Shown: positions 1 to 64,000 of the stretch, piece after piece
Layout: every line of letters starts with the position of its first letter
Numbering within the stretch: the stretch's first letter is position 1
Assembly: GCA_025963725.1 (NCBI GenBank)
Contig: JAOQAE010000002.1
Coordinates: 757,221-821,220, forward strand
DNA length: 64,000 bases
Direction of reading: 5' to 3'
From: Bacteroidota bacterium
GTDB taxonomy: Bacteria > Bacteroidota > Bacteroidia > 2-12-FULL-35-15
Notes under the pieces: model-generated
What the model was told of the DNA's origin: nothing
Database searches by the model: none
What the model saw: only the letters and a program-made list of their open reading frames with translations
Position numbers and translations under genes: made by a program

Positions 1-188
1 GTCATATCAGTTAAAAACCTCCTGTAGCGAATGTATGTTAGTTGAATTGGCTTTCCATTCAAAGGAACAAAATTTAATTCTAAATTGTTGGCTCCTTTAA
101 CTGGTTTTAGATCATTTGCAGGCTCCTGTGCAATAGCAGCAGTGAATGAAAGGATCAGCAATGAAGCTGAGACAAATTTTTTTTTCAT
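1..188 (-). CDS. Secreted protein of unknown function (3' end cut by window)
   Basis: The first 62 codons of a minus-strand gene starting with ATG at 186-188 are visible. The protein begins MKKKF, followed by a hydrophobic stretch ending in an AIAQ cleavage-type site near residue 21, so it is a Sec-exported protein. The mature part starts EPANDLKPVKG and then shows alternating hydrophobic residues, compatible with a small outer-membrane beta-barrel or periplasmic protein. Codon use is richer in A and T than in the neighbouring genes. The gene runs off the window, so no family can be given; export is clear, function is not. Confidence 0.6.
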   Translation of the reverse strand, partial: MKKKFVSASLLILSFTAAIAQEPANDLKPVKGANNLELNFVPLNGKPIQLTYIRYRRFLTDM

Positions 189-332
189 AATAATTTTGTT
201 TGGTTGGTTTAGGGTACAAAAGTCAATATTTTTTCCAGAACAGCACTGCTTTTTTTTCTTAATTCTTACTAAAATAGTAACAGCGGGCTGTTAATAATTA
301 ATGCTTGCTTCGCTTTAAAACCGGGAGGTTTC

Positions 333-1286
333 TCAAAAATGAAAGGTGATCTTTAATGATGCTGTTCCTGCATTGTTGAAGCCAAAGATCTTTCCCTGGT
401 TCATGTCGGTATCGAAGCCGAAGCTTGATGAGCCCGCCACTTCGTAATCAAGGTTTGCAACCTGCAGCGGAGAGCCGCCCTGTTCCTGCACTTCCATTCT
501 TCCCTTGCCTGCTACCTGGTAGCCGAGCCCTAACCCGTATTCCGCACCGATGGCGATCTTTGGAAAAATAAAATACTCCACGCCAATAAATCCCCTCAGG
601 CCTATCCCGAAAGTTTTTCCTGATTTGTTCTGCACGATCCTGCTTGTGCGCGCCCCTACACTATCCGCCATCCCGAAATTTGCGCTGTCGGGATTTGTAT
701 ACCATACCGTTGTGGTAGGCGTTGTGGTGGTTGATCCGCCGCCTGCGGAAGCATTGCTGGTGTTCGACATCTGGTTGCCGTACGTGAATTTATCTTTGGA
801 GCTTCCCATCCAGAGCATGATGTCGGCGCCGTAATATCCCTGCAGGCGCGTTTTTCCTTTTCTCCACTCTTTGCCGGCGCCAATGCAGAGGTTCATATTG
901 CTGTGCCTGTACTTATCCTCTACCTGTCCCTGCTTTTCAGGGAAATTAAAAACGGTCCCGAATTCGGCATCATTCGTCACCATATTCCTGAACGTTTGAT
1001 TCACAAACCCGATCCTCAGCATTACGCGGTACGCCGTTTTTTCATTAATGAACCTTTTTCCGATAATCGTATGTGATGAGCTGAGCCAGCCGGTGTTGGC
1101 AGCATTGTTCTTTGTATTGGCGTTGAAGGCATTCCCGATGAACTCGAAGATAGGGTCGGCATTCATGCTGATGGCCCAGTCATCGGCTTCGGGCAGGATG
1201 GGCTCGCCTTTTTTTGAGGTGAGGTCCTGGGCAAACAGTGCGCCTGCGCCTAATAAGAAGGAAAGGGAAAGAAGGTATTTTTTCAT
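333..1286 (-). CDS. Outer-membrane beta-barrel protein, unknown function
   Basis: A 317-residue exported protein with a signal peptide at residues 1-19 (cleavage after LFA). The rest alternates polar and hydrophobic residues in short strands with aromatic ends, and it finishes in an aromatic residue (ITFHF), as integral outer-membrane barrels do. A Gly/Ser/Thr-rich stretch at about residues 176-194 looks like a surface loop. No enzyme motif is seen. This is inferred to be a porin-like or structural outer-membrane protein; the strand pattern is seen, the role is not. It is read alone, 186 bases upstream of a short intergenic stretch that leads to pcm. Confidence 0.6.
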   Translation of the reverse strand: MKKYLLSLSFLLGAGALFAQDLTSKKGEPILPEADDWAISMNADPIFEFIGNAFNANTKNNAANTGWLSSSHTIIGKRFINEKTAYRVMLRIGFVNQTFRNMVTNDAEFGTVFNFPEKQGQVEDKYRHSNMNLCIGAGKEWRKGKTRLQGYYGADIMLWMGSSKDKFTYGNQMSNTSNASAGGGSTTTTPTTTVWYTNPDSANFGMADSVGARTSRIVQNKSGKTFGIGLRGFIGVEYFIFPKIAIGAEYGLGLGYQVAGKGRMEVQEQGGSPLQVANLDYEVAGSSSFGFDTDMNQGKIFGFNNAGTASLKITFHF

Positions 1287-1389
1287 GGTCGGTTATTTTG
1301 GGACGAGATATCGCATTGCAAGATAAATCCGTTTAAAGGCCGGGGTGATGTTCAGGCGGCTTCAATTACAAACCTCCGCCTGTTAATAA

Positions 1390-2046
1390 CTACGCGCCCC
1401 ATTCCTTGTCTTCCAGCAGCGGCACAAATTTAAATTCGCCGTACTCTATTTTTTCAAATTTCCGTTCTGCTGTTTTTTTCAGCAGGGTCATGGTTTGCAC
1501 GGTATCGCCGAGCGGGATCACCATGATGCCGCCCACTTTCAGCTGGTCGAGCAGGTCGTTCGGAATTGAGGGAGCGCCGGCTGTAATGATGATCTTATCA
1601 AAAGGTGCGAATACGGGAAGGCCTTTGTAGCCATCGCCGTAAAAGAATTTGGCGGAGCCGTAGCCGATCTCCGGCAGGAATTTCTTAGTGGTGTCGAACA
1701 GCGCTTTTTGGCGCTCGATGGTAAATACCTTTACGCCCATTTCTATGAGCACGCTGGTTTGGTAGCCCGATCCCGTGCCGATCTCCAGCACCTTCTCCCC
1801 CCTTTTGAGCTGCAGCAGCTCGGTCTGGAATGCCACGGTATGCGGCCGGGAGATGGTCTGGCCCGAGCCGATCGGGAAGGCGATATCCTCGTATGCCCTT
1901 TCAATAAAGGAGCTGTTCAGGAACAAATGCCTCGGCACCGCTTCTATCGCTTTTAACACTTCCGCGCTTACTATGCCCTTCTCTCTTAACAAGGCTGCCA
2001 GTTGCCTGCGCAGTCCTTTGTGCCTGTATGTATCATTTACCATCAT
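1390..2046 (-). CDS. pcm: Protein-L-isoaspartate O-methyltransferase
   Basis: Repairs damaged proteins in the cytoplasm by methylating L-isoaspartyl residues with S-adenosylmethionine. The 218-residue protein has the substrate-binding signature SGQTISRPH (about residues 61-69) followed by the SAM-binding motif I VLEIGTGSGY (86-95) and the ITAGAP strand later on. The frame stays open about 120 codons further upstream, but that part overlaps the divergent oxidoreductase and has no family similarity. The ATG at 2044-2046 gives the usual family length of about 215 residues and is chosen; a second ATG follows directly. It is transcribed divergently from the 2149 operon. Confidence 0.93.
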   Translation of the reverse strand: MMVNDTYRHKGLRRQLAALLREKGIVSAEVLKAIEAVPRHLFLNSSFIERAYEDIAFPIGSGQTISRPHTVAFQTELLQLKRGEKVLEIGTGSGYQTSVLIEMGVKVFTIERQKALFDTTKKFLPEIGYGSAKFFYGDGYKGLPVFAPFDKIIITAGAPSIPNDLLDQLKVGGIMVIPLGDTVQTMTLLKKTAERKFEKIEYGEFKFVPLLEDKEWGA

Positions 2047-2148
2047 CTCGTTCCGCAAAATTAACACAAGTATCCTTAATAATTCAGTGTTATTTTTCAA
2101 GAGCCTATTGTGGAAAAAAGTATTTTTGTCCCAAATCAAAATGCGATT

Positions 2149-3141
2149 ATGATAAAGATCGGAGTTCTTGGCGCCGGACACCTGGGCAAAATACACATCC
2201 GCCTGTTGAAGGAAATTGAAAAGTATGAGCTTGTTGGTTTTTACGACCCCAATGCGGAGAGCGCGGAACTTGTGGCGAAGGAATTCGGGGTAACCTGTTT
2301 TAAGAGCATGGACGCCCTGCTCGACGAGGTGGATGCCATCGACATTGTAACGCCTACCATCACGCATTACGACTGCGCTTCCCGCGCGATCAAAAAATCG
2401 AAGCATGTATTCATTGAAAAGCCGGTAACCAATACCATAGAGGAAGCGAAAAGCCTGATCGGGCTTTCAAAGGAAGCGAATGTAAAGGTGCAGGTGGGAC
2501 ATGTGGAGCGATTCAACCCGGCTTTTATTGCGGGAAAATCCTATTGCTCCGGGCCCATGTTCATTGAAACGCACCGTTTGGCGCAGTTCAACCCGCGGGG
2601 CACCGATGTGTCGGTGGTGCTGGACCTGATGATCCACGATATCGACATTATTTTAAGCGTGGTACGCTCCAATATCAAGCGCATCAGCGCAAGCGGCGTA
2701 GCTGTAGTGAGCGAGAGCCCCGACATCTGCAATGCGCGCATCGAATTCGACAATGGCTGCGTGGCCAACCTTACGGCCAGCCGCATTTCCATGAAAAACA
2801 TGCGGAAATCCCGCTTTTTCCAGAAGGATGCGTACATTTCCATCGATTTCCTGGATAAAAAAGTGGATGTGATCCGCCTGAAAAACATCACCGGAGAGCC
2901 TGATCCGCTGGCAGTTACCATCGACCTTGGCAACAAGGGCACCAAGCAGATCTATTTTGAGAACCCGGGAATTTTACCAACCAACGCAATAAAAATGGAA
3001 CTTGAAACGTTTGCTGATTCTATAATCAGCAATACGACTCCGCTGGTGAGCATTGATGACGGATATAAAGCACTCGACGTAGCCTACAAGATCATTGAAA
3101 AAATGAAGGCGACCGCAGGCTTTGAGGACCAGGGGGCATAA
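2149..3141 (+). CDS. Gfo/Idh/MocA family NAD(P)-dependent oxidoreductase
   Basis: A 330-residue sugar oxidoreductase. The N-terminal Rossmann fold shows GVLGAGHLG (residues 5-13), the catalytic-loop lysine lies in IEKPVTN (EKP at 90-92), and GHVERFNPA (117-125) opens the C-terminal substrate domain. Start: the ATG at 2149 puts the Rossmann strand directly at the N-terminus; an in-frame ATG 13 codons upstream adds only an unrelated segment. The substrate is not determined. The GHVERFNP pattern also occurs in nucleotide-sugar 3-dehydrogenases (GnnA, WlbA types), which would suit the downstream sugar-transferase gene, but that is inference. It is the first gene of an operon with the lipoprotein (8-base gap) and the sugar transferase. 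Confidence 0.85.
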   Translation: MIKIGVLGAGHLGKIHIRLLKEIEKYELVGFYDPNAESAELVAKEFGVTCFKSMDALLDEVDAIDIVTPTITHYDCASRAIKKSKHVFIEKPVTNTIEEAKSLIGLSKEANVKVQVGHVERFNPAFIAGKSYCSGPMFIETHRLAQFNPRGTDVSVVLDLMIHDIDIILSVVRSNIKRISASGVAVVSESPDICNARIEFDNGCVANLTASRISMKNMRKSRFFQKDAYISIDFLDKKVDVIRLKNITGEPDPLAVTIDLGNKGTKQIYFENPGILPTNAIKMELETFADSIISNTTPLVSIDDGYKALDVAYKIIEKMKATAGFEDQGA

Positions 3142-3149
3142 ACATTTTT

Positions 3150-4058
3150 ATGATGAAACACAATTACCTGCTTTTTATTTCCGGGATCATTCTTTTAACA
3201 GGCCTTCTCGGCTCCTGCAACCTGTACAACCCGGCAGAGCCTGTGCCTTCCTACATCCACATTCAGAAGATCGACCTCAGCACCGATCCTGCGCTCGAAG
3301 GCAGCAGCTCGAGCAAGATCACCGATGCATGGGTATATATCGACGGGCACCTGCTCGGAGCGTATGAATTGCCGGTTACCTTTCCTGTGCTGGAAGAAGG
3401 CACGCACGAGATCCTTGTAAAAGCCGGCATCAAAGTAAACGGCATTTCAGCAACAAGGGCGCCGTATCCGTTCTATAATAATTTTAAGCAGAGCATTACC
3501 TTAACACGCGGCGCCGTTACCACGGTAAGCCCCGCTGTGCAATACGTTTCGGGGCTCGACTGGGAAGGTGTTAATATCTGGAAAGAGGATTTTGAGAATC
3601 CTTCAGGCATTACACTTGATACGAGCGCATCCGGCACCGACACCAATATGTATCACCACATTAGAACTGCGGGATCGATAGATGCGGAAGTATTTGAAGG
3701 CGAGGGCTCCGGGGTAGTTTACATCGATCATAAGAATACATTTTTCGAATACTGGAGCTCAAAGCCGCCGTTTGTGCTGCCTCGCGGGGATGCGCCGGTA
3801 TTCCTCGAGCTGAACTACCGCAGCAATTTCGACTTTGTAGTGGGCGTGTATGCTCACAGCAGCGCGGGCACCGTTAAAACCAGGGTGCTGAACATCCATC
3901 CCTCCTACAGCTGGAACAAGATCTACATTTATTTATCGCCCACAATTGCCGCCACAGCAGGCGCCAGCGATTACAGCATATTTTTCGGGATGCTGAACAA
4001 CTCGGGTGCCGATGGCCTGTACCTGAACATCGACAACATAAAGCTCATCCATTATTAG
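3150..4058 (+). CDS. Lipoprotein of unknown function
   Basis: A 302-residue exported lipoprotein: a hydrophobic signal segment ends in the lipobox LLGSC, with the lipidated cysteine at residue 23. The mature region has an early beta-sandwich-like part (DAWVYIDGHLLGAYELP, then strands ending in ILVKAG) and a later jelly-roll-like part with many aromatic strands. No catalytic motif was recognised. ATG codons at 3150 and 3153 are both usable. It lies between the oxidoreductase (8-base gap) and the polyprenyl sugar transferase (15-base gap), so a structural role in export or anchoring of a glycan is possible; this is context only. Confidence 0.75.
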   Translation: MMKHNYLLFISGIILLTGLLGSCNLYNPAEPVPSYIHIQKIDLSTDPALEGSSSSKITDAWVYIDGHLLGAYELPVTFPVLEEGTHEILVKAGIKVNGISATRAPYPFYNNFKQSITLTRGAVTTVSPAVQYVSGLDWEGVNIWKEDFENPSGITLDTSASGTDTNMYHHIRTAGSIDAEVFEGEGSGVVYIDHKNTFFEYWSSKPPFVLPRGDAPVFLELNYRSNFDFVVGVYAHSSAGTVKTRVLNIHPSYSWNKIYIYLSPTIAATAGASDYSIFFGMLNNSGADGLYLNIDNIKLIHY

Positions 4059-4073
4059 GCACACCGCTGAGGT

Positions 4074-5495
4074 ATGAATAAAAAACTACAGGTCCTTAAG
4101 TATATTTTTGCCGATATGTTCTCCGCAGTTGCGGCCTGGACCCTGTTCTATTCGTTCCGCAAGCTTTACATCGAATCTGAAAAATTCGGAACGGCCATCC
4201 CGGTGATCTTCGACAACCAGTTTTTCAGGGGCCTCCTCATCATTTCCATCTTCTGGCTGTTCCTTTACATACTTACCGGCACGTATAAAAACATTTACCG
4301 TAAATCACGCCTTCGCGAAGTGGGGCAAACGCTCCTGATCACCATCATCGGCGTGATCATCCTGTTCTTTATCCTGCTGCTCGACGATGAGATCCAGTCG
4401 TACCGGAATTATTACCAAAGCATTTTTACCCTGTTCATCCTTCATTTCGGGTTCACCGCCACACTCCGCTTTATTTTATCGAGCTTTACCAATTACAAGA
4501 TCCATAACCGGATCATGGGCTTTAACACCATTCTTGTAGGCAGCAACCAGAACGCGCTGAACCTGTACAACGAGATGCAGGGCCAGGTGAAATCGTCGGG
4601 AAATAAATTTGTAGGCTTTGTGCATGTCGACAACAAGAACGGCTATTCGCAGGAGCTGATCAAGAACATTCCGCACCTTGGCGAGCTGAACGACCTCAAG
4701 CGGCTGATCGACCAGTATAAGGTGGAGGAAGTGATCATCGCGATCGAATCCTTCGAGCATGAGAACATCGGAAAGATCGTGAATGAGCTTGATAACGGCG
4801 ACCTTATCATTAAGGTGATCCCGGATATGTACGACATCCTTTCCGGCTCCGTAAAGATGACCTCCATTTTCGGTGCGGCGCTCATCGAGATCTCCCGCGA
4901 GATCATGCCTGCATGGGAACAATCGGTAAAGCGCATTTTCGACATCCTTATTTCCGTTTTCGTTCTTACGGCATTCAGCTGGGTGTATATCCTGGTAGCC
5001 ATTGCGGTGAAGCTGAACTCGAGAGGCCCTATCTTTTACAGCCACGAGCGCATCGGCTGGCACGGCAAGCCTTTTATGATCCACAAGTTCCGCTCCATGT
5101 ATACCGATGCGGAAAAAATGGGCCCTGCGCTCTCGAGCAAGCACGATCCCCGGATCACACCGCTGGGAAGATTTCTGCGCAAAGTAAGGCTGGATGAGAT
5201 CCCGCAGTTCTATAACGTGCTGATCGGCGAAATGTCGATCGTGGGCCCGCGCCCCGAACGCCAGTTCTTCATCGACCAGATCGTGCAGAAGGCGCCGCAT
5301 TACAAGCACCTGCACAAGGTACGGCCGGGCATCACCTCCTGGGGACAGGTTAAATACGGCTATGCGGAGAACGTGGATGAAATGATCGCACGCCTCAAGT
5401 ATGATATTATCTATATCGAGAACATGTCGCTCGGCATCGACCTGAAGATCCTTATTTACACCGCGCTCATCGTGGTGCAGGGGCGCGGAAAATAA
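4074..5495 (+). CDS. Exopolysaccharide polyprenyl-phosphate sugar transferase (WbaP/WcaJ type)
   Basis: Transfers a sugar-1-phosphate from a nucleotide sugar to undecaprenyl phosphate, the first step of a lipid-linked glycan. The 473-residue protein has the long architecture of this class: about four membrane helices in residues 10-135, a Rossmann-like domain (about 148-275), a re-entrant membrane helix (about 288-312), and the catalytic domain with the Asp-Glu dyad in VRLDEIPQ (374-375) and GPRPER (391-396). Length and order match the full family. It is the last gene of the 2149 operon. The window holds a second, short enzyme of this superfamily at 16613, so two glycans may be initiated separately. 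Confidence 0.9.
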   Translation: MNKKLQVLKYIFADMFSAVAAWTLFYSFRKLYIESEKFGTAIPVIFDNQFFRGLLIISIFWLFLYILTGTYKNIYRKSRLREVGQTLLITIIGVIILFFILLLDDEIQSYRNYYQSIFTLFILHFGFTATLRFILSSFTNYKIHNRIMGFNTILVGSNQNALNLYNEMQGQVKSSGNKFVGFVHVDNKNGYSQELIKNIPHLGELNDLKRLIDQYKVEEVIIAIESFEHENIGKIVNELDNGDLIIKVIPDMYDILSGSVKMTSIFGAALIEISREIMPAWEQSVKRIFDILISVFVLTAFSWVYILVAIAVKLNSRGPIFYSHERIGWHGKPFMIHKFRSMYTDAEKMGPALSSKHDPRITPLGRFLRKVRLDEIPQFYNVLIGEMSIVGPRPERQFFIDQIVQKAPHYKHLHKVRPGITSWGQVKYGYAENVDEMIARLKYDIIYIENMSLGIDLKILIYTALIVVQGRGK

Positions 5496-5566
5496 CACGC
5501 TGCCCTTTTTATTTCTCCCCGGCATATTATTTTAACGGAGGCTCAATAACCTAATGTTATAGAGAT

Positions 5567-6028
5567 ATGTCAACATTAACCATCACCAGCCCGGGCTTTA
5601 AAGCGGAAGGGCCGATCCCATCCAAATACACCTGCGAAGGGGAAAACATTAACCCAGCCTTAAAGATCAGCGGCCTCCCTGAAAGGACAAAAAGCCTTGC
5701 CGTAATTATGGATGATCCCGATGCGCCCAAAGGCGTGTTTGACCACTGGCTGATGTGGAACATAGAAGTAACGGACTTTATCGAAGAGAACAGCAAACAG
5801 GGGATCCAGGGAATGAACAGCTATAACCAGCACAGGTATTCGGGCCCCTGCCCTACAGGCTCCAGCCGGCACTGCTATCACTTCAGGGTATATGCCCTCG
5901 ATATCAGCCTCGATATCCTTGAAGATTCCGACAAGAGGACGCTGGTACATGCCATGGAAAATCATATTCTTGCCGCCGGATCGCTGGTGGGCGTGTATCA
6001 AAAAGTGGCTGAAAATAAACCGGCCTGA
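5567..6028 (+). CDS. YbhB/YbcL-type phosphatidylethanolamine-binding protein (PEBP)
   Basis: A 153-residue cytoplasmic protein of the PEBP / Raf-kinase-inhibitor-like family. Conserved ligand-pocket motifs are present in order: DDPDAP (residues 49-54), DHWLMWNI (59-66) and GPCPTG with a following HCYHFRVYALD strand (93-111). Length is typical of bacterial members. The biochemical role of bacterial YbhB proteins is poorly known; small-molecule or phospholipid binding is inferred from the fold. It stands alone, 71 bases after the sugar-transferase operon and 99 bases before the hydroxyacyl-CoA dehydrogenase. Confidence 0.9.
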   Translation: MSTLTITSPGFKAEGPIPSKYTCEGENINPALKISGLPERTKSLAVIMDDPDAPKGVFDHWLMWNIEVTDFIEENSKQGIQGMNSYNQHRYSGPCPTGSSRHCYHFRVYALDISLDILEDSDKRTLVHAMENHILAAGSLVGVYQKVAENKPA

Positions 6029-6085
6029 GGTTTCTGCGCTTCTCCTGTTTGAAAAGCAATTGCTCCTGCTTTTTCAAATTATTGC

Positions 6086-6093
6086 TATATTTA
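6086..6093 (+). promoter_or_regulatory. Promoter -7 box candidate for the hydroxyacyl-CoA dehydrogenase
   Basis: TATATTTA lies 34 bases before the ATG at 6128. It matches the Bacteroidota housekeeping -7 consensus TAnnTTTG except for the last base. The expected -33 TTTG is not clear. Confidence 0.35.
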
Positions 6094-6127
6094 AACTCTC
6101 TAATCAATCATTTAAAATAGCATTAAA

Positions 6128-7030
6128 ATGAAAAACATAGCAGTTATCGGATCAGGTACAATGGGCAACGGCATTGCCCATACATTTGCGCAGTCGGGCT
6201 ACAACGTGGCAATGATCGACATCAAGCAGGAAGCGCTCGACAAGGCCATGGGCACCATCTCTAAAAACCTCGACAGGATCGTTGCAAAAGGCACGATCAC
6301 GGAAGCCGACAAGGCACAAACCTTAAAGAACATCACAACCTATACATCCATTAAAGAAGGCGTGAAAAATGCCGACCTGGTGGTGGAAGCGGCAACAGAG
6401 AATGTTGAGCTGAAACTAAACATCTTCCGCGAACTGGATGCAGCCTGCAGCGCAGAAACGATCCTCGCCACCAATACTTCCTCCATCTCCATTACAAAGA
6501 TCGCTTCGGTCACAAAACGCGCCGACAAAGTGATCGGCATGCACTTCATGAACCCTGTTCCCGTAATGAAGCTTGTGGAAGTGATCCGCGGCTATTCCAC
6601 ATCGGATGCCGTTACAGCGCTGATCATGGAATTATCGAAGAAATTAGGAAAGATCCCGGTTGAAGTGAATGACTATCCGGGCTTTGTGGCGAACAAGATC
6701 TTAATGCCGATGATCAACGAGGCCATCATTACCTTACATGAAGGAACTGCTGGCGTTGAGGAGATCGACACGGTGATGAAGCTTGGAATGGCGCACCCGA
6801 TGGGGCCTTTGCAGCTTGCCGATTTTATCGGGCTGGATGTTTGCCTTTCGATCCTGAAAGTATTGCAGGATGGCTACGGAAACCCGAAATATGCACCATG
6901 CCCGCTGCTGGTGAACATGGTTACTGCCGGACATCTTGGGGCCAAATCAGGAAAAGGGTTTTATGCGTACACGCCGGGATCGAAGGAGCTGGTAGTGGCG
7001 GATATGTTCAGGAAAAAGGAGCTGGCGTAG
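6128..7030 (+). CDS. 3-hydroxybutyryl-CoA / 3-hydroxyacyl-CoA dehydrogenase
   Basis: Interconverts 3-hydroxyacyl-CoA and 3-oxoacyl-CoA with NAD(P) in fatty-acid or butanoate metabolism. The 300-residue protein has the dinucleotide fold GSGTMGNGIA (residues 8-17), the catalytic histidine in GMHFMNPVPVMKLVEVI (about residue 139), and the C-terminal dimerisation domain with PGFVANKIL and MGPLQLADFIGLD. Length matches single-domain bacterial enzymes (about 285-300) and not the fused FadB type. It is monocistronic and followed by a strong hairpin terminator. Whether it serves beta-oxidation or synthesis cannot be told from the context. Confidence 0.92.
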   Translation: MKNIAVIGSGTMGNGIAHTFAQSGYNVAMIDIKQEALDKAMGTISKNLDRIVAKGTITEADKAQTLKNITTYTSIKEGVKNADLVVEAATENVELKLNIFRELDAACSAETILATNTSSISITKIASVTKRADKVIGMHFMNPVPVMKLVEVIRGYSTSDAVTALIMELSKKLGKIPVEVNDYPGFVANKILMPMINEAIITLHEGTAGVEEIDTVMKLGMAHPMGPLQLADFIGLDVCLSILKVLQDGYGNPKYAPCPLLVNMVTAGHLGAKSGKGFYAYTPGSKELVVADMFRKKELA

Positions 7031-7063
7031 ATAAGTTTCAGGTTCACTTATTCTTTGATTATA

Positions 7064-7097
7064 AAAAAACGCAGATTCATTTGGATCTGCGTTTTTT
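7064..7097 (+). terminator. Rho-independent terminator after the hydroxyacyl-CoA dehydrogenase
   Basis: A perfect stem AAACGCAGAT / ATCTGCGTTT with an eight-base loop is followed by a T-run. It starts 34 bases after the stop codon. Confidence 0.85.
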
Positions 7098-7113
7098 CTT
7101 TAAGCAACGTGAA

Positions 7114-7232
7114 CCACCCCTAACCCCTCCTGGGAGGAGGGGAACGCATTCTGCACGCGAGAAAATAATTCGTAAATAATAATGATAATTATTGCAGGAT
7201 CAGCTCCCTCCTCCCAGGAGGGTCGGGGTGTA
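7114..7232. repeat. Intergenic inverted repeat, family A (CACCCCTAACCCCTCC type)
   Basis: Two imperfect inverted arms: 7114-7155 (starting CCACCCCTAACCCCTCC and ending at ctgcac) and 7194-7232 (from tgcaggatcagc to tcggggtgt). Each arm also contains its own palindrome, CCTCCTGGGAGGAGG or CCTCCTCCCAGGAGG. The AT-rich spacer carries no open frame. Together with the terminator this explains most of the 301-base gap 7031-7331; the remaining part (7291-7325) is a dispersed-repeat-like sequence (tgtgaaatccgtgaaat). Related copies lie at 30871-31050 and 34664-34704. Confidence 0.8.
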
Positions 7233-7331
7233 AGAAAGCGTAAAACCATCTCCAGAAGAAAGAAAACGCACGGTAATAATCAAACAATCTCTGTGAAATC
7301 CGTGAAATCTGTGGTGAAATTGACTGTGGAA

Positions 7332-7928
7332 TTAAAAATCCCCGTTCTCCACTAATTTAATAGCTTCCTCGATGGCTTTATCATCGCCCTCAGGATCATA
7401 ATCTGCCTTAAGGCTGGAATTGAACATCAGGGCAACGCCCTGCCACATAAATGCGGAGAATGAGCCGCGCATATCCTTTACAACATCATAAGTTGTTTTA
7501 CCGGTTTCCCGGTCGATGAGCTTGATCAGAATGCGGCCCTGGTTTACGGTGAGCTGCTTCAGCTGCTCGCTGAATTCGTCTTTCAGCTCCTTTTCAGCCA
7601 CCTTCGTGTAACGGCTCCGCTCCGATTCCGACATCCCCGCAAGCACGCGGTCGTATTCCTTCAGCTTGGCAGCGGCAAGAATAGCGTATGGGTAAACTTT
7701 TTTTACATTGTATTTGACGCGGCTCCAGGCTACCTGCTGGCGCTGGTTCCTGAATACCTTTTCGGTATAGCAACTCACAGCGGGCAGCACCACATACGGA
7801 ATGGTATCTCCCTGGTAAACGGTGGTCCTCACTTTCACACCAGCGGGCACCACAGGGCTTGTGGCAGCCACCTGGGCATTGCCCAGCAGCGGAATAAGTA
7901 AAAGGAATATCAGAATTTTTTTTGCCAT
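7332..7928 (-). CDS. DUF4294 family exported protein
   Basis: A 198-residue protein with a signal peptide (MAKKILIFLLLIPLLGNAQ) and the body typical of the Bacteroidota DUF4294 family, including GDTIPYVVLP, the RVKYNVKKVYPYA segment, and the LIKLIDRETGKTTYDVVKDMRG core, which are conserved as I remember the family. The frame is open for 33 more codons upstream without sensible protein sequence; the ATG at 7926-7928 starts the signal peptide and is chosen. Function is unknown. It is flanked by repeat elements on both sides. Confidence 0.82.
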   Translation of the reverse strand: MAKKILIFLLLIPLLGNAQVAATSPVVPAGVKVRTTVYQGDTIPYVVLPAVSCYTEKVFRNQRQQVAWSRVKYNVKKVYPYAILAAAKLKEYDRVLAGMSESERSRYTKVAEKELKDEFSEQLKQLTVNQGRILIKLIDRETGKTTYDVVKDMRGSFSAFMWQGVALMFNSSLKADYDPEGDDKAIEEAIKLVENGDF

Positions 7929-8035
7929 TTGGCTGTTGAGTAACAAAAACGATACCCAAGTGTATCTATAACGGGCTAATGTGCTAAAAGTTATGCGGAG
8001 ATGCGTTAAAATTGTAAAAACTATCATCGGAGACT

Positions 8036-8117
8036 GTCATCCCGTGCTCCGACACGGGATCTCATAGATGTTAGCAGTTTCAAATTAAACAGATCCCGTG
8101 TCGGAGCACGGGATGAC
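8036..8117. repeat. Perfect 27-bp inverted repeat, family B (CCCGTGCTCCGACACGGGAT)
   Basis: Arms at 8036-8062 and 8091-8117 are exact reverse complements over 27 bases, with a 28-base spacer. Each arm also contains the near-palindrome CCCGTGCTCCGACACGGG. No T-run follows, so it does not look like a simple terminator. It fills most of the space between DUF4294 and the biotin carboxylase. A partial relative is at 56366-56387. Confidence 0.85.
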
Positions 8118-8143
8118 GACGTTATAATAATGCCCAGCCTCCG

Positions 8144-9631
8144 CTAACTATTCAACCTGTTCAGCTTCCATTTCGACGCGCTTTCCGTATTTTCGGCTGT
8201 TTGGGCCGATGCCGCTTTTTTAGCGACCATCAGCTTCGCCCCGAAAAGCGCTGCTATCTCCGCTTCATCCTCGTTTTCCTGCGCCAGCATTTCCGGCTTG
8301 AAATAATGCTTGATAAAATGCGTATCAAAGTTTCCGGAGGTGAATGCCTCGTGCTTCAGTACAAATTTACAGAACGGCAGGGTGGTTTCCACGCCGGTGA
8401 TCTTGTAATCGTCGATAGCGCGGATCATCCGGTTGATGGCCTCTTCCCTGTCCTTCCCGAAGGAAATGAGCTTGGAGATCATCGGGTCGTAATAAATGGG
8501 AATGTCCATGCCTTCCTCAAAGCCGTCATCCACACGAACACCGAGCCCCTGCGGGCGCTGGTAGGTCACCAGTTTTCCGATATCGGGGAGGAAATTATTC
8601 ACCGGATCCTCCGCATATACGCGCACTTCCACGCTGTGCCCGTGAATTTTCAGGTCTTCCTGCTTAAAGGATAGTTTTTCGCCGCGGGCAACCTTGATCT
8701 GCTCCTTCACCAGGTCGATCCCCGTGATCATCTCCGTTACGGGATGCTCCACCTGCAGGCGGGTGTTCATTTCGAGGAAATAAAAGTTCTTATTTTCATC
8801 GAGCAGGAACTCCACGGTTCCGGCGCCGGTATAATCACATGCCTTCCCTACATTCACCGCGCATTCGCCCATGGCCTTGCGGATCTCCGGCGTAAGCACC
8901 GATGAAGGCGCTTCCTCGATCACCTTCTGGTGGCGGCGCTGGATGGAGCATTCGCGCTCAAACAGGTACACAATGTTGCCGTGGCTGTCGCCGAGGATCT
9001 GGATCTCGATGTGGCGCGGGCCTGCAACATACCGCTCAATAAATACGGAGCCGTCGCCAAATGCCGATGTGGCCTCGCTTACGGCCAACTTCATCTGCTC
9101 CTCGAACTCTTCGATCTTCTCCACGATGCGCATTCCTTTTCCGCCGCCGCCCGCGCTTGCCTTGATCAGCAAAGGGAAGCCGGTTGCCAGCGCTACCTTT
9201 TTGCCTTCCTCCACGCTGTCGATCGCACCTTCGGAGCCCGGCACCATCGGGATCTTGTATTTTTTAGCCGCAGCCTTTGCCGACAGCTTATCGCCCATCA
9301 TATCCATCGCTTCCGGGGAAGGCCCGATGAAGATGAGCCCGGCCTTTTTTACCGCAGCCGCAAATTCGGCATTTTCAGATAAGAAGCCGTAGCCGGGATG
9401 GATCCCGTCCACATTCAGCTTTTTGCACACTTCAATGATCTTGTCGCCAAGCAGGTAGGATTGGTTGGAAGGCGGCGGCCCAATGCAGACAGCCTCATCG
9501 GCATATTTTACAAATGGCGCGTTGCGGTCGGCTTCGGAATAAACCGCTACTGTTTTTATACCCATTTCGCGGCAGGAACGCATTACCCGTAGCGCGATCT
9601 CTCCCCTGTTGGCAACTAATATCTTGTTCAT
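8144..9631 (-). CDS. accC: Biotin carboxylase subunit of an acyl-CoA carboxylase
   Basis: ATP-dependent carboxylation of biotin on a carrier protein, for acetyl-CoA or propionyl-CoA carboxylase. The 495-residue protein shows the N-terminal domain (LVANRGEIALRVMRSC), the ATP-grasp glycine loop GGGGKGMRIVE (about 161-171), EMNTRLQVEHPVTE (about 285-298) and the C-terminal domain up to about residue 440. A polar tail of about 50 residues follows the domain. No biotin-carrier or carboxyltransferase domain is attached, and neither partner gene is next to it, so whether it serves acetyl-CoA or propionyl-CoA carboxylase is open. The gene symbol follows the subunit type. Confidence 0.9.
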   Translation of the reverse strand: MNKILVANRGEIALRVMRSCREMGIKTVAVYSEADRNAPFVKYADEAVCIGPPPSNQSYLLGDKIIEVCKKLNVDGIHPGYGFLSENAEFAAAVKKAGLIFIGPSPEAMDMMGDKLSAKAAAKKYKIPMVPGSEGAIDSVEEGKKVALATGFPLLIKASAGGGGKGMRIVEKIEEFEEQMKLAVSEATSAFGDGSVFIERYVAGPRHIEIQILGDSHGNIVYLFERECSIQRRHQKVIEEAPSSVLTPEIRKAMGECAVNVGKACDYTGAGTVEFLLDENKNFYFLEMNTRLQVEHPVTEMITGIDLVKEQIKVARGEKLSFKQEDLKIHGHSVEVRVYAEDPVNNFLPDIGKLVTYQRPQGLGVRVDDGFEEGMDIPIYYDPMISKLISFGKDREEAINRMIRAIDDYKITGVETTLPFCKFVLKHEAFTSGNFDTHFIKHYFKPEMLAQENEDEAEIAALFGAKLMVAKKAASAQTAENTESASKWKLNRLNS

Positions 9632-9805
9632 AAAATGTTGATTAATAAATTCTTCTTTAATAGCCTCAAAAAATATATTTGTGATACAGAGTATTTCATC
9701 CGGGCTTGTACAAACCTAAAGAAAAAAAGTGTCCGACGATGCCATTTTTTAAATCAATTATAAACAGCAGAAAACACTTTTTTTAACATCCCTAACATTT
9801 GCACA

Positions 9806-12208
9806 ATGATCAAAAAAATTACGCTTTTTGCTTTTCTCATTACCTCCTGCACGTTTAGTTTTGCACAGAAGAAATCAAAGAAGGACAGTGAGGCCGGAAC
9901 AAAGACCATTGAGACTGCCGAAGCCGAAAAGCTGATCCTGCAGGAGCTGAACAAGATCCGGATCGCCGCCAACCTTGATACGCTTGAAGCCAACGAGATC
10001 CTTTCCCGTGCCAGCGCCATACAGGCGGAGGACATGGCAAAGAACAACAAGGCGCAGCTGGAGAACAGCAAAGGCAAGCTGAAGACCACTGCAAAGCGCG
10101 TGATCGCTGCGGGCGGGACGAAGAACGCGGAAGAAACCGTGCTGGCCGTCTCCGCCATGAAAGGAAAAGCAGCAGCCACGCCGAAAGATATAGCGGATGC
10201 GGTGATGGCAAAATGGAAGCTCGGAAAAAAGGAACTGCTGATCATTAAGAACGGGAATTATGTGTTTGCCAGTCCGAGCGTGAAGATCGACGAGGGCGGC
10301 AAGAAAGCATACGTTTCGGTGGTTTACGGCGGGTTCAGCATTGTGAACGATGGCGCAAAAATGAAGAAGGAGCTGAAAGCGCCTTACACTTCCAAAAATA
10401 AAAAGATCAAGGCGCCGGATGCGCGCACCTGCAAGAACTGCGAGAAGTTCAAGGATTACGATGGCCTGCAGAAAGGCATCTATGTAAAGGACAACAAAGT
10501 GTACCTGAAATACGATAACCTGAAAGCATTCAGCAGGCTCATCAAAAAGCCGAAGGATGGCCTCGCGATCGACTTTGTGCAGAAAGCGCAGTACGAGAAC
10601 CCGAAATACAATATCTACGATAATAATTTACTGAGCAAAGGCGTGCTGCAGAAAACGGTGTCGAAGGACAAGCTTTTCAGCAAGAACCTTGTAAAGCCTG
10701 AAAAGAAAGGCAAGAAGGTAAGCAAGCTGGATGTGCAGATCGGCACCATTCCTAAAAACCTCAAGGGCGATTACGAGATCAACCTGCTGGTGATCCAGGA
10801 TGGCAAGCTCTGCAAAACGATCCGCAAATCGTATATCGAGCAGGGCGACCTGGAATCCAACTCCCCGCTCTCGATGCTGCTGATGCCGGAGGATGGCGCC
10901 TATACAAAGCCCCCGTTCGAGCCTAAATCGGAATCCACCCTGCTCAACTTTTCCATCCCATTCGAAAAGAACAAATCCGATTACAAGGAGGAAGACCTCG
11001 CCCCTTTCCTGAATGCCTTGCAGGAGCCGGATTTCTTCATTGAAGGCTTGTACATCACCGCTTATTCATCTATCGAGGGCGATGCCAATTCCAATGCAAC
11101 ACTGCAGAAGAAGCGCGCCGAGAGCATTATCAAAGCCTTGTCGAAGATGCAGAAAGCCGGCGTTGTTACTAATGTAAAAACGAGCGATTCCTGGAGCCTT
11201 TTCCAGATGGAGACGGAAGACGGCAAGTATGATTACCTCGCGAAGATGCCGAAAGAAAAAGCCATTAAGGAGATCAATTCGAAGGGACTTGCAACGGAGC
11301 TGGAACCGATCCTGAGCAAGGAGCGCTTCGCACAGATCGTCATGGATGTAACGTATGACATCACAGGCCCGAAGGAAGAAAAATTTTCCGTGAGCAAGTT
11401 CAACCAGGCCGTTAAGAAGAACGACATCAAGCAGGCTTACAAGATCCAGTATTACATTGCCAAGCAGATGCGTGAGCAGAAATACACGCCGGAAGCCGCG
11501 GTAAAGCTGGTGATCCCAACCGAGGCAAAATATTCGGGACTGCTGAACAACCAGGTGGTGAACCATTACCTGCTGAACAACAGCGTTCCGGATGATGAGG
11601 ATTATGCGGAAATGAAGAAGCTGGCGGCACTCGACCCGGCAAACAATTACATCAAATTCAATAACCTGTTCTGCGCGGTGAAGCTCGACAGCACGATCGG
11701 CGATAAAAAAGCGCAGGACGAGATGCAGGCGAAGATCGACGGAATGTATAAAACCGAAGTGCCGAAAAAATTTGTGGATGCGCTGAATACCGAATGGCAG
11801 TTCCGTATCATCGAAGCATACGACACGCTGGAAAACGGCGCACCTGTTGTGGAAGCCTGCATCAATAGGATCAAGTCGTTTTACAATTTCAAGGACGGCT
11901 CCTGGCAGAATGCGCTCAAGCTCTCCTACATTTTTGCACGCTTCAAAGATTATAAATTCGCAACTACGATCCTTGCGCCGTTTGTAAAGGAGGAGAAGCC
12001 GGATGAGAACCTGCTTTTCGCCTATGCATCCTTCTGCGCACAGGAGCAGGAGCTCGTGAATTCAAGAATGTTTGTAACGGCGCTTGAAAAGGCGGAAAAA
12101 GCCAATCATGAACGCTACTGCAAACTGTTCGGACAACCTTACCTGACATTCCAGGTGCTGGATAACCCGCTGGTGAAGAAGGATTTTAATAACAACGGCT
12201 GTAAGTAA
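9806..12208 (+). CDS. Large exported protein with CAP/SCP-like N-terminus and OmpA-like region
   Basis: An 800-residue protein with a signal peptide ending SFAQ (about residue 20). Residues about 40-180 resemble a CAP/SCP domain (QELNKIRIAANLDTL, an RASAIQAEDMAKN helix, a later VSVVYGG strand), although classic catalytic histidines are not obvious. A CxxC (TCKNCEKF) lies near residue 210. Around residues 385-450 an OmpA-like stretch is visible: NFSIPFEKNKSDY, then a YSSIEGDANSNATLQKKRAESII pattern given here only by its key parts (EGD, N, RAE). The C-terminal 250 residues are helical repeats. It probably acts in the periplasm near peptidoglycan; this is inference. It may be co-transcribed with the nucleoid-associated protein 24 bases downstream. 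Confidence 0.6.
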   Translation: MIKKITLFAFLITSCTFSFAQKKSKKDSEAGTKTIETAEAEKLILQELNKIRIAANLDTLEANEILSRASAIQAEDMAKNNKAQLENSKGKLKTTAKRVIAAGGTKNAEETVLAVSAMKGKAAATPKDIADAVMAKWKLGKKELLIIKNGNYVFASPSVKIDEGGKKAYVSVVYGGFSIVNDGAKMKKELKAPYTSKNKKIKAPDARTCKNCEKFKDYDGLQKGIYVKDNKVYLKYDNLKAFSRLIKKPKDGLAIDFVQKAQYENPKYNIYDNNLLSKGVLQKTVSKDKLFSKNLVKPEKKGKKVSKLDVQIGTIPKNLKGDYEINLLVIQDGKLCKTIRKSYIEQGDLESNSPLSMLLMPEDGAYTKPPFEPKSESTLLNFSIPFEKNKSDYKEEDLAPFLNALQEPDFFIEGLYITAYSSIEGDANSNATLQKKRAESIIKALSKMQKAGVVTNVKTSDSWSLFQMETEDGKYDYLAKMPKEKAIKEINSKGLATELEPILSKERFAQIVMDVTYDITGPKEEKFSVSKFNQAVKKNDIKQAYKIQYYIAKQMREQKYTPEAAVKLVIPTEAKYSGLLNNQVVNHYLLNNSVPDDEDYAEMKKLAALDPANNYIKFNNLFCAVKLDSTIGDKKAQDEMQAKIDGMYKTEVPKKFVDALNTEWQFRIIEAYDTLENGAPVVEACINRIKSFYNFKDGSWQNALKLSYIFARFKDYKFATTILAPFVKEEKPDENLLFAYASFCAQEQELVNSRMFVTALEKAEKANHERYCKLFGQPYLTFQVLDNPLVKKDFNNNGCK

Positions 12209-12232
12209 AAGCGGTGTTGAGAAAGTAAAACT

Positions 12233-13270
12233 ATGGAATACAATCAGAATGTAAGGCTGCAGCAGCTTGCTGTGCATAAAACGGGGAATAAATCGCTGGA
12301 GGAGGACATCCTCTTCTCGGAAAGCACCATAGAGCTGGAAGATGAAAGCACGGTTCAGCTGTTACTGAAATATTTTCTCACACCGTTCTCATTGACCGAA
12401 GCGTTCTGCTTTTTTCATGAAAGCGAGCTGGAGCTGAATGAGACCTATTCGTTCGTCAGCAAGATCTTCGCCGACAAGGAAAATCTTTTTGAACAGAGCA
12501 GGAACCTTGCGAAGCATTTGTATCAATGCTCCGATCACCCGAAGATCAAAGGCGGCGAGCTGTATGTTGCCCTGTTTGAAGAAATGATGCTCGACGGACA
12601 AGTGCTGAAAGCTGTGGGGATCTTCAAATCGGAATCGAAGGACACATTTATGAAGGTGGAGCAGGCAGCAGATAGCTTTTCCATTTATGGTGAAGAAGGC
12701 ATCAACATCAAAAAGCTCGACAAAGGCTGCCTCATTTATGAGACCAATGAGGAGAACGGCTACAAGGTGTACGTGGTCGATACAAAATCTGCTGAAACGC
12801 AATACTGGAAAAATGATTTCCTGAAATTAACGCCGGTGAGCGACAATTACCACCACACCAAGGATTTCCTGAACATCACGAAGAACTATGTAACAAAGCA
12901 GCTTGCAGAGGACTTCGAGGTGAACAAAAGCGAGCAGATCGAAATGCTGAACCGCTCCATGCAGTATTTTAAAAAGCATGAGAACTTTGTAAAGGAAGAG
13001 TTCGAGGAGGAAGTGTTCCAGGACCCGGGGGTGATCAAATCCTTCCAGAAGTTTGATAACGTGTACCGCGAAGATCATGCTATAGAGCTGGAAGACTCAT
13101 TCGAGATCTCGCCGGAAGCAGTAAAGAAACAGGCACGGGTATTCAAGAGCGTATTGAAGCTCGACAAGAACTTCCACATTTATATTCATGGCAATAAGAA
13201 CATGATCGAGCAGGGCGTGGAAAAGGACGGAAGGAAATATTACAAGATCTATTTTGAGAAAGAACTGTAA
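12233..13270 (+). CDS. Nucleoid-associated protein (NdpA/YejK-like)
   Basis: A 345-residue cytoplasmic protein of the 37-kDa nucleoid-associated family. Features recognised are the N-terminal LQQLAVHKTGNK strand, the LLKYFLTPF segment, the central GIFKSESKDTFMKV strand, and the C-terminal part with IHIHGN-like IYIHGNKNMIEQG. Length agrees with the family (about 335-345). Members bind DNA or associate with the nucleoid in E. coli; the role in Bacteroidota is not defined. It follows the CAP/OmpA protein by 24 bases on the same strand and ends three bases from the convergent aldehyde dehydrogenase. Confidence 0.85.
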   Translation: MEYNQNVRLQQLAVHKTGNKSLEEDILFSESTIELEDESTVQLLLKYFLTPFSLTEAFCFFHESELELNETYSFVSKIFADKENLFEQSRNLAKHLYQCSDHPKIKGGELYVALFEEMMLDGQVLKAVGIFKSESKDTFMKVEQAADSFSIYGEEGINIKKLDKGCLIYETNEENGYKVYVVDTKSAETQYWKNDFLKLTPVSDNYHHTKDFLNITKNYVTKQLAEDFEVNKSEQIEMLNRSMQYFKKHENFVKEEFEEEVFQDPGVIKSFQKFDNVYREDHAIELEDSFEISPEAVKKQARVFKSVLKLDKNFHIYIHGNKNMIEQGVEKDGRKYYKIYFEKEL

Positions 13271-13273
13271 GAG

Positions 13274-14638
13274 CTATTTCATCATCCACCTGATCAGCCG
13301 CTGCTTCCATCCTGCATAAGGCGGATATTTAATATTCGTTTCCAGCCAGGAAGATTTGTGTAAAATACTTTTGTAATGTGAGAATGAGCGGAATCCCGCT
13401 TCGCCATGATAATTTCCCATGCCGCTGTTCCCTACTCCGCCAAAGGGAAGCGCGCTGTTCGAGATATGCATCACGGCATCGTTAACCGCTCCGCCGCCAA
13501 AAGACAATTCAGCCAGCACCTGTTTTATTTTTTTGCCGCTTGTTGAAAACACAAAGCACGACAATGGTTTTGGAAGCCCTTTCACTTTCTGAATGGCCTC
13601 GTTCAAATCTGTAAAGGCGATCACCGGCAGGATCGGGCCGAAGATCTCCTCCTGCATCACAGGATCGGAAAAGCTTACCTGCTGCATCACCGTTGGCGCG
13701 AGGTAGCGGCTTTCCCTGCTGTAGTTACCGCCAATAACAATTTTGGAGGGATCCAATAATTTCAGCAGGCGCTCCAGATTCTTATCGTTGATGATCTGCA
13801 CATAATTCTCAGTGGCCCCGGCAGTATAATTCTGTTCAATGTATTTCCTGAGCGCATCCATAAATTTCTTTTCAGCGGAAGCTTCCACCAGCACATAATC
13901 AGGCGCGATGCATGTTTGTCCGGCGTTCAGGAACTTCGCCCAGGCCAGGCGCTTCACCGTTACTTCCATGTTGCAGTCTGCCATTACTATCGCCGGGCTC
14001 TTTCCTCCCAGCTCCAGTGTAACCGGTGTGAGGTGCTTTGCAGCGGCCTCGTACACTATTTTCCCGACAGCAGTGCTGCCTGTAAAAAAGATCTTATCGA
14101 ATTTACATTCCAGCAAAGCGGTGCTTGTTTCCACGCCGCCTTCCACGACATGAAAATAGCCCGCAGGAAAATTCTCATTGATGATTGAAGTCATCACAGC
14201 AGCCGTGTTTGCAGGGATCTCGCTGGGCTTCAGTACCACGGTATTGCCTGCGGCGAGTGCTGCCACTGCGGGAGCAAGCGAAAGCTGGAAGGGATAATTC
14301 CATGCCCCGATCACCAGCGTAACGCCCAAAGGCTCGGGAATGATGTAGCTGCGGGATGGGAAGTTCACAAGATTGGTGGGCACGCCCTTCTGCCTGCTCC
14401 AGCTCTCCATGTTCTCCAGGGCAAGGTCGATCTCATGATAGATCAGCAGCAGCTCGGTTGCCGCCGTTTCAAATTCCGACTTTTTAAAATCGGCATAGAT
14501 CGCATCATACAAACGGCGCTCATTCGCGACGAGGAGCGAGCGCAGCTTCTTCAGCTGAATCTTTCTGAAACGGTGATCCTTCGTAGCATTGGTATCGAAG
14601 AACGCCCGCTGTGAAGCAATGATGTGATTGTAATTCAT
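13274..14638 (-). CDS. Aldehyde dehydrogenase (class 3-like, membrane-associated type)
   Basis: Oxidises aldehydes to acids with NAD(P). The 454-residue protein has the cofactor loop FTGST (about 185-189), the general-base glutamate in LELGGKSP (209) and the catalytic cysteine in NAGQTC (243). The late motif FGGVGNSGMGNYHGEAGFRSFSH is characteristic of the short class 3/fatty-aldehyde type (about 450-460 residues) as opposed to the 490-residue betaine type; only its shape is cited. The basic C-terminus WKQRLIRWMMK could associate with membrane. Substrate unknown. It is separated from the ClC gene by a repeat-containing gap. Confidence 0.92.
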   Translation of the reverse strand: MNYNHIIASQRAFFDTNATKDHRFRKIQLKKLRSLLVANERRLYDAIYADFKKSEFETAATELLLIYHEIDLALENMESWSRQKGVPTNLVNFPSRSYIIPEPLGVTLVIGAWNYPFQLSLAPAVAALAAGNTVVLKPSEIPANTAAVMTSIINENFPAGYFHVVEGGVETSTALLECKFDKIFFTGSTAVGKIVYEAAAKHLTPVTLELGGKSPAIVMADCNMEVTVKRLAWAKFLNAGQTCIAPDYVLVEASAEKKFMDALRKYIEQNYTAGATENYVQIINDKNLERLLKLLDPSKIVIGGNYSRESRYLAPTVMQQVSFSDPVMQEEIFGPILPVIAFTDLNEAIQKVKGLPKPLSCFVFSTSGKKIKQVLAELSFGGGAVNDAVMHISNSALPFGGVGNSGMGNYHGEAGFRSFSHYKSILHKSSWLETNIKYPPYAGWKQRLIRWMMK

Positions 14639-14694
14639 AAATAGGATAAAAGGTTATGTGATGTTTTTTGTTAAAGAAACGATTGAAGATGCAT

Positions 14695-14774
14695 GTCAGT
14701 TCGAGTTTTCGCCCCTTCCGGCGAAAGTATCGAGAACCGGGCCTACTTCTCGATACGCTTCGCACTCGAAGTGA
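14695..14774. repeat. Intergenic repeat, family C (TCGAGAA/CACTTCGAGT palindrome)
   Basis: Runs from GTCAGTTCGAG to CTCGAAGTGAC, so its ends are inverted copies of each other. Internally it holds a second inverted pair (tatcgagaa / ttctcgata). Related elements occur at 17315-17402, 43367-43447, 52169-52238 and 56291-56330. Confidence 0.8.
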
Positions 14775-14818
14775 CCCGTTGATTGCGATTACAAATCAAT
14801 ATTTCCCACAAGTTTATA

Positions 14819-16609
14819 TCAATACGAATTCAGCAGCTCAGCCCTGTACTTTGTAAGGATGGTCGACTTCGATAGGAAGCCCACATACTTCTCATCGTCA
14901 ACCACCGGCAAATTCCATTGTCCCGACTCATCAAACTTTTTCATGATCGAAAAAATATCGTCTTTGCGGATGTCGATCTTCGCCTCTATTTTCCTCATCA
15001 GCTCTTTTGCGATCACCTTGTCGTACAGCTCCTGGTTGAACATCTCCTCCCGGATGCTGTCGAGCTGGATGATCCCAAGCAGCCGGTTGTGCTTGTTGAC
15101 CACAGGGAACACATTGCGGGGCGAATGCTTGATGGTCTCCACGATCGTTCTCAGCTTTGCATCCAGCTCCACGGTAGTGAAATTAGTTTCGATCATCCCG
15201 GTGACCTCAATTTTTCCAAGGATGGATTTATCCTTGTCCTCCGAGATGTACGCCCCCATTTTTTTCAGGCGCTTTACATCGAGCGAATCGGGGTGGAATG
15301 ATTTCACGAGGGCATAGCTGCTCGCAGAAACAAGCATAAGCGGGATCATCAGCTCATAGCCGCCGGTGATCTCCGCGATAAGGAAAATGCCGGTGAGCGG
15401 CGCATGGAACACTCCTGCCAGCACTCCCGACATTGCAACGATGGTGAAATTGCTGACGGGAATATCCGTAAAGCCCATTAGCTTGAGCAGGTAGGAGAAT
15501 GCGAATCCGAGATAAGCGCCTACGAATAAGGTGGGCGCAAAATTACCGCCATTCCCCCCGCTTCCCAGCGTTAAGCCCGTAGCGATGGCTTTAAGCAGCA
15601 TCGCGGCCGTAATGAAAAAGAACATCTCCCATTTGGAGCTGATGAACTTCTCGAAAATGCTGTCCTTAAAAAGCAAGGTGATGCTGTTGTTTGAAAGGTC
15701 CTTGATGCTCTCGTAGCCTTCGCCGAAGAGCGAAGGGAACATTGCGATCAGCAGGCCCAGCAGGCTGCAGCCGATGAGCACCCTCACAATCGGCAGCCTG
15801 ATCCGTTTTGAAAATATGAATTCCGTTTTATCAAAACAATTTACATAATACAGTGAAAGGAAGCCGGAAAGCACACCCAGCAGAACATAGAAAGGCACAT
15901 TGTGATAATCGAAAGGCTGCTTTAAGCTGAACGATAATAATATATTTTCGCGCAGGATGATCTTCGAGATCAGCGCGCCGGAAGCGGAAGCGATGAGCAA
16001 AGGAATAAACGCAGTGATGTTGATGCCCACCAGCAATACTTCCAGCGCGAATAGAACGCCCGCGATGGGCGAATTGAAAGCGCCGGCAATACCGCCCGCA
16101 GCGCCGCATGCAAGGAGCAGCGTACGGTCTTTGTAATTCAGCTTGTAGGTGCCTGCGTAATTGGAGCCTATGGCAGAGCCTGTGCTTACGATCGGCGACT
16201 CCAACCCGGCAGAGCCGCCAAAGCCAACGGTAATGGCGCTTGTAACGAGATGCGAATACATCTGCGAAAAAGGAATAAAGCTTGCTTTTTTGGCGATCGC
16301 GAAAAGAATGGCAGAGCTTCCGCGCTCGAGCCGGCCTTTGAAAAACCTCCGGATGATCACCACCGTGAGTGCGATCCCGAACAGGGGAAGCAGCAGGTAA
16401 AGGTATTTGAAGCCTGTTGTGAAGATATTCTGCTCCACCACATAATGGCGGATAAAGAATACAAAGGACTTCAGCAGCACTGCGGCGATACCGGCTGTTA
16501 CGCCAACAAGCGCGCTCGAAAGCAGCAGAAATTGCTTCTCGGTCAGTTTTGAATGAAGCCAGTTCAGCACATTTTCGGCGTAATGCAATCCTATGCTCCT
16601 GATCTTCAT
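14819..16609 (-). CDS. ClC-family chloride channel/transporter with CBS domains
   Basis: A 596-residue membrane protein of the voltage-gated chloride channel family: about ten to eleven membrane helices in residues 30-440, then two CBS domains (about 455-590) that usually bind adenine nucleotides and gate transport. The selectivity-filter segments are GGSAGLESPIV (gating glutamate at 137, with Ser in place of the usual Gly of GxEGP) and GSGGNGGNFAP. Whether it is a channel or an H+/Cl- exchanger cannot be decided. It starts three bases after the PglC-like transferase and may be read from the end of the glycan cluster, although its role is probably ion homeostasis. Confidence 0.9.
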   Translation of the reverse strand: MKIRSIGLHYAENVLNWLHSKLTEKQFLLLSSALVGVTAGIAAVLLKSFVFFIRHYVVEQNIFTTGFKYLYLLLPLFGIALTVVIIRRFFKGRLERGSSAILFAIAKKASFIPFSQMYSHLVTSAITVGFGGSAGLESPIVSTGSAIGSNYAGTYKLNYKDRTLLLACGAAGGIAGAFNSPIAGVLFALEVLLVGINITAFIPLLIASASGALISKIILRENILLSFSLKQPFDYHNVPFYVLLGVLSGFLSLYYVNCFDKTEFIFSKRIRLPIVRVLIGCSLLGLLIAMFPSLFGEGYESIKDLSNNSITLLFKDSIFEKFISSKWEMFFFITAAMLLKAIATGLTLGSGGNGGNFAPTLFVGAYLGFAFSYLLKLMGFTDIPVSNFTIVAMSGVLAGVFHAPLTGIFLIAEITGGYELMIPLMLVSASSYALVKSFHPDSLDVKRLKKMGAYISEDKDKSILGKIEVTGMIETNFTTVELDAKLRTIVETIKHSPRNVFPVVNKHNRLLGIIQLDSIREEMFNQELYDKVIAKELMRKIEAKIDIRKDDIFSIMKKFDESGQWNLPVVDDEKYVGFLSKSTILTKYRAELLNSY

Positions 16610-16612
16610 TTC

Positions 16613-17200
16613 TTACCTCAGTATCTTTGCTATCGTTTTAAAAATTATTTTAAGGTCGGTGAGCAGTCCCTGCTCGTGTATGTATTTTAAGTTGAGCCGG
16701 AGCTTTGCGGGCATGATCTCTTCAATGTATACTCGTTCCGGGTCGCTTGCCTTCCCGAGGATCTCATTCTCATTGCTGTACTCGATGCTTGCATAATCGG
16801 TGATCCCGGGCTTTGCTTCCAGCACTTTCAATTGTTCCGCGCTGTACAGGTCCACATACTTTCTTACTTCGGGACGCGGGCCCACAAGGCTCATATCGCC
16901 GGTCAGCACATTGATCAGCTGCGGCAGCTCGTCCACTTTGTATTTGCGGATATAATACCCCACCCGCGTAATGCGGTTGTCGCGGCCGCCCACCGTGAGT
17001 AGGCCGGCCTTATCCGCATTTGTGCGCATGGAGCGGAACTTGAATAATTTAAAGTCCTTCCCGTTTTTCCCGACCCTTACCTGCCTATAAAAAATCCCGC
17101 CACGCGAATCAAGTACGATGATGAGGGATATCACCAGGAAAGGGATCAGCAGGAGCGCTAAGCCAAGGAGGGAAAAAAATATATCGAAAAGTCGTTTCAA
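16613..17200 (-). CDS. Short phosphoglycosyl transferase (PglC-like sugar transferase)
   Basis: Transfers a phospho-sugar, often diacetylbacillosamine or a related amino sugar, to undecaprenyl phosphate at the inner face of the membrane. The 195-residue protein is the minimal monotopic form: an N-terminal re-entrant helix (residues 10-30), KFRSMRTNADKAG, the catalytic dyad D90-E91 in KVDELPQ, and GPRPEV (107-112). Length matches Campylobacter PglC (about 200). It lies downstream of the aminotransferase in the Wzx/Wzy cluster, separated by a 223-base gap filled with repeats, and 3 bases before the ClC gene. Confidence 0.9.
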   Translation of the reverse strand: MKRLFDIFFSLLGLALLLIPFLVISLIIVLDSRGGIFYRQVRVGKNGKDFKLFKFRSMRTNADKAGLLTVGGRDNRITRVGYYIRKYKVDELPQLINVLTGDMSLVGPRPEVRKYVDLYSAEQLKVLEAKPGITDYASIEYSNENEILGKASDPERVYIEEIMPAKLRLNLKYIHEQGLLTDLKIIFKTIAKILR

Positions 17201-17238
17201 ACTACTAATTACGAATTGTTACTAATTTACGAATCGAG

Positions 17239-17271
17239 CGTCATTGCGAGGAGGTACGACGAAGCAATCTC
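17239..17271. repeat. Dispersed repeat, family D, copy 1
   Basis: A 33-base sequence starting CGTCATTGCGAGGAGGTACG occurs here and identically at 34562-34594. Both copies are flanked by tacgaat-type short repeats (family E), here at 17209-17236 and 17276-17308. Confidence 0.85.
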
Positions 17272-17314
17272 CTCTACTAATTACTAATCTGTACTAATTT
17301 ACGAATCTGTGCGC

Positions 17315-17402
17315 CGTCATTTCGAGTTCGACCGAAGGGAGAGTATCGAGAAAGTGCGTAAGCTTGTTCTCGATATGCTCGTTCCTCGCTACTCGAACTG
17401 AC
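17315..17402. repeat. Intergenic repeat, family C
   Basis: From GTCATTTCGAG to CTCGAACTGAC with the internal inverted pair tatcgagaa / ttctcgata. With copy 1 of family D it fills the 223-base gap between the PglE-like and PglC-like genes, in which no open frame of note is seen. Confidence 0.78.
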
Positions 17403-17423
17403 GCTATTAGCAGTTAGCTATAA

Positions 17424-18632
17424 CTACCCAACCACCTTCTTCACCGAGCTTACCACCGCATCCACCACTTTCTTCACCATTTCATCATCCAGGTTATAAA
17501 AGATCGGGAGGGAGATTTCGCGGGAGTAGTTATCAAATGTTACGGGATAATTCTTTACATCGTACCCAAGCTTTGCATAAAAGCTCATCATGGGCACGGG
17601 AATAAAATGCACGTTCACGGAAACATCACAATCGAAGATCTCCTTGATGATGGCATCCCGCTGCGCCTCGCTGATGCCTTTGATCCGCAAGGGGTACAGG
17701 TGATAGCAGCCTTCCGTATCTCCCTTGCTCAGCACCGGCAGCTGCGCCCAGCTGTAATCGGCTAATGCAGCCGAATACTGTTCGCAGATCACTTTTCTTC
17801 TCGGCAATGTATCGCTGTCGTAACGCTCCAGCTCTATCTGCCCGATCACCGCCATAATATCGGTCATGTTGCATTTATAGCCCGCTTCCACAATATCGTA
17901 GCGCCAGTTTCCCTTTTGTGTTTTTGCGAGCGCGTCCTTATCCTGGCCGTGCAGCGTTTTTACGCACAAGGCTTTGTATACAGCTTCGTTATCAAAAGGT
18001 GCGGGCAGGTTCAATGCAACGGCGCCGCCTTCCGCAGTCGTGAGGTTCTTCACCGCGTGGAAGGAGAACACCGAGATGTCGGTTAAGGAGCCTGCCCTCT
18101 TTCCCTTGTACCATGCGCCGAATGAATGCGCCGAATCGGAAAGTACCAGGATGCGCCCGAGCATTTTCTGCTCTTCGGTTGCCGCGCTGAAAGTTCCCGC
18201 ATGCTTTTTCACCAGCGCGTTGATGGCATCGTAATCGCAGGGATAGCCGCCGAAATCAACCGGCATTACCACTTTTGTTTTTGCGGTGATCGCCTTTTCG
18301 ATGTTGCCGACGGAGATATTAAAATCATCCGCGTTCACATCCACGAACACAGGCGTTGCCCCGCAATGCATCACCACGTTGGCGGTTGCCGAATACGTAT
18401 ATGCAGGCAGGATCACTTCATCGCCTTCGCTTACGCCGAACCAGCGCAGCATGATCTCGAGCCCTGCTGTGGCGCTGTTGAGGCAGAGGGTGGATGCATT
18501 GCCGCAATAAGCTGTAAGCTCCTTTTCAAATTGCTTGGTGCGCGGGCCTGTAGTGATCCAGCCCGACTGAAGCACTTTTGTTACTTCGTCGATGATCTTC
18601 TGGTCGATGCGCGGTGGTGAAAATGGGATCAT
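17424..18632 (-). CDS. DegT/DnrJ/EryC1-family PLP sugar aminotransferase (PglE-like)
   Basis: Transfers an amino group to a keto-sugar nucleotide. The 402-residue protein has QSGWITTGP, DSAHSFGA (PLP-binding aspartate about 166) and the PLP lysine in SFHAVKNLTTAEGG (about 195). The ATG at 18630-18632 is chosen because the protein then begins MIPFSPPRID, the family N-terminus; 40 further codons upstream overlap the next gene and look unrelated. In context with PglC- and PglD-like genes it probably makes a UDP-4-amino sugar, but the matching 4,6-dehydratase is not in the window. Confidence 0.9.
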   Translation of the reverse strand: MIPFSPPRIDQKIIDEVTKVLQSGWITTGPRTKQFEKELTAYCGNASTLCLNSATAGLEIMLRWFGVSEGDEVILPAYTYSATANVVMHCGATPVFVDVNADDFNISVGNIEKAITAKTKVVMPVDFGGYPCDYDAINALVKKHAGTFSAATEEQKMLGRILVLSDSAHSFGAWYKGKRAGSLTDISVFSFHAVKNLTTAEGGAVALNLPAPFDNEAVYKALCVKTLHGQDKDALAKTQKGNWRYDIVEAGYKCNMTDIMAVIGQIELERYDSDTLPRRKVICEQYSAALADYSWAQLPVLSKGDTEGCYHLYPLRIKGISEAQRDAIIKEIFDCDVSVNVHFIPVPMMSFYAKLGYDVKNYPVTFDNYSREISLPIFYNLDDEMVKKVVDAVVSSVKKVVG

Positions 18633-18642
18633 GGTTGTATGA

Positions 18643-19068
18643 TTAGATTTGTTCAATAAAATAACTTTTTTCTTCCGGCGTGGGGATGCGGCAGGTTTCC
18701 TTTTTACCGAAGAACCTGTACCTGTTCTTTGCAAACCACCTGTAAACCCCATCGCGTAAAAACGCAGGCACCACCAGGAAAGCAGGCATCAGCCGGTAGG
18801 GCCCGTTCAGCTCTTTCGCTATCTGCAGGATGGCGGATGAGCGCATGTAAAATTTCCCCTTCGTATAAAATATCACAGTATCAAGGTCGGTGGCGTCGAT
18901 CCCATTCCTTTTGAGAAATGCTTTGGCAAATTCCGACTGAAGGGATGAATAATAAATATTTCTCTTTTTATTGTTCGCCCAGATCTTATCAACCGTTGAG
19001 TTGCAGAAATTGCAGACACCGTCGAAAAAAACGATGTTATGATCTTTATATTTTTCCATGTTGTTCAT
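18643..19068 (-). CDS. DCC-family thiol-disulfide oxidoreductase-like protein (DUF393)
   Basis: A 141-residue protein with the family's defining motif DGVCNFC (cysteines 19 and 22) near the N-terminus and a following HRF-like basic region. The family is predicted to have a thioredoxin-like fold; its substrate is unknown. It overlaps the O-antigen-ligase-type gene by four bases (ATGA) and ends 10 bases before the aminotransferase, so it is built into the glycan operon. No signal peptide is seen, so it should be cytoplasmic. Confidence 0.85.
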   Translation of the reverse strand: MNNMEKYKDHNIVFFDGVCNFCNSTVDKIWANNKKRNIYYSSLQSEFAKAFLKRNGIDATDLDTVIFYTKGKFYMRSSAILQIAKELNGPYRLMPAFLVVPAFLRDGVYRWFAKNRYRFFGKKETCRIPTPEEKSYFIEQI

Positions 19069-20300
19069 ACCGTTAAAGTTCCGGAATCCTTTTTCCCGAC
19101 AAGGCTAAAAAACAACATTGCGTTCATAAAGGCATAAAACATTACGCCAGCCTGCGTTTCGAGCATCGACTCGGGAATAAAATTAAGAATGACCAGGAAC
19201 AAAAAGACCAGGTAAATGATGCAGCGTTCCCTGAATGCGGGGATCAGCGGGAGAAGAAGGCATCCTAAAAGGATCAGGAACCCGAACACGCCCACAGCTA
19301 CAAATACCTGGTAAAACTCATTATGCGCATTCAGCCGGTGCTCGAATGCCCCAAGCATTCCCTTTCTCGCATAAGCCCTCAGCAGCATCGGCTTTGCATC
19401 GCCGGTGCCTACGCCGGTGAAGAAATTATCGGCGATGAGCTCATTGGCCACGCCCCAAACGAGCATGCGCACTTCCGAGCTCTCATTGCTGGTAACATCG
19501 ATGCTGGGCTTTGTAAAGGCGGCAATGGCATACTGAACTCGGCTATGGATCACAGGCACATTTCTGGCTACTAAGAACAGTCCGCCAGCCATGCAAAGCA
19601 CAGCAACAATCCCCGCAATGTATCTTCCCGATCTCCATACATAATAGGAGCCAAAGCAGAGGAACATCAGCACCATCAGGATCACTCCCATTTTAGAGGA
19701 CAGCAGGATGTTGATGCAGCTAAAGAATAAGATCAGTGCCCAGCTGACAGACACACTGTAGGAAGCGCGTACTATGCCCTTCCTGAGCAGGCCAAGGATG
19801 ATCCATGCCATCAGGAAATTAAAATACATGGAAACGTAGCTGGTGTGGGCCAGCACGGAAAATGCCTCATAAAAGAATTTATTTTCCCCGGCCGAGAAGA
19901 AAAAATAAGCGGCACGCCCCAGGAGGAAAAGGGAGGAAGCAACGCCACCGGCCACAAATGCCTTGAATACGCCATTTATTTTTTCCGCCGTTAATGGCCG
20001 TGTTGAAAAGATCCATGGAAACAGGAGGATGGAAAGCTTCACCTCGAGGTCAAACAAACCCTGATCGATATAATGCGTGAATGCCATGCCGGCGATATGG
20101 ATCAGGTAAAGAGAAGTAAAAAGCCAGCACCATTTGTTACGCAGGATCTGCCCGAATTTATTCTTCAAATCGCCTTCCAGCAGCCAGTTAAGGACAAGCA
20201 GCCCGATAAAAACGGGCGTAAGCCTTCCGAAGGGCAGGCAGAATGCGATGCACATGGAAAGGTAATGATACGCCTTTGTATGTATGTCCTTATTTAGCAT
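19065..20300 (-). CDS. O-antigen ligase / Wzy_C-family membrane protein
   Basis: A 411-residue polytopic membrane protein with about ten to eleven helices. The large periplasmic loop between late helices carries the typical FTGVGTGDAKPMLLRAY and the RLNAHNEFYQVFVAVGVFG segment with the key histidine (HNEFYQ). This family includes O-antigen ligases (WaaL), Wzy polymerases and protein O-oligosaccharyltransferases, which cannot be separated by sequence alone. As a separate Wzy-like polymerase sits in the same cluster (23832), a ligase or protein-glycosylation role is more likely; this is inference. It overlaps both neighbours. Confidence 0.82.
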   Translation of the reverse strand: MLNKDIHTKAYHYLSMCIAFCLPFGRLTPVFIGLLVLNWLLEGDLKNKFGQILRNKWCWLFTSLYLIHIAGMAFTHYIDQGLFDLEVKLSILLFPWIFSTRPLTAEKINGVFKAFVAGGVASSLFLLGRAAYFFFSAGENKFFYEAFSVLAHTSYVSMYFNFLMAWIILGLLRKGIVRASYSVSVSWALILFFSCINILLSSKMGVILMVLMFLCFGSYYVWRSGRYIAGIVAVLCMAGGLFLVARNVPVIHSRVQYAIAAFTKPSIDVTSNESSEVRMLVWGVANELIADNFFTGVGTGDAKPMLLRAYARKGMLGAFEHRLNAHNEFYQVFVAVGVFGFLILLGCLLLPLIPAFRERCIIYLVFLFLVILNFIPESMLETQAGVMFYAFMNAMLFFSLVGKKDSGTLTV

Positions 20301-21313
20301 TAGCGTGTTATTAATTCATCTGTTGCAACCGATCTGCCGAGCAAAAGAAAATGAATGATGCCTTTCAAATAGCCCCAGCCGTAGCTGAAATGCAGGATAA
20401 AAAAGCAGCGCATCACCTGCAGCGCCTGCACAAAGCCCGAGCTGATCCTCACCGCGGAATAGCATGCCGCCAGCAGGTACACCAGCAATCCCGCCAGATA
20501 GGCAATGCACAAATACCTGTTGAACACGGCACAAACCGCACCCAAAAATAAGTACAGCACAAAGAACAAGGGGATCATCTGCCTTGTGGTGGTCACAGCC
20601 TTATGCTTTTTTCCCACATACACTTTCCAGTAGCCATATTGAAAATACTGTTTGAAGAGCTTTTGAAAGGAAGCGCGCACATAGTATTTACAGCGGATCG
20701 CGCGGAACAGGTAAATGCGGAACCCGCTCTTCAGCAGGCGATAATTGAATTCATCATCCTGGTTCCTCACCAGCTCTTCATCAAAATACCCGATCTTTTC
20801 AAACACTTCTTTCTTATAAGCTCCGAAAGCAACGGTATCCACAAGCCCGTCCTTCGCTCCTGTCCTGAAATGCGCATTGCCCACGCCAAATCCCGACGAC
20901 ATTGCCTTACCGATGATCTCCGAAGCTTCATTCTCATACACATTTTCAATGATGCCCCCGGTGCAGCCGATGTTCTCCTCCATATCGAAGGCCCGGATGC
21001 AATTGCTCACGTAATCGGGATACAGCTCGGAATGCGCGCCGAGGATGACCTTTACGTCGGCATCCGACTTCCTGATCCCGAGGTTAAGCGCAAAAGGCGT
21101 GGTCTGCTTTTCATTCAGCAGGTAATGGATATTTTTATGCAGTGCGGCATAGCCGTTAACGATCTCAATTGTTTTGTCGGTGCTTTTCCCGTCGCATACA
21201 AACACTTCCAGCAGCTCCTGCGGATAATCCTGCGCAAGGATAGAATCAAGGCAAAGCCCAATGTACTTTTCCTCGTTGCGGCAGGGGATCACGATCGCTA
21301 CTTTCTTATTCAT
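20300..21313 (-). CDS. Glycosyltransferase family 2 with C-terminal membrane helices (ExoA-like)
   Basis: A 337-residue GT-A enzyme: VAIVIPCRNEEKYIGLCLDSIL at the N-terminus (only its start matters: PCRNEE), VFVCDGKSTDKT, the metal-site region VKVILGAHSELYPDYV in place of a classic DxD, and RNQDDEFNYRLL, the ED/acceptor motif. About four membrane helices fill residues 240-320. The membrane-anchored organisation resembles ExoA-type exopolysaccharide transferases. The sugar is unknown. Stop and start overlap by one base with the next gene (TAATG) and by four with the previous one. Confidence 0.88.
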   Translation of the reverse strand: MNKKVAIVIPCRNEEKYIGLCLDSILAQDYPQELLEVFVCDGKSTDKTIEIVNGYAALHKNIHYLLNEKQTTPFALNLGIRKSDADVKVILGAHSELYPDYVSNCIRAFDMEENIGCTGGIIENVYENEASEIIGKAMSSGFGVGNAHFRTGAKDGLVDTVAFGAYKKEVFEKIGYFDEELVRNQDDEFNYRLLKSGFRIYLFRAIRCKYYVRASFQKLFKQYFQYGYWKVYVGKKHKAVTTTRQMIPLFFVLYLFLGAVCAVFNRYLCIAYLAGLLVYLLAACYSAVRISSGFVQALQVMRCFFILHFSYGWGYLKGIIHFLLLGRSVATDELITR

Positions 21314-21843
21314 AATTTAGAAAAAGCATTAATGTGCTGTCCGATGGCCGTCACCGTATGGTCCGCTACAGTTGAATTGCTCCCGACCATGGTGCCGATC
21401 GATAAGTGAACGTTATTGCCGATCACGCTTTCATGGTCAACCACCACGCCTGCATTTACGATCGTATTCTCACCGATGGTGCTGAACGCGCTCACAACGG
21501 CATTTGCAAGGATCACAGAACCGGGCTTCAGCTCCGCAGTGCCTGCAACAGCTGCCGAAGAATGGATCACCGTTGCCGGCTTCAGTATGTTGGAGAGCCT
21601 GTTGAACAGCTCTTCGCGCACTTTATTATTTCCGATAGCGACGATAAAATAATCGGCATAGGATTTTAACTTATCGAGGTTATCCTGGTGAAGGATCACC
21701 TTGTAGCCGGGTGTTACCACCGTTCCCACAGGCACGTTCGCATCCACGAACCCTGCAATGCGGTAATCGCCGCTGCTTTCAACCGCATCACAAACAACCT
21801 TCGCATGGCCGCCCGCACCGATAATTACAAGTTTAGGATTCAT
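21310..21843 (-). CDS. NeuD/PglD-family sugar O/N-acetyltransferase (short form)
   Basis: Acetyl-CoA-dependent acetyltransferase of a nucleotide sugar. The N-terminal Rossmann-like domain has LVIIGAGGHAKVV (residues 5-17), and a left-handed beta-helix follows from about residue 90 with the putative catalytic histidine in VVVDHESVIG (137). The protein is 177 residues, shorter than the usual 195-215, because the final beta-helix coils and the GVPAK-type C-terminus are missing. The stop overlaps the next start (ATGA), so the short end may be real. The PglD-like call suits the PglC- and PglE-like genes nearby. Confidence 0.85.
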   Translation of the reverse strand: MNPKLVIIGAGGHAKVVCDAVESSGDYRIAGFVDANVPVGTVVTPGYKVILHQDNLDKLKSYADYFIVAIGNNKVREELFNRLSNILKPATVIHSSAAVAGTAELKPGSVILANAVVSAFSTIGENTIVNAGVVVDHESVIGNNVHLSIGTMVGSNSTVADHTVTAIGQHINAFSKL

Positions 21844-22916
21844 TTTTTCCCTGTTAACGATTTATATTTCTTCTCCACGGCCAGCATGTTTGCCGACCAG
21901 ATGCCGCGCTCCGCAATGATCCTTTTATTCAAAGGCAAAGCTCTCTGCTGCAGCTCTTCATAATGCAGGTATGAATTTACGATTTTCTCCGCTAATCCCT
22001 TTACATCATTTATCTGCACAAGGAACCCATTCTTCCCGTTCTCTATCCACTGCGTATTTGCAGGGATCTCGGTGGCAATGCAGAAGGTACCGCAGGCCAT
22101 CGCTTCATTCAGGGAAATGTTATTGCCGTCCGAAAGGGAAACGGAAATAAAGAGCTGCGAAGCCCTGAGCGTTTCCGCGATCACAGGCTGAGGCACCTTT
22201 CCGAAAAATCTCACCTGCGCATCCAGGCCCTTCTGGCTGATCAGCGCTTCGATCTCCGGCTTTAAGGAGCCTGCGCCGATCATGTTAAGCTGCAAATTGG
22301 GGATCTTTTCTTTCGCTATCGCTACCGCATTGATGAGATGCGGAATGTTGTACACCGGCTCAAAATTGCGGGTGCTGGTGATCACGAACTTATCTGCCGG
22401 CAGGTTTCTTCCGCGGTCGTTGAACACTTCCGGGTCGATCCCGAACGGAACGGTATCTGTTTTCGCGGCAGGCACTCCCATTTCCACCATCGCTTTTTTC
22501 ATGTGGTCGGCCATGGCTGTGATCCAGTCGGCACGCGAAAAAGCGAATTTCAGCAGCAGCTTATAGATCAACGATTGCTTCGGGCTGATGAGCACATCGG
22601 AGCCGAGGGCGGTGATCACATACGGATGAAAACCGCAGAGCGCGCCGGTGATGCCGTAGCTGGTGGCGTAATGGGCATGAAGGATGTCGGGACGGATCTT
22701 TTTCAGCAGCTTCTTCACCTCGCGGAATTTCAGCAGCACTTTCCAGTTGCCGCCCGAAACGGCAATGTTGCCGGAGCTGATAAAATGCGTCTGCACATTT
22801 TCGATCTCCGCTTTTTTAAATGAGATCAGGTGGACTTCATGCCCGAGCGAAGCGAAATGCCTGCACCAGCGCACTACGTGAATGCTTTCCCCGTCGGCAA
22901 AATAGCAGATCCTCAT
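21840..22916 (-). CDS. Glycosyltransferase family 4
   Basis: A 358-residue GT-B enzyme. The N-terminal domain holds RRWCRHFA-like and ILHAHYATSYG segments, and the C-terminal donor domain has NFEPVYNIPHLINAV, VRFFGKVP and the nucleotide-sugar motif SDGNNISLNEAMACG with the E-x7-E glutamates in altered spacing. Usually a retaining enzyme that uses an NDP-sugar; the specific sugar is not known. It overlaps by four bases with both neighbouring genes, which marks it as part of one operon. Confidence 0.88.
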   Translation of the reverse strand: MRICYFADGESIHVVRWCRHFASLGHEVHLISFKKAEIENVQTHFISSGNIAVSGGNWKVLLKFREVKKLLKKIRPDILHAHYATSYGITGALCGFHPYVITALGSDVLISPKQSLIYKLLLKFAFSRADWITAMADHMKKAMVEMGVPAAKTDTVPFGIDPEVFNDRGRNLPADKFVITSTRNFEPVYNIPHLINAVAIAKEKIPNLQLNMIGAGSLKPEIEALISQKGLDAQVRFFGKVPQPVIAETLRASQLFISVSLSDGNNISLNEAMACGTFCIATEIPANTQWIENGKNGFLVQINDVKGLAEKIVNSYLHYEELQQRALPLNKRIIAERGIWSANMLAVEKKYKSLTGKK

Positions 22917-23839
22917 TTCAGCAGCCCTTTCTGCTTATAATATGCAATAGTATTTTCCAGGCCGTTTTTTATTCCGTAAGGATAGCGGAACACACTTTTC
23001 AGCGCCGAGTCATCATACTCCACTTTGTTGGATACCGCGTTGAATTTCCTGAGGCCGATCATGCCCATAAAATTAATTAAAAACTGCGGCACTGTGACGG
23101 TGTTTTTCTTTTTATGAAGCCCAGCCGCAATAAGGGCTGTAAAGTCATCAAGGCTCATGGATTCTCCCACATTGTATGTTCCCGGGCGGGCCGATGGATC
23201 GGTAAATGCGAGGATGGCGGCAGTGAGGTCTTTCACATACACATAGTTCACCATCGCGCCGGGGCTTTGCAGCAGCGGTTTTCCGGATGCTATGTGCTGC
23301 ATCATATTCAGCAGTGCATTGAAGGGATGCAATTCCCCGAATACATTGGTAGGCCGGAGGATCACGAGCCGGAAGCCATGCTTTACACTCGCCTCTTTCA
23401 GCAGGCGCTCCGATTCCAGCTTGGTGCGCTCGTATTCATTCTTCGGATCGCAGGCAGACTGCTCATCCACGGCAACGGGCCTGCTTCTGTACTGCATGCC
23501 TACCACTCCAACGCTGCTCAGGTGGATCAGCTTCGGAACCTTGTTCCGCACCATAGCAGCGATCAGCTTTTTGGTGCCTTCTATATTTGTTTCCGCCAGC
23601 CGGGCAGTGTTCCTTACCTCGGCAGCGGTGTTGATCAATACGTCGATCCCGGCGAGTGCTTTTACCAGCGAAGCCTCCTCATTCAGGTCGGCCTGCATTA
23701 TTTTTACCCCTGCCGGCAGCGGGATCTTTTTAGTAAGGTCCCTTGTGATCACGCTGACCTGAAAACGCGATGGATCGATGCCATCCAGCAAATGCTGCCC
23801 GACAAATCCGCTCGCTCCTGTGATCAGCACGTTAAGCAT
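22913..23839 (-). CDS. NAD-dependent epimerase/dehydratase (SDR family)
   Basis: A 308-residue extended short-chain dehydrogenase. GASGFVGQHLL (residues 8-18) binds NAD(P), LIHLSSVGVVG carries the catalytic Ser region, and YERTK (about 136-140) the Tyr-Lys pair. It is shorter than 4,6-dehydratases such as PglF (over 550 residues) and lacks their membrane helices, so it does not replace PglF. It more likely changes another sugar of the glycan (4-epimerase or reductase). It overlaps the polymerase gene by eight bases and GT4 by four. Confidence 0.87.
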   Translation of the reverse strand: MLNVLITGASGFVGQHLLDGIDPSRFQVSVITRDLTKKIPLPAGVKIMQADLNEEASLVKALAGIDVLINTAAEVRNTARLAETNIEGTKKLIAAMVRNKVPKLIHLSSVGVVGMQYRSRPVAVDEQSACDPKNEYERTKLESERLLKEASVKHGFRLVILRPTNVFGELHPFNALLNMMQHIASGKPLLQSPGAMVNYVYVKDLTAAILAFTDPSARPGTYNVGESMSLDDFTALIAAGLHKKKNTVTVPQFLINFMGMIGLRKFNAVSNKVEYDDSALKSVFRYPYGIKNGLENTIAYYKQKGLLK

Positions 23840-25250
23840 CTTTCTTCTCCTTTTTTACAAACAGTGATGAAAAATAAATGATGACGGTGGGGATGATGAG
23901 CGCTTCAAAGATCAATGCCTTGTATGCTTCCGGGCCGCTGCGCATTAATGTTGGCAGCTGGGCTGTAAATACAAGCATCCCTATGATAAAGAGCAGTTTC
24001 ATGAATTTATTGCGGATCTTTTTCAGCTCATGCATCTTGTTGAAGAACCATGACCAGAGGAAGCCAAGCAAAGCACCGCCTGCCAGCACGCCAGGCAGGC
24101 CAAAGTTAGCATACCAACCGCTTGCGTGGTGAATGGTATAGCCCTGGCCCTTCAGGGCATGAACGCTCTGAACATAATATTCATAAGAATCCTGCGGCCT
24201 GTTTGGAAGCACTACCCTTGGCACCAATGAATATATAAAGCTCCAGATGCTTGAGCCATAAGTAAAGGGCACATCCTGGGAAACCAAGCCGTACATGGAA
24301 AAATGCGCACTGAACATTTCATTGCTGAACAGGAAGGCCAGCGTAGAGCTTTTAACGGAGAATTCAGTGTATTCAATAACCTGGTCGATGTGAAGCTCCA
24401 GCCCGGTTGTATCAAAGTAACGCGTAAGCCATTGGGGTGAATAGGCGCGCAACCCATCGTTAAAAAGCATGGGTGTAAATATGATGGCAATAAGCATTAC
24501 AATGGGCTGCCATTTTATTTTGCCGGATACGTTGCTGACATAAAACAATGCGCCGAATATTCCGGCAAACAGGATCTCCCGCTTGTTGCCTAAAAGAAGC
24601 AGGTACCCTTCAACGAAGAACACGCAGAAGATGTAAAACCAAAGATTTGCTTTTGAGTTGTCGCCCGTGATGTATTTCCCGTTCTTCCCGCTGATATAAG
24701 CGATGAGCCCAATGTACAGGGAGATCACAATGCAGAAATTGATGAGCTGGTGCAGCGTGGAGAACCGCCCCGGCTGAAGGCGCGTAACCACGTAAATGGA
24801 CTGGTTAAACTTAGCTGCTACAAGCACTTCGTTCCAGACCAGCATGCAGCTCACAATAGCGCCGCCGATACAGGCTGCAATGAGGATCTTGTGGTTGATG
24901 TAAACCGGATCCGGAACAGGTTCGAGGACATTCGCTTTTTTAGCAACATAAAGCACAACCGCCTGGAGACTGATCATAAAAAGTCCGTAATACAAAATGC
25001 TAAGCAGGTAACTGTTATCAAGATGGATAAAAAACAGCGCTTCACGGTAATGATAATAATGCACGCCGAAATCTTTCCCCATATCGTTGGTGAGCAGGTC
25101 AAAAATAATGATCCATGCACCGGCAAGCGTCCAGTAATAGATGAGGGCGATCCCAAGCACAAAAGCCGGCTCGTTCGTTTTTTTCCAGATCTTCCAGGTA
25201 AGGAAGAAAATGAGGAGGCTTAGTACTGACAAAAGCGCGTAGTGCATCAT
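23832..25250 (-). CDS. Oligosaccharide repeat-unit polymerase (Wzy-like)
   Basis: A 472-residue polytopic membrane protein with about twelve helices and a large loop after the middle, containing LVPRVVLPNRPQDSYEYYVQ and HHASGWYANFGLPGVLAGGALLG features typical of O-antigen polymerases that join repeat units at the outer face of the inner membrane. Wzy proteins are divergent, so the call rests on topology, loop motifs and its place directly downstream of the flippase gene (1-base gap) within the glycan operon. The conserved arginine in VPRVVLPNRP supports the assignment. Confidence 0.8.
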   Translation of the reverse strand: MMHYALLSVLSLLIFFLTWKIWKKTNEPAFVLGIALIYYWTLAGAWIIIFDLLTNDMGKDFGVHYYHYREALFFIHLDNSYLLSILYYGLFMISLQAVVLYVAKKANVLEPVPDPVYINHKILIAACIGGAIVSCMLVWNEVLVAAKFNQSIYVVTRLQPGRFSTLHQLINFCIVISLYIGLIAYISGKNGKYITGDNSKANLWFYIFCVFFVEGYLLLLGNKREILFAGIFGALFYVSNVSGKIKWQPIVMLIAIIFTPMLFNDGLRAYSPQWLTRYFDTTGLELHIDQVIEYTEFSVKSSTLAFLFSNEMFSAHFSMYGLVSQDVPFTYGSSIWSFIYSLVPRVVLPNRPQDSYEYYVQSVHALKGQGYTIHHASGWYANFGLPGVLAGGALLGFLWSWFFNKMHELKKIRNKFMKLLFIIGMLVFTAQLPTLMRSGPEAYKALIFEALIIPTVIIYFSSLFVKKEKKDA

Positions 25251-25251
25251 A

Positions 25252-26523
25252 TCAGTGCGATTGATTTGTTTTAAATATTTTACCCGTTTCCAGGTACGTC
25301 AGCACTCCCAGCAGGGAAAGGGAAAATCCGAATGCGATCAGTATATAATAATAATTGAACCCGAGCACTTCGGTGAGATAGGCCAGGCCCGTAAAAAGCA
25401 CGAAGCATACAAAGATATTACGCGTGTTCACCGCTTTCACATGATAGGCATCGAGGATGCTCCGCAGCGAAATGTAAACGGCATAGCCCACGCAGGCCGG
25501 CATCACGATCCTTACAACAGTAACAAGCGCGGGATAATCGCCATTCATGTAAAGGCTGATCAGCGGTGATGCGAATACTTCCACGATCAGTAATCCAAGC
25601 CCCGAAACAACCAATGTGAGGATTAAGATCTCCTTCGAATATTTTTTCAGCGAGGTATAATCCCTTGCGGCGATGGCCTTGCTGGCTTGCGGCAGCAGCA
25701 GCAGGCAGATGGGGCCGAATGCCGCGCCGATCATGTTCAGCAGCGAGATCGCGAAAGCGGCATTGCCGGCAGAGTCGAGATTATCGTTCACGAGATGCGC
25801 CATAAAATAAGTGGGCAATGCGAAAAAAGCGCCTAAGGCAACATCGCCGGGCACCCGCTGCAGGCCGTATTTCAGCAGCTCTTTCCCTGACTCGAACAAA
25901 TGTTCTTTTACAGGCTTCAGCTTCAGCACGATGTAAATAAAAAAGATGAGCGATACGAACATCCATGCAAATCCGGTAAGCAGCAATACATGGTAAATGT
26001 TCTTTCCAAAGGCGAAGATCGTCATCGGCACCAGGCCCATATTGAGCAGCTGCAGGATGTTGGCGCTGTTCATCCTGATCTCCCCGCGGAAAAAGGAATA
26101 GCAGAGCGAATGCAGCACCATGCCTCCCAGCATGATCAGCAAGGGAAAAATAAGCGTATAATACGATTCGTTCCCGAAAAAGAGATAGGAGAGCTGGTGA
26201 TCAAAGAGCATGAACGCCACGGAAACAAGCAGCATCACCACTGCAAGAATGAGGAATGCGGAATAGAAATAGGAAGAGATCTTTTTGGTAAGGTTGTTCG
26301 CGGAAGCAATGGCAATATACCTTGGCAATCCTACGCCAAATCCCATGATGAGCAGGGGCTGGATAAAGGAAAGTGTTCGCCTGCAGATGGAATATTCATT
26401 GAAGCCATCTTTCCCGAATGAGCCAGCAGCCAGCTTGTAAACCAACACCCCGCTAATCAGTACAGCAAATTCCGTAATGTAGGTAAGAACATAATTCTTA
26501 GACAAAAAGATGCTGTTTCTCAT
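25252..26523 (-). CDS. Wzx-like lipid-linked oligosaccharide flippase
   Basis: A 423-residue membrane protein with about twelve helices of the polysaccharide-transport (MOP/Wzx) superfamily; the N-terminal YVLTYITEFAVLISGVLVYKLAAGSFG pattern (cited only by its shape: helix 1 then a Gly-Phe pair) and MGFGVGLPRYIAIA match family members. It moves undecaprenyl-linked units across the inner membrane. It is the first gene of the long minus-strand glycan operon, 49 bases downstream of rny. No terminator is visible in that gap, so read-through from rny is possible. Confidence 0.84.
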   Translation of the reverse strand: MRNSIFLSKNYVLTYITEFAVLISGVLVYKLAAGSFGKDGFNEYSICRRTLSFIQPLLIMGFGVGLPRYIAIASANNLTKKISSYFYSAFLILAVVMLLVSVAFMLFDHQLSYLFFGNESYYTLIFPLLIMLGGMVLHSLCYSFFRGEIRMNSANILQLLNMGLVPMTIFAFGKNIYHVLLLTGFAWMFVSLIFFIYIVLKLKPVKEHLFESGKELLKYGLQRVPGDVALGAFFALPTYFMAHLVNDNLDSAGNAAFAISLLNMIGAAFGPICLLLLPQASKAIAARDYTSLKKYSKEILILTLVVSGLGLLIVEVFASPLISLYMNGDYPALVTVVRIVMPACVGYAVYISLRSILDAYHVKAVNTRNIFVCFVLFTGLAYLTEVLGFNYYYILIAFGFSLSLLGVLTYLETGKIFKTNQSH

Positions 26524-26572
26524 TCCTGTTTAATTGAACAGAGGCTAATAGAAGCGGGATACAGAAGGATCC

Positions 26573-28114
26573 TTATTTAGCGTAATTCACCGCTCTTGTT
26601 TCACGGATCACAGTCACTTTCACCTGTCCGGGATACGTCATTTCTGTCTGGATCCGCTGGGAAATATCGAAGGACAATGTTTCCGAATCCTTATCGGTCA
26701 CCTTATCGCTGGATACGATCACGCGCAGTTCGCGGCCTGCCTGGATAGCATAGGTTTTTTCAACGCCGGGGTATGATAATGCAAGCGCCTCAAGGTCTTT
26801 CAAACGCTTGATATACTGCTCCACCACCTCGCGCCTTGCGCCGGGACGTGCGCCGCTGATGGCATCACAAACCTGCACGATCGGTGCGATGAGCGTGTTC
26901 ATTTCAATTTCATCGTGGTGGGCACCGATAGCGTTGCACACTTCAGGCTTTTCCTTGAATTTTTCTGCCAGCTGCATCCCGAGGATCGCGTGCGGCACTT
27001 CCGGCTGGTCATCCGGCACTTTACCAATATCATGCAGCAGTCCCGCACGTTTTGCCATCTTCACATTCAATCCTAATTCCGCAGCCATGGTCGCGCAAAG
27101 GTTTGCCACCTCGCGGGAGTGCTGTAATAAGTTCTGTCCGTATGAGGAACGGTATTTCATCCTGCCGACCATGCGGATCAGCTCCGGATGCAATCCATGA
27201 ATTCCCAAATCAATAGTGGTACGTTTTCCGATCTCGATGATCTCCTCCTCGATCTGCTTCTTCACCTTTTCCACAACTTCCTCAATACGTGCCGGGTGAA
27301 TGCGGCCGTCGGTCACCAATTGGTGCAGCGATAAGCGTGCGATCTCCCTTCTTACAGGATCGAAGCCGGAAAGAATGATCGCCTCAGGGGTGTCATCCAC
27401 AATGATCTCGATGCCGGTGGCAGCTTCAAGCGCGCGGATGTTACGTCCTTCGCGGCCGATGATGCGCCCTTTGATCTCGTCGTTCTCGATGTTGAATACA
27501 GATACTGAATTTTCAATGGCATGTTCTGTGGCAACGCGCTGTATGGTCTGGATCACGATCTTCTTCGCTTCCTTGTTCGCGTTGATCTTGGCTTCCTCAA
27601 CAATGTCCTTGATGTGCGACATCGCATCTGTCCTTGCTTCCGCTTTCAGGCTTTCCACCAGCTGCGCTTTAGCATCTTCCGCCGACAGCCCGCTTAATGT
27701 TTCCAGCTGCTCCACCTGGCGGCGGTGGAACTTTTCCACTTCCTGCTGCTTCACGGTGATCACTTCCAGCTGATGGGTTAAGTTCTGGCGGAGGGTATCC
27801 AGCTCAGCATCCTTGCGCTGCACCTGCTCCTGCTTTTGCGAAATGGTTTGTTCCTTCTGCTTGATCTTGTTCTCGGCAGCCTGGATCGCATTGTTCTTTT
27901 CGTTGATCAGCTTCTCATGCTCCGCTTTCAGCTGCAGGAATTTTTCCTTGGCAAGCAGGTTCTTTTCCTTGATCAGCACTTCTCCTTTTGTCTCAGCTTC
28001 CTTTATAATGCTGTCGGCCTTTTTTTCATTTGCTTTTTTTATTAGCATAAATGCTATCGCTGCTCCAAGGCCTAAGCCTACTATTAAAGCTGCAATGATC
28101 AGTATTGTGTCCAT
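26573..28114 (-). CDS. rny: Ribonuclease Y
   Basis: Membrane-anchored endoribonuclease that initiates mRNA decay. Order of parts in the 513-residue protein: an N-terminal membrane helix (about 1-25), a long charged coiled coil (about 28-195), a KH domain ([17 protein letters not shown]..., GRNIRALE, from about 205), and an HD domain with [11 protein letters not shown] and the [10 protein letters not shown] metal residues. The C-terminus ends in [11 protein letters not shown], as in the family. Length matches the family (about 515-520). Upstream on the same strand are a candidate structured RNA and zapA. Confidence 0.97.
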
Positions 28115-28146
28115 AAATTTTTAAAAAATTAAACGTTCATAAAAAA

Positions 28147-28207
28147 TCCCGCAATGTTCTCTGGCCAATATTAGCCATTTGCCGGGCAAGCACGAACCGT
28201 TACGGGA
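28147..28207 (-). ncRNA. Candidate 6S-like structured RNA between zapA and rny
   Basis: Read on the minus strand, TCCCGTAA at the 5' end pairs with TTGCGGGA at the 3' end (one G-U pair) over about 45 bases of interior, with inner pairings such as TGGC/GCCA. A run of six T follows the closing stem, as in an intrinsic terminator. The flanks (aacgttcat and atgttgttt on the plus strand) could lengthen the helix. 6S RNA lies just downstream of zapA in gammaproteobacteria, and similar placement in Bacteroidota is recalled but not verified. It could instead be only a terminator-like leader of rny. Confidence 0.4.
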
Positions 28208-28245
28208 AAATGTTGTTTACAATGGATTGTTAAAAAACCGTAAAC

Positions 28246-28536
28246 TCAGATGGAATCATCCTCTTTTTGAAGGTATTTGGAAACAAACAGGTCGAGCTGG
28301 TTGAGCTCATCCTGCTCCGGCGTTTTCTTCGGTGCGCTCTGTTGAGTAGCCAGCAGGTTCAGCGCGCTCATGGCAAGCAAGTCCTGCTTGTCGCGCACTG
28401 AATAATTGACCTCAAACTCCTTCACCTTCTCGTTGATCATTTTGGCGGCGGTAAGCACAGCCTGCTCATCTTCCTGCTTTACAGTAAGTGGGTAGGTGCG
28501 ACCCGCGATCAAAATCTTTAACGATACTTCAGCCAT
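28246..28536 (-). CDS. zapA: Cell division protein ZapA
   Basis: A 96-residue cytoplasmic protein that bundles FtsZ filaments at the division site. The pattern LKILIAGRTYPLTVKQEDEQAVLTAAKMINEKV (only key parts: I-A-G-R-x-Y-P-L, then E-x-x-x-L-x-x-A) is the ZapA N-terminal domain, followed by the central helix with QDLLAMSALNLLA. Length is typical. It follows the small coiled-coil gene by 70 bases and precedes the candidate structured RNA and rny on the same strand. Confidence 0.92.
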   Translation of the reverse strand: MAEVSLKILIAGRTYPLTVKQEDEQAVLTAAKMINEKVKEFEVNYSVRDKQDLLAMSALNLLATQQSAPKKTPEQDELNQLDLFVSKYLQKEDDSI

Positions 28537-28606
28537 ATCTATGGTTCCGGGTTTCTGGTTGTATTACCGGATCTGCCGGCATCTTTAACCTGAAACGTTT
28601 CTTTTT

Positions 28607-28891
28607 TTACTTCAAAAGAGCAATGCAATCATCTATTTCCTGCACAAGCTCATTAATCTTTAGTTTCGTATCTGTAATTATAGTGTTCTGTTCTTCTGAT
28701 TTTTTTTGCTCCAGCTCCATCTTGCTCTTCTGCAAAGCTTCAATGGCGGCTCTCTGCTCCTCCACAGTTTTCTGCAGGCTCAGCTTATCCGCGTTCAGTG
28801 AATCGTTCTCCTGTTTAAGCTGCTGATGAAGCTTTACCAGTTTTTCGATCTTTCCTTTCAGATCAGTGATTGTCGGAGCTAATTCGTTCAT
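28607..28891 (-). CDS. Small coiled-coil protein next to zapA (ZapB-like in layout)
   Basis: A 94-residue protein that is almost entirely heptad coiled coil: leucine, isoleucine or methionine at a/d positions with Lys/Glu/Gln elsewhere (for example KIEKLVKLHQQLKQENDSLN). The ATG at 28889-28891 is chosen over a TTG two codons upstream. It lies directly upstream of zapA. Size, coiled-coil character and position recall ZapB, the FtsZ/ZapA-associated coiled coil of enterobacteria, but sequence similarity to ZapB cannot be claimed by eye. Confidence 0.75.
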   Translation of the reverse strand: MNELAPTITDLKGKIEKLVKLHQQLKQENDSLNADKLSLQKTVEEQRAAIEALQKSKMELEQKKSEEQNTIITDTKLKINELVQEIDDCIALLK

Positions 28892-28996
28892 AATCAATAA
28901 TTAATGTCTGGTTACCTGATTTGCCACAAATATATATAATAATTCCTTAATCCGGATACTATATTCTGATTTCAGGGGCTATTTTTCAAATTCCCC

Positions 28997-29004
28997 TATC
29001 TTTG
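28997..29004 (+). promoter_or_regulatory. Promoter -7 box for the M23 peptidase
   Basis: TATCTTTG matches the Bacteroidota -7 consensus TAnnTTTG exactly and ends five bases before the ATG at 29010, so the transcript would be nearly leaderless. No strong -33 TTTG is seen about 19 bases upstream. Confidence 0.55.
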
Positions 29005-29009
29005 CACCC

Positions 29010-30746
29010 ATGCTCAAAAAACTGCTCCCCGCCCTTCTTCTTTTGTTAATTTCCAAGGGCGGGTTTGCGCAAGGTCCTTACCCTGCAGGCTATTTCCGCT
29101 CACCGGTAGATACGGCCATAGCGCTGGCGGGGAATTTCGGGGAGATTCGCCCCAACCACTTTCATGCAGGCTTCGACATCAAGACCAACGGAAAAGAAGG
29201 CATGCCTGTTTACGCTGTGGCGGATGGCTATATTTCCCGCATCAAGATCTCGCCCTATGGCTATGGCAAGGCGCTTTACATCAGGCACCCGAACGGATAC
29301 ACCAGTGTTTACGGGCATCTGCAGAGCTTCGGCACAGGCATCGCGGACTTCACCCGCAAAACACAATATTACAAGGAATCCTACGAAATCGATACGCTCA
29401 TGGAGCCCGAGCAGATCCCCGTAAAAAAAGGCCAGCTCATCGGCTTGTCGGGCAACACCGGCGGCTCGCAGGGCCCTCACCTCCATTTCGAGATCAGGGA
29501 AACCGCCACCGAAATGCCACTGAACCCCTACCTGTTCGGCTACAGGGTTCCCGACAATGTGCCTCCAAAGATCACGACAGTTGTGATCTACCCGTTTGAA
29601 GAAGGTTCCGTGAACGGCAGGCATACACCAAAAAAAATAAAAATTACGTATCAGAAGGGCCGGCATTCCCTTTTAAATAAAATGGATACGATCACGGTGA
29701 ATGGCAGCATCGGCTTTGGGATAGAAACTTATGACACGGAGAACCGCTCTTCCAACCAGAACGGCGTTTATTCCATCGAACTGCAGGCGGGCGGGAAACG
29801 CATTTATTATTATGAGATGGAGAAGTTCAGCTTCGAAAAAGCCCGCTATGTAAATGCGCACATCGATTATGCCGAAAAGCAAAAGCACAACGACAAGATC
29901 CAGAAATGTTTTTTATCGAAGAACAACCAGCTCGGCATTTATAAGGATGTGCTGAACAACGGCCTCATCAGCTTTACGGACGACTCGGTGCATTGGATCC
30001 GGTACATTGTGAAGGACTATGCAGGCAATACAAGCGAGCTAATGCTGAAAGTAAAAAGCAGGCCGAAGGCCACACCAACAAAGGAAACCACAGCCATCTT
30101 AAATCCTGCCTTGTACTTCGACTGCAGCAAAGAAAATAACTTTTCGAAGGAGGATGTTCAGGTGAGCATCCCCGCAAATGCTTTATACGACGACATTCCG
30201 CAATTCAGCTATTCAAGGCCATCTTCCGTAAAAGGCAGCTTCTCCCCGCTTCACCGCATCCAGGATGCTGAAACAGCCCTGCAGAAAGCCTATACGCTAA
30301 GCATCCGTCCGAATCACCTTCCCGATACGCTGCAGCCAAAGGCATGCATTGTTTCCGTAAATGAGAAAGGCGGCAAAACATACGAGGGCGGCAGCTACAA
30401 AGATGGCTGGGTAACCACGCAGACTAAATCATTCGGCAATTTCACCGTTGCGGTTGATACCATCCCGCCACGCATCCGCACCGCTTTCAACTATGTTCCG
30501 AAAACCACTGTGGACCTCAGCAAGGCCAAAACGATCGGGATCATTGCAAGCGATAACTTAAGCGGGATCAAAAAGTACAGGGCGAAGATCGATGGCAACT
30601 GGGTGCTGTGTGAATATGAATTTAAAAAAGACCTGCTGTTCTATACCTTTGATGATACGATGGAAAAAAGGGCGCATACCTTTGAGATCGAAGTAACAGA
30701 TGATAAAGGGAATGCGAGTGTGCTGATGTTTAGCTTTAAGAGGTAG
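29010..30746 (+). CDS. M23-family metallopeptidase (LytM-type), exported
   Basis: A peptidoglycan hydrolase acting in the periplasm. The 578-residue protein has a signal peptide (to GGFAQ, residue 21) and the complete M23 metal site: NHFHAGFDIKT (His and Asp), YGHLQ, and GPHLHFEIR (HxH) within residues 40-180. The remaining ~390 residues form beta-rich, Ig-like domains, which are common in Bacteroidota M23 proteins. All zinc and catalytic residues are present, so it should be active rather than an activator like EnvC. It is monocistronic, followed by a repeat-filled gap. Confidence 0.92.
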   Translation: MLKKLLPALLLLLISKGGFAQGPYPAGYFRSPVDTAIALAGNFGEIRPNHFHAGFDIKTNGKEGMPVYAVADGYISRIKISPYGYGKALYIRHPNGYTSVYGHLQSFGTGIADFTRKTQYYKESYEIDTLMEPEQIPVKKGQLIGLSGNTGGSQGPHLHFEIRETATEMPLNPYLFGYRVPDNVPPKITTVVIYPFEEGSVNGRHTPKKIKITYQKGRHSLLNKMDTITVNGSIGFGIETYDTENRSSNQNGVYSIELQAGGKRIYYYEMEKFSFEKARYVNAHIDYAEKQKHNDKIQKCFLSKNNQLGIYKDVLNNGLISFTDDSVHWIRYIVKDYAGNTSELMLKVKSRPKATPTKETTAILNPALYFDCSKENNFSKEDVQVSIPANALYDDIPQFSYSRPSSVKGSFSPLHRIQDAETALQKAYTLSIRPNHLPDTLQPKACIVSVNEKGGKTYEGGSYKDGWVTTQTKSFGNFTVAVDTIPPRIRTAFNYVPKTTVDLSKAKTIGIIASDNLSGIKKYRAKIDGNWVLCEYEFKKDLLFYTFDDTMEKRAHTFEIEVTDDKGNASVLMFSFKR

Positions 30747-30870
30747 TTGTTTTTTTACCACGGAGGAACAGAGAGCACGGAGAGACACGGAGAGGTTATA
30801 GAGAATACGGAGGAAGCTTCGCTTCTGTAAAGGTTATTGCGTGCGCTGTCATTTAAATACTTGCAGCGCC

Positions 30871-31050
30871 GGCTCCCTCCTCGTAGGAGGGTTGGGGTGG
30901 TACAGGTTGCCACCACCCCTAACCCCTCCTGGCAGGAGGGGAATGGATCCTGCACGAAATGGTAATTCGAAAACACATCAACAATAGAAAATTTAATTTT
31001 AAGAATTAGCAGGATCCGCTCCCTCCTCGTAGGAGGGCTGGGGTGGTGGT
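30871..31050. repeat. Cluster of three family A repeat elements
   Basis: Elements: 30871-30900 (ggctccctcctcgtaggagg then gttggggtgg), 30911-30955 (caccacccctaacccctcct and on), and 31007-31050 (gcaggatccgctccctcctc and on). Elements 2 and 3 are inverted copies of each other. The 320-base gap 30747-31066 holds these elements, a preceding direct-repeat-like stretch (accacggagg... cacggagagacacggagag, about 30758-30795) and no open frame of note. Confidence 0.8.
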
Positions 31051-31066
31051 ACAAACAAACATTCAA

Positions 31067-31747
31067 ATGAAACACCTATTATTACTTCATGGCGCTATCG
31101 GCGCAAAAGACCAGCTGCAGCCATTAGCCGAGATGCTCAAAGAAAAATTCATTGTGCACACGCTTAATTTCAGCGGACACGGCGGTGCAAAAATGCCGGA
31201 AGAATTTTCAATTGAAGCATTCGCTGCTGATGTGCTTGCTTATTTAAAAGCGAACAGCATTCAGCAAGCCAATATCTTCGGTTACAGCATGGGCGGCTAT
31301 GTGGCGCTGTACCTTGCAAAGCATCAGCCGGAGAAAATGGAAAAGATCTTTACGCTTGGCACTAAGTTCCTCTGGTCGCCGGAAATTGCCGCGAAGGAAA
31401 TAAAAATGCTGGATGCCGGGAAGATCGCCGAAAAACTCCCCGCATTTGCAGAAGCCCTTGAAAAGCGCCATGCGCCGAACGACTGGAAGGATGTATTAAA
31501 AAGAACGACAGAGATGATGACTGCCCTCGGCAATAAAAATGTATTGGGCAAGGCTGATTATAATAGCATTGAACATCCTGTGCTTATTGGCATTGGCGAT
31601 AAGGATACAATGGTAACACTCGAGGAAACCATTGATGTATACCGCAGCCTTAAAAATGCAAGTCTCATTGTGTTCCCGGGAATGCAGCACCCCATCGAAA
31701 AAGCAGATCAAGGCTGGCTGGCTGATGAAATAAGCCGCTTTTTTTAA
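31067..31747 (+). CDS. Alpha/beta hydrolase, cytoplasmic
   Basis: A 226-residue hydrolase with LLLHGAIGAKDQL (oxyanion region), the nucleophile elbow GYSMGGYVAL, the acid in IGIGDKDTMV and the histidine in FPGMQHPIEKAD near the C-terminus, so the catalytic triad is complete. No signal peptide. The ATG at 31067 directly precedes the first strand; an in-frame upstream ATG would add only eight residues from the repeat region. Substrate unknown. BioH would have the same fold, but there is no specific sign for it although bio genes lie nearby. Confidence 0.87.
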   Translation: MKHLLLLHGAIGAKDQLQPLAEMLKEKFIVHTLNFSGHGGAKMPEEFSIEAFAADVLAYLKANSIQQANIFGYSMGGYVALYLAKHQPEKMEKIFTLGTKFLWSPEIAAKEIKMLDAGKIAEKLPAFAEALEKRHAPNDWKDVLKRTTEMMTALGNKNVLGKADYNSIEHPVLIGIGDKDTMVTLEETIDVYRSLKNASLIVFPGMQHPIEKADQGWLADEISRFF

Positions 31748-31750
31748 GCA

Positions 31751-31791
31751 GGAGATTCTTCACTCTGCTATGCTACGTTCAGAATGACAAA
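31751..31791. repeat. Dispersed repeat, family F (TTCAGAATGACAAA type)
   Basis: The stretch ggagattcttcactctgcta to gttcagaatgacaaa resembles 36114-36153 (agaatctcaaaaaggagatg to cagcatgacaaac). Similar motifs are recalled as frequent in Bacteroidota genomes. No coding potential. Confidence 0.5.
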
Positions 31792-31809
31792 AATAAATTT
31801 TCAAAATCC

Positions 31810-31835
31810 TGTAACATTCCCCTCCTTCCCGTATC
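31810..31835 (+). promoter_or_regulatory. Candidate ECF-sigma promoter upstream of hydrolase-sigma operon
   Basis: TGTAAC (31810-31815) and CGTATC (31830-31835) are separated by 14 bases and lie 27 bases before the ATG at 31863. The AAC and CGT cores are typical of ECF-sigma promoters, so the operon may be autoregulated. The spacer is slightly short. Confidence 0.35.
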
Positions 31836-31862
31836 AAAAGAATAAACAAACTCAAAAAAACC

Positions 31863-32702
31863 ATGAAAAAGTTTATTCTTCTTATTATCATCCTCGCTTT
31901 ATGCGCATTTATCAATGTATTCGGACAATCGGCATTTCCCTTCGATGTTAAGATCAGCGGCGAAGGCAAATCAAGCATGATCCTCATCCCCGGGCTTTCC
32001 TGCTCGGGAGAAGTATGGAACGAAACACTGGAGAATTTCAATAAAGATCACAAATGCTATACGATCACCTTCCACGGCTTTGCAGGAACTAAGGCCGACA
32101 GTACAACCAGCTTCAAGAACTGGGAAGCTTCGATCGCCCGTTACATCACCGAAAATAAAATTGAAAAGCCGGTGATCGTCGGGCACAGCATCGGCGGCGG
32201 AATGGCCATGCTGCTTGCTTCCGATTACCCGCAGTTGATCGGGAAGATCGTTGTGGTGGATGCGCTGCCCTGCCTTGGCGCTTTGTCGAATGCGGCTTAC
32301 GCAGCACAGAAAGATCCCGATTGCTCCATGCTTGTAAAGCAGTTCCAGGGAATGGACGACAAGCAGTATTACCAGATGCAGAAAAGGTCAATGCCTTCGA
32401 TGATGGCCGACACCACTCACCTGCAGCAGGCGATCGACTGGTCGGTTAAGTCGGACCGCAAAGCCATTGCAGAGATCTATTGCCAGTTCCTGAACACCGA
32501 CCAGCGGGAAAGCATTTCAAACATTAAATGCCCCTCGCTTGTATTGCTGGAAGCGCCTTTTGCAAACATGAAGCCGGTGATCGAAGAGCAGTTCAAAAAC
32601 ATGAAGGCCGCGCAACTGAAGTATTCAGACAAAGCCCTGCACTTCATCATGTACGATGATACAAATTGGTATCTTGCACAGCTTGATTCTTTCCTGCGCT
32701 AA
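31863..32702 (+). CDS. Exported alpha/beta hydrolase
   Basis: A 279-residue exported hydrolase with signal peptide (to VFGQ, residue 20). It has MILIPGLSCSGEVW (oxyanion region), the nucleophile elbow GHSIGGGMAM, and a late histidine in KALHFIMYDD. The acid residue is not clear; SLVLLEAPFANMKP is where it usually lies. The stop is only two bases from the start of the ECF sigma factor, so enzyme and regulator are co-transcribed. Substrate is unknown; a role in sensing or removing an envelope or quorum-like compound is speculation. Confidence 0.85.
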   Translation: MKKFILLIIILALCAFINVFGQSAFPFDVKISGEGKSSMILIPGLSCSGEVWNETLENFNKDHKCYTITFHGFAGTKADSTTSFKNWEASIARYITENKIEKPVIVGHSIGGGMAMLLASDYPQLIGKIVVVDALPCLGALSNAAYAAQKDPDCSMLVKQFQGMDDKQYYQMQKRSMPSMMADTTHLQQAIDWSVKSDRKAIAEIYCQFLNTDQRESISNIKCPSLVLLEAPFANMKPVIEEQFKNMKAAQLKYSDKALHFIMYDDTNWYLAQLDSFLR

Positions 32703-32704
32703 AA

Positions 32705-33178
32705 ATGGAATTCGAAGAGATCTATAACACTTACAGCCCGAAGGTATTCCGCCTCTGTCTCGGCTATGTGAACGACCGCGACTGGGCCAAGGATCTCACG
32801 CAGGAAACCTTCATCCAGGTTTGGCAGCACCTTGCGAAGTTCAGGAATGAATCTTCCGTCGGCACCTGGATCTTCCGCATCGCCTCCAACATCTGCCTTC
32901 GCCAGATCGACCGCTCTTCACGGATGCCAAAGGCGGAAGTGCCTTTCCAGGTGGAAGACAAAAATGATGATACAAAGAATGAGCAGGTGGAGCTGCTGTA
33001 CAAATGCATCGGCATGCTGGAGGAAACCGACAGGCTGATCATCTCGCTGGTGCTGGAAGACCTGCCGCAAAAGGAGATCGCGGGCATCACGGGGATTTCG
33101 GAAGGAAACCTGCGCGTGAAGATCCACCGCATCAAGCAAACATTAACACAAAAATTCAATGAGCATGCAAAACTTTGA
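32705..33178 (+). CDS. ECF-type RNA polymerase sigma factor
   Basis: A 157-residue sigma-70 family factor with region 2 (YNTYSPKVFRLCLGYV, then DLTQETFIQVWQHL) and region 4 (LPQKEIAGITGISEGNLRVKIHRIK), the minimal extracytoplasmic-function form. It probably directs expression of an envelope-stress or nutrient regulon that could include its own operon. The following membrane gene overlaps it by 20 bases and may encode its regulator. No FecR-like anti-sigma or TonB receptor is present nearby, so it is not the usual SusCD/FecR arrangement. Confidence 0.92.
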   Translation: MEFEEIYNTYSPKVFRLCLGYVNDRDWAKDLTQETFIQVWQHLAKFRNESSVGTWIFRIASNICLRQIDRSSRMPKAEVPFQVEDKNDDTKNEQVELLYKCIGMLEETDRLIISLVLEDLPQKEIAGITGISEGNLRVKIHRIKQTLTQKFNEHAKL

Positions 33179-33764
33179 TGAACTGAAAAACATGTGGCAG
33201 CAGGCCGGAAGCGGGAACGAGCTTCCCGATGCGGCGGCTGTGCTTGCAAAGGTGGAAGCGGTAAGAAAGAAAATGATCCGGAAGAACATTCTCCTGGTCA
33301 TCATGCTGGCATTTACATTCGCCTTCATCACTTGGATCGGCTTCCATTACGATTTCGAGCTGCAGAGCACCCGCATTGGCATTGTGATCACGCTGGTTGC
33401 AATCGTAACCGGGATGCTTTTTAGCACAAAGCTCGCGAGGCTATTGCTGAAGCAGAACGACCCAACGCTCAGCAACAGCGAATACCTGCAGCAGATGATC
33501 GCGTTCCGGAACAGCCTGCGACTGATCCAAACCAAAGGCATTACGTTTTACTTTATACTTCTTACAACCGGACTTATTCTCTACATGTACGAGTTTGCCT
33601 CACGTAACCTTACTTTCGGGATCAGCGTGTACAGCATCACATTGGGATGGATCGCATTCAACTGGTTTTACCTGCGCAAACGCGCGGCCCTGAAACAGGA
33701 AAAGGAGATCAGCGCGCAGATCGCAGCGCTGGAAGGACTGAACAATAATTTAAAAAAGGATTGA
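33159..33764 (+). CDS. Membrane protein, possible regulator of the ECF sigma factor
   Basis: A 201-residue protein with a short polar N-terminus (about 40 residues, starting MSMQNFDELKNMWQQAG), four membrane helices (about 44-60, 70-90, 125-145, 152-168), and a charged C-terminal coiled coil. It overlaps the sigma gene by 20 bases, so translation is probably coupled. The N-terminus is cytosolic and of the size of an anti-sigma domain, but no zinc (HxxxCxxC) anti-sigma motif is present. Anti-sigma function is inferred from position only. A second ATG at 33165 is possible. Confidence 0.75.
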   Translation: MSMQNFDELKNMWQQAGSGNELPDAAAVLAKVEAVRKKMIRKNILLVIMLAFTFAFITWIGFHYDFELQSTRIGIVITLVAIVTGMLFSTKLARLLLKQNDPTLSNSEYLQQMIAFRNSLRLIQTKGITFYFILLTTGLILYMYEFASRNLTFGISVYSITLGWIAFNWFYLRKRAALKQEKEISAQIAALEGLNNNLKKD

Positions 33765-33765
33765 G

Positions 33766-34491
33766 CTACTCCTCTACTTTGTGATGAAGTGATTCCTCCG
33801 CCACCTTTTTGATGGCATCATCCGAGGCTTCATCGCCAAGGTATTTTTCAATGGCGCGGTGCCCCACATAGATCATCGGAGTTAATACCACTGCAATGAT
33901 CAGCTTAAAAGTATAGCCTGTAAGCGCCGCGTTGAGGAATACCGCGGTGGTCATTTTTCCCGGCAGCCAGAAGGCGATCCCGAGCACAATGAAGGTATCG
34001 ATGAGCTGCGAAACAATAGTAGATCCGGTGCTCCGGAGCCAGATCATCTTTCCTCCCGTTTTATCGCGCAACAGCCAGAAAATATAAACATCCACGAGCT
34101 GTGACACAAGAAAAGCGATGATGCTCGCCACTATGATCCAGAGGCTTTGTCCGAACACCGCAAAGAACTGCGCATCCGTAACCGTGGATATTCCCACCGC
34201 TGCCGGCACATTGATCGCAAACAACAGAATAATGAATGCATACGCGATCAGCGATGCGGTGATCAGCGATAATTTGCGCACACCACTCCTGCCATAATAT
34301 TCATTGATCAAGTCGGTGGTTAAAAACACAACCGGCCATGGAATGATCCCGATGCTCATGATAAATGGCCCCATTCCGAATACCGGCCCGATCTGGATCA
34401 ACTTTCCGCCGATCAATTCAGCCACTACCGCGTTGGTGATAAACAAGCCGGCAAGGATGATAAAAACGAGTTCTCTCTTTGTCTTAAACAT
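33766..34491 (-). CDS. Queuosine-precursor transporter (YhhQ family)
   Basis: A 241-residue inner-membrane protein with about six helices. Family signatures seen: an N-terminal helix followed by ELIGGKLIQIG, the TTDLINEYYG motif, LVSQLVDVYIFWLLRDKTGGK and the RSTGSTIVSQLIDTFIVLGIAFW region (key parts STxxSQxxDT). YhhQ takes up queuine precursors such as 7-cyano-7-deazaguanine. No queuosine gene is near. It lies downstream of bioA, separated by a 243-base repeat-filled gap (family A, D, E elements), and converges with the sigma-factor operon. Confidence 0.9.
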   Translation of the reverse strand: MFKTKRELVFIILAGLFITNAVVAELIGGKLIQIGPVFGMGPFIMSIGIIPWPVVFLTTDLINEYYGRSGVRKLSLITASLIAYAFIILLFAINVPAAVGISTVTDAQFFAVFGQSLWIIVASIIAFLVSQLVDVYIFWLLRDKTGGKMIWLRSTGSTIVSQLIDTFIVLGIAFWLPGKMTTAVFLNAALTGYTFKLIIAVVLTPMIYVGHRAIEKYLGDEASDDAIKKVAEESLHHKVEE

Positions 34492-34561
34492 ACAGATAAC
34501 GAATATTTTACGAATTTACGAATTGTACGGATAGCGAATCTGTACGAATTTACGAATTGAA

Positions 34562-34594
34562 CGTCATTGCGAGGAGGTACGACGAAGCAATCTC
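34562..34594. repeat. Dispersed repeat, family D, copy 2
   Basis: Identical over 33 bases to 17239-17271 (starts CGTCATTGCGAGGAGGTACG). On both sides are tacgaat/acgaatt family E short repeats (34495-34560 and 34611-34645). Confidence 0.85.
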
Positions 34595-34663
34595 TCCATC
34601 TCTCCTACGAAATACGAATTTTTACGAATTTACGAAATACGAATCCTCCCCATCATCATCCCT

Positions 34664-34704
34664 GTGCAGGATGCATTCCCCTCTTGAGAGGGGTTAGGGG
34701 TGTG
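34664..34704. repeat. Intergenic repeat, family A (single arm)
   Basis: gtgcaggatgcattcccctc leading into tgagaggggttaggggtgtg. It is the reverse-complement form of the family A arm at 7114, with a shortened CCCCTCTTGAGAGGGG palindrome. The partner arm is missing. Confidence 0.72.
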
Positions 34705-34734
34705 TTTTTACAGCTAATTACGAATCTCTACGAA

Positions 34735-36006
34735 TTACAAACTATCCAAAAACTCCTTAAGCGCCCCATAAATATAATCCAGGTCCTCATTGCTGATGCA
34801 ATACGGCGGCAGCACATATACAATATTTCCCAGCGGGCGAAGAATGATCCCTCTTTCAATAAAGAATTCCGAAATATGCTCCGCAAGTGAATTCAGGTAA
34901 TGCGTTTGCTCTCCCGTTTTTATTTCAAATGCCAGGATGGTTCCCAATTGCCTTGCATCGGCAAGCCTCGCGTGCGATTTGATTTCATCCAGGAACGCAG
35001 CATGTTTTTCCGTAATGCGTTCAATATTTTCAAATGCTTCCGGCCGGTCGAACAGGTCCATGCTGGCCAGCGCGGCTGAGCAGGCTGTTGCATTGGCTGT
35101 GTAAGAATGCCCGTGAAAAAAGGTTTTCATTTTATCATCGCTCAGGAAAGCATCGTAAATAAATTGTGCGCAGCTGGTTGCTCCCAGCGGCATCACGCCC
35201 CCGGTAATGCCTTTGCTCATGCAGATGATATCGGGCTTGTTCTGTAAATGATCGCTTGCAAAGAATTTCCCGGTGCGACCGAAGCCCGTCATCACCTCAT
35301 CGGCGATCGTGATCACCTGCTTGTCGCGGCACAGCTGAATGAGCGTATCAAGCGCCTCTGCGGCATACATCACCATTCCGCCTGCCCCCTGCACCAGCGG
35401 CTCAAAGATAAAGGAAGACACATCCTGATGTTCCAGCGCCTCCTTCATCGCCTGTATGGATTCCTTTTCCCTACCGCTTACCGGAACGGGGATCGCGATC
35501 ACATCAAACAACAATTTGGAGAAGGGAAGATTAAATGCATTCCGCGCGCCAACACTCATTCCGCCGAAGGTGTCGCCGTGATAGGCATTTTCAAAAGCGA
35601 TCACTTTGGTACGCGGGATATCGCGGTTGCTCCAGTACTGGAAAGCCATTTTCAGCCCTACTTCCACTGCCGTGGAGCCGTTATCGGAATAAAATATCTT
35701 CGACTGATTTTCCGGCAGCCGCTTCAAAAGCCGCTCTGCCAGCTGAACGGCAGGCTCATGTGTAAAGCCGGAGAAGATCGCATGCTCCAGGGTACGTAAT
35801 TGCTCTGAGATCTTTTCAGCTAAATACGGATGGCTGTGCCCGTGAATATTCACCCACCAGCTGGCAATGCCATCGATGTAGCGCTTCCCGCTGTCATCAT
35901 AAAAATAAGCGCCTTCGCCTTTTACGATCGCAATTGGCAAGGGCGCCGTTTTCAATTGTGTGAAAGGGTGCCACACCGCATGCTTATCTCTCTCCTGTAA
36001 GTTCAT
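34735..36006 (-). CDS. bioA: Adenosylmethionine-8-amino-7-oxononanoate aminotransferase
   Basis: Third step of biotin synthesis: transamination of KAPA to DAPA with SAM as amino donor, PLP-dependent. The 423-residue protein starts near DKHAVWHPFTQLK, contains the FSGFTHEPAVQLAERL and GDTFGGMSVGAR motifs, DEVMTGFGRTG, and the PLP lysine in CMSKGITGG. The length is typical. It is on the same strand as bioB, bioF and bioD but separated from bioD by a strong terminator and 210 bases of repeats, so it probably has its own promoter. Confidence 0.95.
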   Translation of the reverse strand: MNLQERDKHAVWHPFTQLKTAPLPIAIVKGEGAYFYDDSGKRYIDGIASWWVNIHGHSHPYLAEKISEQLRTLEHAIFSGFTHEPAVQLAERLLKRLPENQSKIFYSDNGSTAVEVGLKMAFQYWSNRDIPRTKVIAFENAYHGDTFGGMSVGARNAFNLPFSKLLFDVIAIPVPVSGREKESIQAMKEALEHQDVSSFIFEPLVQGAGGMVMYAAEALDTLIQLCRDKQVITIADEVMTGFGRTGKFFASDHLQNKPDIICMSKGITGGVMPLGATSCAQFIYDAFLSDDKMKTFFHGHSYTANATACSAALASMDLFDRPEAFENIERITEKHAAFLDEIKSHARLADARQLGTILAFEIKTGEQTHYLNSLAEHISEFFIERGIILRPLGNIVYVLPPYCISNEDLDYIYGALKEFLDSL

Positions 36007-36113
36007 AAATAAAGGATGTTCAATGGAGGGTAAATATCGGGATTTTTATTTATGTCCGCATGACGCCCTGCTGGCAGAGTTTTGTTATTCTGATCGCAAC
36101 GCAGTGGAGAGAA

Positions 36114-36153
36114 GAATCTCAAAAAGGAGATGCTTCCTTCGTCAGCATGACAA
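36114..36153. repeat. Dispersed repeat, family F
   Basis: agaatctcaaaaaggagatg followed by cttccttcgtcagcatgacaaac resembles the 31751 element (gattcttcact... cagaatgacaaa). It lies between bioA and bioD. Confidence 0.45.
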
Positions 36154-36170
36154 ACAATCGGATATAGATA

Positions 36171-36205
36171 AAAAAAGCGAAGAATGATCTTCGCTCCGTT
36201 TTTTT
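36171..36205 (-). terminator. Terminator after bioD (between bioD and bioA)
   Basis: AGCGAAGA / TCTTCGCT, a perfect 8-bp stem with a 4-base loop, is bounded by an A-run on one side and a T-run on the other, so it works in both directions. On the minus strand it lies 11 bases downstream of the bioD stop. Confidence 0.85.
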
Positions 36206-36215
36206 ATCTGTGAGG

Positions 36216-36842
36216 CTATACCGCAACCGTTTGCAAATACTCGAACTCATTTGCATAGTTCTTAATGATCTCCGGTGTAAGGTCCTTTTCTTTGTTGATC
36301 CTTCCCAGCACTTTGAGCTGGCAATATTCCATGATAATGTCCTGTGAAAGCTGGTGAGGCGCGCCGTTAAATACAACACCCAGGATTTTAAGGCCCCTGT
36401 TCTTTAATGCGTCGATGGATAAAAGCGTATGATTGATGCTGCCCAGGTAATTCTGGATCACCAGCACCACCTCCGCATCAAACTGTTTGATCATATCGAT
36501 CATGAACTCCGTGCGGTTCAATGGCACCATCAATCCGCCGGCGCCTTCAATGATGAGCGTATTATCCGTAGCAGGCAATGTGAGCTCGCTGAGCCTGATC
36601 TCGATGTCTTCCAATTCCGCAGCGGCGTGTGGCGACATGTATTGCTTCAGCATATATCCTTCGGGATGAAATTTACTTTCGGAGTTCGACACCCATTTCT
36701 GAACCTTTGCAGTATCAGTCGAGAAGAAGCTTCCTGTCTGAACAGGCTTCCAGTAGTCGGCTCTGAGAGCTTCCACCAGCACCGACGAAACAACGGTTTT
36801 GCCCACATCTGTCCCGATCCCGGTAACGAATAATTTTCTCAT
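36216..36842 (-). CDS. bioD: ATP-dependent dethiobiotin synthase
   Basis: Closes the ureido ring of DAPA with CO2 and ATP. The 208-residue P-loop protein has GIGTDVGKTVVSS at residues 8-20, the YWKPVQTG segment, and IEGAGGLMVPLN, all typical of BioD. Length is usual. The stop precedes a strong terminator. It follows bioF by 77 bases. Confidence 0.95.
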   Translation of the reverse strand: MRKLFVTGIGTDVGKTVVSSVLVEALRADYWKPVQTGSFFSTDTAKVQKWVSNSESKFHPEGYMLKQYMSPHAAAELEDIEIRLSELTLPATDNTLIIEGAGGLMVPLNRTEFMIDMIKQFDAEVVLVIQNYLGSINHTLLSIDALKNRGLKILGVVFNGAPHQLSQDIIMEYCQLKVLGRINKEKDLTPEIIKNYANEFEYLQTVAV

Positions 36843-36919
36843 AAATAGATTTTACGTCTGTGTTTCAACGAAATTAATGAAAATTTGTTTACTTAAGCAC
36901 GAAATAAGAGAGGCAGTTT

Positions 36920-38068
36920 TTAACTTCTAATTGTTGGTAAGTGGCTATTAACGGAAGCAATTAAGCGACCAAGCTCTTCGCCGGTGTTAAAAAGGTGCAG
37001 GCAAATGCGGAGGCGCTCCCTTCCTTTCTGCACGGTTGGGCTGAGGATCGGGCGCACATCGAAGCCATCCTTTTGCAGCAGGGCGGCAAGGTTCTTTACA
37101 TCATCGTTTCCCGGTACCACGATGCACTGGATCGGGCTGTTACTGGCCGTGAGGCTGATGGCGGGATTTGCAGCGGCCTTTACTTTAAACTCCGCGATCA
37201 GGCGGTGGAGCGAATCGATGCCGGGCTGGCTTTTTGCCAACAGCTCGTAAGCCTGGTTCACCGCCACAAGGCTGTGCAGCGGCAATGCAGTGGTATAAAT
37301 GAATGCACGGGAAAAATTCACAAGGTAATCACGCAGGAGCGGGCTCCCGAGCACAATGGAGCCATGGCAGCCAAGGGCCTTTCCAAAGGTATGCACACGG
37401 GCAAACACTTCTTTTTCCATGCCCAGCTGCTGTACCAAGCCTTTGCCGCCATTTGTGGTAACGCCGGTGGCATGGGCCTCGTCCACCACGAGGTTTGCAT
37501 TGTATTTTTTACAAAGTTCAAGGATCTCCGGCAGCAGGGCTTCGTCTCCATCCATGGAATAAATGCTTTCCACCGCCACGTAAACGGCGCCTTCCGCGAT
37601 CTTCAGGCGCTCCTCGAGGTGAAAAAGGTCGTTGTGGCGGAACATGAACGCCGCGGCTGCCGACATTTTTATCCCATCGTGCACCGAAGCATGGATCAAT
37701 TCATCATAAATAATGGAAGCATCTTTTTGCCCGATAGCAGAGAACAAGCCTACATTGGCATCATAACCGGAATTATAGATCAGCCCGGATGCCGCACCAT
37801 GAAAAGCCGCGATCTTCTTTTCAAGATCTTCAGCATACTTGCTGTTTCCCGACAGCAGGCGTGAGCCGCCGGAACCGTTCAGCTGAACAGGAAGCGAGTT
37901 GTATTCTTCGTCGATGGCAGCCCTCAGCTCCGCCGAGCCGGCAAACCCAAGATAGTCGTTACTGCAAAGGTCGATAAGGTGCGAATGATTGACAAGCTGC
38001 CGGAAAGCATTGTGCTCTCTGCGCTTATCAAGGGATTTCGATAAATACTGATCGGCAGAAAAGCTCAT
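36920..38068 (-). CDS. bioF: 8-amino-7-oxononanoate synthase
   Basis: Condenses pimeloyl-ACP/CoA with L-alanine to KAPA, PLP-dependent. The 382-residue protein has DLCSNDYLGFAGS near residue 35, GSGGSRLLSGNSKYAEDLE, DEAHATGVTTNGGKG, and the PLP lysine in HTFGKALGCHG. This sequence is most like bacterial BioF, although the family also includes 2-amino-3-ketobutyrate CoA ligase; the adjacency of bioB and bioD decides. It follows bioB by 28 bases. Confidence 0.94.
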   Translation of the reverse strand: MSFSADQYLSKSLDKRREHNAFRQLVNHSHLIDLCSNDYLGFAGSAELRAAIDEEYNSLPVQLNGSGGSRLLSGNSKYAEDLEKKIAAFHGAASGLIYNSGYDANVGLFSAIGQKDASIIYDELIHASVHDGIKMSAAAAFMFRHNDLFHLEERLKIAEGAVYVAVESIYSMDGDEALLPEILELCKKYNANLVVDEAHATGVTTNGGKGLVQQLGMEKEVFARVHTFGKALGCHGSIVLGSPLLRDYLVNFSRAFIYTTALPLHSLVAVNQAYELLAKSQPGIDSLHRLIAEFKVKAAANPAISLTASNSPIQCIVVPGNDDVKNLAALLQKDGFDVRPILSPTVQKGRERLRICLHLFNTGEELGRLIASVNSHLPTIRS

Positions 38069-38096
38069 AATGCAAATTTAAAATTCCGGGATTTCC

Positions 38097-39095
38097 TTAT
38101 GCTTCCACCGGCAGCTTGGAGACCGGCTGCTCCGTTCCCTTGAATGCTTTACGCGGGCTTAAGCCGAAGATCTTGAACATCTCCATATCCTCCGAAAACT
38201 CTGGATTTGGCGTGGTCAGCAGCTTATCGCCGGCAAAAATGGAATTGGCGCCTGCCAGGAAGCACAATGCCTGCCCTTCGAGCGACATCTGCGTTCTTCC
38301 GGCGGAAAGGCGCACAACGGTTTTAGGAATTACAATGCGTGTGGTAGCGATCATGCGAACCATGTCCCAGATGGGTACCAGGGGCTGATCTTCCAGCGGC
38401 GTGCCTTTTACAGGCACCAGCGCATTGATCGGCACCGATTCAGGATGCACCTCCATCGACGATAAGGTCTGGAGCATTTTTACCCTGTCTTCCACCGTTT
38501 CTCCAAGGCCGATGATCCCGCCCGAACAAACGGAAACTTTCGCTTTACGCACATTTTTGATGGTATCGAGACGATCATCGTACGTGCGTGTAGTAATGAT
38601 CTTCTTATAGCTTTCTTCGGATGTATCTAAATTGTGGTTGTAAGCGTAAAGCCCGGCATCCGCCAGCTTTTGCGCCTGAGTTTCGGTAAGCATGCCCAGC
38701 GTGCAGCAAACTTCCATTCCTTTTTCATTCACGGTTTTCACCATTTCGAGCACGCGGTCGAAATCGCGGTTATCGCGTACTTCGCGCCATGCGGCACCCA
38801 TGCATAAGCGGGAAGCCCCGCCGGCTTTTGCCTTATCAGCCGCCTCGCTTACCTGCGAAACGGTCATGAGCTTATGCACTTCAATTCCTGTGTTATAACG
38901 TGCCGCCTGCGGGCAGTAGCTGCAATCTTCGGCACATCCGCCGGTTTTGATGGAAAGCAGCGAGCTTACCTGCACTTCATTGGCCTCGTTGAATTCGCGG
39001 TGCACCTGCTGTGCGCGGAAAACAAGCTCCAGCAAAGGCATATTGTATATTTCTGAAATTTCTTCGGTGCTCCAGTTATGTCTGATGGCTGTCAT
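38097..39095 (-). CDS. bioB: Biotin synthase
   Basis: Radical SAM enzyme that inserts sulfur into dethiobiotin. The 332-residue protein has the radical-SAM cysteines in [12 protein letters not shown], the YNHNLDTS and GIIGLGET motifs and the C-terminal [12 protein letters not shown]. The start at 39093-39095 (MTAIRHNWS) is chosen; an alternative 13 codons upstream would place the promoter box inside the coding region. It is the first gene of bioBFD and is divergent from the serine hydrolase at 39344. Confidence 0.95.
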
Positions 39096-39121
39096 AGATG
39101 ATCTGCTGTTTTTGTGCTCCA

Positions 39122-39129
39122 CAAACTTA
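39122..39129 (-). promoter_or_regulatory. Promoter -7 box for bioBFD
   Basis: On the minus strand TAAGTTTG matches the TAnnTTTG consensus and lies 26 bases upstream of the chosen bioB ATG. A clear -33 element is not seen in the AT-rich stretch upstream. No BirA-like palindrome was recognised. Confidence 0.5.
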
Positions 39130-39343
39130 AACAATAATTTAAATTTAAAAAAAGATAAAATTTTCCGGCCTCTTCAACAGCTGCGAAACCAGCTAATTCC
39201 GTGATCAACGACGTTTTTTGCCCTTTTGTCTAAAAAACGCCAAAGTAAAAGGTTAAATCATTCCAAACCCGCAATTTTAGCCTTGTCCGCAGCGTTATCG
39301 GAACAATTACACAAAGGGCTCAGAACACCCGCAACATCAGGAA

Positions 39344-40714
39344 ATGAAACATAAAATATTGGCGACCGGCTTGCTGCTGCTTGCATCGCTCTTTAACATC
39401 AAGGCTCAAACCGGCATTACATCGGCAGGGTTCGGACTTGTGGATAACCAGGTGGAGCAATTCATGGAAACATGGAGGATCCCGGGTGCATCCGTTGCAA
39501 TTACCAAAGATGGCAAGCTGATCTACAGCCGCGGCTTTGGCTTCTCCGACCTTCATCATTCCGAAGCGGCGCAGCCTAACACGCTTTACCGGATCGCCAG
39601 CGTTTCCAAATCCATTACCTCCATTGCCGTGATGAAGCTGGTGCAGGAAGGTAAATTATCCTTAAGCGATACTGTTTTCGGTGAAGGGAAGATCCTCGAC
39701 CAGCCTTATTATCTCGGTGTGGTGAGCGATCAGCGCATTTATTCCGTAACCGTACAGGAGCTGCTGGAGCACACATCCGGCTGGGACCGTACCGTTCCCT
39801 GCGATGGGTACCCGCATTCCGACCCGGCCTTTTTCCCAACGCATGTTACTTCCGTTTTGGGAGAAGCAAACCCTGTGGGCGATTCCACCCTTATCAAGTT
39901 CTCCCTGCTGAAAGGCTTACATCATCAGCCCGGAACGAACTATTCGTATTCCAATGTAGGTTACCTCGTGCTTGGAAAAGTGATCGAAAAACTTTCCGGG
40001 ATGGCGTATGATGCCTATGTGAAAAGCGCGATCCTTGATCCGCTTGGCCTGCACGACATCCTCCCGGGCAAAAACTTAGCTGCTGAAAAATATGAGCGGG
40101 AAGCGGAATATGCTTCCGGCGCCCCGATAGAATCGTGCTATGGCGACGGAACAATGGTGCCTGCGCCGTACGGTGGATTTAACCTCGAAGCAATGAATGC
40201 GCACGGCGGCTGGATCGCATCCGCTCCCGACCTTACAAGGCTGATGCTTGCTGCCGATGGCGAAAATACCGTCCCCGACATTCTTGATCCGTCCATCGTA
40301 TCGCTGATGAACACCCCCGGTGAAGTAAACCGCGGCTATGCAAAAGGCTGGTCCGTGAACGGCCGCAACAGCTGGCATACCGGCAGCCTGAGCGGCACGG
40401 CCTCCTTCATCTGCCGCACCGGCAGCGGCTATACCTGGGCATTTCTTTTTAATTCAAGGTCCGATAACAGCTCTGCATTCTGGAAAGCGGTTGATGCATT
40501 GCCATGGGCCTGCATCGGCTCCATGCCCGCCCTTGCCGGCATCGACCTGTATTCGCCGGTTCTGAATATGTCGGGCCTCCCGATGAACGTATTGAACCCT
40601 GATTCGGTAAGCCTGAGCACGAATGCCGATGGGAACGGGGATGTTTCTGTGGCTGCCTATCATACAGAAGCATATATCCGCGAGCCGGAAAAGAATGCGA
40701 ACACGGTAGAGTAA
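39344..40714 (+). CDS. Exported serine hydrolase of the beta-lactamase/PBP class C family
   Basis: A 456-residue protein with a signal peptide (to NIKAQ, residue 22). It carries the three catalytic motifs of the class C beta-lactamase / DD-peptidase family: SVSK (SxxK) near residue 88, YSN in YSYSNVGYLVLGK, and HTG in SWHTGSLSGT. Such proteins in Bacteroidota are usually esterases, peptidases or PBP4-like; real beta-lactam hydrolysis is not implied. The C-terminal 80 residues form a beta-rich tail. Confidence 0.9.
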   Translation: MKHKILATGLLLLASLFNIKAQTGITSAGFGLVDNQVEQFMETWRIPGASVAITKDGKLIYSRGFGFSDLHHSEAAQPNTLYRIASVSKSITSIAVMKLVQEGKLSLSDTVFGEGKILDQPYYLGVVSDQRIYSVTVQELLEHTSGWDRTVPCDGYPHSDPAFFPTHVTSVLGEANPVGDSTLIKFSLLKGLHHQPGTNYSYSNVGYLVLGKVIEKLSGMAYDAYVKSAILDPLGLHDILPGKNLAAEKYEREAEYASGAPIESCYGDGTMVPAPYGGFNLEAMNAHGGWIASAPDLTRLMLAADGENTVPDILDPSIVSLMNTPGEVNRGYAKGWSVNGRNSWHTGSLSGTASFICRTGSGYTWAFLFNSRSDNSSAFWKAVDALPWACIGSMPALAGIDLYSPVLNMSGLPMNVLNPDSVSLSTNADGNGDVSVAAYHTEAYIREPEKNANTVE

Positions 40715-40763
40715 GCGATTCAACTCCATTCATTAAATTTCAGCAGATGCTGCCGATCTTTCA

Positions 40764-40771
40764 TATCTTTA
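40764..40771 (+). promoter_or_regulatory. Promoter -7 box candidate for the 40773 gene
   Basis: TATCTTTA resembles TAnnTTTG and ends one base before the ATG at 40773. If it is used, transcription would begin inside the proposed coding start, so the ATG at 40785 or 40791 would be the real start. Confidence 0.35.
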
Positions 40772-40772
40772 C

Positions 40773-41195
40773 ATGAACAAAAACATGAACATGGAAAGCA
40801 AAGGCACCAAAGAAAATCCCTGGAAATTAAAGACGCCTCCCGGTACGTCGGAGTATGAAGTGTACAAAGATGTGAAGGACGGAAAGGATGTGATCGTTTG
40901 TGTAGTCGGAAAAACAACACTGCTGTATGATGCTCAATGCCTCAGCGACCTGCAGCAGATGCTGAAAAAGCACAACGACTGGATGGAACTTGGCGGCGCG
41001 GATGAACAGAAGGAAGCAAAGGAAGGTACCGTTGAAGCCTGGGGACGCTCTCCGAAAAACCCGGTAAAAGGCTGGTACGGATTAAAAAAAGGGCTTCGCG
41101 GCAGGTTTGGTGTATATATTCCGCCTTTGATGGAAGAGCTGGGACTCGCGGAGCTGACGCATGAAGGAAAAAACAATAAGATGAAAGCGAAATAA
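40773..41195 (+). CDS. Conserved hypothetical protein (DUF6855-like)
   Basis: A 140-residue soluble protein: KGTKENPWKLKTPPGTSEYEVYKD at the N-terminus (cited by key words: NPWKLKTPPGTSEY), a central VCVVGKTTLLYDAQCL and the C-terminal GWYGLKKGLRGRFGVYIPPL. Such a sequence is recalled in several phyla as a family of unknown function; the DUF number is from memory and unverified. The Met codons at 40773, 40785 and 40791 are all possible starts. The following gene at 41202 starts six bases after the stop, so both are co-transcribed. Confidence 0.75.
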   Translation: MNKNMNMESKGTKENPWKLKTPPGTSEYEVYKDVKDGKDVIVCVVGKTTLLYDAQCLSDLQQMLKKHNDWMELGGADEQKEAKEGTVEAWGRSPKNPVKGWYGLKKGLRGRFGVYIPPLMEELGLAELTHEGKNNKMKAK

Positions 41196-41201
41196 TACCG
41201 A

Positions 41202-41750
41202 ATGAGATTTTTCAAAAAACTGTTTGACCGGACAGGCCCCGAGCGGCCTGTGGATGAGCAGGAAACATATATAGAAGCAGAAAAAGGCACTTACCTTTTT
41301 AATAAGGCGAAGCTGCCCGACTACACATACACCGGCCTCTCGGAAAAAGAATACCGCCATATCGAAGCCAGCAGGGAAATGCTTCAAAGACAGATGGCGC
41401 CATTGCTGAAATTCGATAAGGAGCCGGTGAACCATCCTTCCAACCTCGATGAATACCTGACGCTCTGGGGAAGCACCGGCTATGGTGAGTTCCTCGGCAG
41501 CACTGCCGAGCAGCACACCGCCTACCTTTCGTACAACTTCGGGCAGTACCTGGTGGAGAATTACGGGATGGAATGGCAAATAAAGTCGGACGGGGAAGGC
41601 TCCCAAACCGTGGTACGCGTCACCAGCCCCGTGGAAATGGAGCTCTACCCTATCGACAGCACACTCAGGGCGATCCGGAACAGGGAGCTGGCCATTTATT
41701 GCGATATCGAATCAAAATTAAAAAATGCCATCCGCCGGTTCGGAAACTAA
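41202..41750 (+). CDS. Hypothetical protein co-transcribed with the DUF6855-like gene
   Basis: A 182-residue soluble protein without signal peptide. It begins MRFFKKLFDRTG, has an acidic and aromatic N-terminal region, a helical middle part, and a C-terminal beta-rich section with VVRVTSPVEMELYPIDSTL. No motif was recognised. It follows the DUF6855-like gene by six bases and is followed 16 bases later by a membrane-protein gene, so all three may form one transcript. Confidence 0.65.
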   Translation: MRFFKKLFDRTGPERPVDEQETYIEAEKGTYLFNKAKLPDYTYTGLSEKEYRHIEASREMLQRQMAPLLKFDKEPVNHPSNLDEYLTLWGSTGYGEFLGSTAEQHTAYLSYNFGQYLVENYGMEWQIKSDGEGSQTVVRVTSPVEMELYPIDSTLRAIRNRELAIYCDIESKLKNAIRRFGN

Positions 41751-41766
41751 CACACCTCAGCATTTT

Positions 41767-42174
41767 ATGAAGATCACAAAACAACTTTCCTGTTCCCTTG
41801 CCCTCAGCATCGCGTTCCTGCTGGCGCATATCATTATTGTTTCCATCAGCCGGTACCAGGTGATCAACCTCGTGCTTATCATCGGCGCTATGATAGCAGC
41901 GCAGGTAGCCGCTTTTATTCTCCTTCGCCGCAACATGCACGGCCGGAAGATCGCATTCAAAAACATTTTTTTCCTGCTTTTTCTTACCCAGTTCTTTTCC
42001 GTGATCTTCCTCACGCTGTACTCCGCGTATTCGCCCTGGGGAGAAGCGCGGGCTATACGTGTGGATGAGCTCATCACCTCCATTATCATTTTCGCGGGCA
42101 TCCTGCCAATGCTTATTACCACCATTATTTGGTTTGGGGGCGCAAAAAAGCGCAATGCGCAAATAGCGGCCTGA
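41767..42174 (+). CDS. Small four-helix membrane protein, unknown function
   Basis: A 135-residue protein with four predicted helices (about 8-26, 32-50, 60-80, 100-120). The ATG at 41767 follows the 41202 stop by 16 bases and starts MKITKQLSC; an earlier in-frame ATG lies within the neighbouring gene and is not used. No family was recognised. It is followed by a LuxR-type membrane regulator with its own promoter-like box. Confidence 0.65.
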   Translation: MKITKQLSCSLALSIAFLLAHIIIVSISRYQVINLVLIIGAMIAAQVAAFILLRRNMHGRKIAFKNIFFLLFLTQFFSVIFLTLYSAYSPWGEARAIRVDELITSIIIFAGILPMLITTIIWFGGAKKRNAQIAA

Positions 42175-42180
42175 AACGTT

Positions 42181-42188
42181 TATCTTTG
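42181..42188 (+). promoter_or_regulatory. Promoter -7 box for the membrane LuxR regulator
   Basis: TATCTTTG is an exact match to TAnnTTTG, followed by CAAAAAC, and ends 14 bases before the ATG at 42203. Confidence 0.5.
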
Positions 42189-42202
42189 CAAAAACTTCGC
42201 AA

Positions 42203-42685
42203 ATGATCAATTTCATTTCCAGGAACAGGCAGGTATTTCTTTATAGCGTTTCCCTCGCCGTTCTGCTCCTGCTCCTTAAATGGCTGGAATGGCGCTTCAT
42301 TATCATGGACCATGCCTTTGAGATCTATGCAGGATCCATCGCCGTCATTTTTATGGGCTTGGGCATCTGGCTCGCGCTGAAGCTCAGCAAGCCGAAAAAG
42401 GAAACGGTTTACATAGAGGTGGAAGTGGAAAAAGAGATCTATATAAAAGAGCCCGCAGAATTTGTAATGGATGAAAAAGAGCTGGAAAAGCTTGGGCTCA
42501 GCAAACGGGAGCTGGAAGTTTTACAGCTGATGGCAGAAGGCTTAAGCAACCAGGAGATCGCCGAACGCTTATTTGTCTCCCTGCATACCATTAAAACCCA
42601 TTCGTCGAAGGTCCTCGAAAAAATGGACGTAAAAAGGCGGACCCAAGCCATCGAAAAAGCTAAGCGACTGAAAATCATCGCATAA
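42203..42685 (+). CDS. Membrane-anchored LuxR-type transcription regulator
   Basis: A 160-residue protein with two membrane helices near the N-terminus (about 8-24 and 32-54), a charged linker rich in Glu/Lys/Val, and a LuxR HTH domain (about 95-158): LSKRELEVLQLMAEGLSNQEIAERLFVS with KTHSSKVLEKMDV (only key parts given). There is no receiver or ligand domain, so signalling must come through the membrane part. The next gene, 115 bases on, is DUF4199; the two are recalled as frequent neighbours in Bacteroidota and may form a sensor module. Confidence 0.85.
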   Translation: MINFISRNRQVFLYSVSLAVLLLLLKWLEWRFIIMDHAFEIYAGSIAVIFMGLGIWLALKLSKPKKETVYIEVEVEKEIYIKEPAEFVMDEKELEKLGLSKRELEVLQLMAEGLSNQEIAERLFVSLHTIKTHSSKVLEKMDVKRRTQAIEKAKRLKIIA

Positions 42686-42800
42686 GCAATTCATCCTTTG
42701 GAATGAATTCAGCCCTTTTAGCGTAAATCACACTTAAGTATGAAGGAAAAGCGAATCTCAAAAAGCACTTTTGTGGCCTAAACCTTAAAAAAAAAATCCT

Positions 42801-43331
42801 ATGAAAAAAAATGTACTTGTATTCGGACTGATCTCGGGACTCGTGGTTTCCGTTTTAATGATCGTATTAATGATCTTCAATAATAACCACGCCGATTATG
42901 ACATGAGCATGCTCCTCGGCTATACTTCCATGCTCGCGGCATTCTCTTTTGTGTTCGTGGGGATCAAAAATTACCGCGACAAATACAACGGCGGACTGAT
43001 CAGCTTCGGGAAGGCGTTCAAAATGGGGCTGCTCATTACCCTCATCTCTTCCACCATGTATGTGCTCACCTGGCTGGTAATATACTATTGCTTTATGCCC
43101 GATTTCATGGATAAGTATGCTGCCCAAATGGTTCAGCAGGCGCAGTCGTCGGGGGCCGGACAGGCGGAAATCCAGCAGATCACCGCAGAAATGGCAAAAA
43201 ACCAGGAAATGTATAAGAACCCCGTATTTGTGATCCTCTTCACCTACCTCGAAGTATTCCCTGTTGGCCTGCTCATTACGCTCATCAGCGCGCTGATCCT
43301 TAAGCGGAAAGCGAAGCCGGTAGTGGTATAG
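42801..43331 (+). CDS. DUF4199 membrane protein
   Basis: A 176-residue inner-membrane protein with four helices (about 5-25, 35-55, 73-98, 143-165). The pattern of the family is visible: VFVGIKNYRDKYNGGLISFGKAFKMGLLITLISS (key part KNYRD... GGxISFGKAFxxG) and the polar loop before the last helix. The function is unknown. It follows the LuxR regulator on the same strand; a joint role is possible. Confidence 0.88.
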   Translation: MKKNVLVFGLISGLVVSVLMIVLMIFNNNHADYDMSMLLGYTSMLAAFSFVFVGIKNYRDKYNGGLISFGKAFKMGLLITLISSTMYVLTWLVIYYCFMPDFMDKYAAQMVQQAQSSGAGQAEIQQITAEMAKNQEMYKNPVFVILFTYLEVFPVGLLITLISALILKRKAKPVVV

Positions 43332-43366
43332 GAAAAAAATGTTGTTATATAGCTCCAGGGACTAGG

Positions 43367-43447
43367 GTCACTTCGAGTGCGAAGCGTATCGAGAAGTAGA
43401 CCAGTTCTCGATACTTTCGCCGGGTAAAGGCGAAAACTCGAACTGAC
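43367..43447. repeat. Intergenic repeat, family C
   Basis: From GTCACTTCGAGTGCGAAGCG to AAAACTCGAACTGAC, an inverted form of the 14695 element with the internal pair tatcgagaa / ttctcgata. It fills most of the space between DUF4199 and trmD. Confidence 0.8.
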
Positions 43448-43530
43448 AACGTTCCTATTTACCTAAATTAGCAGATTTCCTGAATATTCAAAAATCGGTA
43501 CAACGACTACCGGCACATCGCTACATTAAT

Positions 43531-43538
43531 TACCTTTG
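43531..43538 (+). promoter_or_regulatory. Promoter -7 box for trmD
   Basis: TACCTTTG matches TAnnTTTG exactly and ends five bases before the ATG at 43544; the transcript would be nearly leaderless. Confidence 0.5.
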
Positions 43539-43543
43539 CCCCC

Positions 43544-44218
43544 ATGCGCATCGATATTATTACAGTATTGCCCCAGCTGCTCGAAAGCCCTTTCCAGCAC
43601 AGCATCCTCAAGCGGGCAATTGATAAGGGACTGGTGGAGGTAAACCTCATCAACCTCCGCGACTACTCCACTCAAAAGCAGAAAAGCGTGGACGATTATG
43701 CCTTCGGCGGCGGGGCGGGGATGGTGATGAGCATAGAGCCGATCGCCAATTGCATCAATGCGCTGAAAGCGGAACGGAATTACGATGAGGTCATTTACAC
43801 TTCGCCCGATGGAGAAACGTTGAACCAGCGGACCAGCAACCGCTTGTCGACCTTAAAGAACATTATCATTCTCTGCGGGCATTACAAAGGGGTCGATCAG
43901 CGTGTGCGCGACCATTTTATCACGAAGGAGATCTCCATCGGCGATTATGTGCTTTCCGGCGGGGAGCTGGCTGCTGCGGTGATCTGCGACAGCGTGATCC
44001 GGATCATTCCCGGAGCTATTTCCGATGAAACTTCCGCCCTTACCGATTCATTTCAGGATAACCTGCTTGCACCGCCTGTATATACACGCCCTGCAGAGTT
44101 CAACGGTTGGAGAGTACCGGATATATTGCTTTCCGGCCATGCGGAAAAGATCGAGAACTGGCGGCATGAGCAGAGCATTGAGCGGACGAGGCAGCGTCGG
44201 CCGGATCTGCTGGATTGA
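43544..44218 (+). CDS. trmD: tRNA (guanine(37)-N1)-methyltransferase
   Basis: Methylates G37 of tRNAs with SAM and keeps the reading frame. The 224-residue protein is a knotted SPOUT enzyme with [33 protein letters not shown], the [17 protein letters not shown] strand and RRPDLLD at the C-terminus. Length is usual. TrmD is commonly followed by rplS; here both are separated by a gene on the other strand whose stop abuts the trmD stop. Confidence 0.97.
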
Positions 44219-44932
44219 TCAGCTCTTTCGTATTCCTTTTCTCCTGAGCTCTTCCGGCAGTAAAGCCGTTAAAATACTTTCTTCCTCTTTTTGAGGTTTG
44301 GCAGGAACCCCGGGCACCGGTAGTTCAACGCTTTTCTCCTTACGAAACATTGACCGTGGAAAGCGGTCCTTTAACAATTCAAGAAAAGTAGGGCCCTCCC
44401 GTTCACATACAATATCACCGGAAATAATAACAGTTCCTATAAACCCTTCCCCTATTTTTATAACCTCTTCTGGAACCTTTTCAGAAATTGCCTCAGCCGT
44501 ATCAGCTTCTGCTTTAAGGGTATCTGCAGATACGATTTCAAGGCTATCGGTATGTGTGGAATCCCTTAGTGCCTGAAGAGTGTCTGTTTGCGAGAGCCTG
44601 AACGTATCTGCCTGAGCCGCAGCTTTGCTTATAACCGCATTTGAAACGAAAAAGGTGAGCAGGTAGCTGAAAAAACGTTTATGAAAAGGGATTTTAATAA
44701 CCGCTGGACGGGTATATACTGCCTGCAGCTGCTTTAAACCCATCCTGCCGCAAACCGACCCTTGCCGGTTCCTGAAATAAGCAGCGATCTCCTGCTCCGT
44801 CATCGCGGTAAAGTCGGTCACGCTTTTGGCGCAGGCCGAGCAAAAGCGTCCCTACGGCGCAGGACTCATCCCCTCCCAGTTTTCATGGCAGGGTTCGGGA
44901 ATGGTGATCTTGTATTTGCGGGAAAAAAGCAT
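44219..44932 (-). pseudogene. Bacteroidota cysteine-motif protein interrupted by a nonsense codon
   Basis: The reading frame starts with ATG at 44930-44932 (MLFSRKYKITIPEPCHENW), continues to EGMSPAP, then has an in-frame TAG at 44852-44854, and goes on with GRFCSACAKSVTDFTAMTEQEI to the stop at 44219. As recalled, related Bacteroidota proteins have the uninterrupted order PCHENW, MTPTEKGRFC, CxKxVxDFT, CGR, so TAG replaces a codon in the middle of a conserved segment. The rest has a membrane helix, a disordered Thr/Asp-rich part and a short folded end. An internal GTG at 44821 could still start a 200-residue product. One base change would explain the break; a sequencing error is not excluded. 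Confidence 0.75.
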
Positions 44933-45013
44933 CGTTTGGTGTATGGAAGGCGTTTAAATTGTACTTTTGGTTGCATTAAGGGCAAAAACAGATAAAAAAT
45001 TTCAGGAGAAATG

Positions 45014-45043
45014 TTTTCGATCTTGAAAAAAATCTTATATTTG
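45014..45043 (+). promoter_or_regulatory. Promoter of rplS
   Basis: The -7 box TATATTTG (45036-45043) matches TAnnTTTG, and a TTTT at 45014-45017 lies 18 bases upstream where the -33 TTTG is expected. The leader to the ATG at 45094 is about 45 bases. Confidence 0.55.
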
Positions 45044-45093
45044 CAATCCTTTTCAGACAAAGAAGAGATTAACACATTATAAAACAAAGAGTT

Positions 45094-45444
45094 ATGAGCA
45101 ATTTAATTCAATTCGTAGAAGAGCAGTTCGGAACAAAAGCAAAACATTCACCTTTCAAGGCAGGTGATACTGTTACCGTTCACTATAAGATCAAAGAAGG
45201 TGAAAAAGAGCGTGTTCAGCAATACCAGGGCGTTGTGATCCAGCGCAAAGGTGCAGGATTCACAGAGTCTTTCACAGTTCGTAAAATGAGCAACGGAATT
45301 GGCGTGGAGCGTGTGTTCCCTGTTAACTCTCCATATATCGATAAAGTAGAAGTAAATAAAGTGGGTGTTGTCCGCAGGGCCCGTTTGTTCTACTTACGCG
45401 GCCTTACCGGCAAAGCGGCACGTATCGCAGAAAAGAAACAATAA
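45094..45444 (+). CDS. rplS: 50S ribosomal protein L19
   Basis: A 116-residue ribosomal protein with the L19 features [50 protein letters not shown] and [18 protein letters not shown]. Normal length. It has its own promoter-like box and is followed by a clear intrinsic terminator, so it is transcribed alone, separate from trmD. Confidence 0.97.
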
Positions 45445-45461
45445 TTCATTCAGAATATTCC

Positions 45462-45497
45462 AAAGCCCTTTCCGTAAACAACGGAAAGGGTTTTTTA
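45462..45497 (+). terminator. Terminator after rplS
   Basis: CCCTTTCCGT (45466-45475) pairs with ACGGAAAGGG (45481-45490) over a five-base loop, followed by TTTTTTA. It lies 21 bases after the rplS stop. Confidence 0.9.
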
Positions 45498-45538
45498 TTT
45501 ACATGAACCTTGCCCCTTTCCGGGAAAAGCATTGAACT

Positions 45539-47128
45539 ATGACCATACAGGAAGAAATTAAAAGACGCAGAAGCTTCGGCATCATTGCACACCCCGATGC
45601 CGGTAAAACCACCCTCACCGAAAAGCTGCTGCTGTTCGGAGGTGCTATCCAGACCGCAGGCGCCGTTAAATCCAATAAGATCAAGAAGCATACTACTTCC
45701 GATTTTATGGAGATCGAACGCCAGCGCGGGATCTCTGTCGCCACTTCCGTAATGGGGTTTGAATACAAAGGACTAAAGATCAACCTGCTCGATACGCCCG
45801 GCCACGAGGATTTCGCAGAGGATACTTACCGTACGCTTACCGCTGTCGACAGCGTGATCATGCTCATCGACTGCGCAAAAGGCGTGGAGCCGCAAACCCG
45901 CAAGCTCCTCGAAGTATGCCGCATGCGCAGCACGCCTGTGATCGTGTTCATCAACAAGCTCGACCGCGAGGGAAAAGACCCTTTCGACCTGCTCGAAGAA
46001 ATTGAAAAAGAGCTCCGCATCGACCTCCGCCCGCTCAGCTGGCCGATCAGCATGGGAAAAACATTTAAAGGCGTTTACAACCTGTATGAAAAAAGCCTCA
46101 CCGTATTTAATCCCGGCGAAAAGCAAACACTCGAAAATTCGATCCAGATCAAAGACCTGAATGATGGAACGCTGGATAAGCTGATCGGTGAAGACTATGC
46201 AAAAACGCTGAGAAACGACGTGGAGCTCCTTGAAGCCGGCTACCCGGCATTCGATGAGGAAGAATACCTCGAAGCAATGGTATCGCCCGTATTTTTCGGA
46301 AGCGCCGTGAATAATTTCGGCGTGCGTGAATTGCTGGATGCTTTTATCCGGATCGCCCCTTCCCCAAAAGGAAGGATCACCGATGCAAAAGAGATCAAAC
46401 CCGAAGACAAGAATTTCAGCGGCTTTATTTTCAAGATCCACGCCAACCTGGATCCGAAACACCGCGACCGCATCGCCTTTTTACGGATCGTATCCGGCAA
46501 GTTCGAGCGGAATAAAAATTATTATCATGTGCGTGAAGGAAGGAATATGAAATTTTCCAATCCAACAGCATTTATGGCGCAGGATAAAAGCGTGGTGGAT
46601 GAAGCCTATCCCGGCGACATCATCGGCCTTTACGATTCCGGCAACTTTAAGATCGCGGATACGCTTACCGAAGGTGAAAAGCTCAATTTCAAAGGCATTC
46701 CGCAGTTCTCACCCGAGCTGTTCAAATACGTGGTGAATACCGACCCGATGAAGACCAAGCAGCTGAACAAAGGGCTTGAGCAGCTCACCGACGAAGGCGT
46801 TGCCCAGCTGTTCACCAAGCGCACCGATAACCGCAAGATCCTGGGAACCGTTGGGGCGCTCCAGTTCGAGGTGATCCAGCACCGCCTGAAAAGTGAATAT
46901 TCAGCTTCCTGCAGCTACGAGATGATCTCCCTGTACAAAGCCTGCTGGATCAGCTGCCCGGATAAAAAGAAGCTGGAAAATTTCATCTTTGAAAAAGCGC
47001 ATCACATGGCAAACGATAAGGAAGGCCGCCCGGTGTTCCTTGCCGAATCGGCCTGGGCGCTGCAAATGGCGGAAGAAAAGAACCCGGATATCAAGTTCCA
47101 TTTTATTTCGGAATTTAAGGAAGAGTAA
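45539..47128 (+). CDS. prfC: Peptide chain release factor 3
   Basis: GTPase that recycles RF1/RF2 from the ribosome after termination. The 529-residue protein has the G1 loop HPDAGKTTLTEKLL (about residues 18-31), the G2/switch I QRGISVATSVMGF, DTPGHEDFAEDTYR and NKLDREGKDPFDLLEEIEKEL (key part NKLDRE), and domain III with QFEVIQHRLKSEY. The length of 529 equals the E. coli protein. It is preceded by the rplS terminator and followed by a shared terminator. Confidence 0.97.
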   Translation: MTIQEEIKRRRSFGIIAHPDAGKTTLTEKLLLFGGAIQTAGAVKSNKIKKHTTSDFMEIERQRGISVATSVMGFEYKGLKINLLDTPGHEDFAEDTYRTLTAVDSVIMLIDCAKGVEPQTRKLLEVCRMRSTPVIVFINKLDREGKDPFDLLEEIEKELRIDLRPLSWPISMGKTFKGVYNLYEKSLTVFNPGEKQTLENSIQIKDLNDGTLDKLIGEDYAKTLRNDVELLEAGYPAFDEEEYLEAMVSPVFFGSAVNNFGVRELLDAFIRIAPSPKGRITDAKEIKPEDKNFSGFIFKIHANLDPKHRDRIAFLRIVSGKFERNKNYYHVREGRNMKFSNPTAFMAQDKSVVDEAYPGDIIGLYDSGNFKIADTLTEGEKLNFKGIPQFSPELFKYVVNTDPMKTKQLNKGLEQLTDEGVAQLFTKRTDNRKILGTVGALQFEVIQHRLKSEYSASCSYEMISLYKACWISCPDKKKLENFIFEKAHHMANDKEGRPVFLAESAWALQMAEEKNPDIKFHFISEFKEE

Positions 47129-47179
47129 CAATCATCATTGGCCCCCCGAGAGGCAAAACATCCCTTCCCAAAATCATCA

Positions 47180-47221
47180 AAAAAGATCCCCGCTTCGTTT
47201 CCGGAGCGGGGATCTTTTTTT
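47180..47221. terminator. Bidirectional terminator between prfC and the T9SS protein
   Basis: AAAAGATCCCCGCT (47181-47194) pairs with AGCGGGGATCTTTT (47205-47218). The A-run on one side and T-run on the other make it a terminator for prfC on the plus strand and for the 47234 gene on the minus strand. Confidence 0.9.
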
Positions 47222-47233
47222 AAAGTCCTTCTA

Positions 47234-48265
47234 TTACTTCACGATCATCTTTACAGTGCTGCGGTTTGATCCGGTTTGTACACTTACAGTGTAGAATCCG
47301 TTTGCCATAGCAGCAGTGTTGATAGCAGAGAAGTGACGGCCTGCAGCCTGAACACCTTTGTTATCAGAGCTGATCAGCTTTCCGGTTACATCATAAATAC
47401 TGATGGTCACATTCGTAGACTCGGTAAGGTTGTAATTAACCTGTGCCTGGTCAGCGGAAGGATTTGGAAATACATTCAGTCCAAGTGCATCTGTGCTCTC
47501 AGTGATCTCTGCAGGAACTGCAGATCCGCGAACCATGAAATCATCGATAGAGATCAGGTTATCGTCAAATGAGTCGTGCAGGAATGCGATGAACACTGTT
47601 TGTCCTGCATACGCGTTCAATGGGACAAAGAAAGAGCGCAGCTGCCCATTGTGAAGGATCGGGGCTGTTGTGGTAGCGATGTCGATGTACGTACCATCCT
47701 GCCCATGAACGAATCCCGGAGAGAAACCGAATGTGCTGAAGGTTGTATCGGAACCAAGAGTGGTCATTTCAGCCGCAGTGAACAACAATGCGCTTCCAAG
47801 ACCCAGGAAGGACAGGTTATCATTGGTTGTAGTTGAAATATACACTTTGTAGCCGTCAAGGTAACGGGGAGTCTGCGTTGGCGCCGCTCGCCAGAAAAGT
47901 GTATCGCTTGACCTGAGGCTCAATGACGGGGAGATCAGCCAGTTTTTCGCCTGGCCGGGAGCTGAAAACCATGAGTTTGCAGCAATTACAGCATTATTGG
48001 TAGTGTCTACATCAGAAAATGCCCTGGCAGCAAACCATCCGCCCGGGCGTGTCCCTGCAGGTGAGCCGTCGGCAAAGCCATCCTCGTCATAACTGTACCA
48101 TAACGGATCGTTAGGGTCGGATCCCGGAGGCGGTACCACGTCATCTACCATGTTATCGTAAAACGACTGAAAGTTAAAGCTTTCATAGATCAGTGTATCC
48201 TGTGCTCTTGCTTTGAAAGCAGACAAAGCAACAAAGCCTATGGCCAATAAGTAAATTTTTTTCAT
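47234..48265 (-). CDS. Secreted choice-of-anchor J protein with T9SS sorting domain
   Basis: A 343-residue protein with a signal peptide (to KARAQ, residue 22), then a 'choice-of-anchor J'/cleaved-adhesin-type beta-sandwich (FADGSPAGTRPGGWFAARAF, NWLISPSLSL, FLHDSFDDNLISIDDFMV), and a C-terminal type A sorting domain (LNVFPNPSADQAQVNYNL, then VTISIYDVTGKLI, ending FYTVSVQTGSNRSTVKMIVK). It should be exported by the T9SS to the surface or medium. The NPS and final K/V pattern are typical. Function beyond surface adhesion is not known. Confidence 0.92.
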   Translation of the reverse strand: MKKIYLLAIGFVALSAFKARAQDTLIYESFNFQSFYDNMVDDVVPPPGSDPNDPLWYSYDEDGFADGSPAGTRPGGWFAARAFSDVDTTNNAVIAANSWFSAPGQAKNWLISPSLSLRSSDTLFWRAAPTQTPRYLDGYKVYISTTTNDNLSFLGLGSALLFTAAEMTTLGSDTTFSTFGFSPGFVHGQDGTYIDIATTTAPILHNGQLRSFFVPLNAYAGQTVFIAFLHDSFDDNLISIDDFMVRGSAVPAEITESTDALGLNVFPNPSADQAQVNYNLTESTNVTISIYDVTGKLISSDNKGVQAAGRHFSAINTAAMANGFYTVSVQTGSNRSTVKMIVK

Positions 48266-48293
48266 CTGTATAAATTTAAGGTTTTAATGAGAA

Positions 48294-48301
48294 CAAATTT
48301 A
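48294..48301 (-). promoter_or_regulatory. Promoter -7 box for the T9SS protein
   Basis: On the minus strand TAAATTTG matches TAnnTTTG exactly and ends 28 bases upstream of the ATG at 48265. Confidence 0.45.
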
Positions 48302-48381
48302 ATCGAAAAACGGCAATTAAGGAAAAATTCTTTACAAGCGGTTTTTATCCGGTTTTAGTGAGAGGATTTAAGGTTTAATGC

Positions 48382-48389
48382 TATTTTTG
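48382..48389 (+). promoter_or_regulatory. Promoter -7 box for the 48404 gene
   Basis: TATTTTTG matches TAnnTTTG exactly and ends 14 bases before the ATG at 48404. Confidence 0.45.
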
Positions 48390-48403
48390 ATCGCTCATTT
48401 GAT

Positions 48404-49033
48404 ATGAAAAACAGGATCACAGCTCTTCTTATCGCCCTTTTATTTAACCTGCATGCTGCGGAAGCGCAGCTCCCGAACCAGGACCTCGTTGTGACCATTC
48501 ATGAAAATGTGCTCAACAAGATGTTCAAAGCGATCGGCGAGATCAAAGGCACCGCCGCCTATTCCTTTATGTTCATGGAAGGAACGTACGACTGGGTGCT
48601 GATCAATCCGCAGTTCAGGATCCATCCCGGCCGCATCGATTTTATTACCGACGTGCGCGTTACGGTAGGAAAGTACAATTATGTGATGCATGTTACAGGC
48701 AACGCGGAAACCTGCTATGAGCCCATAAACAACCTTATTTTCGTGGAGATCACGGATGCGAAGTTTCCGCTCAACATCATGTTCTTCGGTAAGCTCAGGC
48801 ACCTCTGGGATGTTGACCTTGCCCAGTATTTTGAAACGCCATTTACCTTCGAGGGGCCCCTCACTATCGGGAGCGAGTTTGTATTCCCGATGCCCGATAA
48901 CACCACCAAAACGGTTTACGCCCATCCTTTAAATTGTGGCGTAAAAATTGCGGAAAAACAGATCATCGTTTCCGCTGAAATGGAATTCATTAACAGGAAC
49001 GCGGTCGAACCCACTCCAATCAAAAAAAATTAA
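48404..49033 (+). CDS. Exported protein of unknown function
   Basis: A 209-residue protein with a signal peptide (to AEAQ, about residue 22). The mature part is beta-rich: NQDLVVTIHENVLNKMFKAIG, FRIHPGRIDFITDVRVTVG, YVMHVTGNAETCYEP, then VEITDAKFPLNI and PLTIGSEFVFPMP. Two cysteines (in ETCYEP and LNCGVKI) could form a disulfide. It resembles periplasmic lipid-binding or SMP-type folds only in general pattern. It lies 25 bases before the TlpA-like thioredoxin protein and may be its partner in one transcript. Confidence 0.7.
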   Translation: MKNRITALLIALLFNLHAAEAQLPNQDLVVTIHENVLNKMFKAIGEIKGTAAYSFMFMEGTYDWVLINPQFRIHPGRIDFITDVRVTVGKYNYVMHVTGNAETCYEPINNLIFVEITDAKFPLNIMFFGKLRHLWDVDLAQYFETPFTFEGPLTIGSEFVFPMPDNTTKTVYAHPLNCGVKIAEKQIIVSAEMEFINRNAVEPTPIKKN

Positions 49034-49058
49034 CAGAACTAAAAAGAAGATCGATTCT

Positions 49059-50498
49059 ATGAAACATCTCTTTACCCTGGCCCTTGCGCTTATTTTTATT
49101 TCTGCACCTGCCTTTGCCGGCAACCCCGAAGGCTACAACATCAGGATCACTGCAAAAGGCTTAAAGCCCGAAAGCATGTGCCAGCTGGCCAGGTATTACG
49201 GCGATAAGCAATACATCATGGATTCCGCCAAAGTGAATGAAAAGGGCGAAGTTATTTTTAAAGGCACGGAGAAATGGCCGCAGGGAGTTTATCTTTTTGT
49301 GCCCCCGGGCAAAAGCCGTTACTTCGACTTTATCATGGATGCAGGACAAAACTTCTCCATCGAAACCGATACCGCGGATTTCGTTAGGTCCATGAAGGTG
49401 AAAGGCTCTGAAGAGAATAAGTTCTTTTACGATTACCAGAATTTCATGTCGGGGAAGCAAAAGCTGATTGAGCCGCTGAGGGCATCCTACACGCGCTTAA
49501 AGGATAAGAACAAGGATTCCGCAAAGATCATCCAGGATAAAATGGCGGGCATTGACAAAGAGGTGAAAGAGTACAAGGAGAATTTCGTTAAGAACAATCC
49601 GGGCACTTTCGTAGCAAAGCTCTTTAAAGCGATGGACGAGCCGGTGATCCCGGAAGCGCCGATCCTGGCAAACGGAAAAAAGGATACGACATTCGCCTAC
49701 CACTACTACAAAACCCATTATTTCGATAATTTCGACCTTACCGACGACAGGCTGCTGAGAAGCCCGATCTTCCATAGCAAGATCAAGCAGTACATGGAAA
49801 AGCTCACGCCGCAGATCCCCGATTCTATCAGCGTTTCTGCCGACTACCTTGTGGAAAAGGCAAGGCCCAGCCAAGAAGTGTTCAAGTACCTTGTTTACTG
49901 GCTTACCTACACATACGAAAGCTCCAAGATCATGGGAATGGATGCCGTATTTGTGCACATGGTGGATAAATATTATGTCACCAAACAGGCATTCTGGGTC
50001 GACTCCACACAGCAATACAAGATCACCAAGCGCGCATACGAGCTGAAGCCTTTGCTCATCGGGAAAAAGGCGCCCGCGATCAACATGCCGGATTCCACGG
50101 GCAAATACATATCACTGTATGATATCAAATCCAAATACACCGTGGTTGTTTTCTGGGACCATGGCTGCGGACACTGTAAAAAAGAGATCCCGAAGCTGCT
50201 GGAAGCCTACAACAAATCACTGAAGGCGAAAGGCGTGCAGGTATATGCAGTGGAAACGGAAGACAAGCCCGAAGACTGGAAAAAGTTCATTAAAGATTAT
50301 AAGCTCAACTGGATCAATGTACAGGAGCTGGACGATTACAAGCGCGCCGTTACCAAAAAGATCTACGACATTTACAGCACACCGGTGATCTACCTCCTCG
50401 ATGAAAACAAGATCATCAGGGCCAAGCGCATTGAAAGCGAACAGCTGGAAAACCTGATCGATATTTTGGATAAGGAAAAAGCGAAGGAAAAGAAGTAG
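49059..50498 (+). CDS. Periplasmic TlpA-like thioredoxin protein with DUF4369/DUF5106-type N-terminus
   Basis: A 479-residue exported protein. A signal peptide ends FAG (residue 19). Residues about 22-125 form a DUF4369-like beta domain (YNIRITAKGLKPESM... YFDFIMDAGQNFSIETD, key parts only), residues 125-330 a helical DUF5106-like middle part, and about 330-470 a thioredoxin domain with the redox motif CGHC in FWDHGCGHCKKEIP. The start at 49059 is chosen; an open frame further upstream overlaps the preceding gene and lacks a signal peptide. It probably reduces disulfides or assists cytochrome maturation in the periplasm. Confidence 0.88.
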   Translation: MKHLFTLALALIFISAPAFAGNPEGYNIRITAKGLKPESMCQLARYYGDKQYIMDSAKVNEKGEVIFKGTEKWPQGVYLFVPPGKSRYFDFIMDAGQNFSIETDTADFVRSMKVKGSEENKFFYDYQNFMSGKQKLIEPLRASYTRLKDKNKDSAKIIQDKMAGIDKEVKEYKENFVKNNPGTFVAKLFKAMDEPVIPEAPILANGKKDTTFAYHYYKTHYFDNFDLTDDRLLRSPIFHSKIKQYMEKLTPQIPDSISVSADYLVEKARPSQEVFKYLVYWLTYTYESSKIMGMDAVFVHMVDKYYVTKQAFWVDSTQQYKITKRAYELKPLLIGKKAPAINMPDSTGKYISLYDIKSKYTVVVFWDHGCGHCKKEIPKLLEAYNKSLKAKGVQVYAVETEDKPEDWKKFIKDYKLNWINVQELDDYKRAVTKKIYDIYSTPVIYLLDENKIIRAKRIESEQLENLIDILDKEKAKEKK

Positions 50499-50582
50499 TG
50501 CGGATCGCGAATCTTTACGAATTTGCGAATCTGGGCTCAGCACGACATTCCATTGATCTCCGCAGATTTATGCTGAAAGTTG

Positions 50583-50685
50583 ATCGTCTTCGACGCTTAT
50601 GATGTATTATGATTGACGTACTGTGAAAAACGCAGAGGTTTGTTAAGGTAGCCGCAGATTCGCAGATTTTATCGTCTTCGACGAT
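50583..50685. repeat. Short palindromic repeat pair (TCGTCTTCGACG)
   Basis: ATCGTCTTCGACG occurs at 50583-50595 and again at 50671-50683, where it extends to the palindrome ATCGTCTTCGACGAT. Between them lie cgcagatt-type repeats and no open frame. Family E tacgaat-type sequences are at 50507-50532. Confidence 0.55.
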
Positions 50686-50699
50686 TGATTTCGCAGCTT

Positions 50700-51134
50700 C
50701 TACCTTGTGCGCGTCACAACAATTGTATTCCCCCTCGAATAATCGAATTTCCAGTCGTTCTCGAAGATCCTCGGTAAATAACGCTTGTAGAGATTGATGC
50801 GGGATGTTAATTTATCTTCCGGCTCACTATCCTTGGCAAGGCCGGTAAATTCATAAGCGATCATTTTGGGATGCTCTGCCATGAACATTTTCACAACATG
50901 CACAATGGTGGTCATTACGCGGTAAAGCTCGCCCTTATTGGTTACAGTGTACTCCTCCCCTTCGTACTCATCGTTGGTAACGCCGAATACGATGGTGGCA
51001 TGCAGGATATTGTCCTGCCGGCGGCCAAAGCGTACTTCGTAATTTACGCCGCTATCTGTTGTAAAATAATACACGCCAGCTGTACTGATAGCCGGACAGA
51101 CTATTTTATACTCATCAACAAATCCTCCTGCCAT
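50700..51134 (-). CDS. Hypothetical protein
   Basis: A 144-residue soluble protein without signal peptide: IVCPAISTAGVYYFTTDSGVNYEVRFGRRQDN at the N-terminus (key parts YYFTTDSGVNYEVRFG), a central beta strand with VFGVTNDEYEG, then TTIVHVVKMFMAEHPKM and a C-terminal strand IVVTRTR. The pattern (N-terminal beta sheet, acidic YEGEEY, later helix) fits a small conserved Bacteroidota family, but its function is not known to me. It stands alone on the minus strand beside a repeat-rich gap. Confidence 0.65.
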   Translation of the reverse strand: MAGGFVDEYKIVCPAISTAGVYYFTTDSGVNYEVRFGRRQDNILHATIVFGVTNDEYEGEEYTVTNKGELYRVMTTIVHVVKMFMAEHPKMIAYEFTGLAKDSEPEDKLTSRINLYKRYLPRIFENDWKFDYSRGNTIVVTRTR

Positions 51135-51236
51135 AAAAGCCTGTAGTTAATTTTGGAATGTTAAAATTAGGGATTTTTTCAATTAAAACACTATTTTTCA
51201 CGATAAAGCTTTCGCCTTTCCTGCCATACTATTTCG

Positions 51237-51244
51237 TATTTTTG
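51237..51244 (+). promoter_or_regulatory. Promoter -7 box for the GNAT gene
   Basis: TATTTTTG matches TAnnTTTG exactly and ends 18 bases before the ATG at 51263. Confidence 0.45.
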
Positions 51245-51262
51245 CAGTCCAAAACCGCTTAT

Positions 51263-51661
51263 ATGAAAATCCAGTTCAGGATCAATGCCCCTTTAAAAAC
51301 AGAAGATGTTATTGAAGTTTTCAAAAGCTCCGGGCTCAACAGGCCTGTGGATGATGTCCCGCGCATCGAAGCCATGCTGAAGAACTCCAACCTGGTTGTT
51401 TCCGCATGGAACGGCATCGAGCTGATCGGCATTGCACGTTCGCTCACCGATTACCATTACTGCTGCTACCTTTCCGACCTTGCCGTTAAGAAGGAGCACC
51501 AGAAATCCGGGATCGGAAAGGCATTGATCGATTTCACACAGCAAACCATCGGCGAGCAAACCATGTTGCTGCTGCTGTCGGCAGCGCCAGCCATGGAATA
51601 TTATCCGAAGCTTGGCTTTGAAAAAGTAGAGAACGGATTCACCATCAAGCGCAAATCGTAA
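51263..51661 (+). CDS. GNAT-family N-acetyltransferase
   Basis: A 132-residue acetyltransferase with the acetyl-CoA loop in VKKEHQKSGIGKALID (Q/RxxGxG/A) and the strand YCCYLSDLAV before it. The ATG at 51263 follows a promoter-like box; an earlier in-frame ATG adds 35 residues without family similarity. The substrate is unknown. Its stop is one base before the start of the TlpA-like gene, so they form one transcript with unrelated functions. Confidence 0.88.
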   Translation: MKIQFRINAPLKTEDVIEVFKSSGLNRPVDDVPRIEAMLKNSNLVVSAWNGIELIGIARSLTDYHYCCYLSDLAVKKEHQKSGIGKALIDFTQQTIGEQTMLLLLSAAPAMEYYPKLGFEKVENGFTIKRKS

Positions 51662-51662
51662 C

Positions 51663-52145
51663 ATGAAAAGGCTCCTGCTCCTCTTCTTTCTTGCTTCGGC
51701 GAACCTGCTCTTTTCACAGAAGCTGAGCGTGATCAAGATCACGGATTTGGAGAAGCGCATCGGCAACGCTTCCGACACTACGTACATCGTAAATTTCTGG
51801 GCTACCTGGTGTGCGCCCTGCGTAAAGGAATTGCCCGATTTCGACAGCATCAGCAAAGTGTATGGCTCTGAAAAAGTAAAAGTGCTGCTGGTAAGCATGG
51901 ATTTTAAGGAAGACCTGGACTCGAAAGTGATCCCTTTCTGCAAAAGGAAGCAGCTGCATTCCGAAGTGTTTGTGCTGGATGAGCTGAATGGAAATTATTT
52001 TATCCCGCGGGTCTCCGATAAGTGGACGGGAGCGATCCCTGCCACGCTGATCCTCAACAACGCGAAGAACTACCGGGAGTTTTATGAGAAGAAGCTGAAT
52101 TATCTTTTCCTGGAAGGGGAGATCAAAAAAATAAAAGGCAGCTGA
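51663..52145 (+). CDS. TlpA/ResA-like exported thioredoxin-fold protein
   Basis: A 160-residue exported protein with a signal peptide (to LLFSQ, about residue 19) and a thioredoxin domain carrying NFWATWCAPCVKELPDF (redox motif CAPC at about residues 50-53) and the cis-proline region with TGAIPATLIL. It is the minimal TlpA form. It follows the GNAT gene by one base and precedes a repeat-containing gap and the SCO gene. Probably acts on apo-cytochromes or periplasmic disulfides. Confidence 0.9.
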   Translation: MKRLLLLFFLASANLLFSQKLSVIKITDLEKRIGNASDTTYIVNFWATWCAPCVKELPDFDSISKVYGSEKVKVLLVSMDFKEDLDSKVIPFCKRKQLHSEVFVLDELNGNYFIPRVSDKWTGAIPATLILNNAKNYREFYEKKLNYLFLEGEIKKIKGS

Positions 52146-52168
52146 TTCGCGCCATAGAGGGTAATATT

Positions 52169-52238
52169 GAAGTCTACTTCTCGACTCCGCTCGAAGTGAC
52201 TTTTAGGACGATGTCAGTTCGAGCGAAGTCGAGAACGT
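52169..52238. repeat. Intergenic repeat, family C (rearranged)
   Basis: Contains GAAGTCTACTTCTCGACTCC, CTCGAAGTGAC and GTCAGTTCGAGCGAAGTCGAGAA (cited by parts). Inverted TCGA-rich arms match the other family C elements, but the order differs. Confidence 0.72.
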
Positions 52239-52268
52239 GCGCAGGCAAATAATCATAATCATAACAGC

Positions 52269-52964
52269 ATGTTAACCACAGAAACCAGCTCCGGCAATAA
52301 AACAAAACTGTTCAGCACCTTTGCAATTCTGCTTGTAGCAGGAATCCTGATGTATGCTTTTTTTATCCACGATAACAGGAAGCCAGCCCGTTACCTTGCC
52401 ATCTTCGGCCCGAAGCAATACGAAGCGAAGAACGGCAAAACGGATACGGTGTATCATACCGTCCGCGATTTCCACTTTACCGACCAGGACGGAAAAGCCA
52501 TCAGCCAAAAGGATTTCGAAGGAAGCGTATATGTGACTGATTTCTTTTTCACCACCTGCCACAGCATCTGCCCCATCATGAGCAGCCAGATGGAGCGCAT
52601 ATACACGAAGTTCAGGGGAAATCCCGAAGTGAAATTCCTGTCTCATACGGTAGACCCGGAAATTGATACCGTTCAGCAGCTGAAGGCTTACGCACTGAAG
52701 CACAATGCCGACAGCAGGCAGTGGATGTTTGTTACCGGCGATAAAAAAGCATTGTACGATGTGGCGCGAACCGACTATTTCCTCGATGCACAGCAGGGCG
52801 ATGGCGGCCCGGATGATTTCATCCACACGCAGAATTTTGCGCTCATTGATAAGGACAAGCGCATCCGCGGCTATTACGATGGCACCGATTCAACGGATAT
52901 CAACCAGCTTATACAGGATATTGATCTTTTACTGAAAGAGTATCATTATAAGGAAGGGAAATAA
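52269..52964 (+). CDS. SCO1/SenC-family copper-binding protein
   Basis: A 231-residue protein with an N-terminal membrane anchor (about residues 14-32) and a thioredoxin-like SCO domain: HFTDQDGKAISQKDFEGSVYVTDFFFTTCHSICPIM (key motif CHSIC, the CxxxC copper site) and the distal histidine in DDFIHTQNFALID. Such proteins deliver copper to the CuA centre of cytochrome c oxidase or act as thiol oxidoreductases. No oxidase gene is near. It lies in a set of redox genes with thioredoxin folds. Confidence 0.93.
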   Translation: MLTTETSSGNKTKLFSTFAILLVAGILMYAFFIHDNRKPARYLAIFGPKQYEAKNGKTDTVYHTVRDFHFTDQDGKAISQKDFEGSVYVTDFFFTTCHSICPIMSSQMERIYTKFRGNPEVKFLSHTVDPEIDTVQQLKAYALKHNADSRQWMFVTGDKKALYDVARTDYFLDAQQGDGGPDDFIHTQNFALIDKDKRIRGYYDGTDSTDINQLIQDIDLLLKEYHYKEGK

Positions 52965-53026
52965 AAAGGTTTCAGGTTTGTAAGTTCAGGTTGATGCACG
53001 CGATGTTGTGCAGCCTGTTATCCCGA

Positions 53027-53794
53027 TCACTCATAATACGTAATCTCCCTTTCAACAATAAACAGCAGCTTTCCTTTCTCCGAATCAAACTCTTTGATCC
53101 AGTTCCCGGTTGGGTCGAATTCATAGGTATACGTAAATGTATTTCGCAGGATGCCTTCTACTGTATTCATCATTTCGATCTTGTTCCCTTTCTCATCGTA
53201 CTTATAGTTGTACTTAAAAACCGGGCTTCCATCCGGCTTCAGCTGGTTGGATTCGATCATATTCCCCTTCTCATCGTATTTGTAAAGGATCTTTGAAGGC
53301 TCGCCATCGAGGTGCAGGATGGACTCTTCCGTTTTCCGGCCTTCATTATCGTATTTGTAGGTAGTGTACCAGTTATCGCCGCTCCCGCTAAGGTCGGTTA
53401 CCGTTCTTTCGGTTTCAAAGCCTTTGGGATCGTATTTGGAAGTGATCTTTAAGTTGGGGCTGCCATTGGGCTGAAAGGTATTCACCCCTGTTTTATTCCC
53501 TTTTTTATCGTAGGTGTAGATCGCTTTGGAGCCTTCGCTGCCATCTGGATTTGCAAGTACCTCCTCCTCCCTGTTCCCTTTTTCATTGAAAGTGTAAAAG
53601 TGCGCCCAGCCCACGTACCGGCCTTTTTCCGCCTTTCCCGACTTTACAAACGCTTCGTACCGCACTTCTTTGATCGCCTTTACCTTTCCAAGCAGGTTCA
53701 TCTCCGCCAGGTCATTCTTTTTAGGATGGCCGGCAGTAAGCGATAAAAGCAAAGGGATGAGGAGCAGTAAAAAGATGCTGTTATAATTCCGCAA
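53027..53794 (-). CDS. Exported YD-repeat-like protein
   Basis: A 255-residue protein with a signal peptide (to LTAGHP, about residue 22). The mature part consists of repeated units such as YDKKGNKTG, YDNEGRKTEE, YDEKGNMIES and YDEKGNKIEM with about 30 residues per unit, resembling the YD repeats of RHS/tox-type shells and of short Bacteroidota beta-stacks. No RHS core or toxin domain is attached, so it is probably a small extracellular or periplasmic beta-rich protein. Its role is unknown. It starts four bases downstream of the thioredoxin-family gene on the same strand. Confidence 0.78.
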   Translation of the reverse strand: MRNYNSIFLLLLIPLLLSLTAGHPKKNDLAEMNLLGKVKAIKEVRYEAFVKSGKAEKGRYVGWAHFYTFNEKGNREEEVLANPDGSEGSKAIYTYDKKGNKTGVNTFQPNGSPNLKITSKYDPKGFETERTVTDLSGSGDNWYTTYKYDNEGRKTEESILHLDGEPSKILYKYDEKGNMIESNQLKPDGSPVFKYNYKYDEKGNKIEMMNTVEGILRNTFTYTYEFDPTGNWIKEFDSEKGKLLFIVEREITYYE

Positions 53795-53798
53795 ATTA

Positions 53799-54419
53799 TT
53801 ATTCCTCGATCCGTTTGATGCTGCAGCCTACCGATTTTGTAGAATTGGTCTTCACGCTTTTTCCTGTAGCAATGGCTACTACCGCATCCTTCAGGTAATG
53901 CTCTTTTGCGTCGTTCGGCTCCTTGATGTTATCGTCGATAGCGCCGCGGTAAACAAGCTTGCCCGCTTTATCGAACAGGAAGCAATGCGGTGTGCGGGTT
54001 GCGCCGAATGCATTTGCAAGGTTAGAATTTTTGTCCACCACGTAGCTCCATGCATATCCCTGCGCTTTTGCGTAGCTCTTCATCGCCTCATACGAATCTT
54101 CCTCGGAGCGCTGTGCTTCGTTGGAGTTGATCACGATCATTCCCACTTTATTCTGTTTCGTAAAGGTGCCCATTTCCTTGATGCGGCTTTCGCTCAGCTT
54201 CACATACGGGCAGGTGTTGCAGGAGAAGATCACCAGCAGGCCGTTCTCAGCTTTTGCATCGTTCAGGGAAACTTCCTTTCCGCTCACATCCATCATTTTC
54301 AGCTCCGCGTTCGGCATTGCAGTGCCGATCTCCAACTCGGGATTAACAGTTAATTTAAAGCCGGTGGTAATAAGTCCGATCACCACTGCAGCGGAAGAAA
54401 ACAGCATTATTTTTTTCAT
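53799..54419 (-). CDS. Thioredoxin-family protein (exported, redoxin-like)
   Basis: A 206-residue protein with an N-terminal hydrophobic segment (MKKIMLFSSAAVVIGLI, exported or membrane-anchored) and a redoxin domain with the CxxC in FSCNTCPYVKLSESRIKEM (CNTC). EIGTAMPNAELKMMDVSGKEVSLND resembles the start of AhpC/TSA-type domains. The ATG at 54419 is chosen; nine further upstream codons have no support. It precedes the YD-repeat gene by four bases. Confidence 0.85.
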   Translation of the reverse strand: MKKIMLFSSAAVVIGLITTGFKLTVNPELEIGTAMPNAELKMMDVSGKEVSLNDAKAENGLLVIFSCNTCPYVKLSESRIKEMGTFTKQNKVGMIVINSNEAQRSEEDSYEAMKSYAKAQGYAWSYVVDKNSNLANAFGATRTPHCFLFDKAGKLVYRGAIDDNIKEPNDAKEHYLKDAVVAIATGKSVKTNSTKSVGCSIKRIEE

Positions 54420-54474
54420 TGTCTGATCTTTTAAGATTTGTTCCATAAACTTACAAAAATCAAACCATACTACC

Positions 54475-55542
54475 TCAATTTCTGATCAATTCTTTGTAAA
54501 TAAACTGCTCCTGCAGCGACTCGAAAGGCCGGTAAACATAATACACATAATCGTTTTTCACCTTGATATGCTCCACGTACTGGTTGAGCAGCTTGAAGGA
54601 TCCGATCACTTTCCCCGTCTTACGGTCGATCTGCTTCAGGTAATAAAAGCCGTTCTTCTGGTACAGCGCATACACTTTCTGGTTGTCCTTGTCTACAATG
54701 ATCTCGTGCTTCCACTCCCTCCAGCTTTTCGGATGATGGTAATCGATGCTTACCGAATCGATCTGCTCGTATTTTTTATTGTATGATAAGATCGCGTTGC
54801 TGTAATGGTCGAACACGACCACCGTATCGTGGATGATGAACAGCGGAGCATACAGCGGCGTGTAAAAAATGCTGCTTGTAAGTCCGCTCATTACCGCTGC
54901 CACGCGATGCTTGTCCACATGATACTCTGCCGCCACCTTGCGTGCATACAGGCGTTCCTTTGGCTTCAGGAAATAATATTCCATGTTGTATTCCTTCAGC
55001 TGCTCCTGATCGGTGACCGTTTTAAAAGGATGCAAAGAGCTGTCGGCCATATTAAAGGCATAATACGTGAACTCGGGATAATCCTTGCTGTAGTTCGAAA
55101 AGTAAATGTCTTTTTCAATCGTATCAATGCAGGGTGTGATCTTCGCATTGAACTCATCCACCGGCAGGGCTGCCAGGCTGATGCGGTTATTATCGATCTG
55201 TACCCTGAACACATGCTCCTCCCCGATCACATTGATGTAGCCGAGGTAATCCCGGTACAGCTTCTGCGCAGGATAAGGCAGCTCGAAGGCGGAAAGCACT
55301 TTCTGAGCGGCATCCACCAGCATCACGGATGGCTTCGAAAGGCTTTTGGTGAAGGTGAGCAGCACCAGCTTGTCCTCATAGAACTCATAATCGGCAACGC
55401 TGAACTTCCAGGTACCAAAAACGGTATCGGCCTTTCTTTCAGCGGTAATGATCACCTCTCCGAGGTCGTATTTTTTCTGGGCCTGCAGGCGAACAGTGCA
55501 GAGCAGGAATAAAGCGGCAGTGATCAGTAGTGAACATTTCAT
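54475..55542 (-). CDS. Exported beta-propeller-like protein, unknown function
   Basis: A 355-residue protein with a signal peptide (to RLQAQ, residue 22). The mature N-terminus KKYDLGEVIITAERKADTVFGT contains LGEVIITA, a sequence also seen at the plug start of TonB-dependent receptors, but no barrel follows. The rest consists of about six repeated blocks of beta strands ending in YYVFDxx-like or DKDNQKVYAL units, compatible with a six-bladed propeller. It is read from the same strand as the thioredoxin-family gene (55-base gap). Confidence 0.7.
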   Translation of the reverse strand: MKCSLLITAALFLLCTVRLQAQKKYDLGEVIITAERKADTVFGTWKFSVADYEFYEDKLVLLTFTKSLSKPSVMLVDAAQKVLSAFELPYPAQKLYRDYLGYINVIGEEHVFRVQIDNNRISLAALPVDEFNAKITPCIDTIEKDIYFSNYSKDYPEFTYYAFNMADSSLHPFKTVTDQEQLKEYNMEYYFLKPKERLYARKVAAEYHVDKHRVAAVMSGLTSSIFYTPLYAPLFIIHDTVVVFDHYSNAILSYNKKYEQIDSVSIDYHHPKSWREWKHEIIVDKDNQKVYALYQKNGFYYLKQIDRKTGKVIGSFKLLNQYVEHIKVKNDYVYYVYRPFESLQEQFIYKELIRN

Positions 55543-55625
55543 TTTTACCTCCTTTTAGAGGATAGACGTTTTTTTGAAAAAAATTCCATAAATTTGTTTT
55601 AGAGGCTCGTCATAGAATGTTGCAC

Positions 55626-55665
55626 GCGGGAAATTTCCCGCAGCACTTGTTCCGATTTATCGGAA
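55626..55665. repeat. Two short palindromes upstream of the J-domain gene
   Basis: GCGGGAAATTTCCCGC (55626-55641) is a perfect 16-base palindrome and TTCCGATTTATCGGAA (55650-55665) a 7-bp hairpin. Both lie 48-87 bases upstream of the TTG start at 55713. They could be a regulator site or a hairpin; no T-run follows. Confidence 0.5.
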
Positions 55666-55712
55666 GACGCAAAGTTCGCAGAGTTTTTTATTCACAAACC
55701 GCCAATTAGTAT

Positions 55713-56279
55713 TTGTACGATTATTACAAAATATTAGAGATCTCCCGGAGCGCAAGCGCAGAGGATATTAAAAGAGCTTACCGCAGCAAGGCGAAGCTCG
55801 TGCATCCTGATGTGAACAATTCTCCCAAGGCCAACGAAGTATTTGCTGTGGTCAACCAGGCATACGCAGTGCTTACCGATGACCAGAAGCGCTACCTGCA
55901 TGATGTGCAGCTGGGGCATATCGACGAGGTAAAAACCGAGGCAACACGCAAGAAGCATTATTACGGATCTTCAAAAAAGAATGATTCCTACACCAATTTT
56001 AATTACGACTGGAACGGCTTCAAGACGGCTTATAAAGAAAAGACGGATGAGGATTATTACAAGCAGTCGCCCTTCTTTTACAACCTGTTCTTTACGAGCG
56101 GTATGGTGATCGGAATGATCATTATCGTAATTACCGTTACAGGAACGTTTAACCATTTCTGGCCCTCGCCTTTTATCCTGATGAGCGTATGCGGCTTTAT
56201 TCTTGTTCGCGAAGGCTGGAGAGGCATTATGCGGAAGAGGAGCATTCTCAACGGGGTGCTGAGAATGTTCAGGAAATAA
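55713..56279 (+). CDS. J-domain (DnaJ-like) membrane protein with TTG start
   Basis: A 188-residue protein with a complete J domain at residues 1-66 (YDYYKILEISRSASAEDIKRAYR, HPD at 31-33) and a C-terminal part with two membrane helices (about 108-130 and 135-155) and a basic tail. The J domain begins at the first codon, and a stop codon lies two codons upstream, so TTG at 55713 must be the start. J proteins recruit DnaK; here a membrane location is implied. No dnaK or client gene is adjacent. Confidence 0.85.
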   Translation: MYDYYKILEISRSASAEDIKRAYRSKAKLVHPDVNNSPKANEVFAVVNQAYAVLTDDQKRYLHDVQLGHIDEVKTEATRKKHYYGSSKKNDSYTNFNYDWNGFKTAYKEKTDEDYYKQSPFFYNLFFTSGMVIGMIIIVITVTGTFNHFWPSPFILMSVCGFILVREGWRGIMRKRSILNGVLRMFRK

Positions 56280-56290
56280 GGCCCGCGCGC

Positions 56291-56330
56291 TTTCTCGATA
56301 CGCTTCAATCGTTCCGCACTCGAAATGACA
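56291..56330. repeat. Intergenic repeat, family C (partial)
   Basis: tttctcgatacgcttcaatc followed by gttccgcactcgaaatgac matches one arm of the family C element at 14695-14774. The second arm is missing. Confidence 0.65.
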
Positions 56331-56346
56331 GCCCGCACCCAATAAG

Positions 56347-56427
56347 AACCAAGTTTCATTAAAACAGATCCCGTCCTGCGACGGGATAAATGAAACTAAG
56401 TTCTCAAAACTGAGAACCAAGTTTCAT
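56347..56427. repeat. Inverted repeats around AACCAAGTTTCATTAAA
   Basis: gaaccaagtttcattaaa occurs at 56346-56363 and again at 56414-56431, with the inverted form taaatgaaactaagttctc between. A family B-like AGATCCCGTCCTGCGACGGG lies inside (56366-56387). It occupies the gap between the J-domain gene and ilvE. Confidence 0.65.
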
Positions 56428-56431
56428 TAAA

Positions 56432-56462
56432 TAAAAAGAACGCTCCTTTTCAGAAGCGTTCT
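56432..56462 (-). terminator. Terminator after ilvE
   Basis: GAACGCT (56438-56444) pairs with AGCGTTC (56455-56461). On the minus strand, after the ilvE stop at 56484, the stem is followed by TTTTTATTT. Confidence 0.8.
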
Positions 56463-56483
56463 CAATCAAAAATATTCTTATAG

Positions 56484-57557
56484 TTATCCAACCTTGTACA
56501 TCCAGTTGTGCTTGTCTTCGGATTTTCCTTTGCGGATATTTTCCAGCTCCTGTGATACGCGGTTCGAGAAGATGCGTCCGCTCACCTGCGGCAACACGTA
56601 ATCTTTTCCTTCAAAACCTATGGTGGAGATATGCGCGATGGTTGCTGCAGTGCCTGTTCCGAATGCTTCTTCAAGCGTTCCGCGCTTGTGCGCATCGATC
56701 ACCTCGTCGATGCTGATCTTGCGCTCCTGCACTTTCATTTTCCAGTCGCGGGCAAGCGTTAATACGCTGTCGCGGGTGATCCCTGCAAGGATCGTATCGC
56801 CGATCGGCGGTGTGATGAGCACATCATCGATCACGATCATCAGGTTCATTGTTCCCGACTCTTCGAGGTAACGGTGATTGCGTGCATCCGTCCAGATGAT
56901 CTGCTGGTACCCGCGCTGCTGTGCAAGCTTGGTAGGGAACAAAGAGCGGCCGTAGTTACCGGATGCTTTTACATAGCCTACTCCGCCTTCAACGGCACGG
57001 ATGTAATTGGTCTCCACCAGCACTTTTACCGGCTCGTTGTAATATTTTCCGGCAGGGGAAGTGATGATGTAAAAACGGTAATTATCGGAAGGCTTTACGC
57101 CGATGAACTCATCTGTTCCTACAATGAACGGACGGATATACAGCGAAGCGCCATCGGTATCAGGCACCCAGTCTTTATCGAGCGCAACCAATTGCTTCAG
57201 GCCTTCCATGAATACTTCTTCCGGAATAGTAGGCATGGCCATACGTTCAGCGGAGATGTTAATGCGTTTGTGATTATCGAGCGGACGGAAAAGAGAAACC
57301 TCTCCCTTATCGTTCTTATAGGCTTTCATTCCTTCAAAGATAGCCTGCCCGTAATGCAGCGCCGACGTAGCCGGGCTCATCAGGATCGGGCCATACGGCA
57401 GGATCTGTGCATCGCCCCATGCGCCATTGGCATAATCCGCCAGGAACATGTGATCGGAAAACAATTTTCCAAAGGTGATGTGATTGTAATCAAGCTCTTT
57501 GATACGGGGTGTAGCCGTTTTTTGAACTTTAATGGAAATGGTGTCGGTTGTTACCAT
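56484..57557 (-). CDS. ilvE: Branched-chain amino acid aminotransferase
   Basis: Transaminates leucine, isoleucine and valine with 2-oxoglutarate, PLP-dependent. The 357-residue protein has the PLP lysine in GYVKASGNYGRSLFPT, the IRPFIVGTDEFIGV region, RYLEESGTMNLMIVID and EAFGTGTAATIAHIS, of the fold-type IV branched-chain group. Length is that of the longer bacterial/eukaryotic-like form (about 355). It is monocistronic, with its own terminator. Confidence 0.95.
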   Translation of the reverse strand: MVTTDTISIKVQKTATPRIKELDYNHITFGKLFSDHMFLADYANGAWGDAQILPYGPILMSPATSALHYGQAIFEGMKAYKNDKGEVSLFRPLDNHKRINISAERMAMPTIPEEVFMEGLKQLVALDKDWVPDTDGASLYIRPFIVGTDEFIGVKPSDNYRFYIITSPAGKYYNEPVKVLVETNYIRAVEGGVGYVKASGNYGRSLFPTKLAQQRGYQQIIWTDARNHRYLEESGTMNLMIVIDDVLITPPIGDTILAGITRDSVLTLARDWKMKVQERKISIDEVIDAHKRGTLEEAFGTGTAATIAHISTIGFEGKDYVLPQVSGRIFSNRVSQELENIRKGKSEDKHNWMYKVG

Positions 57558-57680
57558 AGCTGTAATTTGTGTATTCTATAAAATTAAGGAATTAATTCTA
57601 TGATTCATAATTTCGGATGCTTAAATTTAGACGAACCGAGCCAGAGCAAAGACCAACAGGGAAATAACCATCCCGCAGGG

Positions 57681-58430
57681 TCAGAGTGCGGCGCAAATAA
57701 ACAGGTTCCGGTATTCATCCGGCCCGGCGTTCTCATACGCGCAAAAAGCATCTTTATCCATACGCCGCATGCTGCCATTTTTTTCAATCATAAAAACACT
57801 AAAATTCTTCCCTGCAAAAAAATCGAAGAACTCAGCGACAGAAGCTCCGGAAGCCTTTATACCACAAGGGAAAAACTCCGAAAGAATCTTTACATCCGGA
57901 TTTCTGTGCAGCAGCTTCTGCATCCCCAGGAATGCGAAATATTCATATCCCTGTATATCGATCTTTATAAAGTCAATGTGTCCCTCGCACACATCATCAG
58001 CCGCAACGGCTCCTGTTTCAATGATCCCCGTGTGATCCTCCGCAGGATAAGTGCGGTGATCCACATTGAGCATATCTGAGCGGTACAGCGGAAGAATTCC
58101 TGTTGCATTGCTGACCGCCTTGTTATGAAGAGTTACATTGGGAAGATTCGCTGTGTTCTTCTGCAGATAGCTGAAATTAAGCGGATCCGGCTCAAAGGCA
58201 TGCACCCGCCCTGTGGCACCGGCCTGCGCCGAAAGAAATTTTGTATAAAAGCCGATGTTGGCGCCAATATCCAGCACGATGCTCCCGGGCTTCACATATT
58301 TCCTGATGAGGGAGATCTCTGCTTTGTCCTGCCGCCTTTTAAAAACAGGATACAGCATATTATAAACGGGGAATGCATGTTTGTACAGCAGGTCGCCGGC
58401 TTTTAATGAAAGCTGCAATGAGAGGCGCAT
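57681..58430 (-). CDS. FkbM-family methyltransferase
   Basis: A 249-residue SAM-dependent methyltransferase of the FkbM family with VLDIGANIGFYTKFLSAQ (motif I), VHAFEPDPLNFSYLQKN and the acidic FIKIDIQGYEYFAFLGMQKLL (motif with D and E). FkbM proteins methylate hydroxyl groups of sugars or polyketides. The start codon overlaps the stop of the upstream gene by one base, so it is the last gene of the second glycan cluster. The target is probably a glycan sugar. Confidence 0.9.
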   Translation of the reverse strand: MRLSLQLSLKAGDLLYKHAFPVYNMLYPVFKRRQDKAEISLIRKYVKPGSIVLDIGANIGFYTKFLSAQAGATGRVHAFEPDPLNFSYLQKNTANLPNVTLHNKAVSNATGILPLYRSDMLNVDHRTYPAEDHTGIIETGAVAADDVCEGHIDFIKIDIQGYEYFAFLGMQKLLHRNPDVKILSEFFPCGIKASGASVAEFFDFFAGKNFSVFMIEKNGSMRRMDKDAFCAYENAGPDEYRNLFICAAL

Positions 58431-59842
58431 CAGATAAATTTAATTTTTCTCGCAGCAAATATGCACATCCTGAACAGGACGAGCCCATGCCGGAACCTTG
58501 AAATATTAGTGCTGCCGTACAGCCGCCGCCTGTAATGGATGGGAAGCTCCACAATGCAGAGATTAAGCTTATGTGCCCCGAAAAGGAGATCAAAATCGCC
58601 AAAGGGATCAAAATCGCCAAAGAACCTGCGGTTGGCTGCCAGCCGCTGATAATCCTTCCGGAAGATCACCTTTGTGCCGCAGAGCGTATCCTTAAAACGC
58701 TGATCGAGCAAAAACGTAAAGGCCATGCTGAAAAATTTGTTCCCAGCGAGGTTGATGGTGCGCATTGCATGTTTATCCATCCGGTACACGAGCCTCGAGC
58801 CATTTACAAAATCTGCTTTCCCGGAGGCGATCACATCATAAAATTTCGGGAGGTCTTCCGGTGCCACGGTAAGGTCTGCATCGAGGATCATCAGGATGTC
58901 GCCGGTAGCCATACCGAAGCCTTTACGCACGGCGTTGTTCTTTCCGCGCTGCTGGACCTGGGCAACTTTTATATCATGTGTTGCAGCGTATTTTTTTTGC
59001 ACATCGAGAATGCGCGTCCATGTATCATCGGTTGAATTGCCTTCAATGAAAATGATCTCCGTATGCTTGCCCATTGCAGGAATCCGCGTTATCGCATTCT
59101 CGATGTTGCCGCTTTCATTGCGTGCAGGGATCACCACAGACACCGTATATTCCTTCGCCGCTTCTCCGCTTCGTACGGCGGCAGGGCGCGCAAAGGTGAA
59201 ATTATTGATGCAGAGCATCCTGATCAGCGGAAGCTTCGCGAGGATATTATTGAACAGCTCCGAAAGCAGTGGAATGTAAACAGGGAAGATCATCCTGCGC
59301 GTATTACGGTACACGCTGAAGCCTGACAGTTCGAGCAGCGCCGCGATCTCCGCAAGGCTCAGCCAATTCTGCGGCGGTGTTTTTGTTTTGTAGCCGATCA
59401 TCTCCCCGAATTTTAAAACCGGCTCCCAGAGAAAGCTATAATAGGTGATGATGATCTTGGTTTGCGAATGACAAACCTTGTGCAGCTGCTTTAACACTTC
59501 CTGGATATCGTCGAGATAGCCAATGAGGTTGGAGAGAATGATAAGATCGAACTTTTCATCGAAGCGGAGATCTTCCGCCTTCATCACATGCAATTCCAGA
59601 TCAGGGAACTGCTGCCTTGCTTCGCGGATCATGCCTTCGCTGAAATCGATCCCCACTTTGCGCCGGGCGTTAATATCGTTCAGCAGCTCTCCTGTGCCGC
59701 AGCCGATCTCGAGCACGGAACTATCTTCCTGGATAAAATATGCGCAATGTTTGGTGATATCATCCCAGTAATATCTTTTAGCCCTTCGCTGCTTAACGCG
59801 GCGGGGGGCGATATGATCGAAATATAAAGTCTTCGTATCCAA
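58430..59842 (-). CDS. Fusion of SAM methyltransferase and GT2 glycosyltransferase
   Basis: A 470-residue two-domain enzyme. Residues 1-220 are a class I methyltransferase with VLEIGCGTGELL (43-54), an NLIGYLDD segment and an HCHS-containing tail. Residues about 230-470 are a GT2 domain with VSVVIPARNESGNI, FIEGNSTDDTW, the metal motif DADL (321-324), and the acceptor region RRFFGDFDPFGDFDLLFGAHK with RERxxGxTNI-like RRRLYGSTNISRFRHG. The linkage suggests methylation of a sugar or lipid carrier in the same pathway. The next gene starts one base inside its stop. Confidence 0.88.
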   Translation of the reverse strand: MDTKTLYFDHIAPRRVKQRRAKRYYWDDITKHCAYFIQEDSSVLEIGCGTGELLNDINARRKVGIDFSEGMIREARQQFPDLELHVMKAEDLRFDEKFDLIILSNLIGYLDDIQEVLKQLHKVCHSQTKIIITYYSFLWEPVLKFGEMIGYKTKTPPQNWLSLAEIAALLELSGFSVYRNTRRMIFPVYIPLLSELFNNILAKLPLIRMLCINNFTFARPAAVRSGEAAKEYTVSVVIPARNESGNIENAITRIPAMGKHTEIIFIEGNSTDDTWTRILDVQKKYAATHDIKVAQVQQRGKNNAVRKGFGMATGDILMILDADLTVAPEDLPKFYDVIASGKADFVNGSRLVYRMDKHAMRTINLAGNKFFSMAFTFLLDQRFKDTLCGTKVIFRKDYQRLAANRRFFGDFDPFGDFDLLFGAHKLNLCIVELPIHYRRRLYGSTNISRFRHGLVLFRMCIFAARKIKFI

Positions 59843-59844
59843 GC

Positions 59845-61647
59845 TTACTGAGTTTGTTCGGTTTCCAATACAAACAAACGGAAAATTTCCTTTTGTGAGC
59901 TCTTTTCGGCGGTTGCAAATAACATGTTCGGGAATTCGGGGCTCACGGTAACATATTTCCCGGTGCCTACCGAGCGTAAGGAGATCCTGTTATCGCCTTC
60001 TTCGAGGTAGCTGATCTCAAACTGCTCCATCCTTCCCGGCGAAAGGGCATTCGCCATCAGCACGTAATCGTATTGGGGGCTGACGGACAAGAACCTGCCG
60101 TTAGCTGCTACAAGAGCAATTGTACCGGAGTTAAGGCGCTTCACGGTAAACAAAGAATAACCCGTTGATGATTTCGCGTAGGCAGCAACAGCATTCTGAG
60201 CCTTGGGGTTGATCGCTGCATATTGCAGGTTAAAGCCTCTTAATTCAACGGAATATTTATTGAAGCTGTTCTCGAAATATTCTTTTGAATACTCCACCTG
60301 CGGCAAGCCTTTGATCCTTCTTTCCCAGTTGTAAGGCTTGAGAAGATCCATCCATTCGATGCTTCGCCGCGTCTGGAAGAACCCTTTGAAATAAGCCTCG
60401 CGGGTCATATCATCAAAATGAATAAGGCCATTTTTATATTGCCAGGTCTGGAAAAGGTTCAGCGCAATGAGTAAAAAAAGAACGGTAGCAGTGATCCCTT
60501 TTATCAGCCTGCCCTTTGTCATGAAGAATGCAAGCCCGGCAGCCATTGGGATCGCCAGCAGGGAATAATAGTCGACCATCGGGCGGATGCCCCAGCTGAT
60601 GCCATAGCTCCATGCCCACCAGGACGACAGGATAAAAATGGTGAGCAGCAGCACGCTTAGCGTGGCAACCACGATTCCCCGCTGCATCCTGTAGAGCGCT
60701 ACGAGGCCGATGATGGCAAAGACCAGCACGGGTGTATAGATAAAAATTCCTTTGCGAAAGCTGAAGAGAAATAAAAAGATCGCAGGGCTGCTGAAAATAA
60801 AATGCTCATCGATGTACACATCGTAATACCAGTGGCCGCTGATGTATTTCCAATAAAGCGGCTGGATGCAAAGGAATGGCAGGAACACGGCGAGGGCAAT
60901 TGCGATGTTTTTCAAATTAGCGCGCAGGAAGCGGAGAAAAGCAGGAAAGCCCCCTTTTGAATAAATGCCCACGATCAGGAAATACAGCAGGATGGTGATA
61001 GCAAGCGGACGAATGAGCACCAGCATTCCGAACAAGGCGGAAAAGGCCAGCAGCGGTTTCAGGCGGGCATCGCGGAGCCAGCGGTCGAACATGTACATGC
61101 AGATGCATAACAGCGAGAAGGAGATCCCGTGCGACATGAATCCCTCGAAGGTGGAATACCAAAGAAGATTGGTACCCAATACAAGTGTGATCATCGTTAA
61201 TGCACTTATCCCTTCCGAAAAATGGGCCAGCAGCAATTTGCGCAGGTAGATCAATCCGAGGAGCAGGTACAGCAGCACGCCCAGGCTCATTGCATTCTGA
61301 TAAGGCATTGTATAACCGTTCTGCGGAATGTCCATCCAGCCGACCAGCACGTGTCCCGCCATAAAGAACGGCAACAGCGCAAGGCTTACTCCTGCCGGAC
61401 ATTTGATCAGCTTATTGCCGTTCTCAATTTTGTAATACCAGATCTTGTCCTTGTAAAAGTCGCGGTCCTTATCGATGAAATTCATCTTCAGGTCATGATG
61501 GATAAAAACAGCGGGGAGATAAGCGTAATAGCTCGGGGCGTCCACAATGATCCTGTTCTTCTTCCACACCTGAAAATAAAAAAAAGTGCTCAGGATAAAA
61601 GCGAAGATGAAGGCGATGGACCAGAGGCTGTATTGCTTGCTTTTCAT
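59845..61647 (-). CDS. Polytopic GT-C-like glycosyltransferase with fascin-like C-terminal domain
   Basis: A 600-residue protein with about ten membrane helices in residues 1-430. The first loop carries IIVDAPSYYAYLP (Asp and Tyr), which fits the GT-C superfamily that uses polyprenyl-phosphate sugars. After a linker, residues about 508-600 hold two tandem fascin-type repeats, IALVAANGRFLSVSPQ and ISLRSVGTGKYVTVSP, each followed by a LMANA or LFATA strand and an EIF-type end. Fascin-like domains bind glycans or actin-like filaments; here a glycan-binding or recognition role is likely. The combination is unusual. It starts two bases after the fused MTase-GT2 gene. Confidence 0.72.
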   Translation of the reverse strand: MKSKQYSLWSIAFIFAFILSTFFYFQVWKKNRIIVDAPSYYAYLPAVFIHHDLKMNFIDKDRDFYKDKIWYYKIENGNKLIKCPAGVSLALLPFFMAGHVLVGWMDIPQNGYTMPYQNAMSLGVLLYLLLGLIYLRKLLLAHFSEGISALTMITLVLGTNLLWYSTFEGFMSHGISFSLLCICMYMFDRWLRDARLKPLLAFSALFGMLVLIRPLAITILLYFLIVGIYSKGGFPAFLRFLRANLKNIAIALAVFLPFLCIQPLYWKYISGHWYYDVYIDEHFIFSSPAIFLFLFSFRKGIFIYTPVLVFAIIGLVALYRMQRGIVVATLSVLLLTIFILSSWWAWSYGISWGIRPMVDYYSLLAIPMAAGLAFFMTKGRLIKGITATVLFLLIALNLFQTWQYKNGLIHFDDMTREAYFKGFFQTRRSIEWMDLLKPYNWERRIKGLPQVEYSKEYFENSFNKYSVELRGFNLQYAAINPKAQNAVAAYAKSSTGYSLFTVKRLNSGTIALVAANGRFLSVSPQYDYVLMANALSPGRMEQFEISYLEEGDNRISLRSVGTGKYVTVSPEFPNMLFATAEKSSQKEIFRLFVLETEQTQ

Positions 61648-61670
61648 TACCGCGGAGGTATAATTCCTAT

Positions 61671-63746
61671 TTAATAAGCTCCGTTTCTCTTACGCATGAA
61701 CCATTCGGCGCTGATGAGTGCAAGGATCACAAAAAAGATCCATTTGAGGTTCACAAGGTCGTTCAGCTTTTTTTCGGAGTAGGAAACAGATTTGATGTCT
61801 TCACGGGCATTCAGCTTTTCAGCCAGCTGCTCCATTGCGGCCGGGTAGATCATTTCACCGCCATGCTTTTGTGCCAGGCTGTACAGCATCTGGTGATCGG
61901 CCACAGTGTTGGTAAACTCCACCTGCAGCGCGCTTACGCTGAACTCTCCCTTTTGCGCATACAGCTTATCCCCTACCTTTACTTTTGCTTCGTATTTGTA
62001 TTCGCCCGGAGGGAACATTCCGGCATTCAGGCGGTATGCATTGCTGGTCTTGCCGAATGTAAAAGTGAATTTCTTATTATCCGCATTGCTGATCACCATG
62101 CTTACTTCCGGCTCGTTGATCAGCTCATAGCTTTGATTGTACACCTCCGCTTCCATCTCCACGGGCTCGTTCTCCATGAAATTATTTTTCCCGATGATCC
62201 GGAAAAAGCTTTTGTCAACTTTTACAGAAAGGTACTGCACCGTTTTTGTGACCAACTCATTGAAGAGCGCGTGATTGCCATGCGCGGCAAAATCCTGCAG
62301 GCGCCATTTCCAGATGCCTTCTCCTGTGAATATGGCAACTTTATTATCACCTTCCGTGCTGAACAGCAGCATCGGAGTTTTTGTATCCACCACCCCGATA
62401 CGCTGGTAAAAGAGCACATCGCTGTTATTTTCGGCCTGGAAAGTCCCAAACGGACACACCACCGCGGGGAAATCTTTTATGGCGCTGCGCAGCTCATCGC
62501 TGATAGTGAACAAGGGAAAATTATCATCCATCACCGGCTCGCATTCATTCGTCCGCGAAGCGGCAACGGCAGTGCCCGGGCCTTTCTTCATTAATGCGCC
62601 GGCACCGGAGAATGCCCAAACGGGGATATCGGATGCATTCAGCTCCGTGAGCACTTTATTGGAGCTTGTCCTCAGGCCCGGCAACTGGTGAAGGATCACG
62701 AGATTGTATTTCTTAACGGGCTTGTCGAAGCCATCGATGGCATAGCTTTCCACCTCGTAATTCTGGTTTTCCTCCAATGCTTCTTTCAGCGCAGCCACAT
62801 CGGGATGCGGCGCATCGGCAAGAATGAGGATCTTCTGGCGGGCATCGAGCACATCGATGAAAAGATCCTTTGCATTGTTGAGGCTGCTGGTTTCTTCCGC
62901 CACAGCGCTCAGCTTTACTTTGTAATGCTGCAATCCGACTTCCTTTGCTTCGAGCAGCACCGGGATGGTGGTTGTGAACGCATCTGTGCTGATGTTGATG
63001 GCCTGGCTGAACAGGTTCACATTTCCTTTGCTGACAGTAAGCGTGGACGTTTTGCCTTTCAGCTGCTTTGCATCGATCACCACTTCCAGCGGAAACTTGT
63101 TGCCGAGATACGCGATGCGGTTATGATCGACGCGGGAAAGCACGAGGTCTTTCTTGATGGTTGTATCGCCCAGCGCTATGGTATACACAGGCACTTTGAG
63201 CTTCGAGGAAGTATAAACGGGATTTGCGCCTTTGTTGTACAATCCGTCGGTCGCTACAATGATGGCTCCCACATTCCGGTTGCTGTAGCGCGTTTCTATC
63301 TCGGTGAAGAGCGATGAAATGTCGGTTTGCTTTTCGGAAAAGCGGAGTGAATCTGCAGCAGCAAGCTCTTTTACCCGGTCGGCAAATGAGTAACTGACCA
63401 CGGTGTATTTTCCGCTCAGCTCATCGATCAGCTTTTGCAGCTTCTGCCTGTATTCCGTGCGGTAAAATGCGGAGTCCTTGTTCATCAGCAGCGACTGGGA
63501 ATTATCCTGCGCCACAATGATCACGGGCTTTTCCACTTCGCGGTTTACCGTTTTTAATAAAGGTGAAAGAAGCAGGAATGAAAGAAGCGTAACGGCAAGA
63601 AAGCGGAACGCCGCCATAGTACGGATGATCCATACGGAAGATTCGCTGAACTTTTTATCCTTCCTGTACAGGATGAATGCGTAGGCCAATCCTGCGAGGA
63701 GGCAGAATACGATAAACCAGGAAGGATACTCGAAAACTACATTCAT
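61671..63746 (-). CDS. VWA-domain membrane protein (BatA/gatase-like)
   Basis: A 691-residue protein with two N-terminal membrane helices (about 7-25 and 43-62), a VWA domain at about 75-235 with the MIDAS site DNSQS and IIVATDGLYNKG, then several beta-sandwich regions and a glutamine-amidotransferase-like part beginning LDARQKILILADAPHPDVAAL and running to about residue 480. A C-terminal membrane helix (about 667-684) ends near RKRNGAY. The order resembles the BatA-like family of Bacteroidota aerotolerance-type proteins. It is the first gene of the second glycan cluster on this strand, 23 bases upstream of the GT-C-like gene. Confidence 0.82.
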   Translation of the reverse strand: MNVVFEYPSWFIVFCLLAGLAYAFILYRKDKKFSESSVWIIRTMAAFRFLAVTLLSFLLLSPLLKTVNREVEKPVIIVAQDNSQSLLMNKDSAFYRTEYRQKLQKLIDELSGKYTVVSYSFADRVKELAAADSLRFSEKQTDISSLFTEIETRYSNRNVGAIIVATDGLYNKGANPVYTSSKLKVPVYTIALGDTTIKKDLVLSRVDHNRIAYLGNKFPLEVVIDAKQLKGKTSTLTVSKGNVNLFSQAINISTDAFTTTIPVLLEAKEVGLQHYKVKLSAVAEETSSLNNAKDLFIDVLDARQKILILADAPHPDVAALKEALEENQNYEVESYAIDGFDKPVKKYNLVILHQLPGLRTSSNKVLTELNASDIPVWAFSGAGALMKKGPGTAVAASRTNECEPVMDDNFPLFTISDELRSAIKDFPAVVCPFGTFQAENNSDVLFYQRIGVVDTKTPMLLFSTEGDNKVAIFTGEGIWKWRLQDFAAHGNHALFNELVTKTVQYLSVKVDKSFFRIIGKNNFMENEPVEMEAEVYNQSYELINEPEVSMVISNADNKKFTFTFGKTSNAYRLNAGMFPPGEYKYEAKVKVGDKLYAQKGEFSVSALQVEFTNTVADHQMLYSLAQKHGGEMIYPAAMEQLAEKLNAREDIKSVSYSEKKLNDLVNLKWIFFVILALISAEWFMRKRNGAY

Positions 63747-63828
63747 TCCAACGACATTTTACACAACCAATAATACATCTTATGCAACGAATAGCGAATT
63801 AAACGAATAACGAATCTGGTGCGCAGGA

Positions 63829-64000
63829 TCAATTATTAGAAGGATTGATCAATCTTTTGTAAACAACACCCTCTTTTCCAAAGTTAATAAGAATAGCCAG
63901 CTTTAAATCAGAAGTTCTCAGGTATTCTACAGTCTGATCAATATTTGCTTTTGAAAACTTATCATCTCTCTTTATCTCGACTATAATTTTATCCTCAATG
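63829..64000 (-). CDS. GxxExxY family protein (5' end outside window)
   Basis: The last 56 codons of a minus-strand gene that begins beyond the right edge. Features are IIVEIKRDDKFSKANIDQT and LKLAILINFGKEGVVYKRLI, ending NPSNN. This matches the C-terminal half of the small GxxExxY family of unknown function. Base composition is much richer in A and T than in the adjacent genes. Confidence 0.75.
   Translation of the reverse strand, partial: IEDKIIVEIKRDDKFSKANIDQTVEYLRTSDLKLAILINFGKEGVVYKRLINPSNN

Follow-up and report, generated by a model that had tools for sequence, protein, structure and literature searches.

The window, as the whole analysed stretch of 64,000 nucleotides is called here, contained on its reverse strand (59,845-61,647) an open reading frame of 600 residues with an ATG start codon. 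As judged from the reading frame, Pfam, structure models and fold matches, the product is a putative GT-C-fold membrane glycosyltransferase with a C-terminal beta-trefoil of the fascin/CBM92 type. Next to it on the same strand were a methyltransferase-GT2 fusion of 470 residues (58,430-59,842) and an FkbM methyltransferase of 249 residues (57,681-58,430), both named in the preliminary description of this DNA and both borne out by Pfam.

Membrane part and gene neighbourhood

The AlphaFold model of the whole protein, built on 11 orthologues, combined a helical portion with a tail rich in beta strands, and had a middling mean pLDDT (72.4) with values below 50 at residues 25-42, 275-300 and 343-356. 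The membrane part (residues 1-406; 60,430-61,647, reverse strand) had approximately 11 transmembrane helices by our own count on the model, close to the ten or so described earlier. It was aligned by VIA-align with ALG12 (9s6t; Z 21.9 over 338 residues), yeast OST (8agb; Z 20.3 over 339 residues), an archaeal oligosaccharyltransferase (Z 19.9), ArnT (5f15; Z 19.2 over 340 residues) and Pmt4 (9i5k; Z 17.7). AftD (6w98) gave Z 17.4, and PglB was also among the Foldseek matches. The membrane part as modelled has the multi-helix GT-C fold, in agreement with the earlier assignment to a GT-C-like membrane glycosyltransferase. No GT-C family of Pfam matched the protein up to E 1, and the nearest NCBIfam model, NF047440, scored 30 bits, below its cut-off of 200; no named GT-C family was assigned.

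The first loop, previously called Asp/Tyr-rich, was long, and its Asp36, Tyr41 and Tyr43 were invariant in the alignment of 11 orthologues. Asp36 (61,540-61,542, reverse strand; 11/11), located in the first stretch with pLDDT below 50, is a candidate catalytic residue. It is the conserved acidic residue of the first extracytoplasmic loop that characterizes GT-C enzymes, with the extracytoplasmic side predicted, and knowledge of GT-C enzymes suggests a catalytic role for it. Because 11 helices were counted, the C-terminus would be periplasmic, provided that the N-terminus is inside. Hydropathy counts are crude, and although the five loops assigned to the cytoplasm had 2 to 4 Lys or Arg each, 11 were counted in the long first loop, which was placed in the periplasm; this number counts against that topology.

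A full-length orthologue was found at no less than 47% identity in 10 of the 36 genomes of the genus (own genome included), and an eleventh had a contig-edge fragment with 56% identity over residues 3-200. A wider genome scan returned ten loci, nine of which looked identical to those of the genus (L026-L034 looked identical to L055-L063 in the alignment, and were omitted from counts); the tenth, L064, in a record named Cytophagales, had 38% identity. The tail was kept in all ten aligned orthologues, L064 included. Relatives with 37-41% identity in nine genomes were frames of 466-478 residues whose match ended at residue 426-450, and the tail was missing from them.

The order of genes was a 691-residue protein, the GT-C protein, the methyltransferase-GT2 fusion and a class IV aminotransferase (the last by Pfam) in nine of the ten loci, with the fusion adjoining the GT-C gene. 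The GT2 half resembled dolichol-phosphate mannose synthase and undecaprenyl-phosphate sugar transferases, among them the Und-P-Ara4FN transferase (best E 6.4e-16). Since this half is like polyprenyl-phosphate sugar synthases, the two genes likely form a pair of donor synthase and GT-C enzyme, and by sequence the fusion is the likely donor-making partner of the GT-C protein. Three-component systems of the donor-synthase plus GT-C type have been described (PMC11127046).

The FkbM gene had no match in the nine syntenic loci, and was located between a divergent stretch and a matching flank. Compared by blastn with the sibling locus L055, the GT-C/GT2 stretch (58,427-61,648) had 70.6% identity and the flanks 83.7-89.2%. 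In 250-base steps, identity remained at 85-91% as far as 61.75 kb, fell to 59-70% across most of the GT-C gene, reached up to 84% within the GT2 gene and returned to 88-92% between 57.5 and 56.5 kb. Four flanking genes had dS of 0.53-0.86, the methyltransferase-GT2 gene had dS of 1.54, and the GT-C gene was saturated (pS 0.74). Loci L056-L058 gave little information, as most of their flanking genes were near saturation. A probable exchanged cassette (57,600-61,650) is delimited by these comparisons, and the GT-C/GT2 stretch was probably replaced by a divergent allele; fast evolution in place is the alternative. Divergent-allele replacement is common for surface-glycan genes. The FkbM gene possibly arrived recently with the cassette.

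Tail fold, family and occurrence on other proteins

The C-terminal beta-trefoil was delimited at residues 460-597 (59,857-60,270, reverse strand). Modelled alone (143 residues), the tail reached a pLDDT of 90.4 and had 12 strands arranged as three four-stranded repeats. The earlier expectation of a beta-trefoil was confirmed in this way, and its two tandem fascin units were ruled out: the two sequences on which they were based, NGRFLSVS and TGKYVTVS, were present, but the units were three in number and the first repeat, at about residues 466-504, had been missed. Pfam Fascin (PF06268) matched residues 482-590 (E 1.5e-5; 25.5 bits, with the cut-off at 23.1), and with its trefoil fold the tail belongs to that domain family, as had been anticipated. 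FRG1 and DUF7910 also matched, both under their cut-offs, whereas paralogous tails mostly scored better with DUF7910 or FRG1 than with Fascin.

Fascin was the top structural match of the tail (Z 21.7). It is a eukaryotic actin bundler of four trefoils; the window protein has the same fold in a single trefoil. Among single-domain carbohydrate-binding proteins the best match was the CBM92 of Chitinophaga pinensis (7zoh; Z 19.9, 24% identity), and the Z-scores of fascin and CBM92, being less than 2 apart, inform on fold and not on function. Other lectin-type trefoils matched structurally as well. The closest solved relative by sequence was the CBM92 7zoi, with a weak phmmer E of 0.0035, and identity to the solved CBM92s, two proteins only, was 24-26%, compared with an overall identity within the family stated as at least 37% (PMC11039641). 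The tail is a beta-trefoil related to the solved CBM92s, with which it has in common a single 12-stranded trefoil of fascin lineage at 24-25% identity and, in paralogous tails, the WExF motif (PMC11039641).

The window gene was not the only one with such a tail. A profile built on tails of the same genome detected eight copies there: the window gene's own, a single one on contig 4, and six within about 15 kb of contig 3. On contig 3 the tail was carried by four multi-helix membrane proteins, by an AlgX-domain protein (PF16822) whose gene immediately follows an MBOAT gene, and by a protein of 163 residues that begins like a lipoprotein. Of the four membrane proteins, two were homologous to the membrane part of the window protein, and the other two were read as GT-C folds from their helices and loops. 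In the genus, 22 of 36 genomes had the tail at E 1e-3 (the search labelled order covered the same 36), with clusters of three to five tail genes in G004, G007, G013 and G016; the genomes compared were mostly drafts or MAGs, and some tail genes were cut or frame-shifted. The parts before the tails formed eight groups without a blastp link at 1e-5, although remote homology among the GT-C-like groups is possible, and Pfam PMT_2 matched some of them. In seven further rows at most 150 residues preceded the tail; one of these rows is probably a membrane gene with a frameshift. In G480 and G608, a GT-C protein and an AlgX-like protein were both tailed, with an MBOAT-like frame (by reading) between them; AlgX was assigned by Pfam for L141 3477-5021 and L142 5073-6602, and by blastp for L142 8051-9610.

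In a sample of the phylum, 8 of 395 genomes had the tail at E 1e-8, and in the other seven it was on secreted enzymes or CAP-type proteins by sequence reading, which suggested a fusion confined to the genus. This was overturned by a sample of the class, in which 38 of 395 genomes had the tail at E 1e-6, and 29 of the 38 lay outside the genus. Loci were read for 21 of these 29, over larger stretches in 15 of them: in 12 the tail followed five or more hydrophobic stretches, that is, it was on multi-helix proteins, and the remaining nine were five small proteins, three other proteins and one contig-edge fragment. A 22nd case, G119, already among the genomes of the phylum sample, had the tail on a GH5-like protein. 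A survey of homologues for this architecture had been proposed; the tail was present in the aligned orthologues and on multi-helix proteins elsewhere. In the open-licence PMC literature, no published account was found of a GT-C protein with a fascin/CBM92-type tail.

Sequence copying between tails

In G004, the tail of the GT-C protein and that of the AlgX-like protein were identical at 114 of 121 nucleotides, with an exact tract of 79, and their front parts had no homology to each other and had orthologues in G000 at 65% and 46% identity. Exact tracts were surveyed in 32 tails of eight genomes with a threshold of 25 nucleotides. They were found in 3 of the 60 same-genome pairs (79, 36 and 30 nucleotides) and in none of the 436 cross-genome pairs, of which the longest was 20; the median longest tract was 11 within and 10 between genomes. 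The 36-nucleotide pair (G480) consisted of a GT-C protein and a PMT_2-type protein, which blastp did not link, and the 30-nucleotide pair (G608) two AlgX-like proteins that are distant homologues, so that in two of the three pairs the front parts had no detectable homology. No pair with the window tail was among the 16 longest tracts listed. The exact tracts fit gene conversion in a minority of the pairs.

For the trees and counts, two tails were cut back to the trefoil. Strict inheritance of the tail with its host gene was rejected for the GT-C tails of G000 and G004 (AU p 0.002) and for their AlgX-like tails (AU p 0.005). With more genomes, a single clade was rejected for seven GT-C tails (p 0.0003), a set that holds the long row G446, whose front part has only 98 residues and fits another subgroup, and likewise for four AlgX tails (p 0.0002). 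All these p-values are optimistic, because the groups were named after tail identities had been seen. Pairing of the GT-C and AlgX tails of G000 was neither supported nor rejected (p 0.43). On a 17-row tree with few supported branches, the tails of four genomes required 5 changes when labelled by genome and 4 when labelled by protein type. Type labels were clustered on that tree (7 changes compared with a mean of 9.2 after shuffling; 8 of 200 shuffles gave as few), and the AlgX label alone was not; on a 44-row tree many tails grouped by host type. From these sequence comparisons copying between tails is real but partial, and the clustering by type, about as good as that by genome, speaks against general homogenization. 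Copying would serve, we infer, to keep ligand specificity matched.

Sugar-site residues and proposed role of the tail

Each repeat of CBM92 has a WExF motif, whose Trp and Glu hold the sugar with the assistance of an Arg (PMC11039641). In the tail alignment, the corresponding slots of the window protein read YSLF (alpha; residues 497-500; 60,148-60,159), MEQF (beta; residues 540-543; 60,019-60,030) and KEIF (gamma; residues 586-589; 59,881-59,892), all on the reverse strand, and WExF was absent from all three repeats. Residues were counted in 44 aligned tails, 11 of the window orthogroup (L064 included) and 33 others; the latter all came from this genus and were not independent (some were 97% alike), and four had a gap at the first slot. 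The window orthogroup had no Trp in its 33 slots (0, 0 and 0 at the first, middle and third), kept Glu in 2, 10 and 9 of 11 rows, respectively, had Phe in the middle slot in 11/11 and an AQN loop in 9/11. Outside the orthogroup, Trp was present in 11, 30 and 10 of the 33 tails at the first, middle and third slots, in at least one slot in 32/33 and in at least two in 19/33. Arg, sought six residues before the motif, a position taken from CBM92 sequences, was found at the middle slot in 18/33 of these tails, and in the window orthogroup in 0/11 at the middle slot and 0/33 overall.

By sequence, the WExF motif of CBM92 is present in the paralogous tails, and glycan reading by them is what the family would lead one to expect. 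The window tail, having neither the Trp nor the Arg at the position tested, has no standard CBM92 site, and for that reason glycan recognition, which the preliminary description attributed to it, would hold for the family and for paralogues that keep Trp, and is conjectural for the window tail, which has none of the three. A characterized carrageenan binder in CBM92 also has no WExF (PMC11039641). The window orthogroup lost the classical Trp sites, and most likely its tail was re-specialized to another ligand or contact.

We consider it moderately probable that the window protein is a periplasmic polyprenyl-phosphate-sugar transferase of surface-glycan assembly, with a re-specialized tail that reads the acceptor. 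An inner-membrane GT-C enzyme would take a sugar from a polyprenyl-phosphate donor, probably the product of the adjacent methyltransferase-GT2 fusion, and, on the periplasmic side, would attach it to a surface glycan. The C-terminal trefoil, of CBM type and fascin/CBM92 lineage, would grip the acceptor or product glycan in the periplasm near the active site; such an acceptor-holding role for the window tail itself is a guess by analogy. The same module is carried by other membrane proteins that resemble transferases, by an AlgX-like protein, presumably an O-acyltransferase, beside MBOAT, and by small lipoprotein-like proteins. As a module common to several surface-glycan enzymes, it would have these read the same or similar polymers.

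A tentative and less probable extension is that the tail is a shared glycan-reading tag of unrelated membrane enzymes, among them different GT-Cs and an AlgX-like acyltransferase, and of free lipoproteins, matched by gene conversion to the strain's own polymer, with the window tail as a Trp-free binder. If the tails of one genome are indeed kept alike and let different enzymes read one polymer, they would provide a rule, directly open to test, on how enzymes that modify glycans in the periplasm recognize their acceptor, and a marker grouping the enzymes of one surface glycan.

The tail might instead be a protein-protein dock or scaffold, comparable to fascin in its binding of actin, that joins the GT-C protein, the acyltransferase and the small tail proteins, and reads no glycan. 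The rank of fascin as top fold match (Z 21.7), the standalone trefoil proteins in the same clusters and the intact fold of a window tail whose sugar-binding Trp are gone are in line with such a dock; however, most paralogous tails kept the Trp-Glu pair of the middle site, 18/33 with Arg too, and a pure protein dock would not need that pair. The gap of less than 2 in Z between fascin and CBM92 concerns fold rather than function, and a dock is regarded as unlikely. It is similarly improbable that the tail of the window orthogroup is the remnant of a former CBM92-type module, a folded appendage that binds nothing: the 0/33 Trp and 0/33 Arg, the tail-less relatives and a dN higher in the tail (0.35-0.46) than in the membrane part (0.28-0.34) in four comparisons, a somewhat faster change that possibly reflects relaxed constraint, would agree with a remnant, but the ten aligned orthologues had the tail at full length even at 38% identity (L064), and Glu (10/11), Phe (11/11) and the AQN loop (9/11) were retained.

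For the reading preferred here, a GT-C transferase with an acceptor-reading tail, the closest comparisons are GT136 ORF12 of Citrobacter youngae and mycobacterial EmbA/B/C and AftD, which are likewise extracytoplasmic GT-C enzymes with a polyprenyl-linked donor and an added carbohydrate-binding domain (PMC11127046). In EmbA/B/C, AftD and ORF12 the extra domain binds the acceptor polysaccharide, and in EmbC, AftD and ORF12 it is a C-terminal CBM; that of ORF12 binds the unmodified polysaccharide and proved dispensable under the conditions examined (PMC11127046). The Citrobacter system has a donor synthase in the same locus, like the GT2 neighbour in the window (PMC11127046). The ORF12 module, according to the same source, is an immunoglobulin-like fold, whereas the window tail is a fascin/CBM92-type trefoil also present on other enzymes and small proteins.

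Protein O-mannosyltransferases combine a GT-C enzyme with a luminal beta-trefoil, MIR, that has carbohydrate-binding sites and affects processivity (PMC7759382). MIR belongs to a different trefoil family, and in these enzymes, whose acceptors are proteins, it sits between membrane helices. AlgX, an SGNH/AlgX protein of polysaccharide acetylation with a C-terminal CBM, is comparable to the AlgX-like proteins of the clusters (PMC4148444), which differ from AlgX as described there in that their C-terminal module is a trefoil shared with membrane proteins of the same locus. CBM92 proteins nearly always include a glycoside hydrolase or lyase (PMC11039641), whereas here the domain is on membrane proteins and the window tail has no WExF. 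The main text of that paper contained none of the terms glycosyltransferase, transferase, membrane, biosynthe- and lipoprotein. The CBM92 module, described on enzymes that degrade glycans, has relatives here on membrane proteins that probably build them.

Some further frames were observed near the tail genes or matched by the profiles. At L092 12390-14281, a multi-helix membrane frame and a tail frame overlapped, probably through a frameshift in the draft, and contig 1 of G600 (2259944-2272265) had four consecutive frames, 866-977 residues long, each matched once or twice by the tail profile. A second candidate module was a protein of about 180 residues that looks like a lipoprotein and was encoded close to the cluster in four genomes (L009 7892-8437; L094 4645-5211; L092 16400-16933; L095 3363-3911); its profile had two matches each in the large proteins L093 15156-17537 and L094 2353-4635, and also matched, weakly in part, some trefoil-free membrane proteins. 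A GH5 protein (Pfam) of about 490-500 residues without the tail was encoded within the tail cluster of contig 3 (L009 18149-19621), and similar GH5-like frames, recognized by similar starts, were near tailed proteins in L096, L097, L098, L142, L144 and L145. This recurrent untailed protein may serve to trim the same glycan.
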